A stretch of 36,872 nt of DNA from a virus: positions 1 to 36,872 of the IMG/VR virus record IMGVR_UViG_3300025282_000108. One strand, written 5' to 3'. The notes beneath the pieces were generated by a model. That model was not told the origin of the DNA, did not search any database, and saw nothing but the letters and a program-made list of their open reading frames with translations. The position numbers and the translations under genes are program-made. Of the stretch, positions 1 to 36,872 are shown one piece after another (position 1 is the first letter of the stretch; the number at the start of each line of letters is the position of its first letter).

Positions 1-1
1 A

Positions 2-3000
2 GAGACAACTTATCTGGCAGATGGGATTCCAGAGGAGATATTGTATAGCGTGTATGCCGAAAACGAGAAGAATCCAAGCGGAGAACAGTTGAAACAGGGC
101 TTGATAAACTCTCTCACCACAGATGCACAGAAGAAAAAAGCCAGAAACTACAGCATTCCATCTTTTGAAACGCTGAGAAGAAAGTTAAGCAGCGCATTGA
201 GAGAAGGGGCAGACTCTAATTGGTACAGGAATTTTGGCATGGGCGTGGCAACCAAAGTTGGTTTTGCCAATATGCATGAGTTTTCTGCACTCTTTGCAGC
301 TACTAGCCCTGAAACAAATGTTACTCAAAACATTCAGGAAACACTGGATGTCATGCGTATTGCCAGAGAGATTGATCCTGTTGAAAAAAGCAAACAGTTT
401 TCTGGGGAAATTGGCAAGGTGCTTGCTGGCAGAACAATTGCCAATAAAAAGAAAGCAATCCTAAATTTTTACAAGCGTGGCTATTACACCACGGTCCGTA
501 AGGGAGCGTTGAAAACTCCAAACTATGCAGAGACTGTCTTGAATATGGCTGACAATGTATTTTCTCCTTGGGCGGTAATGGACAGCCATATGTTTAATCT
601 TCTTGGAATGTCTAAGACACCAACAGAAAGAGAGTATCGATATGCTCAGGGAATGATCCAGTTGTTGGCAAGCGATCAAGCCTACAATGTCTACGATGCT
701 GAAGGCAATTTTGTTCGCACAAGAAAACTGGAACCACATGAAGTCCAAGCAGCGTTGTGGGCGTACCAAAGAAATGGTCTTGAAGAAGGCGGGGCATTGC
801 CTGATGAATCTGATTTTGACTTGGCTATGAGAAAGAATGCCAAGAAGATGGAACAGCTTGAAGCGGTTATCAACAGGGATGCACCACTAAAAGATTATTT
901 CATTCAAGCACCTAGACCTCATTACATCGGTGGTGAAAGCAACAATCCATACAGCACCTACAATCTGGACAAGCAGATTTATCTGTCTAGGCTCGCTATG
1001 GCTCCAAAGGTCATTATAGAAACGAAAGTTGGCAGATCGAGAAAGTATATGCCAGAGGGTTTTGAGCTGTCTATGGATGAGTGGATAGACTATCATTCGC
1101 GAGTTAAGGAATCCATCGTGGACAGAGATGGACAGATAACATTTTTAAGGGAATTGGGAATACCACATACCTTTGAAATGGGGCTTGGCACTTACGAAAA
1201 TGAGTTGAGTCCGAACTTTGTCCTCAAGTTACCGACATTGGATTATGCAGAAGCCCAAGATGTTGGTGCAATTCTGGCAGATGCCTTTATGCAGGACTCT
1301 GTTGCTACTGGTTATATGCAACCCAATGGCGCAAACAGGACACTGCTTATCTCCAAACCTGATGACGCTGCTTTTACGCAGGAAGAGCTGACTGAATTTA
1401 ACAGAAGGCTTGAAGAATTGAGAAGAGCCACAGCATGGGGAGAGGATGTTACTGTTGATTATGCCCTGATGGGAAGTGACCAGAACATGATAATCATGGG
1501 TGATCCAGCCAGTTGGGGAGTTAGCAGCGCAGACTACAGGTCTGCTAAACTTGGAGAGTTGGCAGAAATGGTGTTGCCTATTGCCGAGACATTAGGGTTT
1601 AATATTAAACGATCACGATTAAATACGGAGTTAATAAATTATGAACAAGAAGATACAGCAGGAAACCCAGAGTATGGATATAGATCAAAAGTTGGACAGC
1701 TTAGGCATAGAGGAAGTTTCCCCGGAACACCCAATATACAAAGAGCCGCCATTCGTGATCTTTACCTCCCCGTCTGGAAAACCTACCAAGCTCTCCTTAA
1801 AGAACAAGGCGCAGAATCCCAAGACTTAATTCCCCCTTGGGAAAAAGCTGGCAATGCTGTTGGCTCAAATCTTGGTGTCGAGATTAAAATTGAGGAAGCA
1901 GTTGCAGAAGTTGAAAACATTGTCAAAAGCATGGCAAGAGGCACGATTCCATTATGGAATACAGGTGCCAGCCCGCTTGCGATAGCTTCAGCCTTTAACC
2001 ATGTTGATGCCAAACTAGACCAGACTATCCCAGAAGAATGGACAGCCCATGATGTCATTGACAATTATGAGTTAAGCCCAGAAAACTCTGCCACTTTTTC
2101 GAGAAGGGTTCCAGATGAAATTTGGGATACCGAGTTTAGCGATCTTAGGACAGTAATCTATGGCAAACCGAAAGAAGGTAAGCCTATAGAGGTTCCTGAT
2201 GAAACTCCATTCCAGAGTATGCTCAAGGGAGTTTTGAATCGTGATACATTCTCTGAGAGATTTGAGTCGGTAAGAGCAAAGTTTGTCGATAACTGGGCAT
2301 CTTGGGAAAGAACCTCAAAGGAGGCACAGAGGGTCTTGGGGGTAACTTACCTTGCCGATCTTGATGCCGTTGCCGCTATAAGGTTCTCTGACCGTGCTAG
2401 AGGCATCATGGCAAGAGGACTAACTAGGGGTGTACCAGCAGTTATAGAAACCGAGGGTGGTGGAAGTTTTGTCAAGGTAGTGCCATTCGTTGGCACAAAT
2501 GGTAAGGAAGTCGGTGGATTGGTTCAGATACTAGCACCTCTTTACAAGGAACAGGCATTAAACCAGAAGCCTATGGAGAAATATTTCCATGCCTATGCGG
2601 TAGTCAGGCGTGGCACAAGGCTCAACAAGGAAGGAAAAGCAACACCAGTTACTGAAAAGATGAAGGCTCAAGCCAAAGAGCTTGCCAGAAAATATCCTGT
2701 CATCAAGGAAGTCTATGACAACTACCAGAAATGGAACAATGAACTCCTTGATTTCGCAGAGAAAACAGGAATATTGAATCAAGAAGAAAGAGTGCTGTGG
2801 CAAGGTTATTCAGATTACTATCCATTCTATAGATACTTTCCTTCGGATGAGAAATATAAATACAGGGGACCGAAACTTGGAAGTGCGTTAGTTGGGGAAA
2901 GCCCATTCAAGAAAGAATTGAAAGGAAGTTTTGCCCCGATTAACGAGGATATGCTTACTGCATTGACCAGAAACTCATTGTCCATTGTTACCAGAGGCAT

Positions 3001-4789
3001 GAGGAATGTTGCCTTGCAACGCATTATGCGTGATGCTGTCACCATTGGTTCGGCAACTCCCATAGACGCAAAAGACGCAAGAAAAGGTGCTCCAGATATA
3101 GTTTACTATCAGGAGAATGGTTATGGAACTGAGCGTTATTTTACAGTCCACGATCCTGCGCTTATAAAATCAATGGAGGCATTCGGTTCTTCTGGCTTGG
3201 GGAACATAACAAAAGTATTGTCAATGCCAGCAGGATGGTTGAGGGATTTGGTTACACGAAGCCCAGACTTTATTATTGCCAACCTATTGCGTGATACCTT
3301 GTCTGCCTACGTTACCAGTGGTGCAAACATGGTTCCTGTTGTTGATACCTTCAAAAACTTTGTTGGCTCAAGGGAAGACATGGACACGCTTGCTGATTTT
3401 GGTGTTGTGGGTGGGTACGATTTTTCCAACGATCCAGAAAATATAGCTCAGTACATATCAAAAATCCTGCAAAGAGAAGGACAATCTGTCCTTGGAGGAA
3501 TATCTGTCAAAGATGGTGTTAAGAAAGCGTGGGATTGGTTGGGAGATATTACCACCAAGTCTGATGCTTCTACCAGACTGGCGGCATACGATCAGGTTTT
3601 GAAGGAAACAGGCAACGAAGCTGAGGCTGCGTATCAGGGAATGGAAATTATTAACTTCTCAAGAAGGGGATCAAGCTCACTCTTTAGAATTTATGCATCG
3701 GCAGTACCATTCCTAAATGCAAGGATACAGGGCTTGGATGTGTTTTACAGAGCGTTGAAAGGAGAATATTCTGCTTACAGGGGAATAAATACACCGGGAG
3801 ACATAACCCAAAAAGCATTAATAAGAGGCGGTTATCTGTTTGGTATGACAGCCCTGTATTACGCAATGGTTAGCGACACCGATGAATACAAGAATGCGAG
3901 AAGGGAGGTCAGGGATGACAACTGGATAATTCCTTATGCTGATGGTATTCCAGCCCTGAAGATTCCTATTCCTTTTGAGGTTGGTGTTATCTTCAAGGTC
4001 TTTCCAGAAAGGCTTATGGATAATCTCTTTGGTGAAAGCACTATAGATGATGTTTATGAAAGCTATAAGAGACAACTGGCAACATCTTTGAACATTCCAA
4101 TTCTGGAACCATCGCTTGGCATACAAGCCCTTGCGCCATTGGTGGATGCGTACATTAACTTTGACAGCTATACCCGAACAGACATTGTTCCTTATTATAT
4201 GGAAGAAGGTCAGGAGGCAGGGTATCAATCCAGATATACCACCAATGAACTTACCAGAATTTTAGGTGAGGCGTTCAACATATCACCAATCAAGCTGGAA
4301 TATGTTCTCAGAGGCTATGGTGGCTCTCTCGGCTCTTATGCGTTAGCTGTTGTTGATGCAATGACAAGAGCGTTTTCAGACAGGGATTTGATCCCACAGA
4401 ACATAGATCGCTACCCTGTTATAAGGCGTTTTTCCCAAACCCCTCAGGGTGGTGGCTTGCAACAGCAATTCTACGAACTAAGAACAGAAGTTAACAAGTC
4501 AGTGCAGACATTGAACTCTCTCAAGAAAGAGAAGAGGATGGATGAATACAGAGCTTACAGAGAAACCCATGCTGATTTGCTTAGGTTGCGTACACCTATT
4601 TTAGCTATTGATCGTTACATGAAGAGCTGGAGAAAACGCAGAGACAACGTACAGAGATCAAAAACCATACCACCACAGAAGAAGAAAGAGTTGTTGTTGC
4701 AGATGGAGATAGAAAGAGACAGACGACTAGCTTCTGTTCCTGTCCTGAAGAAGAGGGCAGACATCCCATTCGCAGACTGGAATCTCTAA
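2..4789 (+). CDS. Giant polyvalent virion (likely ejected/internal) protein, 5'-truncated
   Basis: The reading frame is open from base 2 and reads convincingly (ETTYLADGIPEEI) before the first possible start (TTG at 41). The gene therefore begins left of the window and about 1595 C-terminal residues are visible. No classical enzyme motif was found by eye. The last third (from RSPDFIIANLLRD to the C terminus) resembles the LPD38-type region of large polyvalent phage proteins, which are virion-associated and probably enter the cell with the DNA. The segment near residues 45-140 resembles a DUF7178-like region. Both matches are recalled, not searched. The tail is strongly basic (KSWRKRRDNVQRSK), which fits DNA or membrane contact. 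It ends 128 bp before the end of the convergent methyltransferase gene and presumably belongs to the rightward late gene set of a circular map. Confidence 0.8.
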   Translation, partial: ETTYLADGIPEEILYSVYAENEKNPSGEQLKQGLINSLTTDAQKKKARNYSIPSFETLRRKLSSALREGADSNWYRNFGMGVATKVGFANMHEFSALFAATSPETNVTQNIQETLDVMRIAREIDPVEKSKQFSGEIGKVLAGRTIANKKKAILNFYKRGYYTTVRKGALKTPNYAETVLNMADNVFSPWAVMDSHMFNLLGMSKTPTEREYRYAQGMIQLLASDQAYNVYDAEGNFVRTRKLEPHEVQAALWAYQRNGLEEGGALPDESDFDLAMRKNAKKMEQLEAVINRDAPLKDYFIQAPRPHYIGGESNNPYSTYNLDKQIYLSRLAMAPKVIIETKVGRSRKYMPEGFELSMDEWIDYHSRVKESIVDRDGQITFLRELGIPHTFEMGLGTYENELSPNFVLKLPTLDYAEAQDVGAILADAFMQDSVATGYMQPNGANRTLLISKPDDAAFTQEELTEFNRRLEELRRATAWGEDVTVDYALMGSDQNMIIMGDPASWGVSSADYRSAKLGELAEMVLPIAETLGFNIKRSRLNTELINYEQEDTAGNPEYGYRSKVGQLRHRGSFPGTPNIQRAAIRDLYLPVWKTYQALLKEQGAESQDLIPPWEKAGNAVGSNLGVEIKIEEAVAEVENIVKSMARGTIPLWNTGASPLAIASAFNHVDAKLDQTIPEEWTAHDVIDNYELSPENSATFSRRVPDEIWDTEFSDLRTVIYGKPKEGKPIEVPDETPFQSMLKGVLNRDTFSERFESVRAKFVDNWASWERTSKEAQRVLGVTYLADLDAVAAIRFSDRARGIMARGLTRGVPAVIETEGGGSFVKVVPFVGTNGKEVGGLVQILAPLYKEQALNQKPMEKYFHAYAVVRRGTRLNKEGKATPVTEKMKAQAKELARKYPVIKEVYDNYQKWNNELLDFAEKTGILNQEERVLWQGYSDYYPFYRYFPSDEKYKYRGPKLGSALVGESPFKKELKGSFAPINEDMLTALTRNSLSIVTRGMRNVALQRIMRDAVTIGSATPIDAKDARKGAPDIVYYQENGYGTERYFTVHDPALIKSMEAFGSSGLGNITKVLSMPAGWLRDLVTRSPDFIIANLLRDTLSAYVTSGANMVPVVDTFKNFVGSREDMDTLADFGVVGGYDFSNDPENIAQYISKILQREGQSVLGGISVKDGVKKAWDWLGDITTKSDASTRLAAYDQVLKETGNEAEAAYQGMEIINFSRRGSSSLFRIYASAVPFLNARIQGLDVFYRALKGEYSAYRGINTPGDITQKALIRGGYLFGMTALYYAMVSDTDEYKNARREVRDDNWIIPYADGIPALKIPIPFEVGVIFKVFPERLMDNLFGESTIDDVYESYKRQLATSLNIPILEPSLGIQALAPLVDAYINFDSYTRTDIVPYYMEEGQEAGYQSRYTTNELTRILGEAFNISPIKLEYVLRGYGGSLGSYALAVVDAMTRAFSDRDLIPQNIDRYPVIRRFSQTPQGGGLQQQFYELRTEVNKSVQTLNSLKKEKRMDEYRAYRETHADLLRLRTPILAIDRYMKSWRKRRDNVQRSKTIPPQKKKELLLQMEIERDRRLASVPVLKKRADIPFADWNL

Positions 4790-4917
4790 TTTTGACCAGT
4801 CAATATTTGATTTAACCTATTGCTACATTCCACGCACCAGTGGTACGAATACCAAAATATTTTATAAGTTGATGCCTGCAGCGAAAAACAAAATATTTTA
4901 GTTTGGGACGGGGCCAT
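4790..4917. other. Convergent intergenic spacer with half-operator and two AAAATATTTT boxes
   Basis: This gap separates the convergent giant virion gene and the CmoA-like gene. It holds one copy of the TTGACCAGTCAATATTT operator (right arm intact, left arm degenerate) and two AAAATATTTT palindromes at 4854-4863 and 4890-4899. These are the same two elements that make up the 15.3-16.0 kb block. A short TGGTA/TACCA hairpin precedes the first box but has no clear U tract, so I do not call a terminator. Confidence 0.6.
4791..4808. promoter_or_regulatory. Operator palindrome copy 1 (half degenerate)
   Basis: TTTTGACCAGTCAATATTT just after the stop codon of the giant virion gene. The right arm GTCAATATTT matches the consensus perfectly and the left arm is TTTTGAC instead of AATATTGAC. 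Confidence 0.55.
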
Positions 4918-5562
4918 TCAATAATATCTGTTTATTACATAGCCCAAGAAGTTATAGCTTTGCCAGACTTTTGTCACATTGCCCAGTTTTTGTAACTCTT
5001 TGTTCAGTTCATCTTCTTTCTTGCAGAACATAGACACAGACAGTTGCAGTTCCTTTTCCAGTATTTCTTCATCAGAAAAACTTTTCCTCTTTTCCTGTAT
5101 GTGTAGCTTGTGAATTAAATGTTGCAACCTGCTGTCGTTGAGATAAACCTTTTCGGCAATCAGGAAGATCGCTCCAGACTCAATCCTTTCCCCTATCTGA
5201 TTCAATATCCTCGCTCTTTTCCTAGAGCCTAGAAACTGTAAAAAGAACATTGATGATATTACCGATATGTTATCGATGTCTTTTAGTTCTGTTTCACAAT
5301 CCCCTTTTATAAAACTAAAATCCTTTCTCCTGCCTTTCATGTCAACAGAGTCAATGCCGATGTATTGACAGCCACTTATCTTTGGTATTTTTGACAGGAA
5401 TCGACCAGTTGAGCAACCCAAGTCAACCAAAGAAGATTCTTCTTGGGCATATTCCTTGGCTACATTTACAAAGATGTTATCCAGAGTGGAGAAATTAGGG
5501 ATAGAGAGATCAATGTGTCTCTCGAAATCGTCTATAGCTGAGAAGTCAAACTGCTTTGCCAT
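4918..5562 (-). CDS. CmoA-like class I SAM-dependent enzyme
   Basis: This encodes 214 residues from the ATG (MAKQFDF) that overlaps the end of the cytosine methyltransferase gene by 17 bp. A longer frame to 5757 only shadows that gene. It shows a Rossmann SAM site (LVDLGCSTGRFL), an acidic ribose contact (IGIDSVD) and a loop with FLQFLGSRKRARIL and AIFLIAEKVYL. These align by eye with E. coli CmoA (LQFLEPSERQALLDKI, ALVLSEKF), as do the N-terminal FERHIDLSIPNFSTL and C-terminal WQSYNFLGYV. CmoA makes carboxy-SAM from SAM and prephenate. In my hand alignment the CmoA arginine that contacts the carboxylate (in QKRSMLEN) is not conserved (Glu here), so true cxSAM synthase activity is uncertain. 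An ordinary methyltransferase role remains possible. An A8 run lies at the overlap with the upstream gene. Confidence 0.75.
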   Translation of the reverse strand: MAKQFDFSAIDDFERHIDLSIPNFSTLDNIFVNVAKEYAQEESSLVDLGCSTGRFLSKIPKISGCQYIGIDSVDMKGRRKDFSFIKGDCETELKDIDNISVISSMFFLQFLGSRKRARILNQIGERIESGAIFLIAEKVYLNDSRLQHLIHKLHIQEKRKSFSDEEILEKELQLSVSMFCKKEDELNKELQKLGNVTKVWQSYNFLGYVINRYY

Positions 5563-6754
5563 TCTTTTTTTTATGCACCATCTGGATTCTAGTGCCCAAC
5601 CATTCCATGACATTGACTGCCATAGCCCGACCACAGGCTTCATACCTTTGTGATATGGGAGCCTGTTCTTTTGGCTTGCCTTTGTAGGGTATTTGGGTGT
5701 AGTTGTCTGGAAACCCCTGCAATCTCTCGCATTCAAGTGGAGTGAGTCTCCTGACAATCCCCTGTCTTTTTTCTGGCTGAACCATTACACATGGCTGTCT
5801 ATTGCCACCAGTCATGGCGTTGAGGGTGGGCGATATTTCTTCTTTTTGTATTCTTGGAGCGCCGCCGTCTTGAGATCGTCTTTCAAAACACATAACCGAA
5901 TGCCTGTCGGTAGCTGTTAAGGTGTACATGGAGCCATCCTCTTGTACTCCACTCCCATTTGAGTTGAAGTTTGCTGCCTGTACCGCAACAGGATTGTCGT
6001 AGGAAATGATGGTTCCTCTCTCGTAAGCGGAAAAGCGACCTCTCGCCATCAGGGTTCCAGATACTTCATCCTCAGCATATTCCCCTTGGAAGTTTAGCTT
6101 TCTCCAGATTTGTTCAGAAGAACCCTCCTCAGTCTCTCTGGAAGTTTCTTCCCTTTTTTTTCTGCTCGGTGGAGGATTCCCTGACAGTGCTTCTCTGTCA
6201 AATAATACTTCTGCGGGAGGTCTCCAGTCTCCAAGATGTCCGACAACGAAGACACGCCTTCGTCTTTGTGGGAGTGCTCTTGGAAATCGTTGTGTTCTCG
6301 TGTACTGAGCATCAAGAACCCTGTAGGCGAACCCATACCCGCATTCTGCCAGTGCTCCAAGGAAGTTTCCAAAATCCCTTCCTTTGTCCGAGGACAATAA
6401 GCCGGGGACATTTTCCCAGAGAATCCACGGAGTTTTAAGTCTATCAGCCAAGAGTATAAACTCCAAGGCGAGGTTCCCTCTATCGTCTTCAAGTCCTTTT
6501 CTAAGTCCAGAGATGCTGAACGAGGCGCATGGGGTTCCTCCCACAAGGATGTCTGGGTAGGTTTCTTTTTTGAGGTCATCTTTTTGTATTCCTGTAAAGT
6601 CTCCAAAGTTTTTAATCTCTGGATAGTGATAATTTAACACAGCAGAGCGAAAGGGGTGAATCTCAGAGAGACCGACACAGTTCCACCCTAATGGATGCCA
6701 TGCCACTGAGACAGAATCTATTCCGCTACAGACTGATAGATAATTGATTGTCAT
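5546..6754 (-). CDS. C5-cytosine DNA methyltransferase with motif X Asn-to-Arg change
   Basis: A 402-residue C5-MTase with all core motifs. They are motif I (SVCSGIDSVSVAW, residues 7-19), motif IV GGTPCASFS with catalytic Cys76, motif VI WENV (113-116), motif VIII QRRRRVF (163-169), a target-recognition region at about 180-330, motif IX (RRLTPLECERLQGFPD) and motif X (residues 370-382). Motif X normally reads RYxxxGNSxxVxV. Here it is QRYEACGRAMAVNV, so Arg376 replaces the near-invariant Asn (N304 of M.HhaI, N374 of M.MpeI). In M.MpeI the N374R/K change permits carboxy-SAM use. With the adjacent CmoA-like gene this suggests DNA carboxymethylation. Plain methylation, or loss of activity, are the alternatives. 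The ATG overlaps the upstream stop (ATGA), indicating translational coupling. Confidence 0.93.
   Translation of the reverse strand: MTINYLSVCSGIDSVSVAWHPLGWNCVGLSEIHPFRSAVLNYHYPEIKNFGDFTGIQKDDLKKETYPDILVGGTPCASFSISGLRKGLEDDRGNLALEFILLADRLKTPWILWENVPGLLSSDKGRDFGNFLGALAECGYGFAYRVLDAQYTRTQRFPRALPQRRRRVFVVGHLGDWRPPAEVLFDREALSGNPPPSRKKREETSRETEEGSSEQIWRKLNFQGEYAEDEVSGTLMARGRFSAYERGTIISYDNPVAVQAANFNSNGSGVQEDGSMYTLTATDRHSVMCFERRSQDGGAPRIQKEEISPTLNAMTGGNRQPCVMVQPEKRQGIVRRLTPLECERLQGFPDNYTQIPYKGKPKEQAPISQRYEACGRAMAVNVMEWLGTRIQMVHKKKNGKAV
6094..6606 (-). CDS. Out-of-frame ORF nested inside the cytosine methyltransferase gene
   Basis: This 170-residue frame lies wholly inside the methyltransferase gene, on the same strand and in another frame. 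Normally it would be dismissed as a shadow. Its sequence (WQNAGMGSPTGFLMLSTREH, SSLSDILETGDLPQKYYLTE, CQGILHRAEKKGKKLPERLR) matches a protein pattern I recall beside or overlapping cytosine methyltransferase genes in many phages (SLSDVLETGxVPxxYxLSxxAC.GILRRAExRGKxLP). It probably starts at the first or second Met (6606 or 6579). Function is unknown. The pattern may be conserved because of constraint on the overlapping frame, so expression is unproven. Confidence 0.45.
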   Translation of the reverse strand: METLQEYKKMTSKKKPTQTSLWEEPHAPRSASLDLEKDLKTIEGTSPWSLYSWLIDLKLRGFSGKMSPAYCPRTKEGILETSLEHWQNAGMGSPTGFLMLSTREHNDFQEHSHKDEGVSSLSDILETGDLPQKYYLTEKHCQGILHRAEKKGKKLPERLRRVLLNKSGES

Positions 6755-7062
6755 TCCATTTCCTTTTCTTCTTTCAGTTTCTTGGTTCTGAAGAACCCAT
6801 CGTACTCTGGATGTTTCACGTGGAACAATCTTGCATAGAAAGCAATGTAATCGTTTGAAATCTTGAAGTCAGAACCGCTTGTTTCTACTGTTGTGTGCCA
6901 ACGAATCCTTTGAATGACAGCCCATGCGCTGTAATGTTCTCTGCCACTTGATATTGCTTGGAGTGTAAACCTCTCAAACAACCGCCAAACATCAGGGTTT
7001 AGCTTGTGCCATGTCCACCACTCACTCTTTCGGTCATGGAGTTTTAGTTCTGGTATGGACAT
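6751..7062 (-). CDS. Conserved small phage protein of unknown function
   Basis: A 103-residue protein with NPDVWRLFERFTLQAISSG, HYSAWAVIQRIRWHTTVET and KISNDYIAFYARLFHVKHPE. This pattern recurs in small phage proteins near replication or methylase genes. It looks all-helical with many Trp residues and may be nucleic-acid binding, but no function is known to me. Its last four bases overlap the methyltransferase start (ATGA), so the two are likely co-translated. Confidence 0.8.
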   Translation of the reverse strand: MSIPELKLHDRKSEWWTWHKLNPDVWRLFERFTLQAISSGREHYSAWAVIQRIRWHTTVETSGSDFKISNDYIAFYARLFHVKHPEYDGFFRTKKLKEEKEME

Positions 7063-7083
7063 AATGCTGACCAGTCAATATTT
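7062..7083. promoter_or_regulatory. Operator palindrome copy 2
   Basis: TGACCAGTCAATATTT spans the region just upstream of the 103-residue gene start, between it and the end of the zinc-finger-like gene. The right arm is perfect and the left arm partial (AATGCTGAC). Confidence 0.6.
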
Positions 7084-7087
7084 GTTT

Positions 7088-7330
7088 TCATGATCCTGCA
7101 AGAATCCTGTTCATTAGTCCTCTTGTCATTCTAGTCCAGATTTCCTGATCACTAAAACTAGCACACCTGTAACACAATGACAACGTAACTGGGCTACCTG
7201 TGGCTCCTCTTACTAATTTAGTTCTTTCTGTTGGGTTTTCAGCACAACACTCACACTTTGGCGACTTGGTTTTTTTTGCACCACCGCCTCTTCTGTATTT
7301 TCTGGTGTAGTCTAGGAATATTTGTTTCAT
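7088..7330 (-). CDS. Small Cys-rich protein, possible zinc finger
   Basis: An 80-residue protein with a basic N terminus (YTRKYRRGGGAKKTK) and two Cys pairs (CECC and CYRC) about 23 residues apart, which could bind one zinc ion. I do not recognise the family. Its start overlaps the upstream stop by 4 bp (ATGA), placing it in the leftward operon. Confidence 0.7.
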   Translation of the reverse strand: MKQIFLDYTRKYRRGGGAKKTKSPKCECCAENPTERTKLVRGATGSPVTLSLCYRCASFSDQEIWTRMTRGLMNRILAGS

Positions 7331-7569
7331 TTAATTGTCGGTACGATTCTTTTTTTGTATGCCGTTTCCAAAACTCGGATGCTCTCCCTGAGTGATTCGA
7401 CCTTGTTTTCCAGTTGCTCGATGTAGGTTTCCTTTTCAGTAAGTATCTTCTTTATTAAAAGGTTTTCCCTACGCAAGCCATCAGCCAAGCTACGAAACAT
7501 ATCCGCTTGGGCATTTGTTGTTTCAGTCACTGCCCAAGCCTTTTCTGTGCTGTATTTCTCTTTACTCAT
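7327..7569 (-). CDS. Small coiled-coil protein
   Basis: An 80-residue protein. Residues 25-75 form a heptad-like stretch (ADGLRRENLLIKKIL, YIEQLENKVESLRESIRVLE) typical of a coiled coil. No enzyme motif. It overlaps both neighbours by a few bases, so it is co-translated. Function unknown. Confidence 0.7.
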   Translation of the reverse strand: MSKEKYSTEKAWAVTETTNAQADMFRSLADGLRRENLLIKKILTEKETYIEQLENKVESLRESIRVLETAYKKRIVPTIK

Positions 7570-7750
7570 CTACCCACTCTCCTCGTCTTAGTTTGTCTTT
7601 GTTAAGGAACACCATTTCATAACCCCACAGATTACCACGAAACAGTTTTTTGCTTTCAGTACGAGTAAAGGTTTCTGCCTCTTCTTCAGCTACCCAACCA
7701 CTGAGACAGTTCCAGAACAGGTTAGGCTCATCAATACATCTAACTTTCAT
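7562..7750 (-). CDS. Small hypothetical protein
   Basis: I chose the ATG at 7750 (MKVRCIDEPNLFW). It has GAGGAA at good spacing, whereas the longer frame would need a TTG start at 7762 inside that Shine-Dalgarno sequence. The product is 62 residues (GWVAEEEAETFTRTESKKLF) with no recognisable domain. It overlaps the upstream gene's end, indicating coupling. Confidence 0.65.
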   Translation of the reverse strand: MKVRCIDEPNLFWNCLSGWVAEEEAETFTRTESKKLFRGNLWGYEMVFLNKDKLRRGEWVDE

Positions 7751-8162
7751 TTCTTTCCTCAAACCAGTGGTTGTACCTATTGTTTATGTCCTCAAAGAGT
7801 ATCTGTGCAAACTCGTTGGTTCTGAGTTCACTCCTTGATTGTATGTTGCAGAATTGCCTGATGAATTCAGATGCATCTTCTTCTTTGCTGACCTTGCAAA
7901 ACTTCCAGAAAGTTTTTTCTCTGGCGAGGATTCCTGCTCTATCTACAAACTTCTTGCCAGTTGTCTTCTTCCTGATTGGGTTCTGTGGAACAGGAGTCTC
8001 ATCGTCCTGAATGCCAACCAGAGCACAGTAATATCTTTGACCTACCCAACTTCGCAGGAGTTCTTCTGGTATATCCTCTGGATGGATGTTAAGCACCAGA
8101 TAAACTCCCTGCTTGTTTTGGGTTATCCTGACCTTGACTGCCTCGAAACTAAGAGCACCCAC
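7740..8162 (-). CDS. Conserved phage replication-region protein
   Basis: A 140-residue protein: an N-terminal beta-rich part (VKVRITQNKQGVYLVLNIHP, SWVGQRYYCALVGIQDDE), a basic linker, then a helical part with FVDRAGILAREKTFWKFC and IRQFCNIQSRSELRTNEFA. Proteins with this arrangement (AGIL...FW.F, C.I.SRSE) occur beside SSB and annealase genes in other phages. Function is unknown, probably in recombination or replication. It starts at GTG, sharing a G with the upstream TAG stop (TAGTG). Confidence 0.75.
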   Translation of the reverse strand: MGALSFEAVKVRITQNKQGVYLVLNIHPEDIPEELLRSWVGQRYYCALVGIQDDETPVPQNPIRKKTTGKKFVDRAGILAREKTFWKFCKVSKEEDASEFIRQFCNIQSRSELRTNEFAQILFEDINNRYNHWFEERNES

Positions 8163-8440
8163 TAGAATGGCACATCATCGTCAAAAGGATCAACGTCTTC
8201 TTCCTTGATCTCAGGAAGTTCAATCGAAACATACTTGTATGTCTTTCCTTGTTTTGATTCACGATCCCACATGGCTACACTGATAGCTATCTCTTGGTTA
8301 GATTTTGCCCTTTCAACCAATGCCTTGAGCAGTGTTTTTGAAAGCTCAATCTTTCCAGTCCAGTCTGGATGTTTTGGTTGTTTTTTGTAGCTATTTTCAA
8401 ATATAGCACCTTCAACTTTAATTCGATCAACCATCTTCAT
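8162..8440 (-). CDS. SSB-like single-stranded DNA-binding protein
   Basis: A 92-residue protein: a short beta-rich body (IELSKTLLKALVERAK, EIAISVAMWDRESKQGKTYKYVSI) and an acidic tail ending DPFDDDVPF. That tail mimics the C-terminal peptide of bacterial SSB (DDDIPF) that recruits partner proteins. It lies between the annealing protein and downstream small genes, as expected for a phage recombination cassette. The body is shorter than a classic OB-fold SSB, so the call rests mainly on the tail and context. Confidence 0.75.
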   Translation of the reverse strand: MKMVDRIKVEGAIFENSYKKQPKHPDWTGKIELSKTLLKALVERAKSNQEIAISVAMWDRESKQGKTYKYVSIELPEIKEEDVDPFDDDVPF

Positions 8441-9143
8441 TATCCCCCTCTTCTGTGGCTACTTCTTCAGTAGCGTTTTCCATTTGACTTCTTCTCTCAG
8501 CAAAAGACCTGACTAGCTTTTTATAAAGTTCTTCGTCTTTAGCCTTGAGTTCCTTGATAGTGTCCTTGTTAGACTTCCACAGACTTTCCAAACCACTAAC
8601 TGTTTCTTCCATCTTCGTTGCTGTTTCAATCAACGATTCAGAAAACTTTTCATAATTGACAGGAAGTTCTTCCTCAGTCACTTTGGTTTCTTTCTCAACC
8701 TCTTTGGTTTCTTCTTCCTCATCAGAGGATGGTGGCAAGTCTTCACCTGCATAAACATAATGTCCAAGCCCAAACATGGCAATGCACTTCACAAGACATC
8801 GCATCTTAGCATCGGATATTTGTCGAGAGTTTGGATTGGCGATTGCGTTGTTTTTGAAATCCATGACAGGCAACCACATTGATCTTGTAAGATCACCAAT
8901 ACTGACAGTGACATGAACGCTTGCTGATCCATCAGGGTAAAACATTGTGTCTAGCACTGTTCCCTCTTGATCAACAAAGAATGATTCAAATTTGTAGCTT
9001 GCAGTGGGATAGTGTTCCATTGTTATTCCCCATGCCCAAGCCCAAGAAAGATAGGTTAGCTTTCCCTTTTTTTCTGTGTGTTCTGAACAGTCCACTTGGG
9101 AAAGCTCATCCCATACTGTTCCATAAGTTACTTTTTCAGTCAT
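8427..9143 (-). CDS. Sak3/DUF1071-type single-strand annealing recombinase
   Basis: A 238-residue protein. Residues 25-150 match the DUF1071 pattern: LTYLSWAWAWGITMEHYP, SVHVTVSIGDLTRSMWLPVM, then RCLVKCIAMFGLGHYVYAGEDLP. This family includes Rad52-like phage annealing proteins (Sak3) that anneal complementary single strands. The C-terminal 90 residues are Glu/Lys-rich and probably flexible. It is next to a PD-(D/E)XK nuclease and an SSB-like protein, forming a complete exonuclease-annealase-SSB set. Confidence 0.88.
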   Translation of the reverse strand: MTEKVTYGTVWDELSQVDCSEHTEKKGKLTYLSWAWAWGITMEHYPTASYKFESFFVDQEGTVLDTMFYPDGSASVHVTVSIGDLTRSMWLPVMDFKNNAIANPNSRQISDAKMRCLVKCIAMFGLGHYVYAGEDLPPSSDEEEETKEVEKETKVTEEELPVNYEKFSESLIETATKMEETVSGLESLWKSNKDTIKELKAKDEELYKKLVRSFAERRSQMENATEEVATEEGDNEDG

Positions 9144-9160
9144 AATAAACTCCTGTAATT

Positions 9161-9182
9161 AAATATTGACTAGGTATTATTT
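9161..9182. promoter_or_regulatory. Operator palindrome copy 3 (degenerate right arm)
   Basis: AAATATTGACTAGGTATTAT lies between the nuclease gene end and the annealase start and overlaps the nuclease stop codon. The left arm is perfect and the right arm is diverged. Confidence 0.5.
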
Positions 9183-10036
9183 GTTCCCAAGTATTGGTCA
9201 CAAAACTGTGCGGAGAGGCAATAGTTTTCACATTTGTTTGCTTTGCCCTCACGAAATTCTATGTAGTGTTCTGGTTTTGTCTGTGCATCGGTGGCTTTTT
9301 CCAAAGACGTATAGAGTTTGATTGCTCTCTTTTTGCCCTTAACCATCAGTGCGTGTTTGTCTGGCTGTTTCCATCGTTCCTCATCAGTGCAATTAGGAAG
9401 TGTGCCAAACATTTTGTATTGGTCTTCAGCCTCGCTGTGAATAGTTACCCTTTCCAGAATATAATCTTTCTGTTTTTGTTCAGTCCAGAGCGGAACATCC
9501 AGTTCCACGAATGGAGTCTTTGGATAGTTCCTGTCTCTGAGTAATCCTGACTGACTCCAATCCCTACAGATAGCAATAATCTTTATGCCTCGTACAGCTA
9601 CTCCATTGTCTCTCATTATTTCAACATTGATGTTGGTTTGTTTCTCCCAGTCAGGCTTTACCTCACCATTCTTTACTGCATATACAGAGGTTGTTTTGAT
9701 TTCAAGCAACATATTTCTTTTCACATCGTAAGCATCAATCTGACCAGATATAACCTTTCCTGCAACATCCATAAAATATCTTTTCTCAAAAATCAAATCC
9801 CAGTTGGTTTCGTTTGCTCTCTCTATTTGACTGTGTACTGCTGTGCCAAATACTGAGTAGAAGTTCTTGCTTGCATCCTGCACGATTGCGTTCTCGTTTT
9901 CTTTTTGCAGGATAACCTGTCTTGGTGATTTGAGCAGGGAGGTAGCAGAGTAGTCTGATCCCTTGTTGTCGTATTCGTCAAAGGTTAGTGCCCTGACAAT
10001 ACAATCATGTAGATTATGTACGTTGGTATATTTCAC
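9170..10036 (-). CDS. PD-(D/E)XK exonuclease (RecE/Cas4-like)
   Basis: About 288 residues from the GTG at 10036, which overlaps the upstream stop (GTGA) behind GGAGAG. An ATG at 10066 is the alternative. The nuclease core shows FGTAVHSQIE, then GQIDAYD (Asp) and LLEIKTTSVY (E-x-K), the classic catalytic set. The C terminus has a reduced Cys cluster (CENYCLSAQFC), reminiscent of the Fe-S-binding end of Cas4/AddB-type nucleases but missing the distal partner. It likely resects DNA ends for the downstream annealing protein. Confidence 0.85.
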   Translation of the reverse strand: MKYTNVHNLHDCIVRALTFDEYDNKGSDYSATSLLKSPRQVILQKENENAIVQDASKNFYSVFGTAVHSQIERANETNWDLIFEKRYFMDVAGKVISGQIDAYDVKRNMLLEIKTTSVYAVKNGEVKPDWEKQTNINVEIMRDNGVAVRGIKIIAICRDWSQSGLLRDRNYPKTPFVELDVPLWTEQKQKDYILERVTIHSEAEDQYKMFGTLPNCTDEERWKQPDKHALMVKGKKRAIKLYTSLEKATDAQTKPEHYIEFREGKANKCENYCLSAQFCDQYLGTNNT

Positions 10037-10314
10037 CTTACTCTCCAAACTCCTATTCCTGTCCATTTCAGTTCACTTGCCAACTGACCAACAACAAGCC
10101 TGACAGTAAATCTCTTGGCAGGGGTTTTCTTCTGGAGTCTGTAAACTATAGTTCTTATGGTTCTGGCTGAATCTCTGGCTTTCTCTTCTGTCATTTCAAG
10201 CCTAAGCATTTCTCCTTTGTTCAGTTTGTTGAGAGGGAGATTCCATTTCCAGCTTGATCTTCTTTTGGGTGGTGTTGTATCCTTAACAATGACAGGGGTA
10301 ATCTCTTCATTCAT
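10033..10314 (-). CDS. Small basic protein, first gene of the leftward operon
   Basis: A 93-residue protein, rich in Lys/Arg (PPKRRSSWKWNLPLNKL, ARTIRTIVYRLQKKTPAKRF), so probably nucleic-acid binding. No family recognised. It ends VWRVR, whose codons provide the Shine-Dalgarno sequence for the next gene. It is the promoter-proximal gene of the leftward early operon. Confidence 0.7.
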   Translation of the reverse strand: MNEEITPVIVKDTTPPKRRSSWKWNLPLNKLNKGEMLRLEMTEEKARDSARTIRTIVYRLQKKTPAKRFTVRLVVGQLASELKWTGIGVWRVR

Positions 10315-10349
10315 GGGTAAAGTCCTTGGTTTTTCCTTGTGATATAACC

Positions 10350-10377
10350 ATTATACATAGTGTAGGGATGGTGTCAA
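10350..10377 (-). promoter_or_regulatory. Near-consensus sigma70 promoter for the leftward operon
   Basis: On the minus strand TTGACA (-35) and TATAAT (-10) are separated by 16 bp. Both hexamers are perfect, and the site lies about 35 bp upstream of the first leftward gene. This is the clearest host-type promoter in the window and marks the operon as early. Confidence 0.85.
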
Positions 10378-10413
10378 TCTTGTGTAGTGATAATAAATTT
10401 GTAAGGGGATAAG

Positions 10414-10776
10414 ATGAGTGATAAGATAGAGTTTGTAGTAAAAGGACAACCATACAGTAAAGCAAATTCGAGAAGATTAGTGACGATCAAAGGCAAGCCA
10501 AGATTCATAAAATCCAAGCAAGCCCTTAGCTATTCCAAAGACTTTGCCATACAGTGTCCGAGACAAAAAGACCTAATCCCCAAAGAGAAAGATGTGTCTG
10601 TAACGATGAAGATTTACTATGCCTCGCGCAGACCTGACCTTGACGAATCCCTCATACTCGACCTGATGCAAGGCATCATCTACGAGAATGATCGTAGCGT
10701 AAAAGAGAAACATATCTTTTGGGGAGGAGTAGATAAAGAAAACCCAAGAGCGGAGATAGTAGTCAGTGTCATTTGA
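10414..10776 (+). CDS. rusA: RusA-like Holliday junction resolvase
   Basis: A 120-residue protein of typical RusA length. N-terminal GQPYSKANSRR matches the substrate loop of the family. The catalytic region RRPDLDESLILDLMQGIIYE followed by NDRSVKEKH carries the conserved Asp residues (D-L-D, later D in NDR). RusA cuts four-way junctions produced in replication or recombination. RBS AAGGGG precedes the ATG. It is the first gene of the rightward operon, divergent from the annealase operon. Confidence 0.88.
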   Translation: MSDKIEFVVKGQPYSKANSRRLVTIKGKPRFIKSKQALSYSKDFAIQCPRQKDLIPKEKDVSVTMKIYYASRRPDLDESLILDLMQGIIYENDRSVKEKHIFWGGVDKENPRAEIVVSVI

Positions 10777-11056
10777 TATGGATAGAGAGGTAGCCTATGG
10801 GGTTAGTCGAGCAATAATCAGACAAGCCCTCAGAGACTTCCATTCAACCAGTGAGAAAAGAAGATTGGATGTTGCCCAGTGGGTGACTAATAAAGACTAC
10901 CAGTTGATCTGCGAAAATGCAGAAATAGACCCTGATTTTTTTGCCCTTTTCTTTGCCGAGATGAGCAAAAGACCATTGATGGAAAGAAAAGTTTTGGCTG
11001 AGAATGCCATTTCGCTTCTTGATAGTTTCCCAATGAATGAACCCCCTACCAACTAG
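10766..11056 (+). CDS. Small hypothetical protein downstream of RusA
   Basis: A 96-residue protein, probably all alpha-helical, acidic (CENAEIDPDFFALFFAEMSK). It starts at GTG 10766 inside the end of the resolvase gene (GGAG 10 bp upstream), or at ATG 10778. No family recognised. The last codons form one arm of a stem-loop. Confidence 0.65.
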   Translation: MSFDMDREVAYGVSRAIIRQALRDFHSTSEKRRLDVAQWVTNKDYQLICENAEIDPDFFALFFAEMSKRPLMERKVLAENAISLLDSFPMNEPPTN

Positions 11057-11070
11057 GCAGAGGGTTCATT
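11036..11070 (+). terminator. Stem-loop over the stop codon of the preceding gene
   Basis: AATGAACCC (11036-11044) pairs with GGGTTCATT (11062-11070), with an inner CCTA/TAGG helix. It resembles a terminator or mRNA-end hairpin but lacks a U tract, so termination is uncertain. Confidence 0.5.
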
Positions 11071-11082
11071 TCATAGGAGTTT

Positions 11083-11103
11083 ATGAATAAAGTACCGATC
11101 TAA
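11083..11103 (+). CDS. Possible six-codon leader minigene
   Basis: ATAGGAG lies 3-4 bp before ATG AAT AAA GTA CCG ATC TAA (MNKVPI). It sits between the hairpin and the operator cluster upstream of the primase-helicase, so it could be a leader peptide. Chance occurrence is possible. Confidence 0.25.
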   Translation: MNKVPI

Positions 11104-11114
11104 ATCAGTACATA

Positions 11115-11209
11115 ACAGTATATATACTGTACTGGTATTATACCAGTAATAGTTAATAACAGTTTAGTAAGGATATAGTTGGTATAAATACAGACTGGTA
11201 TATATACAG
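11115..11209. promoter_or_regulatory. Cluster of LexA-like operators upstream of the primase-helicase
   Basis: Four related palindromes occur here: ACAGTATATATACTGT (11115-11130), CTGGTATTATACCAG (11132-11146), TTGGTATAAATACAG (11179-11193) and CTGGTATATATACAG (11195-11209). The last two starts are 16 bp apart. They resemble SOS boxes but with a 7-bp core spacing. The same 15-mer clusters at 25028-25113, right after a LexA-like gene. Likely operators controlling the primase-helicase. Confidence 0.7.
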
Positions 11210-11221
11210 TAAGGAATGACT

Positions 11222-12973
11222 ATGGATTTAAACACACAGATAACAACTCTCTCCAAAAACCTAGACTTTGGAACCCACAAAAAAAAATGCCCTTCTTGCC
11301 AACACACCAGAACAAAACACAAACACGACACTCCTCTAAGCCTTTCAGTATCTTCTGAATGTACCCTGTATCGGTGTCATCACTGCGGGATAAAGGGAAA
11401 AATATGGGACAAAAATGACAAAATATTTTTCAAGCAGCTCAACACAAAAATCTACGAGAGCAATGATGACAATGATGTTGCAAGGAAATGGCTCGCGAGC
11501 AGGGGAATATCTGATGAAGTGATGAATCACTTTGGCATAATTTTCTCTACCCATAAGTTCAATGGCAGTGGAGAAATCCCAAGCGTTGGGTTTCCTTACA
11601 AAAAACAAGGAGTTACTTATGCGATTAAGTGGCGTTCCGCCAGTGATGAACACAAATATTTTACACAGACGAAGGGTGGTGCGAAAACATTTTACAATCT
11701 TCCAGAGAAACTCAATGGAGAGAAAAGGATTATCATCTGCGAGGGAGAGATGGATGTGCTTTCACTGGCAACCGCAGGTATTGGATTTGGGGAAGACGAA
11801 CACAACACTGTCCTAGTTTCTGTTCCCAATGGCGCACCTGCAAAGGTTTCTGAGACATCGTATGACGACAAAAAATACGCATACATCGCTGATGCAGAGG
11901 GGATATTATCAAATATTGACCAGTCAATACTGTTGACCGATGCTGATTCAGCAGGAGAAAACCTTAAAGAAACACTGAGCAGGAGAATCGGTAAAGCCAA
12001 GTGCTTTGAAGTTGACCTTGATCAGTACAAGGATGCTAACGAAGTCCTAATGACACAGGGGATTACAGGAGTTCAAGATGCTATCGAGAACGCAACACCA
12101 GTTCCACTTGCAGGATTGAACAACATCAGCGTTTACCAAGACAAGATACAGACCTTGTACGACAAAGGTTATTCTGAGGGGTTACGCATAGGCTTGCCTA
12201 CCTTGGATCGTTTGATCAGTTTCAACCCAAGCAATCTGTTTGTTTTAACTGGCTACCCAAGTTCTGGAAAGTCCGAGTTGGCTGATGAGATATGCATTCG
12301 GTTGGCTAAACAGGGATGGAGCACTTGTATGGCGAGTTTTGAAAAGCCGCCACAGCTTCATGCGTTGCAACTGGCAAGTAAGATAACAGGCAAGCCATTT
12401 TTCAAATCAAACAAACACGAAAGGATGTCGCAGGAAGAATTGGATTTCGCTCTTGAATTCATCGACAAGCATTTCATTTTCCAAGACCATCAGGCAGGAT
12501 CACCATTTACCATCGATGGTATATTGGATTTCGCAAGCAGTGGCATACTCAGACATGGAAACCAAAGGGTGTTGGTAATCGATCCATTCAATTTCATTGA
12601 CTTGAAACAGGGCAGATTGATGATGACCGATGCTATAAATTTACTTTTAACAAAGGTGTCTCAATGGTGCAAGCAAACTCAAAGCGTATGTATTTTTATA
12701 GCACATCCGGCAAAACCTCAGGATCGTAGCAATAAAGTACCAACAGGATTAGACATATCAGGCTCAATTTCTTGGTACACCAAAGCTGACTTTCTTCTGA
12801 GCATTGTCAGGAATGACAACGATGTATCCATCCATGTATCAAAAGTCCGTTGGAATTTCCAAGGTGAGCAAGGCATAGCTAAATTGAGATACAACGAAGT
12901 CTGTGGTAGATTTGAAGAAATCTCTGGAGACTCGACCTTTGACCAAAGTTACGAATGGACAACTGATTTTTAA
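11222..12973 (+). CDS. Primase-helicase (zinc-binding, Toprim and DnaB-type helicase)
   Basis: About 583 residues from ATG 11222, which has AAGGA at good spacing. An ATG at 11216 is too close to it. Domains in order: zinc-binding primase head (CPSC ... CHHCG, residues 19-55), Toprim with RIIICEGEMDVL (about 170) and ILLTDADSAG (about 237), and a RecA-type helicase with Walker A GYPSSGKSE (about 347) and Walker B RVLVIDPFNFID (about 455). This is the T7 gp4 layout: template priming and fork unwinding. Its length (T7 gp4 is 566) is normal. An operator palindrome (11911-11932) lies inside the Toprim coding region. Confidence 0.93.
   Translation: MDLNTQITTLSKNLDFGTHKKKCPSCQHTRTKHKHDTPLSLSVSSECTLYRCHHCGIKGKIWDKNDKIFFKQLNTKIYESNDDNDVARKWLASRGISDEVMNHFGIIFSTHKFNGSGEIPSVGFPYKKQGVTYAIKWRSASDEHKYFTQTKGGAKTFYNLPEKLNGEKRIIICEGEMDVLSLATAGIGFGEDEHNTVLVSVPNGAPAKVSETSYDDKKYAYIADAEGILSNIDQSILLTDADSAGENLKETLSRRIGKAKCFEVDLDQYKDANEVLMTQGITGVQDAIENATPVPLAGLNNISVYQDKIQTLYDKGYSEGLRIGLPTLDRLISFNPSNLFVLTGYPSSGKSELADEICIRLAKQGWSTCMASFEKPPQLHALQLASKITGKPFFKSNKHERMSQEELDFALEFIDKHFIFQDHQAGSPFTIDGILDFASSGILRHGNQRVLVIDPFNFIDLKQGRLMMTDAINLLLTKVSQWCKQTQSVCIFIAHPAKPQDRSNKVPTGLDISGSISWYTKADFLLSIVRNDNDVSIHVSKVRWNFQGEQGIAKLRYNEVCGRFEEISGDSTFDQSYEWTTDF
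11911..11932. promoter_or_regulatory. Operator palindrome copy 4, intragenic
   Basis: AAATATTGACCAGTCAATAC lies inside the primase-helicase Toprim coding sequence. It is the only copy well inside a gene and is almost perfect, like the stoperators of some temperate phages. Confidence 0.6.
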
Positions 12974-13478
12974 TGGTGACGAAATTTCAGTCAATGAAAT
13001 TGGCAACAAAGAATTAAGGGATCATCACACAGTAACCATTGAGAAAAGCGAAGACACCGCTTTTCACAGGATGAGGGTAGTCAACCAAACTCCAATCGAC
13101 CAACTTCTGATAGAGAAAAAAATAGATGTAGATCAGCACTATGTTGGTGTTCGCTACACTAAAATTGTTTTTAAATCAGGCGCAAACGTCAGCAGTCCAT
13201 CGTTTGAGTTCAGGGATATGAAAAATAATTTTCAACTGCCCAATCCCCCAATGAGGGTTATGATTCTTTCAGGTGTGCAAAAATATTTAAGCAACGAAAC
13301 ATCACCAGAAGTTGAAAGTTTGTTATGGGATGTTGTCGCCAGAGAAAAAATTCCAAGAGAGTATGAGATAACTCCCTTGAAATTTGCTTTAGATGCGCTG
13401 AATAACTACTGGTATCCTACGAGAGAGACAAGCCAAGTGCTGAGTTTACAGAAGATTCTTCTGAAATCTCTAGGCTAA
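12903..13478 (+). CDS. Hypothetical protein overlapping the helicase gene end
   Basis: Up to 191 residues from a GTG at 12903, overlapping the helicase gene by 71 bp. The true start is unclear, as no in-frame ATG follows early and no strong Shine-Dalgarno sequence is visible. Sequence features: IDQLLIEKKIDVDQHYVGVR, SSPSFEFRDMKNNFQLP, then helical FALDALNNYWYPTRETSQVL. No family recognised. It converges on the next gene with a 4-bp overlap. Confidence 0.7.
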   Translation: MVDLKKSLETRPLTKVTNGQLIFNGDEISVNEIGNKELRDHHTVTIEKSEDTAFHRMRVVNQTPIDQLLIEKKIDVDQHYVGVRYTKIVFKSGANVSSPSFEFRDMKNNFQLPNPPMRVMILSGVQKYLSNETSPEVESLLWDVVAREKIPREYEITPLKFALDALNNYWYPTRETSQVLSLQKILLKSLG

Positions 13479-13804
13479 AAAGGAACCTCATCCTTTTTTG
13501 TGATTTCCTCACCAGTCTTGATTGACTTAACAACATAATCTCCATCAGGATATTCATAGCTACGATACAATCCTTTCTTTTCCAAGTTTGCATCTGTCTC
13601 TTTTTCCCAGTTTTCGTCATTCCTGCCACCTAGATGTGCCTCATAAGCATCACCTGTCCTGCGCCAATCTTCTTGAATGTAGTTTCTGACCTGTGCAGTC
13701 ATACTTCTGTTGTATGCAAGTGAGATTGTTTTCAGCTTGCTGTGATCAGACTTGCTAAGTCTGCATAAAAAATTAACCATCTCTGGTTCTTGTGATCCGC
13801 TCAT
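13475..13804 (-). CDS. Ribbon-helix-helix-like regulator candidate
   Basis: A 109-residue protein. Residues 8-45 (MVNFLCRLSKSDHSKLKTIS, LAYNRSMTAQVRNYI) match the Arc/CopG ribbon-helix-helix pattern: a short beta strand, a helix, then a second helix after a turn. The C-terminal half is charged and of unknown function. An operator palindrome lies immediately upstream (13823-13844), so autoregulation is plausible, and it is one of two visible candidates to bind the AATATTGAC operators. DNA binding is inference. Confidence 0.65.
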   Translation of the reverse strand: MSGSQEPEMVNFLCRLSKSDHSKLKTISLAYNRSMTAQVRNYIQEDWRRTGDAYEAHLGGRNDENWEKETDANLEKKGLYRSYEYPDGDYVVKSIKTGEEITKKDEVPF

Positions 13805-13816
13805 AATCTGCTCCTT

Positions 13817-14074
13817 TTAAACTAATATTGACTGATCATTATTTAATACTTCCACCACCTCTACAAATGCAGAGGCAAAGTCGTATCGCCCTGTGTTTTG
13901 AATAAATTCAAAAGCTATTCTTAATCCATCTTTATCGCTATACAAACGATGATCAAGGATTGCGTCTTTACCACGATCAATGGCGAGTGCCCTGTCCTTA
14001 TAGACATAGCACTCGGTTTTAAATCCCCAATGACCATTGGTTCTGGTTTTGTAATGCACGATTAAAGCATACAT
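13817..14074 (-). CDS. Small hypothetical protein
   Basis: An 85-residue protein, probably alpha/beta (MYALIVHYKTRTNGHWGF, FASAFVEVVEVLNN). GGAGGG lies 7-8 bp before the ATG, which overlaps the preceding stop (TAATG). Its 3' end runs into the operator at 13823-13844. Function unknown. Confidence 0.65.
   Translation of the reverse strand: MYALIVHYKTRTNGHWGFKTECYVYKDRALAIDRGKDAILDHRLYSDKDGLRIAFEFIQNTGRYDFASAFVEVVEVLNNDQSILV
13823..13844. promoter_or_regulatory. Operator palindrome copy 5
   Basis: AATATTGACTGATCATTATT lies directly upstream of the ribbon-helix-helix gene and overlaps the end of the 85-residue gene. One arm has a single change. Confidence 0.6.
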
Positions 14075-14166
14075 TACTTAACCCTCCAAAAGATATAGAT
14101 GGTGAATCCCAATGCAATGACACAAAAGAGTGCAAGATAGGAATAAAGCATAATTGGCTCAAGCAT
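14074..14166 (-). CDS. 30-residue single-span membrane peptide
   Basis: The frame reads MLEPIMLYSYLALFC then VIALGFTIYIFWRVK: one hydrophobic helix of about 20 residues with a basic end. TTGGAGGG precedes the ATG, and TAATG overlaps join it to both neighbours, which strongly supports translation. Function is unknown. Small phage membrane peptides can act in lysis or superinfection exclusion, but nothing here shows that. Confidence 0.65.
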   Translation of the reverse strand: MLEPIMLYSYLALFCVIALGFTIYIFWRVK

Positions 14167-14813
14167 TACTCAACCCTCCAAACCCTGACACCAGTGACAC
14201 CATCGTTCTTCTGAGTTCTGGTGCGGATTTTTCTTTTCCATCCATACCTCGTGTTCAAACGCTGATTGTGTTGGCACAATAAAGTTTGTGTTTGTTGAAT
14301 AACACCGCTATTAATGGGAACCCAAAAGCTGTCACCTACCTCTAAAACCTTTAAGGTTTTGCTAAAGGCACTTGATTCTTTATTTGGTGGGTTATATATG
14401 TCAAGTGGCACTCCTTTTTCCACTTGATACAAACCATTGGTAAGGGAATCAGTGGTCTTGGTAGGGCTTAATTTCTCTACCATTTCACTGATCTTTCCAC
14501 CAACACTAGAAAGAATTGGTTTCTTCTTTTCTGTTGGTAAAAAACTTTCGTACACAACCATGATTTCTTGCGAAATGTGCTTATCAGACAATGAAAGCTG
14601 TATGAGTTCATGTGCCTCTTGCATGGTTAATGGATCATCAATAATTTCGTAACCGCCTTTCTCAATAAAAACCATTGAAAGAAGTGCGTTCCTTATTGAT
14701 GGGTAATGTAATCCCCTGTGTTTTGCTAGGTTATTCGCTATCGTTGTGACTTGTTTCCAAGTCGCAGGTGCGTTGGGATTCTTAAACTTAGCCTCAAATT
14801 TTTCTTTATTCAT
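14166..14813 (-). CDS. Hypothetical protein
   Basis: A 215-residue protein: N-terminal helical part (ATWKQVTTIANNLAKHRGLH, QEAHELIQLSLSDKHISQEI), a Pro/Lys/Thr-rich linker around residues 100-130, and a C-terminal beta-rich part (VLEVGDSFWVPINSGVIQQT ... VTGVRVWRVE). It could be a two-domain DNA-binding protein, but I recognise no family. It is the first gene of a three-gene string joined by TAATG overlaps. Confidence 0.65.
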   Translation of the reverse strand: MNKEKFEAKFKNPNAPATWKQVTTIANNLAKHRGLHYPSIRNALLSMVFIEKGGYEIIDDPLTMQEAHELIQLSLSDKHISQEIMVVYESFLPTEKKKPILSSVGGKISEMVEKLSPTKTTDSLTNGLYQVEKGVPLDIYNPPNKESSAFSKTLKVLEVGDSFWVPINSGVIQQTQTLLCQHNQRLNTRYGWKRKIRTRTQKNDGVTGVRVWRVE

Positions 14814-14842
14814 AATAATATTTAAAATAATTGTGGTAATAC

Positions 14843-15025
14843 TTAGTTCAAAACAGGGGTACTACCTTGCCCTGATAACTTATGATCTCCGCATTTAGGA
14901 CATCCATAAACAACCCTTTCTTCGTTTTCTCCAAGATGATTTCTTGGTGTTACAAAGAAAGAGCCATGCTTTTTACAGATGACTTCAATCTCTTGATCCA
15001 TGTCAATGTGTCTTTGTTCACTCAT
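14843..15025 (-). CDS. DUF723-like zinc-ribbon protein
   Basis: A 60-residue protein with VICKKHGSFFVTPRNHLGEN and YGCPKCGDHK. The pattern C..HG.F...P..HL...GCP.C is that of DUF723, a zinc ribbon found in phage nuclease-associated proteins. It probably binds one zinc ion and nucleic acid. It overlaps the upstream gene by 4 bp. Confidence 0.75.
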   Translation of the reverse strand: MSEQRHIDMDQEIEVICKKHGSFFVTPRNHLGENEERVVYGCPKCGDHKLSGQGSTPVLN

Positions 15026-15303
15026 GACTTGCCTCCAGAAATGTACCAGTATCTATCTGATTTCTTGGCAACCAAGTCTGTGTACTGCGTAACTCCTGAT
15101 TGCATGAGAGAAAGAACCACATCAGAATTGATCTTGACTCTTTGCAAGTCTTTATACTTTGATTCTGCTGTGAAAGTTACTTTGAGATTACCCATGTCGT
15201 ACTGACTCCCTAATGTGGACAGGGAGAGTATGTCGTGGGGTTTGAATTTGATGACATCAGGATAGGGTTTCCCATCGTTGTCATACTGATAGAATGTATT
15301 CAT
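15022..15303 (-). CDS. Small hypothetical protein
   Basis: A 93-residue protein, probably beta-rich (GNLKVTFTAESKYKDLQRVK). No recognised family. AAGGAG lies before the ATG. Upstream on the minus strand is a TACTAT-AAG-ATAGTA hairpin (about 15340-15356). It lacks the hammerhead core, so it is not counted among the ribozymes. Confidence 0.65.
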   Translation of the reverse strand: MNTFYQYDNDGKPYPDVIKFKPHDILSLSTLGSQYDMGNLKVTFTAESKYKDLQRVKINSDVVLSLMQSGVTQYTDLVAKKSDRYWYISGGKS

Positions 15304-15455
15304 ATTAACTCCTTTTTGTTGTTTATGTATATCATCGTGATTACTATCTTATAGTAGCCCAGAAGTATATTCAAGCCTTTTTGTTACTGTTTTGATAGTA
15401 GGATGACTATCTTGAATATGGCAGATGACTAACTTACAAGTAACGACTACTACCT

Positions 15456-15475
15456 AATATTGACCAGTCAATATT
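15456..15475. promoter_or_regulatory. Operator palindrome copy 6 (perfect)
   Basis: AATATTGACCAGTCAATATT is a 20-bp inverted repeat with both arms intact. This is the reference copy for the family. Confidence 0.75.
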
Positions 15476-15606
15476 TGAATAAAATCCAAATTTTCCGGAG
15501 GCTTCCCCCCGCTTCCGGTACAAAATATTTTTTTAGTGCTGCTTTTTTTTTCAGCAGCATCGATAAAACATTTTTCTTAACGCCAGACTATGACGCACAC
15601 CCCAAA

Positions 15607-15626
15607 TTTTGACCAGTCAATATTAA
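15607..15626. promoter_or_regulatory. Operator palindrome copy 7
   Basis: TTTTGACCAGTCAATATTAA at the end of direct-repeat unit 1. The right arm is intact. Confidence 0.65.
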
Positions 15627-15708
15627 CCCCTTAAATTTGGTTTTTTCTCTCTAGATAAAATATTTTTCTTAACCCAGATTTAACCCAGATTGTGACGCAC
15701 ACCCCAAA

Positions 15709-15728
15709 AGTTGACTAGTCAATATTTG
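15709..15728. promoter_or_regulatory. Operator palindrome copy 8
   Basis: AGTTGACTAGTCAATATTTG at the end of direct-repeat unit 2. The centre is TA instead of CA. Confidence 0.65.
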
Positions 15729-16030
15729 TTTTTATGTCTGGGCAGGATGTCTGTCTGGGAAGGATGAAAATATTTTCAACACTTTTGTCCCTACGCTTTC
15801 TTCAAAGTTTTTCATTTCCTTGGGAATAAAAATCGTTGTTCATTCGTTTGGGAAGAATTTACAAAATATTTTGTTATCCCAGCCTCCGTTTTTTTTCAGA
15901 AGGTTTTGTCGCCACGGAAGAGATGAAAATATTTTGTGTTTTTGCACGGTCTTCGCTTTTTTACACAGACTAAAAATATTTTGTTTTCGGATGCCATCGT
16001 TTGGGAGAGATATTTTTATTAAAAAAAAAC

Positions 16031-16082
16031 CAAAAAAAAAAGACCACCGATCTGTACCTTAAAAAAAGTACAGACCAGTGGT
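16031..16082 (-). terminator. Strong rho-independent terminator of the leftward ribozyme operon
   Basis: On the minus strand 16041-16082 folds into a continuous 16-bp stem (GACCACTGGTCTGTAC with GTACAGATCGGTGGTC) followed by ten U. Two of the pairs are G-U only on the minus strand and would be A-C on the plus strand. This fixes the orientation as leftward. It ends the operon that runs from about 23.0 kb. Confidence 0.92.
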
Positions 16083-16149
16083 CAGTAAAAGTATTTATGA
16101 CAGACAGAGTGAGTGTCGTTTTACACTCCACATCCTTTCGGTGATAGCT

Positions 16150-16314
16150 TTAGGCTGTGATTAACTGCCTCCTACTCGTTCTTGAAGAATTTGTCAGTAT
16201 AGAACTCGGTAGTGTATTTATACTCTCATCGCAATTTACCTTTCTTCTAGGCGCATCAGGCATGGCTTGCTGATGCTCAAGTTTATAGTTGGGATCAATC
16301 AGTTTCTGATCCAA
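16150..16314 (-). CDS. Small hypothetical protein (54 residues), last gene of the operon
   Basis: The frame starts at TTG 16314 after AAGAG and reads MDQKLIDPNYKLEHQQAMPD, then APRRKVNCDESINTLP and SSRTSRRQLITA before the stop. An internal ATG would give 37 residues. It overlaps the end of the upstream gene by 16 bp and lies just before the terminator. Codon pattern and length make it a plausible gene. Function unknown. Confidence 0.5.
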   Translation of the reverse strand: MDQKLIDPNYKLEHQQAMPDAPRRKVNCDESINTLPSSILTNSSRTSRRQLITA

Positions 16315-16679
16315 CTCTTGCTCTCATCATCATCATTAAAAACAGCCCAATATTCATTAAATCTGTTTTTAGGAGAGTCAGAAAGTTTGTTTTGGAATAT
16401 AATTTTTACATTTCTCTTTGCAAGATAAAGTCTTAATGCATCAAATATAAATATTCCCTCATTTATCCCAAGGTTAACCCTTTGATCCCAATCGTCAGGG
16501 GAGTAGTGAGCATAGATAGCACGAAAATACTTTACAAAGTCAATCTTGTTATCGAACACATCCCAAAAACCATCATCATTAGCAGGATGACTGCCACCAG
16601 AATCAATGCCAAATTTCTTTAGGTCTCGATTTATTCGATCCCTCAAAAATCCTGCTCGGTTATCTCTGTGTTTTCTCAC
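16299..16679 (-). CDS. Hypothetical protein
   Basis: 126 residues from the GTG at 16679, which sits behind GGGGAGAG and overlaps the upstream stop (GTGA). A TTG at 16694 is less likely. Features: basic N terminus (RKHRDNRAGFLRDRINRDLK), KIDFVKYFRAIYAHYSPDDW and EGIFIFDALRLYLAKRN. Probably alpha-helical. No family recognised. Confidence 0.65.
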   Translation of the reverse strand: MRKHRDNRAGFLRDRINRDLKKFGIDSGGSHPANDDGFWDVFDNKIDFVKYFRAIYAHYSPDDWDQRVNLGINEGIFIFDALRLYLAKRNVKIIFQNKLSDSPKNRFNEYWAVFNDDDESKSWIRN

Positions 16680-17311
16680 GACTTCTCTCCCCAAGGCAGT
16701 TTGAACTTCTTAGCACAAACTTTCCCATAACCAACCCTAATGGATCGATCATCGGTCAGTTGTTTGTGGCAAGCAAAACAGTTACCTGATAGCTTTCCAT
16801 ACTCAGAGGCAACTTTCTCAGGATCAGCAACCAACCTAGTTAACAGATCAGTTATTTCCTGAGACCTTTGCTTTCCCTCGTATGCCAAGAACAAATCACC
16901 CTTGGTGTCGATTCTTCCGAAATAGAGATTGCACCCATATCCCTTTCCATCAGTCAGCATCAGTTGTCCATTGTATTTGGATGCTGATGTTGCACGATGA
17001 ATACGCAGGTCAGAATCACTGAGTTTCAACCATAATTTAGGAAAGGTTTTGCCCTTTGGATCGACTGCTCTTTTCATGAGCGCAAGAACTCCTTTTATAT
17101 TCGGAAGTTTTTGACTTGGAGGTGGTGGATTGTCCACCTGATCAACAAGTTTAAGCACCCAATCCCACTGCTTGTCAGAGAGTGATCCTCTCTTTTCAAA
17201 CTGTGAAAACAAACTGATGGCAAAGTTACTCGATATTTTCTTTTCATCGAGATAGCCTTTCAGCTTGTGGATGTTTTCCCTTTTGATCTCTGTTTGATTT
17301 ACTTCATTCAT
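16676..17311 (-). CDS. DUF6011-like zinc-ribbon protein
   Basis: A 211-residue protein. The C terminus (GKLSGNCFACHKQLTDDRSI then VGYGKVCAKKFKLPWG) is the DUF6011 pattern, with Cys pairs for one zinc (C..C ... C). The middle (IHRATSASKYNGQLMLTD ... CNLYFGRIDTKGDLFLA) is beta-rich. Function is unknown, probably nucleic-acid binding. RBS AGGAGG. Its 5' leader is a hammerhead ribozyme (17345-17397), so its mRNA would begin at the cleavage site about 80 nt upstream. Confidence 0.72.
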   Translation of the reverse strand: MNEVNQTEIKRENIHKLKGYLDEKKISSNFAISLFSQFEKRGSLSDKQWDWVLKLVDQVDNPPPPSQKLPNIKGVLALMKRAVDPKGKTFPKLWLKLSDSDLRIHRATSASKYNGQLMLTDGKGYGCNLYFGRIDTKGDLFLAYEGKQRSQEITDLLTRLVADPEKVASEYGKLSGNCFACHKQLTDDRSIRVGYGKVCAKKFKLPWGEKS

Positions 17312-17344
17312 AATAATTCCTCCTATGAATAAAAGTTAATATTA

Positions 17345-17397
17345 CTGATTTCGTAAGGTTACTCATTCAGTCTAGGCTACCAATGCCTAGAGATCAG
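17345..17397 (-). ncRNA. Hammerhead ribozyme HH-F (type III), leader of the DUF6011-like gene
   Basis: Minus strand, 5' to 3': stem III strand CTGAT, C17, cleavage (17392/17391), stem I TCTAGGC/GCCTAGA with 7-nt loop, core CTGAATGA, stem II GTAA-CC-TTAC, GAA, stem III strand ATCAG. All helices pair without mismatch. The core carries one extra A (CUGA-A-UGA) relative to CUGANGA, as in copies A and E. The cleavage triplet AUC fits the NUH rule. Confidence 0.88.
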
Positions 17398-17633
17398 ATA
17401 GACTGCCGATCACAAGGTGTGCCATTCACACTCGATCCATACCAACCATGCTAAGAACTTGGTTTAATTAAAATGAATATGTCTATTCAAATTTAAACTG
17501 GTTTGGACATTCGCCAATCCGAAAACAGACGAACTCTTTATCTCCAACCTTAAAGAAATTCACGCATCATTCGCTCACAATGATTTCTCTGTAAGATCAG
17601 CAGTCAGGTGATTTCAAGCAAACCACAAACTCA
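17398..17633 (-). other. Mostly non-coding stretch with possible short coding remnant
   Basis: No gene over 40 codons. On the minus strand one frame reads MNFFKVGDKEFVCFRIGE then CPNQFKFE and a stop (GTG start, 26 residues), without a good Shine-Dalgarno sequence. A GTGTG-CCATT-CACAC hairpin lies at about 17418-17435. The region may be decayed gene sequence between two ribozymes. Confidence 0.3.
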
Positions 17634-17783
17634 TTATTGTTTTTGTTGAAGATACAACTCTAACCTGTCATTGTTTTCACTCTCGGTCAAAGGTTTACCC
17701 AACAGGGATATTTTTTACGAGTCAACAATTTTGTTAAACCCTAACTCGCCACTATTTTGATGATTTAGTGGATTCTTTGCCAT
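17634..17783 (-). pseudogene. Broken 48-codon gene with one in-frame stop, downstream of ribozyme G
   Basis: From ATG 17783 the frame reads MAKNPLNHQNSGELGFNKI then VDS and TAA (17715-17717). It continues in the same frame as KISLLGKPLTESENNDRLEL then YLQQKQ and a double stop. The second half looks strongly protein-like. A 29-bp segment (17672-17700) matches the VWA gene (18670-18698) at 28 positions, in the corresponding frame (GKPLTxSEN). It is either a pseudogene, two minigenes, or an assembly error at the stop. Confidence 0.5.
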
Positions 17784-17793
17784 TCTTAGACAG

Positions 17794-17853
17794 CAAACTG
17801 TTTCGACTCTTTTGAGTCATCATCAGCGAAAATACACATTTTCGGACAGTTTG
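17794..17853 (-). ncRNA. Hammerhead ribozyme HH-G (type III), upstream of the broken small gene
   Basis: Minus strand: stem III strand CAAACTGT, C17, cleavage (17845/17844), stem I CGAAAAT-GTGT-ATTTTCG, core CTGATGA, one extra U, stem II GACTC-AAAA-GAGTC, GAA, stem III strand ACAGTTTG. All three helices are perfect (8, 7 and 5 bp). The GUC cleavage triplet is optimal. No clear intact gene follows at once, only the broken frame at 17783. Confidence 0.9.
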
Positions 17854-17894
17854 GTCAAATTCGACCTCGAAATCTCCACGAGGAGACAAAGTTA

Positions 17895-17933
17895 GGGGAG
17901 TAGTAAGGGCATAACATACCCCTAAAACTCCCC
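17895..17933 (-). terminator. GGGGAGT hairpin at the 3' end of the VWA gene
   Basis: Minus strand: GGGGAGTTTTAGGG with a loop, then CCCTTACTACTCCCC, just after the VWA stop codon. It has no U tract, so it more likely protects an RNA 3' end than terminates. Sister hairpins with the same GGGGA(A)GTC sequence follow two other genes of the operon. Confidence 0.6.
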
Positions 17934-17941
17934 TTTTCAGC

Positions 17942-19357
17942 CTAATCTTCCCTAAGACAATGTGGAGGGAGATTGATTACTTCACCAAAATGAGGCTCTA
18001 TATCGTGACACCAATTTGGGATTTCACCTGTACTCGCCCACAAGGTAGGAATACTCGGCTCTTTATCTTTAGCCACTGGATAAAATTCTCCATCGGTAAA
18101 GATAATTATGCCCTGTATGTCTGCAACATCATCTGTATAGTCATTGAGCAGATTGAAGATAGGTGTCAATTCTGTGCCACCACCACCCCTTGCTTTCAAA
18201 TCTAATTGTTCGCCTGAGGCAATGTCGAATTCATCCCACCATTCATCTTGCTCATTCTTATAAACATGCGTTGCACACCAACAGACTTTGACCTTTTCAA
18301 TATTGCATTGCTCGATCAATCCTTGAACCTGAGCACCAAATCCTTTCAGATATGCTCTCGTTGATTCCGAGACATCAATACCGATTGCCAAAGTACCGCC
18401 CATTGCTGATGGTTTCCTACTTGGCAGATAGTTTCCTGATCTGTAAGTAGTATCCCTCCATATATGGTTTCGGTGTGGTCTATTCCAAGTGGTTTCGTTG
18501 GGGAAAACACTCACCAACCAGTCTTGAATCTTTTCAAGATAGTTGGCTATTTCGACTTCAAGACCATCCAGTCTTCCACGAAATATATTTTCACCATCGC
18601 CTTTTCCACAAGCACGATCAACACTCTCTGAAACTCGAACTTTATTTTTCAATTCAGTTTGAGCATCAATGTTTTCACTCTTGGTCAAAGGTTTACCCTT
18701 GTCATTAACAGCATCCCATACACCACCTGCTGTATCAAAATCGGATGGTCTTCCTTGGTTTGAATTACCAAGGTCATCACCCTCTTTTTTGCCATTAGAT
18801 GAGTCATCTTGATCACCGTCCTGATCGCCACCTTGGTTTGCACCACCTTGGCTATCATCTTGATCACCATTCTGACTTGAACTGGAACTCCCACCATTTT
18901 GCTTTTCAGCTTTCTGTTCTTGTTCCAATTTGGCATAGATTTCGTCTGCTGTTTTACCGACATATTCGGTCTTATACAAAGCACCCTCAGGCATCTTCCA
19001 ATACGAGATTTCACCTGTCCTAGATAATTCGCCATTGATTGCGTAATCGCAAGCAACATTCCATAATTTAGGATCACGTTTTTCTCGCCTCAAATGGTGC
19101 GCCCAAGTACAGTGTAATGCCTCATGGATCAGGGTAAATTTTAACTCTGACTCATCGCATTTATTCACAAACTTGTCGCACCAAAAGATATGAGTGCCAT
19201 CAGTTGCCATCGTGTCACACACACTCTCAGATACTTCCTTGAGTATGAGTGGCACAATCATTGATGCAATCCCTAGCCTGCCCTCTTGGACAATGCTTGT
19301 TCTTGCCTTAATGATTTTATGTTCTGCCACTTTACTGGCAGTAGTTTGTTTATCCAT
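17942..19357 (-). CDS. DUF2201-type metallopeptidase-like/VWA protein
   Basis: 471 residues from ATG 19357 (MDKQTT, behind AGGAG). The ORF extends to 19381 but lacks an RBS there. Residues about 50-110 contain TLIHEALHCTWAHHLRRE (HExxH plus distal His), the zinc-peptidase-like N-terminal domain of DUF2201. Next comes a low-complexity Gly/Gln/Asp/Ser linker (about 150-210). The C-terminal VWA-like domain has GIDVSES (MIDAS DxSxS) and IIIFTDGEF. Such proteins act with MoxR AAA ATPases, which here is encoded three genes upstream in the same operon. Substrate unknown. Unlike its neighbours it has no recognisable hammerhead leader, only a hairpin and an operator. Confidence 0.85.
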   Translation of the reverse strand: MDKQTTASKVAEHKIIKARTSIVQEGRLGIASMIVPLILKEVSESVCDTMATDGTHIFWCDKFVNKCDESELKFTLIHEALHCTWAHHLRREKRDPKLWNVACDYAINGELSRTGEISYWKMPEGALYKTEYVGKTADEIYAKLEQEQKAEKQNGGSSSSSQNGDQDDSQGGANQGGDQDGDQDDSSNGKKEGDDLGNSNQGRPSDFDTAGGVWDAVNDKGKPLTKSENIDAQTELKNKVRVSESVDRACGKGDGENIFRGRLDGLEVEIANYLEKIQDWLVSVFPNETTWNRPHRNHIWRDTTYRSGNYLPSRKPSAMGGTLAIGIDVSESTRAYLKGFGAQVQGLIEQCNIEKVKVCWCATHVYKNEQDEWWDEFDIASGEQLDLKARGGGGTELTPIFNLLNDYTDDVADIQGIIIFTDGEFYPVAKDKEPSIPTLWASTGEIPNWCHDIEPHFGEVINLPPHCLRED

Positions 19358-19385
19358 AATTTTTCTCCTATTTATAAACAAATTT

Positions 19386-19402
19386 GTAAGCAGAATGCTT
19401 AC
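19386..19402 (-). promoter_or_regulatory. Leader hairpin of the VWA gene
   Basis: GTAAGC-ATTCT-GCTTAC on the minus strand, about 30 nt before the start codon. It occupies the position of ribozyme stem I in the sister leaders but no CUGANGA core follows. It may be a degenerate ribozyme or a simple mRNA hairpin. Confidence 0.55.
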
Positions 19403-19410
19403 ATGAAAAC

Positions 19411-19432
19411 AAATATTGACTGGTCAATAATT
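19411..19432. promoter_or_regulatory. Operator palindrome copy 9
   Basis: AATATTGACTGGTCAATAAT lies between the upstream gene and the VWA leader hairpin. The left arm is intact and the right arm has one late change. Confidence 0.65.
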
Positions 19433-19457
19433 GCTTTCAGTTAAGCACTCAGGATTT

Positions 19458-19479
19458 GGGGAAGTCTTTCGACTTCCCC
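19458..19479 (-). terminator. GGGGAAGTC hairpin at the 3' end of the 326-residue gene
   Basis: GGGGAAGTC-GAAA-GACTTCCCC on the minus strand: a 9-bp perfect stem with a GNRA tetraloop, 10 nt after the stop codon. There is no U tract. The GAAA loop exists only on the minus strand, supporting an RNA role there. Confidence 0.65.
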
Positions 19480-19488
19480 ATTCCCGAA

Positions 19489-20469
19489 CTAGAACAATCC
19501 CTTTGCTGTGTCGGAAACTTTAATTTCCTTTTCAGCCTTACGCAGTTTTTTAACTGTGGCTTTTCTAGTTTTCCCATCTTTCTTGAGATTGCCCTGAGAT
19601 TTTGCTTTCACAATATCTTTTTGCAGAGTGGTAATTGTTTTCTTCAGATTGTCATCATCAGTCAACAAGTAGTCATCCACAACATCGAGCAAATCCCTCA
19701 AGCTATCAAAACTTGAATCCCTGAGAGGATTTTTAGATGGATTTTTTGGATCAAAGGCATCCAATCGGTCTGCCAAATTTTCAACCAAGCCAACCAATTT
19801 TTTCGCAGTATGCGAATCCGCATTCTGCTTGATTGATTTTTCCTTGGCTAATTCATTGGCAACGATGTTTGCACGAACATCCTCATCGATCTGAACTCGA
19901 ATATCGCCTGAGTTAAACTCATTGATAATTCCGATTTCATATTCAAAGATATATCGTGCTCTGAGATCATCAACACTTGGATAATCCAACCTATTAAATA
20001 AGTCACCTAATCCAGTGTGTTTCTGTTCTGCAACTTCGATTGCATCCTCATAACCATCGATGATTTCGTCAACCTCATCAAAGAATCTCTTTTGATATTC
20101 TTTGACTTGTTGTTCAAACCATTCAAGTTGGTCAGCAGGTAACAATCGCCATTCACCGCCTTTGACTCGCCTGTGGGTTCCTGCAACATAACTTGTGCCC
20201 TCACCCAAGACACGATCCTCAGCATCAATCCAAGGCAATGTTCTCTTGTAGATCACATTGTTTCGGAACTGCTTGCCGATTTTCGTTGGCTTTCGCAAAA
20301 AATCACGATCAAATAAATGCTTAGACACATTGACTAGAGTTTCATCGGCATTTTTATTATCTGCCAATTCTCTCTTTGCCTCTGTGTCAGCTTTTATGCC
20401 ACTGTAAGTTTTTATAGTGGCTTGTACTTTCACGCACTTTTCAGCGAGAGTGGTTTTCGTTTTACTCAT
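19489..20469 (-). CDS. MoxR/VWA-associated hypothetical protein (DUF3150-like)
   Basis: A 326-residue protein, helical and highly charged: HLFDRDFLRKPTKIGKQFRN, YKRTLPWIDAEDRVLGEG, QQVKEYQKRFFDEVDEI, and a Lys-rich C terminus. A protein of this type commonly sits between phage MoxR and VWA genes and recalls DUF3150, a match I cannot verify. It may act as adaptor or substrate of the MoxR complex. RBS AGGAG. Its mRNA would be released by the type I hammerhead at 20520-20576. Confidence 0.65.
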   Translation of the reverse strand: MSKTKTTLAEKCVKVQATIKTYSGIKADTEAKRELADNKNADETLVNVSKHLFDRDFLRKPTKIGKQFRNNVIYKRTLPWIDAEDRVLGEGTSYVAGTHRRVKGGEWRLLPADQLEWFEQQVKEYQKRFFDEVDEIIDGYEDAIEVAEQKHTGLGDLFNRLDYPSVDDLRARYIFEYEIGIINEFNSGDIRVQIDEDVRANIVANELAKEKSIKQNADSHTAKKLVGLVENLADRLDAFDPKNPSKNPLRDSSFDSLRDLLDVVDDYLLTDDDNLKKTITTLQKDIVKAKSQGNLKKDGKTRKATVKKLRKAEKEIKVSDTAKGLF

Positions 20470-20519
20470 GTTATTTCTCCTATAAGTAAAAGATTAATAT
20501 TAGTCAGCATTACGCTGAC

Positions 20520-20576
20520 ACCAATACCCAACCTTTCGATTGGGTTTCATAGCATCTCAGCTAATCTTCAGTTGGC
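20520..20576 (-). ncRNA. Hammerhead ribozyme HH-D (type I, circularly permuted), spans a stop codon
   Basis: Minus strand order: stem I strand GCCAA, core CTGAAGA, stem II TAGC-TGAGAT-GCTA (flanked by U-U), GAA, stem III ACCCAA with 8-nt loop TTGGGT, A17, cleavage (20525/20524), stem I strand TTGGT. Stem III is closed and stem I open, so this is a type I permutation, unlike the other six copies. The TGA of the core is the stop codon of the 61-residue gene. The cleavage triplet is GUA. Confidence 0.82.
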
Positions 20577-20753
20577 TTGTTCTTCTTCAGCAGAAATTGT
20601 TATTGAAGTATCTACTTCAGAATCAATATACGAATCTGGATTAGAAAGTAGCCACCCCTCTACAATGCTTTTAGCATCTTCTATTGAGTTGGCATTAACT
20701 TCTATTGAATATCCAGTTGAGACAACCGCAGTCACGCGATATTTTCCACTCAT
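20568..20753 (-). CDS. Small hypothetical protein between two ribozymes
   Basis: A 61-residue protein with MSGKYRVTAVVSTGYSIEVN, ANSIEDAKSIVEGWLL and an acidic tail (SAEEEQAN). The beta-beta-alpha pattern with an xxSxEDAxxxV motif resembles short DpnD/PcfM-like phage proteins. Function unknown. RBS AGGAG. Its last codons form stem I of ribozyme D and its leader is ribozyme E, so its transcript would be trimmed at both ends by ribozymes. Confidence 0.65.
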   Translation of the reverse strand: MSGKYRVTAVVSTGYSIEVNANSIEDAKSIVEGWLLSNPDSYIDSEVDTSITISAEEEQAN

Positions 20754-20795
20754 AATTGTTTCTCCTAATTATGAAAATTAATATTACTGATTTGT

Positions 20796-20848
20796 AATCG
20801 TTTCGTGGTTACTCATTCAGGCATGGCTACCAATGCCATACAACGATT
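20796..20848 (-). ncRNA. Hammerhead ribozyme HH-E (type III) with minimal stem II
   Basis: Minus strand: stem III strand AATCGT, U17, cleavage (20842/20841), stem I GTATGGC/GCCATGC with one G-U pair and loop ATTGGTA, core CTGAATGA (extra A), stem II GT-AACC-AC of only 2 bp, GAA, stem III strand ACGATT. Helices I and III are strong. The short helix II may slow cleavage. Loop I and the core match copy F although stem sequences differ. Confidence 0.8.
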
Positions 20849-20918
20849 GCTAGTGGCGCGATGGGATAGGAGAAATCAAAAAGACCATCGCCCTCTAAGG
20901 CGAGGTGATGCCACTAGC
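20849..20918 (-). terminator. Long inverted repeat with internal terminator-like hairpin after the MoxR gene
   Basis: GCTAGTGGC (20849-20857) and GCCACTAGC (20910-20918) pair perfectly, extendable with CGAT/ATCG. On the minus strand the enclosed segment holds CATC-CGCC/GGCGATG followed by GTCTTTTTGATTT, a plausible intrinsic terminator. The repeat abuts stem III of ribozyme E. Confidence 0.5.
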
Positions 20919-20941
20919 ATCGAATGCGATTGATTTACCAG

Positions 20942-22036
20942 TTAAACCAAAATGTCTTGGTTCTTGATATGCCAATCAATGAAAACTTTCGTTTTCTTGA
21001 ATGATTTCTCTTTAGTCGTGAGTGCCTTTACAAACAACACTGCATATTCCTTGGCATCGAAACGATTGACATAGGTCAATGCGTTATCGAAATCAGAGGA
21101 ATTTTTTACAGCAGAAAGCAAGGATGCTACCGAGGCATACTGTAATTCAGTACGCTCAGGTAGTTTTGCTTTCTTTGGATCGCTCAGGATTTTCTTGGGA
21201 GACTCCAAATCGTTTTGGAATGCAACAAAGGTTAAATACTCTCTTGCACATACCTCACCAAGATAAGCCTCTAGCACTGGCTGTATTAGTGTTTGTCTTG
21301 GTTCACCGCTCAGGAACTCACTGCATTGATGCCAAGTACGAGGTGCAGGAAATCCGCCCTCTTGTTTTGGATCAAATTGATGCAAGAACTGAGGCTGAAA
21401 AGATATGAATGCAAGTATGTCTGCATGAATATCATTTTGGTAAGCCCAATTCAGCCACTCCTTAGGATCAGGAATTAATTCCAGTCTCAAACATGCTGAC
21501 TGAAAATGAGTCAACAGTCTGTTTGATCCTGCCCTGTCCGAGGAAAGGTTTCCTGCCATCAAAACTTTCCACCCTATCGGCAATTTATAATCAGTGCCTA
21601 TTCGACCCTCAAATATTAATTGCCTAAAGATGTTCTGCAATGCAGGGCTTGCTTGAGGAATCTCATCGCACAAAAGTATGCCCTTACTGTTTGGATCAGT
21701 AGGTAGATTATCGAGCAATGCTCTTTTTTGCAGGTATCGGTTATCCTTGGTTTTTTCAACTATGGGTACACCACCAAAATCGATGGTTTCATACAGACCT
21801 AATCTAAACCCACAATACCCCAATTCGTCTTTCTTTGGAGTTATGTTGTGCTCAGGAATGCCTCTAACACCTCTGATAACTTTTAGTTTTAGATAATCTG
21901 CATATAGTTGTAAAACAGAATAACTCAATGCTGTTTTTCCGATAGCAGGACTACCGATTATTAGCGGAGTGCTTTCCACACAATGTATAAGATTATGTAA
22001 GACAGCCTCGACTACTTCAGTTGCTTTTAATTTCAT
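20942..22036 (-). CDS. MoxR-family AAA+ ATPase
   Basis: 364 residues: Walker A IGSPAIGKTALS (about 27-38), Walker B GILLCDEIPQASPALQ (about 119-134), sensor-1-like KVLMAGNLSSDRAGSNR with the Arg-rich turn expected of MoxR, and ERTELQYASVASLL near the C terminus. MoxR ATPases remodel or load VWA partners. The DUF2201/VWA gene lies downstream in the same operon. RBS AGGAG, leader ribozyme C. Confidence 0.88.
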   Translation of the reverse strand: MKLKATEVVEAVLHNLIHCVESTPLIIGSPAIGKTALSYSVLQLYADYLKLKVIRGVRGIPEHNITPKKDELGYCGFRLGLYETIDFGGVPIVEKTKDNRYLQKRALLDNLPTDPNSKGILLCDEIPQASPALQNIFRQLIFEGRIGTDYKLPIGWKVLMAGNLSSDRAGSNRLLTHFQSACLRLELIPDPKEWLNWAYQNDIHADILAFISFQPQFLHQFDPKQEGGFPAPRTWHQCSEFLSGEPRQTLIQPVLEAYLGEVCAREYLTFVAFQNDLESPKKILSDPKKAKLPERTELQYASVASLLSAVKNSSDFDNALTYVNRFDAKEYAVLFVKALTTKEKSFKKTKVFIDWHIKNQDILV

Positions 22037-22070
22037 AATAATTTCTCCTATGATTAAAGCAGTTAAAATT

Positions 22071-22120
22071 GCTGTTTCATACTTTCGTAATCATCAGTCA
22101 GAGTTACACTCTGATACAGC
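22071..22120 (-). ncRNA. Hammerhead ribozyme HH-C (type III), leader of the MoxR gene
   Basis: Minus strand: stem III strand GCTGT, A17, cleavage (22115/22114), stem I TCAGAG-TGTAA-CTCTGA, canonical core CTGATGA, stem II TAC-GAAA-GTA flanked by a U-U mismatch, GAA, stem III strand ACAGC. Cleavage triplet GUA. Helices I and III are perfect (6 and 5 bp). Confidence 0.88.
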
Positions 22121-22130
22121 GAGCAGAATC

Positions 22131-22152
22131 AAATATTGACTGATCAATATTT
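22131..22152. promoter_or_regulatory. Operator palindrome copy 10
   Basis: AATATTGACTGATCAATATT lies 11 bp upstream of ribozyme C, in the gap before the MoxR gene. The arms are intact except for one inner base. Confidence 0.7.
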
Positions 22153-22171
22153 AACTCTGCCCTGTGCCGAC

Positions 22172-22387
22172 TCAGTATCGATGAATTAATTCTCTTAATT
22201 CCTGATTGATCTTGAGGTCAACACTCTCGTTGAATGCATCAATGATTGCATCATTGATTACATTCTCTTTTGCCTTGAGCAAGGCATCGCGATTGTCACC
22301 AACTGCGATTAGTTGAGTATGAGGCTGTCCTCTGTACTCTGCTCTTTTGGTACGCTCGTACCCATCGATTTTTCTTGGTCTACTCAT
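22172..22387 (-). CDS. Small hypothetical protein
   Basis: A 71-residue protein: basic N terminus (MSRPRKIDGYERTKRAEYRG) then a helical part (ALLKAKENVINDAIIDAFNE). Possibly DNA-binding; no family recognised. RBS AGGAG. Its leader is ribozyme B. Confidence 0.6.
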   Translation of the reverse strand: MSRPRKIDGYERTKRAEYRGQPHTQLIAVGDNRDALLKAKENVINDAIIDAFNESVDLKINQELRELIHRY

Positions 22388-22405
22388 TTTGATCTCCTAT
22401 GAATA

Positions 22406-22467
22406 AATCTGTTTCGCATATCCCATTACAGGATGCTCATCAGTCTGGTTAATTCCAGATACAGATT
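22406..22467 (-). ncRNA. Hammerhead ribozyme HH-B (type III), canonical core
   Basis: Minus strand: stem III strand AATCTGT, A17, cleavage (22460/22459), stem I TCTGG-AATTAA-CCAGA, core CTGATGA, stem II GCAT/ATGC with inner CC/GG, GAA, stem III strand ACAGATT. All conserved core bases are present, stem III is 7 bp and perfect, and the triplet is GUA. This copy most closely fits the textbook consensus. Confidence 0.93.
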
Positions 22468-22476
22468 GAAAGAATT

Positions 22477-22497
22477 GGGGAGTCATTACGACTCCCC
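22477..22497 (-). terminator. GGGGAGTC hairpin downstream of the 116-residue gene
   Basis: GGGGAGTC and GACTCCCC form an 8-bp perfect stem with a 5-nt loop, about 65 nt after the stop codon and just before ribozyme B. Same stem sequence as the hairpins at 17895 and 19458. On the plus strand it is followed by TTTATT, so plus-strand termination is also possible. Confidence 0.6.
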
Positions 22498-22515
22498 TTT
22501 ATTCTCCTCACCACT

Positions 22516-22556
22516 GCTTATGGTTACTCATTCAAGAGACCATTTGAGATGGTGTT
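22516..22556 (-). pseudogene. Degenerate hammerhead remnant
   Basis: Minus strand ACCAT-CTCAA-ATGGT followed by TTGAATGAGTAACC. It keeps a stem I-like hairpin and the GAATGAGTAACC block of copies E and F, but the core C is displaced and GAAA is absent. Probably an inactive former ribozyme. Confidence 0.45.
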
Positions 22557-22562
22557 TTTGGG

Positions 22563-22913
22563 TTAAGCCAAATCCAGTAAGGTGATAGGAACTGTCCAAG
22601 TTACTGATCTCGCTCCAGTGAGGATGCCTCGATCATCTCTTTTTGCAGACCTAACTTTGACTATGGCTTTGGTGCGATTGATTTTGGTCAATGTACCAGT
22701 TGCCTCTTTTCCTTTGTTGTCCTCAAACTTGACTTTATCACCAACAGAGATCGTAGCTTTTTTATCTTTGATCTCTTGCGCTCTAAGCTCTTTTCTTCTG
22801 CTTACAAGGCTAGATGCCACTTCGTTAAGACTGTTTAGGTCTGTGATCTCATTGATTGAGTATATTGCGTTTGCAACATTGTTTTCTTCTACTGAGAATT
22901 CTAATTTATCCAT
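22563..22913 (-). CDS. Hypothetical protein with C-terminal SH3/KOW-like domain
   Basis: A 116-residue protein: helical N terminus (SVEENNVANAIYSINEITDL), then VGDKVKFEDNKGKEATGT with LTKINRTKAIVKV, a KOW/SH3-barrel-like beta pattern, ending VTWTVPITLLDLA. It could bind nucleic acid. First gene of the ribozyme operon. RBS GAGGAG. Leader ribozyme A. Confidence 0.65.
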   Translation of the reverse strand: MDKLEFSVEENNVANAIYSINEITDLNSLNEVASSLVSRRKELRAQEIKDKKATISVGDKVKFEDNKGKEATGTLTKINRTKAIVKVRSAKRDDRGILTGARSVTWTVPITLLDLA

Positions 22914-22942
22914 GATTTACTCCTCATTTGGAAAATTGATAT

Positions 22943-22996
22943 TACTGTTTCGTTCTTTTGAACTCGTTCAGGCTAGACACACATCTAGCGACAGTA
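22943..22996 (-). ncRNA. Hammerhead ribozyme HH-A (type III), leader of the first operon gene
   Basis: Minus strand: stem III strand TACTGT, C17, cleavage (22990/22989), stem I GCTAGA-TGTGTG-TCTAGC, core CTGAACGA (extra A, N7 = C), stem II GTTC-AAAA-GAAC, GAA, stem III strand ACAGTA. All helices are perfect. The triplet is GUC, the most common natural cleavage site. Confidence 0.9.
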
Positions 22997-23745
22997 GTTG
23001 CAGAATGAGTGGGGAGAAACCACTCACCCTGCCTGTCATAAATACTTTCTTAGGTCTTTATAAAACCTCGCCAACACCACTGTTGCCTTTCTTTAACATT
23101 CTCACTCACTAAAGAGATTAAGATAATGAACATATTCTTTGCTGTCTTAGCCATGCTCTTATGGCATGGTTACTGAGGTATTTCATAGGGCAAATACTTC
23201 ACTCAGTGCTCTGTCTTTTCTGCATCTTTCGCATACGCTACTCGACCATGTGTTACTTCGACCTATTCCCACTGAACTTGTGACTCGCTAAGAATGATGT
23301 ACAAATCTGAGATTCAAATTATCTAGGATTGAATGTTAAATAATCCGCTCATGGATTTACGTTTTAGGATTCCCATCCTTGGCTGTTCGGATTTGATATC
23401 AGGTCACTACTCCTGACTCGCTACCGCTAAAATTGTTTGCATCGACTGTGTGTTGATGTCCTTGCGGATGTCCTTATTTTAGCCCTAGACTCTTTCTTTC
23501 CCACCACTGTCACTGGATGTCTAAGGGTTCAGTCGGTCTATCATCCGACTGTCAACTGGCTTGTTAGCTTGCTCTCTCTAGGTCTGTTGCGAGGTCACTG
23601 CAAGGGAGGGTTTGAGACTCCTGATCTAGTAGAAAACAAAACCACTAGACCACGTAAGAAGTATAGCAAAAAGCAAGCAAGAATACAGTACCGATGCACT
23701 ATTAGTTATATCTTTTTACATGGGTAAACAGGACTGATGGAAAGT
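22997..23745. other. Long non-coding spacer upstream of the packaging genes
   Basis: About 750 bp with no credible gene. A 96-codon plus frame at 23437-23727 is Leu/Val/Cys-rich, lacks an RBS and overlaps predicted helices. Many short perfect hairpins occur: GAGTGG/CCACTC (about 23007), GCCAT/ATGGC (about 23150), AGGAT/ATCCT (about 23368), TCAGG/CCTGA (about 23399). The best-supported folded part is listed separately as a candidate RNA. The leftward operon promoter and the rightward late promoter probably both lie here, but I could not assign them. Confidence 0.55.
23421..23650 (+). ncRNA. Candidate structured non-coding RNA
   Basis: Consecutive helices: GCTAAAAT/ATTTTAGC (23426-23433/23476-23483) enclosing CATCGA/TTGATG; CCCTAGAC/GTCTAAGGG (23483-23490/23519-23527); CAGTCGG/CCGACTG (23530-23536/23545-23551); CTAGGTC/GATCTAG (23578-23584/23623-23629) enclosing TTGC/GCAA and GGAG/CTCC arms. 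Two helices contain G-U pairs only on the plus strand, favouring rightward transcription. It may be a phage ornate RNA or a long structured leader of the packaging operon. No known family was identified. Confidence 0.45.
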
Positions 23746-23767
23746 AAATAATGACTGGTCAATATTA
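23746..23767. promoter_or_regulatory. Operator palindrome copy 11
   Basis: AATAATGACTGGTCAATATT lies about 65 bp upstream of the small terminase gene. The right arm is intact and the left arm has one change. Confidence 0.65.
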
Positions 23768-23821
23768 GGCTATCAAATAGCTATCAGTTTGCAGTCTTGA
23801 TCACGCGGAGGAAGTAAAATA

Positions 23822-23845
23822 TTATCAGACTATGTCTGACGATAA
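23822..23845 (+). promoter_or_regulatory. Hairpin enclosing the small terminase start codon
   Basis: TTATCAGAC-TAT-GTCT, then GAC bulge and GATAA: a 9-bp stem whose loop and 3' side contain the ATG (23832). The only strong Shine-Dalgarno sequence (GGAGGAAG) is about 20 nt upstream of the ATG, outside the usual spacing. The hairpin may hide the start codon, or folding may shorten the effective distance. Confidence 0.55.
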
Positions 23846-24329
23846 GAAACCAAACCTCAAGATTGTAAACACGGCAGCCGTTACAGCACCCTCCTCAAAA
23901 CTCACCAGTAAGCAGGAAATATTCTCACAGGAATACGTCAAAGGAAACAACGCAAGTGATGCTTATAGGAAAGCATACAGTGTCAGTAAGAACAGCAAAC
24001 AGTCTACGATATGGAGGTCAGCACACGAGGTACTGAAGAACCCCAAGGTCACTGCAAGGATCAAAGCACTAACCAAGCGTAAGGAAGACACTGCACTAAC
24101 TACAACGCTCTCTTTGTCACGCTACATTGTGGAGAGACTGGTAGAGGAAACCAAGGGAGAGAACCCCAGTAGTAGGCTCAAGGCACTGGAACTTCTTGGT
24201 AGGCACAGAGACATAGACCTGTTCAATCCTGAGAGCAAAGTAAATGTGACAGTCAATAACAATAGGTCGAGCACTGAACTGGAGGCAGACATCAGAGAGA
24301 AACTAAGACTGGTACTCAACAAGAACTAG
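23832..24329 (+). CDS. Terminase small subunit
   Basis: A 165-residue protein. SSKLTSKQEIFSQEYVKGNN, ASDAYRKAYSVSKN and ARIKALTKRKEDTAL match the Terminase_2 pattern (L..KQ..F...Y..G.NA..AA..AGYS), a helix-turn-helix DNA-recognition domain followed by an oligomerisation region (RYIVERLVEETKGENPSSRL). It recognises the packaging site and delivers DNA to the large subunit, encoded about 2 kb downstream. Confidence 0.88.
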   Translation: MSDDKKPNLKIVNTAAVTAPSSKLTSKQEIFSQEYVKGNNASDAYRKAYSVSKNSKQSTIWRSAHEVLKNPKVTARIKALTKRKEDTALTTTLSLSRYIVERLVEETKGENPSSRLKALELLGRHRDIDLFNPESKVNVTVNNNRSSTELEADIREKLRLVLNKN

Positions 24330-24760
24330 AAGACTATCTGTTCCCAATAGCCACAACCAATCCGATACTGCGCAGTTTCCAACCCACCCCCAAACGACTA
24401 ACTATCCCACTAGCAAAGGCTCCCCCCCACACCCCCCCTTTTGTAGCGTAGACGACTCGCAACCCCTTGAACAGGGATTTGCACACTGGAATTTCATTTT
24501 TTATGAACCTACCCCCCTTTGTTTTTATAACTACTGTCATTATGCTATCATCTACCCTTATGTTTTCAGGTTTTGTCCAAGGAACCCTATCCTGTGAAAA
24601 AAATTTTTCATATTTTTGCAAATAATGTTCAAACATTGACCATGGCATCTTCTGTATCGCCTACTGGTAAAGGGTTTCGGAGGAGATGAGGTAGGTATAG
24701 GTAAAGGGAAGGGTACAGGCTGGGTTAAGCTAAAGGTTTTGGCAAGGAATAGGTACTGGA
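24330..24760. other. Unusual spacer with C-tracts and GGTA repeats
   Basis: A 431-bp gap inside the packaging operon. The plus strand has two runs of seven C (24422-24438) and AC-rich sequence, then a purine-rich stretch with repeated GGTA (about 24689-24717). A 104-codon minus frame crosses it (listed separately). It could hold a packaging (pac/cos) site because it lies directly after the small terminase gene. That is inference. Confidence 0.4.
24334..24648 (-). CDS. Doubtful ORF opposite to the packaging operon
   Basis: 104 codons starting MPWSMFEHYLQKYEKFFSQD, then VPWTKPENIRVDD and a Gly-rich end made by poly-G runs. The N-terminal half looks protein-like, but the strand is opposite to all neighbours and no good Shine-Dalgarno sequence is present. 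Family unknown. Confidence 0.25.
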   Translation of the reverse strand: MPWSMFEHYLQKYEKFFSQDRVPWTKPENIRVDDSIMTVVIKTKGGRFIKNEIPVCKSLFKGLRVVYATKGGVWGGAFASGIVSRLGVGWKLRSIGLVVAIGNR

Positions 24761-24988
24761 ATGCTTCCAAGAGAGAAAGAGTTAATGGATTTTGTACGTA
24801 ATTACTGGGAAAACCACTGTTGTGCCCCCACTTACAAGGAAATAGCGCAAGGTCTGGAGGTAAAGAGCCAAAGTCACATACATTTTCTCGTCAGGGGACT
24901 GGTAATGAAGGGATTACTGGTGAAAAAGGGTCCACGAACTGTACGTCCTGCCGATTTAACCCTGAAAAGCCTTGACAAGAAACTGTGA
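24761..24988 (+). CDS. LexA-like winged-helix DNA-binding protein (no peptidase domain)
   Basis: A 75-residue protein. KELMDFVRNYWENHCCAPTY, KEIAQGLEVKSQSHIHFLVR and GLVMKGLLVKKGPRTVRP match the LexA N-terminal winged helix (helix, P-T-x-x-E-I recognition helix, wing, KGLI..R). The S24-type self-cleaving peptidase domain is absent, so it would not respond to RecA in the LexA way. Downstream lies a cluster of CTGGTATWATACCAG sites, also present before the primase-helicase. It is the natural candidate to bind them. Confidence 0.8.
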   Translation: MLPREKELMDFVRNYWENHCCAPTYKEIAQGLEVKSQSHIHFLVRGLVMKGLLVKKGPRTVRPADLTLKSLDKKL

Positions 24989-25027
24989 AGAGGTGTCTAA
25001 TACTATAATCCAGTGGATATTCTCTCT

Positions 25028-25113
25028 CTGGTAATATACCAGCCAGAATAATACAGGCTGTATTAATACCAGAGTTTTAGTTTAGGGGATATACCAGACT
25101 GGTATTATACTAG
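25028..25113. promoter_or_regulatory. Second cluster of LexA-like operators
   Basis: CTGGTAATATACCAG (25028-25042), CTGTATTAATACCAG (25058-25072) and CTGGTATTATACTAG (25099-25113). The first two starts are 30 bp apart. The sites fill the gap between the LexA-like gene and the HNH gene and contain TATTAT-type sequences that could serve as -10 elements. Confidence 0.7.
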
Positions 25114-25139
25114 GTGGTGTGTATGTGGTTTAAAATGGT

Positions 25140-25490
25140 ATGGCGGCTCGCTTTGTTCATTATCCTGTATTTGGGACTGCGCATAGAGCCGTGAAAGGTC
25201 GCACTCCGACCAAAGAAGAGAAGAAATGGATGGATTTCATCTGCCAGCAGGGATGTATTGTCTGCCAGAACGAGATTGGGGTGTTCAGTCCTTGTGAACC
25301 CCATCATATGGAAGGCAAAACACAGGCGGGAGCGCATTTTTTGACCATACCACTTTGCTGGAACCATCATCGTTCTGGCATCAACACCACAGAATGTGTT
25401 TCCCGCCACCCGCACAAGACGGATTTTGAACAACGCTATGGCAGGGAGACCGATTTGTTAGAACAGTTACAGGAATTGCAGGATGGCTGA
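25140..25490 (+). CDS. HNH/Ref-like nuclease
   Basis: A 116-residue protein: FICQQGCIVCQNEIGVFSPC, EPHHMEGKTQAGAHF, IPLCWNHHRSGIN and FEQRYGRETDLLEQL. This is the pattern of Ref/DUF968-type HNH nucleases (C.xC ... PHH ... PLC..HH ... FE..YG.E). The HH and Cys residues would hold a zinc and the catalytic metal. Phage HNH proteins next to terminase genes often assist cos cleavage or packaging. A recombination role like P1 Ref is the alternative. Confidence 0.82.
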   Translation: MAARFVHYPVFGTAHRAVKGRTPTKEEKKWMDFICQQGCIVCQNEIGVFSPCEPHHMEGKTQAGAHFLTIPLCWNHHRSGINTTECVSRHPHKTDFEQRYGRETDLLEQLQELQDG

Positions 25491-26382
25491 GGGCATCAAG
25501 TCCTTGGCAACGACTGCGGGGTATTTTGCCCCCGGTGCTGGCATTGCCGATGCATTGGGGCTGTATCCCACTGACGAGGGCATGGGAGCCAGTATTTTAC
25601 AGAATATCCGCCAAGGGAATCTTGGACAGGCTGGATTTCAGGGACTGGGAGTGCTTGGAGACCTGTCCTATGTGATTCCGGGCATCGGTATTGCTTTGGG
25701 TACAGGGCTGAAGACAGTGAGCAAGGTTGGAAAAGCTGGAACCGCAGGCAAAAAGCTGGCAAATTTTGCCAGAGGGATTCGGGACAAGGCGATGAATTTC
25801 AATCGTATTGATGCGCCCGCTCCTACCCGCTATAATCCAGATACCCTGAAAGCAATGACCCCACAGGATTTGGCTACACACCTGAATCCGCAAAGAATTG
25901 AAAAAAGCACAGACATACTGACCGATTACGCCACCAAGAACAAGAGTATTGCTGGATTTAAGCCAGAAGACATCCTGCAAGGGAAAAGCGGAAAATCTAA
26001 TTATCTGTATATCGAGAAAAACGTAGGTTTGGGAGCCGACAACCCAGCGAAGATTGCAGTTCGTGTTTCCGATCATGCGCCAACCCTCAAGGGCGCGGAA
26101 ACCAGAGGTGGCAGAAAGTTTATCGATGCCGATGTACGCATCAACGTGGCTCCGGGAACCAGCAACGCAACCACATTGGAAGAAGCGTTGCACATTGTTG
26201 ACAACATTCATATTAAGCCGGGCAATATTGACAACATCTTGACCGAAGGCAGCAAGGTATCAACGAAACATCTTGGAGTGCCTAGAGTTGTCAATGGCAA
26301 GGTGGTTACTATTGCTCCACCAAGGCATTGGAAAAGAGGCGGAAAACTGCCTTTCGGGATACCTGAGGCACAGTTGCCATGA
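25483..26382 (+). CDS. Hypothetical protein between HNH and large terminase genes
   Basis: A 299-residue protein with a Gly/Ala-rich hydrophobic N terminus (GYFAPGAGIADALGLYPTDE, GVLGDLSYVIPGIGIALGTG) like that of large ejected phage proteins. The mid part reads NYLYIEKNVGLGADNPAKIA with VRVSDHAPT. It may be a virion-associated effector or a fragment of a polyvalent protein. No family is certain. Overlaps both neighbours by 4-8 bp. Confidence 0.65.
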   Translation: MAEGIKSLATTAGYFAPGAGIADALGLYPTDEGMGASILQNIRQGNLGQAGFQGLGVLGDLSYVIPGIGIALGTGLKTVSKVGKAGTAGKKLANFARGIRDKAMNFNRIDAPAPTRYNPDTLKAMTPQDLATHLNPQRIEKSTDILTDYATKNKSIAGFKPEDILQGKSGKSNYLYIEKNVGLGADNPAKIAVRVSDHAPTLKGAETRGGRKFIDADVRINVAPGTSNATTLEEALHIVDNIHIKPGNIDNILTEGSKVSTKHLGVPRVVNGKVVTIAPPRHWKRGGKLPFGIPEAQLP

Positions 26383-27875
26383 AACTGGAACAGCAGATTA
26401 ATAATATCCTCCCTTCCCTTCCCTACGATCAGAAGGTGGAGTTGCTCAACGATCTCGATGCTTTGCATAAAGCCCAGTTCAGGGAGGGATGCGAGAAAGA
26501 TTTCCTGAAGTTTGTCAGGGCTATGTGGCCCGCCTTCATCGAGGGCGATCATCATCACATTATGGCAGAACAGTTCGGCAGGGTGATCAATGGCGATTTG
26601 AAACGCCTGATCATCAATATGCCTCCTCGTCATACCAAGAGTGAATTTGCCTCCTATCTTTTGCCCGCATGGTTTTTGGGGCTAAATCCAGATGGCAAGG
26701 TCATTCAGACCGCACATACCGCAGAACTGTCGGTGGGATTCGGCAGGAAGGTGCGTAACTTGGTGGGATCGAAAGATTATCGGCAGGTTTTCGACAAGGT
26801 GAACCTGCAAGCAGACAGTAAAGCGGCAGGTCGCTGGAACACCAACAAGGGTGGCGAGTATTTCGCTATCGGGGTTGGCGGTGCGGTGACTGGTAAAGGT
26901 GCGGATTTATTGATTATTGATGATCCCCATTCCGAGCAAGAAGGTGCCAGTGCCGATCCGAAGGTATTTGACAAGGTATTTGAATGGTACACCTCAGGTC
27001 CACGCCAGAGATTGCAGCCCGGTGGCTCGATTGTGGTGGTAATGACCCGATGGCACCAAAAAGATTTAACAGGTCAGTTGATCAAGACCAGTGTCCAGAG
27101 GGGCGGTGAGGAATGGGAACTGATTGAATTGCCAGCGATTTTGCCCTCAGGCAAATCCTTGTGGCCCGGCTTTTGGAAACAGGAAGAACTGGAAGCCCTG
27201 AAGGATGAATTGCCGATCTCGAAATGGTCAGCCCAGTACCAGCAAGACCCGACTGCCGAAGAAGGTGCGTTGGTGAAGCGGGAATGGTGGAAGGTGTGGG
27301 AACAGAAACCCCCACCGAAATGCGAGTTTTTGATCCAGTCATGGGATACCGCGTTCCTGAAAACCCAGAGGGCGGATTATTCTGCCTGTACCACATGGGG
27401 TGTGTTCTACATGGACAACGAAGACGGGATGAAAGCCCCGAACCTGATTCTGCTGGATGCATTCAAGGAACGGCTGGAGTTTCCAGAACTGAAAAAAGTA
27501 GCCTACAAAATGTGGCAGAAGTATGAACCTGATGCCTTTGTAGTCGAAGCGAAAGCTGCGGGTACCCCCCTGATCTTTGAACTGCGGCAGATGGGGATTC
27601 CAGTCTCCGAATTTAGCCCATCAAGGGGCAATGACAAGATTGCAAGGGTGAACGCGGTGGCGGATTTGTTTGCCACTGGCGTGGTCTGGGCACCAGACAC
27701 CCGATGGGCAGAGGAAGTGATCGAGGAATTTGCAGCGTTTCCGAATGCGGAACACGATGACTTGGTGGACTCCAGTACCCAAGCCCTGTTACGATTTCGT
27801 CAGGGTGGCTTCGTCAGCCTTTACACTGACGAGGAAGATGAGCCATTTTACCCAAGCAAAGCGGAGTATTACTAA
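26379..27875 (+). CDS. Terminase large subunit
   Basis: A 498-residue protein. ATPase domain: INMPPRHTKSEFASYLLPAW (Walker A-like), LLIIDDPHSEQEG (Walker B) and VVVMTRWHQKDLTG (coupling region). RNase H-like nuclease domain: IQSWDTAFLKTQRADYSACT (first Asp), FVVEAKAAGTPLIFEL, and NAEHDDLVDSSTQAL (last Asp). Normal length. It is the DNA-packaging motor and headful/cos nuclease. ATGA overlap with the preceding gene. Confidence 0.95.
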   Translation: MKLEQQINNILPSLPYDQKVELLNDLDALHKAQFREGCEKDFLKFVRAMWPAFIEGDHHHIMAEQFGRVINGDLKRLIINMPPRHTKSEFASYLLPAWFLGLNPDGKVIQTAHTAELSVGFGRKVRNLVGSKDYRQVFDKVNLQADSKAAGRWNTNKGGEYFAIGVGGAVTGKGADLLIIDDPHSEQEGASADPKVFDKVFEWYTSGPRQRLQPGGSIVVVMTRWHQKDLTGQLIKTSVQRGGEEWELIELPAILPSGKSLWPGFWKQEELEALKDELPISKWSAQYQQDPTAEEGALVKREWWKVWEQKPPPKCEFLIQSWDTAFLKTQRADYSACTTWGVFYMDNEDGMKAPNLILLDAFKERLEFPELKKVAYKMWQKYEPDAFVVEAKAAGTPLIFELRQMGIPVSEFSPSRGNDKIARVNAVADLFATGVVWAPDTRWAEEVIEEFAAFPNAEHDDLVDSSTQALLRFRQGGFVSLYTDEEDEPFYPSKAEYY

Positions 27876-27878
27876 TTT

Positions 27879-28028
27879 ATGAAAAAGAAACGAATCCTGA
27901 TATTTCCAGATGAGAGAGGCTATACGCTGATCGAAGAAAAAAAACCAGAAAACAAACTAAAAGAGTTGGACAGGGAAGACCTGAGGCTGTGGAAAAAGGA
28001 TGAAATGAAATTTAGCAATGGCAATTGA
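27879..28028 (+). CDS. Small charged protein between terminase and portal genes
   Basis: 49 residues: MKKKRILIFPDERGYTLIEE, KKPENKLKELDREDLRLWKK, DEMKFSNGN. It lies 3 bp after the terminase stop and overlaps the portal start by 11 bp, so it fits the operon. Function unknown. No strong Shine-Dalgarno sequence is visible. Confidence 0.55.
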   Translation: MKKKRILIFPDERGYTLIEEKKPENKLKELDREDLRLWKKDEMKFSNGN

Positions 28029-30498
28029 ACGAATAACCCCAGCAACCCCGATAGAGGGGGAACTCGAAGCAGGAGTGGAAGTTGACCTTATGCCACCTGA
28101 GGCTTTGGCAACAGAAACAGAAGATGGCGGGATGCTGATTGATTTTGATCCCAATGCCTTTGAACAGACTGGTGATTTCTTTGCCAACCTTGCCGATGAG
28201 ATGAGCGATGATGCATTGCAGAAGCTGTCTTCAAAATTGATCGGGCAATACCAAGGGGATCGGGATTCCCGCAGTGAGTGGGAAGATACATACGTTAAAG
28301 GACTTGACCAGCTTGGATTGAAGATAGAAGATCGAACCCTTCCATGGCCCGGTGCCTGTGGGGTGTTTCACCCGATGCTCACCGAAGCGGTGGTGCGTTT
28401 CCAGAGCCAAGCGATTACCGAAATATTTCCCTCGGTTGGACCCGTCAACACCAAGGTTCTTGGACTGGACACCAAGGAAAAGGAACAGCAGGCGATGCGG
28501 GTACAGAATTACATGAATTACCTGTTGACCGACAAAATGACAGAGTACAGGACAGAGACCGAGAAGCTGTTGTTCTCATTGCCTTTGGCGGGATCGGCTT
28601 TCAGGAAAGTCTATTACGACCCGAACATGGGACGACCCTGTGCTATTTTCGTTCCCGCAGAAGATTTTATTGTGTCTTATGGGGCAACCGACTTGCAGAT
28701 GGCGGATCGTGCTACCCATGTGATGAAGAAAAATGCCAACGATGTGCGTAAATTGCAGGTATCTGGATTTTATCGGGATATTAAACTCCCTGATGCTTCC
28801 CCTGATCCTGACGACATCAGGAAGAAATACGATGAGCTGACAGGAGACAGGTCCTCGTATGACTTTGACAATCGCTACACATTGCTGGAAATGATGGTCA
28901 ATATAGACCTTGAGGGATTTGAAGATACCGATGAGACTGGAAACGAGACAGGCATTGCTTTGCCTTATGTCGTGACCATCGATCTTTCCAGCAATATTGT
29001 GCTCTCAGTTCGCAGAAACTGGTACGAACAGGATGAAAAAAGGATGATGCGCCAGCATTTTGCACACTACCAGTATTTGCCCGGAATCGGGTTTTATGGG
29101 TTTGGGCTGGTGCATTTGATTGGCGGATTGGCAAAATCAGCCACCTCTTTGTTAAGACAATTGGTGGATGCAGGTACTTTATCGAATCTTCCCGGTGGTC
29201 TGAAGTCCAGAGGATTAAGGATCAAGGGCGATGATACCCCGATTATGCCGGGTGAGTTTAGGGATGTGGATGTTCCCGGTGGGGCAATCAGGGACAATAT
29301 TTCGTTCCTGCCTTACAAGGAACCATCAACAGTCCTGTACCAGTTATTGAGTAACATTGTCGAGGAAGGCAGGCGTTTTACCAGTGCTTCCGATCTCAAT
29401 GTAGCCGACATGAAACAAGAAGCTCCAGTGGGTACCACTTTGGCAATTCTGGAACGCACCATGAAAGTAATGAGTGCGATCCAAGCGAGGCTCCATGCCT
29501 CGATGCGACAGGAATTTAATATTTTGGTGAATGTGATCAAGGATTTTACCTCGCCTCAGTACCCCTATGAGGTTGAGCCAGAAGCAGGCATCAAGATAGA
29601 AGACTTTGATGACCGAATCGATGTGATGCCTGTTTCTGATCCGAACTCAGCGACAATGGCACAACGAATCATGCAATATCAGGCTGCATTGCAATTGGCA
29701 TCGCAGTCTCCAGAAATGTATAACTTGCCAGAATTGCACAGGCAAATGCTGGACACACTTGGCATCCGTGATGCCGACAAGATTATTCCACCTGACGATG
29801 AGAGCGTACCAACCGATCCGATTACCGAGAACATGGACATGATTAATGGCAGACCAGTCAAGGCATTTGAGTATCAGGATCAGGAAGCGCACATTACTGT
29901 ACACATGACCGCGATGCAAGACCCAGAGCTTGCGCAGATGGGTGAAAGCAATCCAGAGGGGATGAAACAATTGCAGGCAGCAGTCGAAGCTCATATCCGT
30001 GAGCATCTGGCATTCAAGTATCGAGCTGAAATTGAAATGGAGCTTGGCACCGAATTACCACCATTGGGTGAGCTATTGCCTGAAACCATTGAGAAACGAC
30101 TCTCCGCGCTGGTCGCAGAGGCAGCCGAGAAATTGTTGCAGAAACAGCAGATAGAAGAACAGGAACAGAAGATTCAGGAACAAATGGAAGACCCACTGGT
30201 ACAAGCCAAGAGGCGTGAACTGGACATCAAGGAAGCCGAAGTGCAACGTAAAGCACAGGCTGACCAGATGAAGGCTCAGGTTGATATGCAGAAAGCCCAA
30301 GCTAAGGATGCAATTGAGCTTGCGAGAATTGAGTCGCAGGAGAAAATTGCCGAGTCTGGAATGGAACAAAAACTTATCAGTGATGTAATTGATGCAAAAA
30401 CAAAAGGAGAGAAGATAACCAGTGAAGAAGCGACCAAGGCAGCAGAGATTGCTGCTAAACTTGCATCTGACATAACATCTGGTAATAATAATGGCTAG
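28018..30498 (+). CDS. Portal protein
   Basis: An 826-residue protein, in the size range of podoviral portals. LSSKLIGQYQGDRDSRSEWE, LPWPGACGVFHPMLTEAVVR, FSLPLAGSAFRKVYYDPNMG and VPAEDFIVSYGATDLQMADR mark the conserved wing/stem region of this portal family. The C-terminal 130 residues (from about 690) form a long Glu/Gln/Lys/Ala coiled coil, consistent with a barrel or tunnel helix. It forms the dodecameric DNA gate and docks the terminase. Confidence 0.9.
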   Translation: MAIERITPATPIEGELEAGVEVDLMPPEALATETEDGGMLIDFDPNAFEQTGDFFANLADEMSDDALQKLSSKLIGQYQGDRDSRSEWEDTYVKGLDQLGLKIEDRTLPWPGACGVFHPMLTEAVVRFQSQAITEIFPSVGPVNTKVLGLDTKEKEQQAMRVQNYMNYLLTDKMTEYRTETEKLLFSLPLAGSAFRKVYYDPNMGRPCAIFVPAEDFIVSYGATDLQMADRATHVMKKNANDVRKLQVSGFYRDIKLPDASPDPDDIRKKYDELTGDRSSYDFDNRYTLLEMMVNIDLEGFEDTDETGNETGIALPYVVTIDLSSNIVLSVRRNWYEQDEKRMMRQHFAHYQYLPGIGFYGFGLVHLIGGLAKSATSLLRQLVDAGTLSNLPGGLKSRGLRIKGDDTPIMPGEFRDVDVPGGAIRDNISFLPYKEPSTVLYQLLSNIVEEGRRFTSASDLNVADMKQEAPVGTTLAILERTMKVMSAIQARLHASMRQEFNILVNVIKDFTSPQYPYEVEPEAGIKIEDFDDRIDVMPVSDPNSATMAQRIMQYQAALQLASQSPEMYNLPELHRQMLDTLGIRDADKIIPPDDESVPTDPITENMDMINGRPVKAFEYQDQEAHITVHMTAMQDPELAQMGESNPEGMKQLQAAVEAHIREHLAFKYRAEIEMELGTELPPLGELLPETIEKRLSALVAEAAEKLLQKQQIEEQEQKIQEQMEDPLVQAKRRELDIKEAEVQRKAQADQMKAQVDMQKAQAKDAIELARIESQEKIAESGMEQKLISDVIDAKTKGEKITSEEATKAAEIAAKLASDITSGNNNG

Positions 30499-30697
30499 AA
30501 GTGATTTTATTGGCAGTTCGCTAATCGACAAATTTAAGTCGAAATTGCGAGACCTAATGAACGATAAGGCTGATAATATCGCTACTGGAAGCTGCGCTGA
30601 TTTTGATGAATACAAACATCAAACAGGCGTAATCGAGGGGTTAGCCCTCGCAGAGCGCGAGTTTCTTGACATTGTGGAGGAACTAGAGCGACTCTAA
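30491..30697 (+). CDS. Small hypothetical protein after the portal gene
   Basis: A 68-residue protein, helical: SSLIDKFKSKLRDLMNDKAD, ADFDEYKHQTGVIEGLALAE, REFLDIVEELERL. Overlaps the portal end by 8 bp. Similar short proteins occur near marine phage portal genes. Function unknown. Confidence 0.65.
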   Translation: MARSDFIGSSLIDKFKSKLRDLMNDKADNIATGSCADFDEYKHQTGVIEGLALAEREFLDIVEELERL

Positions 30698-30730
30698 TTC
30701 GGTGCTTCTTTTCGGTTAAGTGCTGAATTT

Positions 30731-30763
30731 AAAGGGGAACGTGGAAACCCTTTTTTTTCCACG
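30731..30763 (+). terminator. Mutually exclusive terminator/anti-terminator hairpins
   Basis: AAAGGG (30731-30736) can pair with CCCTTT (30748-30753), followed by five more U: an intrinsic terminator. Alternatively CGTGGAAA (30740-30747) pairs with TTTCCACG (30756-30763), which hides the U tract. Only one can form. Located just before the GroES-like gene. Confidence 0.55.
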
Positions 30764-30777
30764 CAAAGAGAGGAACA

Positions 30778-31155
30778 ATGGAAACCGCTCTTAATATTGA
30801 TGACAATATTGAACAGAAACAGGCAACTCAGTTGCCAGAGCCTACTGGCTATCGAATCCTAATTGCAATCCCAGACAAGGAAGAAAAGACTGAAGGCGGC
30901 ATTCTCAAGGCGCAGGAAACCCTGCAATACGAGGAAGTCTCCAGTATAGTTGGCTTCGTTATGAAAATGGGACCTGACTGCTACAAGGATGAAACAAGAT
31001 TTCCAACCGGACCTTGGTGTCAGGTTGGGGATTTTGTCTTGTTTCGTGCTTTCAGTGGTACGCGCATCAAGATTCATGGCAAGGAGCTTCGTATGATCAA
31101 TGACGACAATGTTGAGGCGGTAGTCGATGATCCAAGGGGAATAGAAAAAGTATGA
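30778..31155 (+). CDS. GroES-like co-chaperonin
   Basis: A 125-residue protein. PTGYRILIAIPDKEEKTEGG matches the Cpn10 start (P..dRvLv......kT.GGI), and VGDFVLFRAFSGTRIKIHGK with ELRMINDDNVEAVV matches its C-terminal half. A 20-residue N-terminal extension is present. Phage co-chaperonins (like T4 gp31) work with host GroEL to fold the capsid protein; the capsid gene is 2 kb downstream. No phage GroEL is visible here. Confidence 0.85.
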   Translation: METALNIDDNIEQKQATQLPEPTGYRILIAIPDKEEKTEGGILKAQETLQYEEVSSIVGFVMKMGPDCYKDETRFPTGPWCQVGDFVLFRAFSGTRIKIHGKELRMINDDNVEAVVDDPRGIEKV

Positions 31156-32165
31156 GTGAAGCAGAACAAACAACACAAGAAGATACAGGCATGAGTTCCG
31201 AAGAGAAATTTTTGGGAATCAAATCACAGATTGGCACTAAACCTAATGAAGATGTTGAAGTCCAAGCGGAGTTGGACATTGAAGTTGTCGATGAGACTCC
31301 TAGAGAAGACAAGCGTGTAAAGGATCAAAAAGATAAAACTGATTACGAGGCTGTTGATAAGGAGATAGCCAATGTAGGCAAGCTGGCAAAACAGCGTATT
31401 AAGAAACTGAAGTACGACTTTCATCAGGAACGAAGAAAGAAGGAACAGTCTGCCAAGCTGCGTGATGAAGCAATTGTTTATGCCCAGCGTGTTAAATCCG
31501 AGAATGATCGTTTGAACCAATTGGTTTCCGATGGTCAGCAATATTTGGGGAAACAGGCTGAAGAAAGAGCAGCTTTTGCTACCCAAGCAGCACAACAAAA
31601 ATACAAAGAGGCTTACGAGCAGGGCAACACAGACGAAATGGTTAAGGCACAAGAGGCGTTGACCAGAGCAACAATGGATACTGCAAGTGCAGAGGAATAC
31701 AGTGATGCAGCAGTTTACGATGCTCAAATGGCTGAACAGCAGTACGCGCAACAGCAGTATGCTCAACAGCAACAGCAACGACAGGTGCCGATTCCAGATG
31801 AGGAGGCGGTTTCTTGGCAAGCTAAAAATCAATGGTTTGGGAGCGATCCCGAAATGACCAGTTTTGCTTATGGAATCCATGAGAAGCTGGTTAGACAAGA
31901 AAATGTTGATCCAAAATCGGAAGATTATTATACAAGGATTGACAAACGCATGAAGGAAGTATTTCCTGATTACTTTGGGGTGGAAAAAGGACAGCCACCT
32001 ACTACGACATCCCAGAGTTCCGTGGTAGCACCAGCTACACGCAATAATAGTGCAAGACCACGCAAAGTGCAGTTAACGGCTACCCAAGTTTCCCTCGCAA
32101 AGAGGCTTGGGTTGACACCACAGCAATATGCTAATCAACTAATAAAGGATATGAACAATGTCTGA
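31152..32165 (+). CDS. Scaffold-like capsid assembly protein
   Basis: A 337-residue protein, very charged and Gln-rich, with long coiled coil (LAKQRIKKLKYDFHQERRKK, YAQRVKSENDRLNQLVSDGQ) and a repeated QQYAQQQYAQQQQQ tract. The conserved C-terminal helix (QLTATQVSLAKRLGLTPQQY) resembles the coat-binding end of podoviral scaffolds. Position between portal and capsid genes fits an internal scaffold. Confidence 0.78.
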   Translation: MSEAEQTTQEDTGMSSEEKFLGIKSQIGTKPNEDVEVQAELDIEVVDETPREDKRVKDQKDKTDYEAVDKEIANVGKLAKQRIKKLKYDFHQERRKKEQSAKLRDEAIVYAQRVKSENDRLNQLVSDGQQYLGKQAEERAAFATQAAQQKYKEAYEQGNTDEMVKAQEALTRATMDTASAEEYSDAAVYDAQMAEQQYAQQQYAQQQQQRQVPIPDEEAVSWQAKNQWFGSDPEMTSFAYGIHEKLVRQENVDPKSEDYYTRIDKRMKEVFPDYFGVEKGQPPTTTSQSSVVAPATRNNSARPRKVQLTATQVSLAKRLGLTPQQYANQLIKDMNNV

Positions 32166-32622
32166 AGAGCGCACCCCCCGAAGGGAGGAAACCCGTGCAA
32201 CCACAGAGCGGAAAAAATCGTGGTCTCCACCAAATGTTCTACCTGACCCTGAACCAAGGGATGGTTGGGAGTTTAGATGGATTCGTACCAGTATGGTAGG
32301 TCAACCTGATAACACCAATGTATCCAGTAAGTTTCGAGAGGGGTGGGAACCCGTCAAGTCCGAGGATCATCCAGAATTGAAAATTCTGTCTGATGAAAAC
32401 TCGCGTTGGGCGAAGGAAGGAGCAATTGAAGTTGGAGGGTTGTTATTGTGTAAATGCCCATCCGAAATTGTGCAACAGCGTAGAGAGTATTATCAAAACG
32501 CTGCGGATCAACAGATGGATGGCATAGACAATAATTACCTTAGAGAGAATGACCCCAGAATGCCTATGATGAAACCGGAAAGGCAAACAAGGGTTTCTTT
32601 CGGGAGTAATCGCAAGAAATAA
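32158..32622 (+). CDS. Conserved head-region protein
   Basis: A 154-residue protein with DGWEFRWIRTSMVGQPDNTN, VSSKFREGWEPVKSEDHPEL and VGGLLLCKCPSEIVQQRREY. The WxxR.S..G..D..N......GW..V pattern recurs before the capsid gene in many aquatic phages. Function unknown, perhaps capsid assembly. Overlaps the scaffold gene by 8 bp. Confidence 0.72.
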   Translation: MSEERTPRREETRATTERKKSWSPPNVLPDPEPRDGWEFRWIRTSMVGQPDNTNVSSKFREGWEPVKSEDHPELKILSDENSRWAKEGAIEVGGLLLCKCPSEIVQQRREYYQNAADQQMDGIDNNYLRENDPRMPMMKPERQTRVSFGSNRKK

Positions 32623-32667
32623 TTCTTGTGGTTATAAATTTTAATCTTGTGACTAAGGAGCACAGTT

Positions 32668-33246
32668 ATGCCTAGTAGTGCAACGCCGTATGGCGCAATG
32701 CCCCAAGCTGGACTGAGTTGTAATGGTTCTTTCACAGGAAAAGTCCGTCATATTAAAATTGCAAGTGCTTACGACACTGCTATTTTTTATGGTGACTTTG
32801 TCAAATTAGTGGCTGCCGGTACCGTTGAAAAAGACGAAGGCACTACTTCTATGACTCCTGTAGGTATTTTTGTCGGATGTAAATACACCGACCCAAATTC
32901 CAAGAACTTGACATTCAACCAGCAGTGGGTTGCCGATACTTCGGCTTCTGACGCTGTGGCTTATGTTATGGATGATCCAAATATTCTTTTCCAAATGCAA
33001 TGTGATGGCACTGCCGCACAGACCGTTTTGGGAAGCAATTGTGCGATTACCCAAACAGCAGGCTCTACTTCTATTGGTACCAGCAAGAATACTGTAGATA
33101 TATCTACTACAGCTACAACCAACACGCTACCAGTTCGTATCATCGATTTTGTCGATGGTCCGAATTCTGAGGTTGGGGATAGCTATACAGATGTTATCGT
33201 CAAGTTTAATGCTGGTCACCTTTACGATAACACAACAGGACTATAA
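32668..33246 (+). CDS. Capsid decoration-like structural protein
   Basis: A 192-residue, beta-rich protein without charge clusters: SAYDTAIFYGDFVKLVAAGT, TPVGIFVGCKYTDPNSKN, ASDAVAYVMDDPNILFQMQC. This pattern (GD.V, GVF.G..Y, A.YV.DDP...F..Q) is typical of a protein paired with the major capsid protein in marine podo- and myovirus genomes, probably a cement protein. RBS AAGGAG. Confidence 0.72.
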   Translation: MPSSATPYGAMPQAGLSCNGSFTGKVRHIKIASAYDTAIFYGDFVKLVAAGTVEKDEGTTSMTPVGIFVGCKYTDPNSKNLTFNQQWVADTSASDAVAYVMDDPNILFQMQCDGTAAQTVLGSNCAITQTAGSTSIGTSKNTVDISTTATTNTLPVRIIDFVDGPNSEVGDSYTDVIVKFNAGHLYDNTTGL

Positions 33247-33258
33247 GGAGATTAGCAA

Positions 33259-34170
33259 ATGGCTATTTCAAGAGCACAGCTACTAAAAGAACTCCTGCCG
33301 GGACTGAATGCGTTATTCGGATTAGAGTACGCCAAGTATGAGAATGAGCATCAAGACATTTATGAGACCGAATCTTCTGACAGATCGTTTGAAGAAGAAG
33401 TCAAATTAAGTGGCTTTAATGCTGCTCCAGTGAAAGATGAAGGGTCGGCTATCAGCTATGATAACGCCCAAGAATCATTTACCGCTCGTTACAACCACGA
33501 AACCATTGCGATGGGATTTGCGATTACTGAAGAAGCAATGGAAGATAATCTTTACGATTCTCTTTCTGCTCGCTACACGAAAGCACTTGCCAGAGCTATG
33601 GCTTACACGAAACAAGTGAAAGCTGTTAATCCATTTAACAATGGATTTAGCGGTGGTTCTTTTGATTCAGGTGATGGAGTTGACTTGTTCAGCACCTCTC
33701 ACCCTCTTGTTTCTGGTGGAACCAATGCCAACACTCCCTCAACCCAAGCTGACATGAATGAAACTTCATTGGAAGCTGCTGTCATTACGATAGCTGGGTG
33801 GACGGATGAGCGTGGTTTGCTTATTGCAGGCAAGCCAAGCAAGTTGATCATACCGCCTAACTTAATGTTTGTTGCTCAAAGGGTACTAAAATCCGAACTT
33901 CGGGTTGCTACCGCAGACAACGACATTAATGCGATAAGATCAATGGGCACTATTCCTGACGGCTTTGCCGTTAATCATTATCTTACAGATACTGATGCGT
34001 GGTTTATAATGACCGATATTCCAAATGGGTTTAAACATTTTGTTAGAACCTCTATGGAAACAAGTATGGATGGTGACTTCGACACTGGAAATGTACGCTA
34101 CAAATCAAGGGAACGCTATTCGTTTGGCGTTTCTGACCCTTTGGGAGCGTATGGTTCTTCAGGAGCTTAA
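33259..34170 (+). CDS. Major capsid protein
   Basis: A 303-residue protein. ELLPGLNALFGLEYAKYENE is the N-terminal arm. GFAITEEAMEDNLYDSLSAR with YTKALARAMAYTKQ is the spine helix region. PSKLIIPPNLMFVAQRVLKS matches the central domain of this HK97-fold family. No cleavable scaffold domain is fused, consistent with the separate scaffold gene. RBS AAGGAG. Confidence 0.88.
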   Translation: MAISRAQLLKELLPGLNALFGLEYAKYENEHQDIYETESSDRSFEEEVKLSGFNAAPVKDEGSAISYDNAQESFTARYNHETIAMGFAITEEAMEDNLYDSLSARYTKALARAMAYTKQVKAVNPFNNGFSGGSFDSGDGVDLFSTSHPLVSGGTNANTPSTQADMNETSLEAAVITIAGWTDERGLLIAGKPSKLIIPPNLMFVAQRVLKSELRVATADNDINAIRSMGTIPDGFAVNHYLTDTDAWFIMTDIPNGFKHFVRTSMETSMDGDFDTGNVRYKSRERYSFGVSDPLGAYGSSGA

Positions 34171-34180
34171 TGGAACCTGT

Positions 34181-34210
34181 GATGGGGGGGTTTCTTACTC
34201 AACCCCCATC
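34181..34210 (+). terminator. GC-rich hairpin after the capsid gene
   Basis: GATGGGGG (34181-34188) pairs with CCCCCATC (34203-34210), extendable with GGTT/AA inside, 11 nt after the capsid stop. No U tract follows, so it may stabilise the abundant capsid mRNA. Confidence 0.6.
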
Positions 34211-34229
34211 AACCTTCTAGGGTAATTTT

Positions 34230-34280
34230 GTCCTACAGACTGACCTAGCAGACAAGCCAAGACGGTAGGACTTATTTTTT
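34230..34280 (+). terminator. Intrinsic terminator with long structured loop
   Basis: GTCCTAC (34230-34236) pairs with GTAGGAC (34265-34271), followed by TTATTTTTT. The 28-nt loop (containing GACCTAGCAGACAAGCC) is longer than in usual terminators and may carry a second function. It separates capsid genes from the next genes. Confidence 0.75.
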
Positions 34281-34294
34281 CGGGAGAAAGAATT

Positions 34295-34804
34295 ATGGCA
34301 AAATCAACCTTTTCAGGTCCTGTAAGATCACTTGCTGGTTTTATTTCCGCAGGGAACGCTGCTGTAGTTAGCTTAACAGCTAATACAACTATTACAGTCG
34401 CCTCTCATGCAGGAAAAATGTTACTTTGCAATGATGCAGATGGAGTTTTTACTTTACCTAGTATTGTTGTTACAGCTCCAACAGAAGACACTGATCCTAA
34501 TCAACTTAACAATTTGGGTGCTCAATTTACTTTTGTTGTTGTGACAGCAGCAACAGATATGGACATCGTAACAGATGGCACAGACAAATTTGTCGGTGGT
34601 GCGTACACTGGTATTGATGACAGCGCAGCAGGCAAAACCTTTATTTCTGGCTCATCCAACGATGTTATTACACAAAATGGCACTACTAAAGGTGGTTTGG
34701 CAGGAAGCATTGTAGTTATTACTGCAATAGCAAGCGCTAAATACCATGTTGCAGCACAGCTACTTGGTTCAGGAACTTTAGTAACACCATTTGCTGACGC
34801 TTAA
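34295..34804 (+). CDS. Predicted beta-rich structural protein
   Basis: A 169-residue, Thr/Ala/Val-rich protein: VVSLTANTTITVASHAGKML, GAQFTFVVVTAATDMDIVTD and SGSSNDVITQNG. Repeating short strands suggest a capsid-surface or fibre-like protein. RBS GGGAG. No named family. Confidence 0.65.
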   Translation: MAKSTFSGPVRSLAGFISAGNAAVVSLTANTTITVASHAGKMLLCNDADGVFTLPSIVVTAPTEDTDPNQLNNLGAQFTFVVVTAATDMDIVTDGTDKFVGGAYTGIDDSAAGKTFISGSSNDVITQNGTTKGGLAGSIVVITAIASAKYHVAAQLLGSGTLVTPFADA

Positions 34805-34817
34805 TAGGGAGTAAATT

Positions 34818-35234
34818 ATGGCTGATGCAGTAGCAACACAAACCATTCAGGATGGCGGTCAAACAGCTATATTCAGATTCACCAATGTAAGTGATGGCAC
34901 TGGAGAAAGTGCTGTCACCAAGATTGATGTTTCTGCACTAACCACTAATCCAATGACTAAGATGGCTTGCAACTCGGTAAGCATCGAGAAAATCTGGTTC
35001 AGTAATATTGGTATGGGTGTCAAAATATATTTTGATGCCAGTACCGATGTTCTTGTCATTCAGCTACCTGCTGATTGGACTGATGAGCTTGATTTCTCTG
35101 AGTTTAGTGGTGTTCCTGATAATGCAGGAAGTGGTACAACTGGTGATATTCAATTCACAACAGTGGGTCACAGCAGTGGCGATAGTTATACTATTGTCAT
35201 GAAAGTGCTCAAGCATTACACCAATCCAAGCTAG
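34818..35234 (+). CDS. Predicted beta-sandwich structural protein
   Basis: A 138-residue protein: QDGGQTAIFRFTNVSDGTGE, ISNIGMG-like VSIEKIWFSNIGMGVKIYFD, and a C-terminal GHSSGDSYTIVMKVLKHY. Similar proteins follow the capsid genes in other aquatic phages. Likely a minor head protein. RBS AGGGAG. Confidence 0.65.
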   Translation: MADAVATQTIQDGGQTAIFRFTNVSDGTGESAVTKIDVSALTTNPMTKMACNSVSIEKIWFSNIGMGVKIYFDASTDVLVIQLPADWTDELDFSEFSGVPDNAGSGTTGDIQFTTVGHSSGDSYTIVMKVLKHYTNPS

Positions 35235-35242
35235 GAAAATAT

Positions 35243-35437
35243 ATGGCTAAGTACAAAGTAGTCCAAAATGGCGAAAGAGTGCCGAGTGGCGAACCTGTCT
35301 TTCAGGTAGCAACGACAGTTGATGGCGAAGATGTCATTGTCGATGCCAGCCTGATGACTAAAAAGGAGGCAACCGCAGCAATGAAAGCGTTGTCTCCCGC
35401 CAAGAAACCGGCAAAGAAAAAAACCAAGAAGAAGTAA
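35243..35437 (+). CDS. Small protein with Lys-rich tail
   Basis: A 64-residue protein: a compact N-terminal part (MAKYKVVQNGERVPSGEPVF) and a tail of SPAKKPAKKKTKKK. The basic tail suggests contact with packaged DNA. Function unknown. Confidence 0.65.
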   Translation: MAKYKVVQNGERVPSGEPVFQVATTVDGEDVIVDASLMTKKEATAAMKALSPAKKPAKKKTKKK

Positions 35438-35953
35438 ATGCCGTTAAGGAAAGGCTCTTCCAAGAAGGCTATTTCTGCGAATATCTCAACGCTCAGGCGT
35501 GAAGGGTATCCGCAGAAACAGGCTATTGCTATAGCCCATTCCAAAGCGGGTAAATCCAAATCAAAATTAAAAAAGGGAGGAAATATCATGCCAGAATATT
35601 TTGATTCAAAATCCAGCAAACCAAAGAAAACTAAGAAAACCCGCTATGCTGGTGGCGGAATAGAAAGCTATAATGCTCAAGTTCAGCGTAAATATGGTGG
35701 AGGCTCTGTGAAAAGGAAACAGGCTGGCAAGCAATTGCCATTGTCTGGCGGTTATCCCGGAGGAATAGCAGGTATGAAAAAACATATAGCTGAACTAGAA
35801 AAGATTGGCTTTAAGGGAGCACCAAAGACTGTAAGGCAAATTGCAAGAGCCAGAAGGGAAAATGTTTCTTCAGGAAAATCTGCTGCATTAGGTGTAAAAA
35901 GAAAGCCAAAGCTAAAGGGTAAGACAAAAAGAGGCACTAGCGGTGATGACTAA
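35438..35953 (+). CDS. DUF6496-like basic protein with probable internal start
   Basis: A 171-residue protein. The N terminus (MPLRKGSSKKAISANISTLR, QKQAIAIAHSKAGKSK) resembles DUF6496, a short basic phage protein. The frame continues into a second unit starting at ATG 35589 (MPEYFDSKSSKPKK), directly preceded by GGGAGGAAATATC, a strong Shine-Dalgarno sequence. Two products, 171 and about 121 residues, are therefore likely. The C-terminal part is Gly/Lys/Arg-rich. Possibly DNA-associated virion proteins. Confidence 0.7.
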   Translation: MPLRKGSSKKAISANISTLRREGYPQKQAIAIAHSKAGKSKSKLKKGGNIMPEYFDSKSSKPKKTKKTRYAGGGIESYNAQVQRKYGGGSVKRKQAGKQLPLSGGYPGGIAGMKKHIAELEKIGFKGAPKTVRQIARARRENVSSGKSAALGVKRKPKLKGKTKRGTSGDD

Positions 35954-35972
35954 GAGTCGGATAGACCTATAA

Positions 35973-36665
35973 ATGGCTATTGCAACCACCAATACCTTCA
36001 ATCTCAATATAGGTGAGATTGTCGAAGAAGCCTATGAACGTGCGGGATTAGAAGCCCGCACAGGCTACGACTACAGGACTGCAAGACGCAGTATCGACAT
36101 GATGATGCTGGAATGGCAGAATCGTGGGATGAACCTGTGGACGATTGAAAGTGGTACTGAAACCTGTGTTGCCGACACATCCACCTATACTTTGGCAGAT
36201 GACACCATTGATCTTATGGAAGCGCATATGAGGCTTGATGCTGGAGACTCTTCAAATCAGACTGATTATCAGTTGACAAGAATTTCAACAACTATGTATG
36301 CAGATATACCAAATAAATTATCGACAGGTCAGCCTACCCAGATATGGATTCAGCGATTGACGACAACCCCCCAGTTTACTCTATGGCCCGTCCCTGACGA
36401 TACGCAGACTTATACTGTTGTTTTTTTCAGGATTCGCCAGATTTATGATAGTGGTGAGCCCGGAAGCAACAACATGGATGTTCCGAAAAGGTTTATTCCA
36501 GCTTTGGTCTCTGGGCTTGCTTACTACATTGCCATGAAGAAGCCAGAATCTGCTGAAAGATTGCCTTTCCTAAAACAGGAATATGAAGAACAATGGCGAT
36601 TGGCTTCTGAAGAAGACAGGGTGAAAGCGGCTTTTCGTTTCGTTCCTTGGACTGGATATACTTAA
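35973..36665 (+). CDS. Head-tail connector, P22 gp4-like
   Basis: A 230-residue protein. NLNIGEIVEEAYERAGLEAR, RTARRSIDMMMLEWQNRGMN and LWTIESGTE match the P22 gp4 tail-accessory/DNA-stabilisation family. The later RRIQ-type region (FFRIRQIYDSGEPGSNNMDV, KRFIPALVSGLAYYIAMKKP) also fits. It would close the portal after packaging. The best evidence for a short-tailed virion. Confidence 0.82.
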   Translation: MAIATTNTFNLNIGEIVEEAYERAGLEARTGYDYRTARRSIDMMMLEWQNRGMNLWTIESGTETCVADTSTYTLADDTIDLMEAHMRLDAGDSSNQTDYQLTRISTTMYADIPNKLSTGQPTQIWIQRLTTTPQFTLWPVPDDTQTYTVVFFRIRQIYDSGEPGSNNMDVPKRFIPALVSGLAYYIAMKKPESAERLPFLKQEYEEQWRLASEEDRVKAAFRFVPWTGYT

Positions 36666-36872
36666 TGACCCAGTTTGCGGCAGGGCAATATGCATTTGGT
36701 TTTTGTGATCGCTGTGGGTTTCGTTATGGTCTCCATGACTTAAAGCCAGAGATTGTTGACATGACTCCAAGTGGATTCTTGGTTTGTCCAGAGTGTTTGG
36801 ATCAGGATCAGCCCCAATATCAGTTGGGCAGAGTTCCAGTAGATGATCCGATTGCTCTGGAGAACCCAAGAC
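36665..36872 (+). CDS. Zinc-ribbon virion protein, 3'-truncated by the window
   Basis: The ATG overlaps the connector stop (TAATG) and the frame stays open to the window end (69 codons seen). FGFCDRCGFRYGLHDLKPE and FLVCPECLDQDQPQYQLGRV give two Cys pairs for one zinc. Small zinc-ribbon proteins of this type follow gp4-like genes in related phages. Function unknown. Confidence 0.75.
   Translation, partial: MTQFAAGQYAFGFCDRCGFRYGLHDLKPEIVDMTPSGFLVCPECLDQDQPQYQLGRVPVDDPIALENPR

Follow-up and report, generated by a model that had tools for sequence, protein, structure and literature searches.

A conserved array of seven predicted hammerhead ribozymes between the genes of a phage operon

Background

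The early transcript of phage T7 is cut between its genes by RNase III, which yields messages with structured ends. A long phage transcript would likewise be divided between genes in the operon described here, although by self-cutting of the RNA as we propose, and not by a host protein nuclease. Clusters of hammerhead ribozymes have been described in prophages, for instance a triple around ardA of Agrobacterium tumefaciens, and it was proposed that clusters flanking phage genes yield gene-length mRNAs (Perreault et al. 2011, figure 3; PMC3088659). Three tandem arrays were cleaved in vitro, one of these also in E. coli, and 4 of 18 hammerheads that conformed to the consensus were not cleaved in vitro (PMC3088659). 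The same study listed a hammerhead of Pseudomonas phage PaP3 among the active core variants, the A6 insertion as a natural core variant with low measured activity, and the U-U mismatch as a tolerated variant.

We have analyzed IMG/VR record IMGVR_UViG_3300025282_000108 (positions 1-36,872; this whole stretch of 36,872 nucleotides is called the window), which carries an array of hammerheads at 17,345-22,996 on the minus strand. As in the prophage clusters, several same-strand hammerheads separate the genes of one operon. Here, however, there are seven within 5.7 kb, types I and III are mixed, one copy lies directly before most genes, the operon is not an integrase operon and is conserved across a marine phage group, and all seven copies score below the Rfam threshold. 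The original prediction had treated a hammerhead before almost every gene as unfamiliar. Clusters as such, and the idea that they produce gene-length mRNAs, had in fact been published (PMC3088659), whereas the density, the mixture of types and the clade-wide conservation look new.

Composition of the array

Structural descriptors located seven hammerhead motifs (A-G; Table 1) exactly where they had been predicted, six of type III and one, copy D, of type I. The seven cleavage bonds derived from the descriptors are identical to those given originally; the triplets are listed in Table 1.

Table 1. Features of the operon and its hammerhead array, in the order of transcription. R1 and R2 are the covariance models described in the text; cleavage bonds are predictions.
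Feature	Position	Strand	Cleavage (triplet)	Core; model score	Remarks
Copy A, type III	22943..22996	-	22990/22989 (GUC)	CUGAACGA, one extra base; R1 59.9 bits, E 3.6e-13	before 116-aa gene
116-aa gene	22563..22913	-			first gene past array start
Hairpin without U-run	22477..22497	-			upstream of copy B; z -7.1
Copy B, type III	22406..22467	-	22460/22459 (GUA)	canonical CUGAUGA; Rfam Hammerhead_3 37.7 bits, R1 31.5 bits	before 71-aa gene
71-aa gene	22172..22387	-
Long perfect hairpin	22121..22162	-			upstream of copy C; contains palindrome ATTGATCAGTCAAT; z -5.4
Copy C, type III	22071..22120	-	22115/22114 (GUA)	U-U mismatch opens stem II; R1 62.4 bits, E 7.7e-14	before MoxR-type ATPase gene
MoxR-type ATPase gene	20942..22036	-			phrog_1297
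Stem GCTAGTGGC/GCCACTAGC	20849..20918	-			closes structured stretch reaching first base of copy E
Copy E, type III	20796..20848	-	20842/20841 (GUU)	CUGAAUGA; R1 15.4 bits, E 0.17 (weakest copy)	before 61-aa gene
61-aa gene	20568..20753	-			stop codon within core of copy D
Copy D, type I	20520..20576	-	20525/20524 (GUA)	CUGAAGA, includes UGA stop of 61-aa gene; R2 67.8 bits, E 7.3e-16	before 326-aa gene
Hairpin GTCAGC-GTAAT-GCTGAC	20503..20519	-			directly past copy D
326-aa gene	19489..20469	-			weakly similar to cyanophage DUF3150 proteins
Leader hairpin of VWA gene, GTAAGC-ATTCT-GCTTAC	19386..19402	-			paired changes in relatives
Metallopeptidase/VWA gene	17942..19357	-			DUF2201_N, DUF2201; leader hairpin, no hammerhead
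Copy G, type III	17794..17853	-	17845/17844 (GUC)	R1 46.9 bits, E 9e-10	3' of VWA gene, followed by gene-less stretch
G-F spacer, gene-less	17398..17793	-			decayed region; short stretch repeats VWA-gene sequence at 94% identity
Copy F, type III	17345..17397	-	17392/17391 (AUC)	CUGAAUGA; R1 22.2 bits, E 0.0029	before DUF6011-domain gene
DUF6011-domain gene	16676..17311	-
126-aa gene	16299-16679	-			overlaps DUF6011-domain gene upstream
Strong intrinsic terminator of operon	16042..16083	-

In the type III copies three helices surround the core; loops close stems I and II, and stem III is open. The core CUGANGA...GAAA, with A15.1-U16.1 and an NUH triplet, is exact in B and C, one base is inserted after A6 in A, E and F, and copy G has an additional base after A9, before stem II. 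The fold as originally outlined (a CUGANGA-type core, GAA(A) and three helices) stands, with the qualification that A, E, F and G each have an extra base. Stem II has the G-C pair 10.1-11.1 at its base in every type III copy but C, which has U-U there. Copy E is intact by descriptor, has a close match in the related contig L007, and may form a loop I-loop II pairing (GGU/ACC).

In copy D the order is permuted: stems II and III are closed, stem I is the open one, and cleavage would follow stem III. The copy combines CUGAAGA, GAAA and GUA with a U-U at 10.1-11.1 and with stems that covary in relatives. The U4-G5-A6 of its core form the stop codon of the 61-aa gene, so that D is not purely intergenic, which qualifies the intergenic placement claimed for all copies. 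Moreover, since D is a type I ribozyme, its new 5' end would not be capped by stem I as had been supposed. Instead a separate hairpin (20503..20519) starts 5 nt from the predicted end, and in relatives its sequence varies while the pairing is kept. We dropped two other readings of D, one as a type II permutation and one with the core shortened to CUGAGA, because the preceding stop codon completes a type I fold. The type II descriptor had no match in the window, PaP3 or Bcep176. The descriptors did miss the hammerhead of Bcep176 on account of its A6C variant core, and therefore overlook some real hammerheads.

Statistical support

All seven copies were recovered by covariance models trained solely on other contigs, R1 on 17 type III copies and R2 on 12 type I copies from relatives. 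The six best matches of R1 in the window are the six type III copies (E 8e-14 to 0.17), the next match having an E of 2.9. Across the relatives the core bases are constant while the stems vary, and the covariation amounts to 0.718 for type III (0.242 when shuffled, at most 0.133 in the slid control) and 0.712 for type I (0.226 and at most 0.110, respectively), which bears out the earlier observation that the stems differ from copy to copy yet stay complementary.

None of the seven copies reaches the Rfam gathering score, the test that the original prediction had proposed: for RF00008 this score is 48.5 and the best window scores are 37.7 and 35.4 bits, and at gathering score neither the window nor nine ribozyme-rich relatives gave a match. 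This failure could be read as a sign that chance hairpins mimic hammerheads, a reading that hardly deserves credence in view of the independent model matches, the covariation and a chance expectation below 0.1 per window. More specifically, the strict type III descriptor found 4 copies against 0.06 per shuffled window, the type I descriptor matches 0.03 times per shuffled window, and a relaxed compact type III descriptor (at least 14 pairs) had no match in 200 shuffled windows. Nor do we count the Rfam result as a refutation, since the hammerhead of PaP3 (66.3 bits with R1) also falls below the gathering score and the cut-off does not define membership. The PaP3 element belongs to the same structural class, shares the loop UGUG and the U-U mismatch in stem II, and lies a few nucleotides upstream of a gene; it differs in that the phage is unrelated and has one clear copy and a second weak candidate but no array. 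As the Rfam cut-offs overlook this class, its abundance in viromes is underestimated. A weak similarity to the RAGATH-1 hammerhead (RF03152) was found in two copies of contig L005 and one of L117 (29.8-30.5 bits, E 0.26-0.41), below the gathering score of 56.3, and the window copies gave no such match. Taken as hammerheads in an array, with their place in the operon and their covarying stems, copies A-G are strongly supported by the model matches, the covariation and the placement counts.

Distribution among relatives

We have collected 80 hammerheads in 31 IMG/VR contigs, none of which has copies on both strands. In 78 of the 80 a ribosome-binding site with a start codon lies 14-53 nt downstream, compared to 4.7% of random same-strand positions. 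In contigs of up to 62 kb the hammerheads are confined to the MoxR / DUF3150-like / VWA operon, and this trio of genes is kept together with the ribozymes down to about 32% protein identity. The position of copy C is common to L004, L006, L007 and L008, and DNA similar to copy G follows the VWA gene in L117 and L099. No hammerheads were found in relatives such as L072 and the cultured pelagiphages, and this type of phage can therefore do without the array. By descriptor, the distant MoxR relatives (L017-L036) and the cultured TerL relatives have none either.

The possibility that the elements move with genes, as recombination modules or selfish leader cassettes, with processing as a side effect, derives from copy B. 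Its almost identical counterpart in L007 stands before a different gene, and in that contig the homologue of the 71-aa gene has another leader. We regard this as very improbable, as the strict spacing before the start codons, the uniform strand and the independent variation of the stems within the operon point to a role in expression.

Proposed mechanism and alternatives

The presence of ribozymes before nearly every gene, kept in many relatives, suggests that the long mRNA probably cuts itself into single-gene messages. Each hammerhead would fold and cut itself once while the polycistronic RNA is being made, so that the operon RNA would separate co-transcriptionally into single-gene mRNAs. 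Each of these would start with a 5'-OH near its ribosome-binding site and a hairpin at the front, and the upstream fragment would carry a 2',3'-cyclic phosphate behind its terminal hairpin. In this way each message would probably gain protected ends, a lifetime and a translation level of its own, independently of host RNases. The sequence, fold, covariation, position and conservation of the copies are observed; from these we infer that they would cut, do so during infection and affect expression. Points against self-processing are the A6 insertion in A, E and F, the low score of E, the VWA gene that has no ribozyme, the last gene that overlaps its neighbour, the relatives that have no array, and the 4 of 18 consensus hammerheads that were not cleaved in vitro (PMC3088659).

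The 70 nt before the predicted cuts are unusually structured (median z -3.3, with 78% below -2), and the hairpin at 22477..22497 would form the 3' end of the 116-aa gene's message. The intergenic hairpins were rejected as terminators: those at the cleavage sites have no U-run comparable to that at 16042. A separate promoter for each gene was likewise rejected, promoter-like matches being at shuffle level. No strong internal terminator was found between the operon genes, which, with the promoter result and the terminator at 16042..16083, would indirectly suit a single transcript.

Cleavage might also be incidental, if the elements were retained as hairpins of the 5' leader for stabilising the mRNA or for exposing the ribosome-binding site, with some of them as dying ribozymes. 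Plain hairpin leaders do precede some genes (the VWA gene in the window and, in relatives, operon genes with the motif TGGGAATTAWCCCA, for which no Rfam family matched), and the cores of E and F are imperfect. Nevertheless this seems improbable to us, because CUGANGA and GAAA are invariant across relatives whose stems all differ, and a plain hairpin does not need three helices round such a core.

The copies may, on the other hand, be regulated switches instead of constitutive processing sites, with cleavage of each leader controlled by a ligand, a protein or the translation of the gene upstream. The stop codon in the core of copy D means that ribosomes would unfold it, slow-type cores with the A6 insertion recur in L007, L048, L050 and L110, and in some relatives, such as L076, L084 and L003, elaborate domains are added to stem II or III. 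All seven copies of the window are however minimal, with mostly canonical cores and no obvious sensor domain, and many type I copies of relatives lie outside the upstream gene, which makes such switching unlikely. The corresponding gene-by-gene control, equally doubtful, would have the speed of each ribozyme set the amount and timing of release of its message, through fast cores, cores slowed by the A6 insertion, overlap with a stop codon and the conserved stem II/III domains of relatives, and some copies might then be natural ligand- or protein-controlled hammerheads. If this were true, phage hammerheads would be true regulators of expression, unlike plain constitutive processing sites.

Returning to self-processing, a conserved array before nearly every gene with changing stems may be taken as strong evidence for mRNA cutting by ribozymes as a selected expression strategy. 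It thereby bears on the purpose of phage and bacterial hammerheads, a question since 2011, and the operon offers a compact test system for their function.

A host could not be assigned from the sole genome match, a 7-kb contig in a Poseidonia MAG that is probably a mis-binned phage fragment. For the 326-aa protein a pattern scan of viral_contigs gave no relatives, whereas tblastn in the fetched loci shows plain homologues; the pattern scan thus overlooks real relatives. The G-F spacer was rejected as a gene, as it has no conserved frame and holds only a decayed fragment of VWA sequence. Flanked by ribozymes on both sides, this spacer would be excised.

Hammerhead motifs and covariation

The positions of seven candidate hammerhead ribozymes in the phage operon (A-G) and their cleavage bonds had been predicted before; descriptor searches of the window recovered the former and reproduced the latter to the single base. 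Requiring CUGAN(N)GA, GAA and NUH, with at least 3, 2 and 4 pairs in stems I, II and III, the strict type III descriptor had just four matches in the 36.9-kb window, namely A, B, E and F, against 0.06 per first-order Markov resampled window. C and G were recovered once the stem II requirement was loosened. D is a type I hammerhead (GCCAA-CUGAAGA-UUAGC/GCUAU-GAAA-CCCAAUC/GGUUGGGU-A^UUGGU), and therefore the array combines two circular permutations; the CUGA of its core includes the UGA stop codon of the upstream gene. In A, E and F, A6 is followed by an additional base, an insertion that recurs in L007, L048, L050 and L110 (related contigs) and is thus not a one-off defect.

The original prediction that the stems vary yet stay complementary is supported by covariation in both types. 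Among 17 type III copies, all from other contigs and aligned on sequence alone, 92.2% of hammerhead pair positions held standard pairs (69.1% shuffled), with stem I paired in 100% of cells. Their covariation score was 0.718 versus 0.242 shuffled and at most 0.133 with slid partners, and that of 12 type I copies 0.712 versus 0.226 shuffled; since the shuffle controls for both types ignore relatedness, the slid control weighs most. A covariance model of type III copies from other contigs (R1), containing no window sequences, ranked the six type III copies above every other window match (see table), the next having an E of 2.9. The corresponding type I model (R2) gave 67.8 bits for D and otherwise noise.

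Matches above the Rfam threshold, proposed as a check with the prediction, were not found: the best Hammerhead_3 scores were 37.7 (B) and 35.4 bits (A) against a cut-off of 48.5. The hammerhead of phage PaP3 likewise falls under this cut-off, scores 66.3 bits with R1 and has the U-U mismatch and UGUG loop of this class. A PaP3 hammerhead is listed among active core variants (Perreault et al. 2011, PMC3088659), and we infer that the sequence found here is the one tested there. PaP3 also contains a second, weak candidate with a GGCC stem II (12 bits with R1).

Operon organization and relatives

A hammerhead lies directly 5' of six of the eight operon genes; the leader of the metallopeptidase/VWA gene has a hairpin only, and the last gene overlaps the DUF6011 gene. 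The RNA 5' of the cuts is unusually structured (z < -2 in 78% of 70-nt stretches), and U-runs like those of the operon terminator were not found in it. The G-F interval is gene-less, holds a 33-nt, 94% copy of VWA sequence and would be excised by these two ribozymes.

The operon is separated from a divergent plus-strand gene at 23832 by roughly 0.8 kb 5' of A that is mostly non-coding; a long leader is likewise present in relatives, with a common GGATGGGAATCCTAAA stretch. The palindrome ATTGACCAGTCAATA, near matches included, occurs 13 times in the window (0.14 expected), mostly between genes, and probably acts as a regulatory or polymerase site of the phage.

Proteins related to MoxR, VWA and terminase led to contigs that share this operon. 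By descriptor, 31 contigs yielded 80 hammerheads (60 type III, 20 type I), which are not independent events, as several contigs are closely related. A Shine-Dalgarno site and start codon follow 78 of the 80 by 14-53 nt (median 30), a criterion met by 4.7% of random same-strand positions. The exceptions are G, downstream of which the region has decayed, and one L087 copy near a contig end. None of the 31 contigs has hammerheads on both strands, and model matches in contigs as long as 62 kb are confined to this operon. The order MoxR, 326-aa, VWA is kept with its ribozymes at only ~32% protein identity. No hammerheads were found in 34-41 kb of the cultured phages related by terminase (Pelagibacter phages HTVC027P and HTVC023P, DSL-LC04, 023Pt_psg01) or of Planktothrix phage Pag-Yong1. 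Dense arrays also exist outside this operon: L192 has five type III hammerheads in 3 kb, and its 12.8-kb stretch (of a 53-kb contig) showed no similarity to MoxR, VWA, 326-aa or TerL, so that this array is apparently independent.

Proposed processing and earlier work

With the sequence, fold, covariation, position and conservation of the array established, we propose that the ribozymes would cut during transcription, leaving 5'-OH and cyclic-phosphate ends. The products would be single-gene messages with hairpin-protected ends, and their stability or translation would be affected. The stem I hairpin would start the new 5' end in type III copies; for D a separate hairpin would come five bases in. 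Since low activity was reported for the extra base after A6 (PMC3088659), A, E and F may cut slowly.

Earlier work on prophages had already described hammerheads clustered at individual genes and proposed that they release gene-length mRNAs; cleavage was demonstrated in vitro for three arrays and in E. coli for one (PMC3088659). The loop pairing, the U-U mismatch and the insertion after A6 were reported there as well. The density of the present array, its strict leader position, the mixture of types within one operon and the clade-wide conservation were not found in that text or the literature searched.

Elaborated hammerheads and alternative leaders

In some type I hammerheads of relatives the stem III hairpin is swapped for a conserved domain, GAAAC[A/T]TTAAACCAGT-hairpin-CTGACCC-loop-GGG[T/A]GTC, without an Rfam match. 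Its A/T pair adjoining AC/GU covaries in every copy, and its inner hairpin stem is variable yet paired under GNRA-like loops; a sensor or tertiary-contact domain is possible. In some type III copies three consecutive hairpins replace the single stem II between CUGAUGA and GAAA; the stems of L110 are unlike those of L003, L005 and L016, with the layout conserved. A second leader motif, a hairpin plus TGGGAATTAWCCCA immediately 5' of the ribosome-binding site, occupies the place of the hammerhead in other relatives. It has no Rfam match, and two alternative foldings look possible.

Features of the window and of other loci, with R1 E values
Feature	Position	Strand	R1 E
C			7.7e-14
A			3.6e-13
G			9e-10
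B			1e-5
F			0.0029
E			0.17
Operon terminator	window 16083-16042	minus	
Non-coding stretch 5' of A	window 23050-23830		
Palindrome or near match	window 4791, 7066, 11915, 13826, 15459, 15608, 15710, 19414, 22134, 23749		
Weak PaP3 candidate	L135 44125-44070		
Type III array	L192 9222-12077		
Type I with stem III domain	L069; L076 8232-8148; L084 221-138; L110; L139-L154	minus (L076, L084)	
Three-hairpin type III	L003 7028-7112; L005; L016 9882-9965; L110 4692-4606		
Hairpin plus TGGGAATTAWCCCA leader	L003 5918; L007 1257, 6786; L016 8034, 8300, 11231; others

Follow-up and report, generated by a model that had tools for sequence, protein, structure and literature searches.

A type I hammerhead ribozyme fused to a stop codon in a phage operon, with a candidate role in forming mRNA 3' ends

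A hammerhead motif on the minus strand at 20520..20576 (copy D) of the window (the whole virus record of 36,872 bases, which encodes a phage primase/helicase and terminase large subunit) is best explained as a stop-fused type I hammerhead that forms mRNA 3' ends, a reading to which we assign a probability of about 0.74. Copy D would cut a polycistronic phage mRNA at 20525/20524, between a 61-residue gene and the downstream 326-residue gene g326, and the upstream message would keep the ribozyme body (stems II and III) as a structure at its 3' terminus. On the other side of the cut, the message would start with UUGGU, followed by a covarying leader hairpin. Hammerheads open at stem III (open-III) would do the mirror job, their body being kept by the downstream message as a 5' structure, and at their junctions the 3' end of the upstream message would be supplied by another hairpin, located after the stop codon and ahead of the ribozyme. 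The stop codon would be a UAA before stem I, the UGA of the core or a UAG in stem II, as set by the reading frame of the gene. Ribozyme identity, covariation, stop fusion and hairpin distribution are established at the level of sequence; that the RNA is cleaved in the cell, that its ends are protected and that the ribosome affects its folding, we infer. Three observations count against this explanation: the U10.1-U11.1 mismatch by the core, a leader hairpin that is not general and a stop fusion that is not universal.

Phage hammerheads have been known since 2011, with no clear role. The proposed division of labor supplies a testable rule, in which topology predicts both the message that retains the ribozyme body and the closeness of ribozyme and ribosome.

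Copy D and its operon

Seven hammerhead-like motifs were found on the minus strand from about 22,990 to about 17,370, around a conserved operon. The operon genes, all on the minus strand, encode a MoxR-like ATPase (phrog_1297; 20942..22036), the 61-residue protein (20568..20753, with an ATG preceded by a Shine-Dalgarno sequence), g326 (19489..20469, conserved between the ATPase and VWA genes) and a VWA/metallopeptidase-type protein (17942-19381). Peptide patterns detected no relatives of the 61-residue or the 326-residue protein in IMG/VR, and blastn with the region or with copy D alone against 50,697 phage records gave no match.

Six of the seven motifs are open at stem III, and their extents are approximate except for the second: 22945..22996 (core CTGAACGA at 22971), 22406..22467 (core 22443; 37.7 bits with Rfam Hammerhead_3, below the gathering score), 22075..22120 upstream of the ATPase gene (core 22097), 20793..20851 upstream of the 61-residue gene (core CTGAATGA at 20820), 17797..17853 (core 17826) and 17344..17397 (core CTGAATGA at 17370). 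Five of the six pass the open-III descriptor; the copy at 17826 was read by eye. The first-pass annotation had set copy D, as the one motif open at stem I and closed at stem III, apart from the other six. Its topology is indeed unique in the window, with the added detail that three of the six (22971, 20820 and 17370) have a core one nucleotide longer, with an extra base at N7, and that the copy at 17826 has an extra U before stem II. Longer-core open-III hammerheads (CTGAATGA or CTGAACGA), in which stems I and III are long, are common among these phages, including L001 at 452, L029 at 1808, L037, L054, L113 and L144; they would fail a strict core consensus.

Stem I of copy D consists of five pairs (GCCAA at 20576-20572 with UUGGU at 20524-20520), and its 5' strand is formed by the last codons of the 61-residue gene (GCC AAC). 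The core CUGAAGA (20571-20565) follows, and its U4, G5 and A6 (20570-20568) are the UGA stop codon of that gene. Stem II (20549..20564) has the arms UAGC/GCUA (20563-20560 with 20553-20550) and the loop UGAGAU; the pair that adjoins the core, at 20564/20549, is a U10.1-U11.1 mismatch instead of a standard pair, which leaves four standard pairs. GAA (20548-20546) is followed by an 8-bp stem III (20545-20538 with 20533-20526) closed by a GAAA loop. Position H17 is A at 20525, which places the predicted cut at 20525/20524. CUGAAGA, GAA, A15.1-U16.1 and A17 are correctly placed for the hammerhead core consensus, stems II and III are loop-closed with stem I left open toward the transcript, and the three helices round the core (5, 4 and 8 pairs) all covary in relatives. 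The coordinates, the cut site, the topology, the start of stem I within the gene and the identity of core UGA and stop codon had all been proposed in the first-pass annotation, and direct reading bears them out.

The minimum free energy (MFE) fold of copy D is the type I structure (z of -3.4, and -3.9 with flanks). Covariance model R1 was built from 26 type I copies from other phages (alignment A2, 26 of the 50 listed copies), all with G-C at 10.1-11.1; the window, copy D and the whole subtype with U-U at this position were excluded from its training. In a search of the window R1 found copy D with 36.1 bits (E of 7.7e-8), and the sole other match had 13.6 bits (E of 0.17). By sequence, copy D is a complete type I hammerhead, with direct reading, R1 and the MFE fold confirming the structure. 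It shares core and helices with Rfam Hammerhead_1 (which we take to be RF00163) and Hammerhead_3 (RF00008). Unlike members of the Rfam hammerhead families, it lies below every gathering threshold, with no match to the hammerhead families of Rfam 15 even at E up to 10; nor did the type I copies of L001, L003, L005, L037 and L103 match an Rfam hammerhead at E up to 0.01.

The U-U mismatch by the core and the lack of an Rfam match could suggest an inactive relic or a chance match. We consider this very improbable: a chance or false hammerhead is ruled out by the R1 E-value and by the independent helix test described below, the U-U subtype recurs in 64 stretches in IMG/VR, and its stems I and III are complete in 40 of 43 loci. 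The mismatch may lower activity; decay is made less likely by the constant pairing of U-U with A17 and by the many phages that have kept it. That copy D would cleave is suggested by this conservation together with the published activity of clustered phage hammerheads, for which cutting was shown both in vitro and inside E. coli cells (Perreault et al., 2011; PMC3088659, in the parts considered here). The same parts describe hammerheads of different topology (types I, II and III) clustered in prophages and propose that long phage transcripts are cut into gene-length mRNAs, some of the hammerheads being active. The present operons resemble those clusters in that single genes or short runs of genes are flanked by several hammerheads of mixed topology. 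In the examined parts of that study, stop-codon fusion and a 5'/3' division of labor are absent. A mispair at 10.1-11.1, which is outside the core consensus itself, led to rejection there unless activity had been measured, so that this filter would exclude the U-U subtype (PMC3088659).

Helices and subtypes in related phages

The pattern scan of IMG/VR fixed only the core, the loop II sequence UGARAY and GAAA, and its figures refer to the matches listed. It gave at least 108 non-redundant matches, and stem II was paired (4/5 or better) in 77 of those listed. Complete stems I and III with a UH were present in 69 of these 77 and in 1 of the 31 lacking stem II among the matches listed, and a control with scrambled stem I strands gave a mean of 4.4/77 in the same set. 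Selection was on core and loop II only, and the test of the helices is independent of any choice of pairing and free of circularity. Counts of covariation gave 67 double-changed cells vs. 14.1 in shuffles, with 99.7% of cells paired, in rows that were preselected by a descriptor demanding pairing. The MAFFT alignment A1 was left out of these counts as it misaligns stem II between two subtypes. The first-pass annotation had named missing covariation in related phages as evidence that would speak against the helices; the comparison found covariation to be present. Natural hammerheads have a tertiary contact between loop II and stem I made by conserved nucleotides; in the alignment almost every row reads UGARAY in loop II, UGARAY itself being part of the search pattern.

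Descriptor searches yielded at least 172 matches, 142 of those listed being left after removal of identical or truncated contexts, and clustering of the listed matches gave 69 type I and 40 open-III representatives. Among these 69 type I representatives, 45 have G-C at 10.1-11.1 with C17, 7 have G-C with A17 and 17 have U-U with A17; that is, A17 accompanies U-U in 17/17, C17 accompanies G-C in 45/52, and no U-U copy with C17 was detected. The 64 IMG/VR stretches match the U-U pattern exactly over 27 bases and comprise 43 loci when clustered on their flanks. An exact search of 84,980 bacterial and archaeal genomes gave 0 matches and no host, so the phages with this subtype look free rather than prophages.

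The open-III descriptor misses some copies, namely one in L001 near 3706 and those before the ATPase gene in L004, L005 and L007. The latter three (about 6390-6500, 7020-7130 and 9880-9985, respectively) carry an insert of about 28 nt that forms two extra hairpins between CTGATGA and stem II. Their stem II is compensatory by eye between L004 (GATTC/GAATC) and L007 (GACTC/GAGTC).

Another phage group has a distinct type I hammerhead that is short and varies very little (TGTCA-CTGATGA ... TGACA); an ORF of about 88 residues follows it at a distance of about 84 nt (L038, L050, L053, L055, L057, L060, L071, L075, L085, L088, L089, L104, L105, L138 and others). One copy searched by blastn against phage records gave no match.

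Stop codons and ribozyme topology

In these uncultured phages, type I hammerheads are placed right at the end of a gene or within that end, so that the active center can double as the stop signal, and open-III hammerheads are kept well away from the preceding gene. Genes were defined as the longest ORF, not by a gene finder, with one rule for both topologies, and 4 type I and 7 open-III representatives without an upstream ORF of 40 residues were omitted. Among the clustered matches listed, 54/65 type I vs. 0/33 open-III representatives had the upstream stop between -12 and +8 relative to the core, and the ribozyme lay within 10 nt of the stop or overlapped it in 57/65 vs. 1/33. Open-III copies were at least 18 nt away from the stop in 32/33, with the stop at -40 or further in 32/33 (matches listed). 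The first base of the stop in the 65 listed type I representatives was at -8 (25), -7 (10), +1 (8), +8 (4) or elsewhere, where +1 is the core UGA (the window copy included) and +8 is a UAG in stem II; 11 of the 65 had the stop outside -12 to +8, in addition to the 4 without an upstream ORF. In the 43 U-U loci the stop was at -8 (17), +1 (6), +8 (11) or other positions (7), and two loci had no ORF. Stop fusion is not universal, since in two isolated phages, JeffCo and Alexa, the unannotated type I copy stands off about 47 and 150 nt, respectively, from the preceding annotated gene.

Positions -8 and +1 share one reading frame, which places the core UGA in frame behind the usual UAA. Because it is in frame with this commonest stop, the core UGA need not be specially designed. 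The -8 codons of the eight core-UGA cases (CAA, GAA, AAA, CAA, TTA, AAA, AAA and AAA) are all one substitution from UAA, the codon of the 61-residue gene being CAA. A device unique to this phage was rejected, the core UGA being the stop in 8/65 of the listed type I representatives and in 6/43 U-U loci; from the sequences it mostly looks like an in-frame fallback. A purely structural need for the UAA at -8 was likewise rejected, as genes in another frame have their stop at -7, with a T there.

These codons also bear on a plain compaction of the operon, to which we give slightly less than even odds. In such a case the type I body is itself the 3' structure and needs no spacer, genes and ribozymes have closed up with no regulation, and the core UGA is a backup stop used once the UAA at -8 was lost. 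The shared frame of -8 and +1 and the single substitution separating every -8 codon from UAA support it, as does the space in open-III junctions, which is filled by a hairpin. Compaction leaves unexplained why all three frames are closed within the first 24 nt or so in 16/17 U-U vs. 4/52 G-C representatives (matches listed). In copy D the first 15 bases, CUGAAGAUUAGCUGA, close all three frames.

When the stop is at +8, translation runs through the entire core and gives proteins with a C-terminal PTDD. The 11 U-U genes of this kind and the gene at L001 7039 all start with an ATG preceded by a Shine-Dalgarno sequence. Of the twelve +8 proteins compared, the L001 7039 protein included, four are mutually related (L001, L031, L154 and L171), and the remaining eight showed no similarity to one another. 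The starts and the homology among the four led us to reject the view that these genes are spurious long frames. It is unusual for an RNA structure to set how proteins end, as it does with this tail common to proteins that are otherwise unrelated.

A further reading, which we regard as unlikely, treats the U-U type I hammerhead as a combined module for stopping translation and cutting RNA. Its 5' half, CUGANGAUUAGCUGA, closes the three frames, and a gene in any frame would end inside the ribozyme, one frame appending PTDD to mostly unrelated proteins and another stopping at the core UGA. Finishing ribosomes would hold the ribozyme open and thereby gate cleavage by translation, and selection for an in-frame UAG in stem II would have fixed the U-U mismatch.

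The first-pass annotation had argued that a ribosome at the stop would cover the core and block folding. The geometry is sound and general, as given by the 57/65 and 1/33 counts above. In its extended form, elongating and terminating ribosomes would hold stem I and the core of stop-sited type I copies open; cleavage would await a gap in translation, which would tie the separation of the downstream gene to upstream ribosome traffic, with open-III copies out of reach. We find such gating rather doubtful. It fits the placement of the two topologies, and a ribosome is reported to protect about 10 nt beyond the A site; a terminator hairpin 5 bp from the stop has an efficiency below 10% vs. about 90% at 28 bp (PMC4824070, in the portions considered here). 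As in those ribosome-repressed terminators, an RNA structure lies a few bases past the stop, where a terminating ribosome keeps it unfolded; in contrast to copy D, that system is a terminator and not a ribozyme, and the likeness is one of principle only (PMC4824070). The same placement follows from compact packing or from a role at 3' ends, and the register is not conserved exactly, with three different stop positions in equal use. Ribosome gating is consistent with the geometry, and regulation of cleavage by the ribosome would be a further step. The first-pass interpretation as a whole was upheld for structure, topology and stop overlap, with ribosome-regulated cleavage staying at the level of a proposal. 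If gating is true, copy D would be a natural ribozyme controlled by translation.

Message ends and relatives of the operon

Formation of 3' ends by copy D is consistent with where hairpins are located. The count covered those of the matches listed that were long enough and contained a stop or start, namely 31 open-III and 49 type I regions. A hairpin lay between the upstream stop and the ribozyme in 30/31 open-III junctions (median z of -4.6, matches listed), as in the window at 22477..22497 on the minus strand (GGGGAGUC-GUAAU-GACUCCCC). Type I copies mostly leave no space for such a hairpin; their body can sit directly on the stop codon because, in the preferred reading, it would itself serve as the 3' end. 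The leader hairpin of copy D (GUCAGC-GUAAU-GCUGAC, 20503..20519, minus strand) adjoins the 3' strand of stem I. Leader hairpins were present in 32/40 U-U loci (shuffle mean of 4.3) with 20 different arm pairs. A 5' leader hairpin is not general, since over both subtypes only 24/49 leaders after the type I cut had a z below -1.5 (matches listed). The layout suggests that every message released by the cuts would end in a 3' structure, which for type I would be the ribozyme body and for open III an independent hairpin, and that 5' structure would be provided by the ribozyme body (open III) or by an optional leader hairpin (type I).

In L001 at about 4105-4120 the stem I 3' strand UUGGU is complementary to an ACCAA close by and, once cut, can pair with it, a pairing that could keep the cleavage products apart and that was seen also after L031 5339. 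Pairing between loop II and the loop of the leader hairpin was considered and dropped, as no consistent complementarity was visible by eye.

In T7-like phages, RNase III sites lie between genes, and the intercistronic cuts leave 3' hairpins on the messages. The present arrangement is similar in that an intercistronic cut would leave a 3' structure on a phage message; it differs in that the RNA itself is the predicted cutter and the stop codon is inside it.

A hammerhead with a stop codon in its core was not described in the open-licence literature searched, subscription papers being outside its scope. Nor were the stop-fusion rule, translated cores with a shared tail, the U-U/A17 subtype or the rule for end structures met in that literature, as far as the portions considered extend. 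Mixed clusters of phage hammerheads were already known in 2011; what looks new is the fusion to stop codons and the U-U subtype.

Although the ribozyme pattern scan is blind to proteins, many loci among its listed matches carry this same ATPase-g326-VWA operon, with protein identities as low as about 30%. Operons of this kind normally combine both topologies. The junction before the ATPase gene has an open-III hammerhead in the clade of the window and a type I hammerhead in remote phages, and the junction before g326 is open-III in most loci. The first-pass annotation had taken the mixture to mean that ribozymes arose or were replaced more than once. Replacement is supported, because one orthologous junction is open-III in one clade and type I in another, while separate origin goes beyond what this junction indicates. 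No hammerhead was detected by the descriptor, and no type I match by R1, in the distant ATPase-VWA loci L008-L026, and Vibrio phage PJN101 gave no hammerhead match.

The junction before g326 raises the possibility, which we hold tentatively and think somewhat improbable, that a small gene and its type I hammerhead form a unit insertable into the operon, since the hammerhead would close translation and separate the new message from its neighbor. In L002-L006 the ATPase gene is followed by an open-III hammerhead and then directly by g326, and both the window and L001 have between ATPase and g326 an extra small ORF with a type I copy, the two ORFs being mutually unrelated. Furthermore, the closest modules to copy D, leader hairpin included, precede a different gene in L005 and L006. 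Set against this, only two loci have the extra unit at the ATPase-g326 junction, and the direction of change may be either insertion or loss.

Ribozyme-sized queries against phages gave few matches. The L087 query matched Aeromonas phages, L087 being a pattern match unconfirmed as a hammerhead. Another query matched two Acinetobacter phages, JeffCo (L196), with its type I hammerhead at 20002-20051 after a helicase gene and before a tRNA-Arg, and Alexa (L197), with its copy at 20001-20050 after an integrase gene; the other queries of this size gave no match. The JeffCo and Alexa copies have the same loop family as the type I loci.
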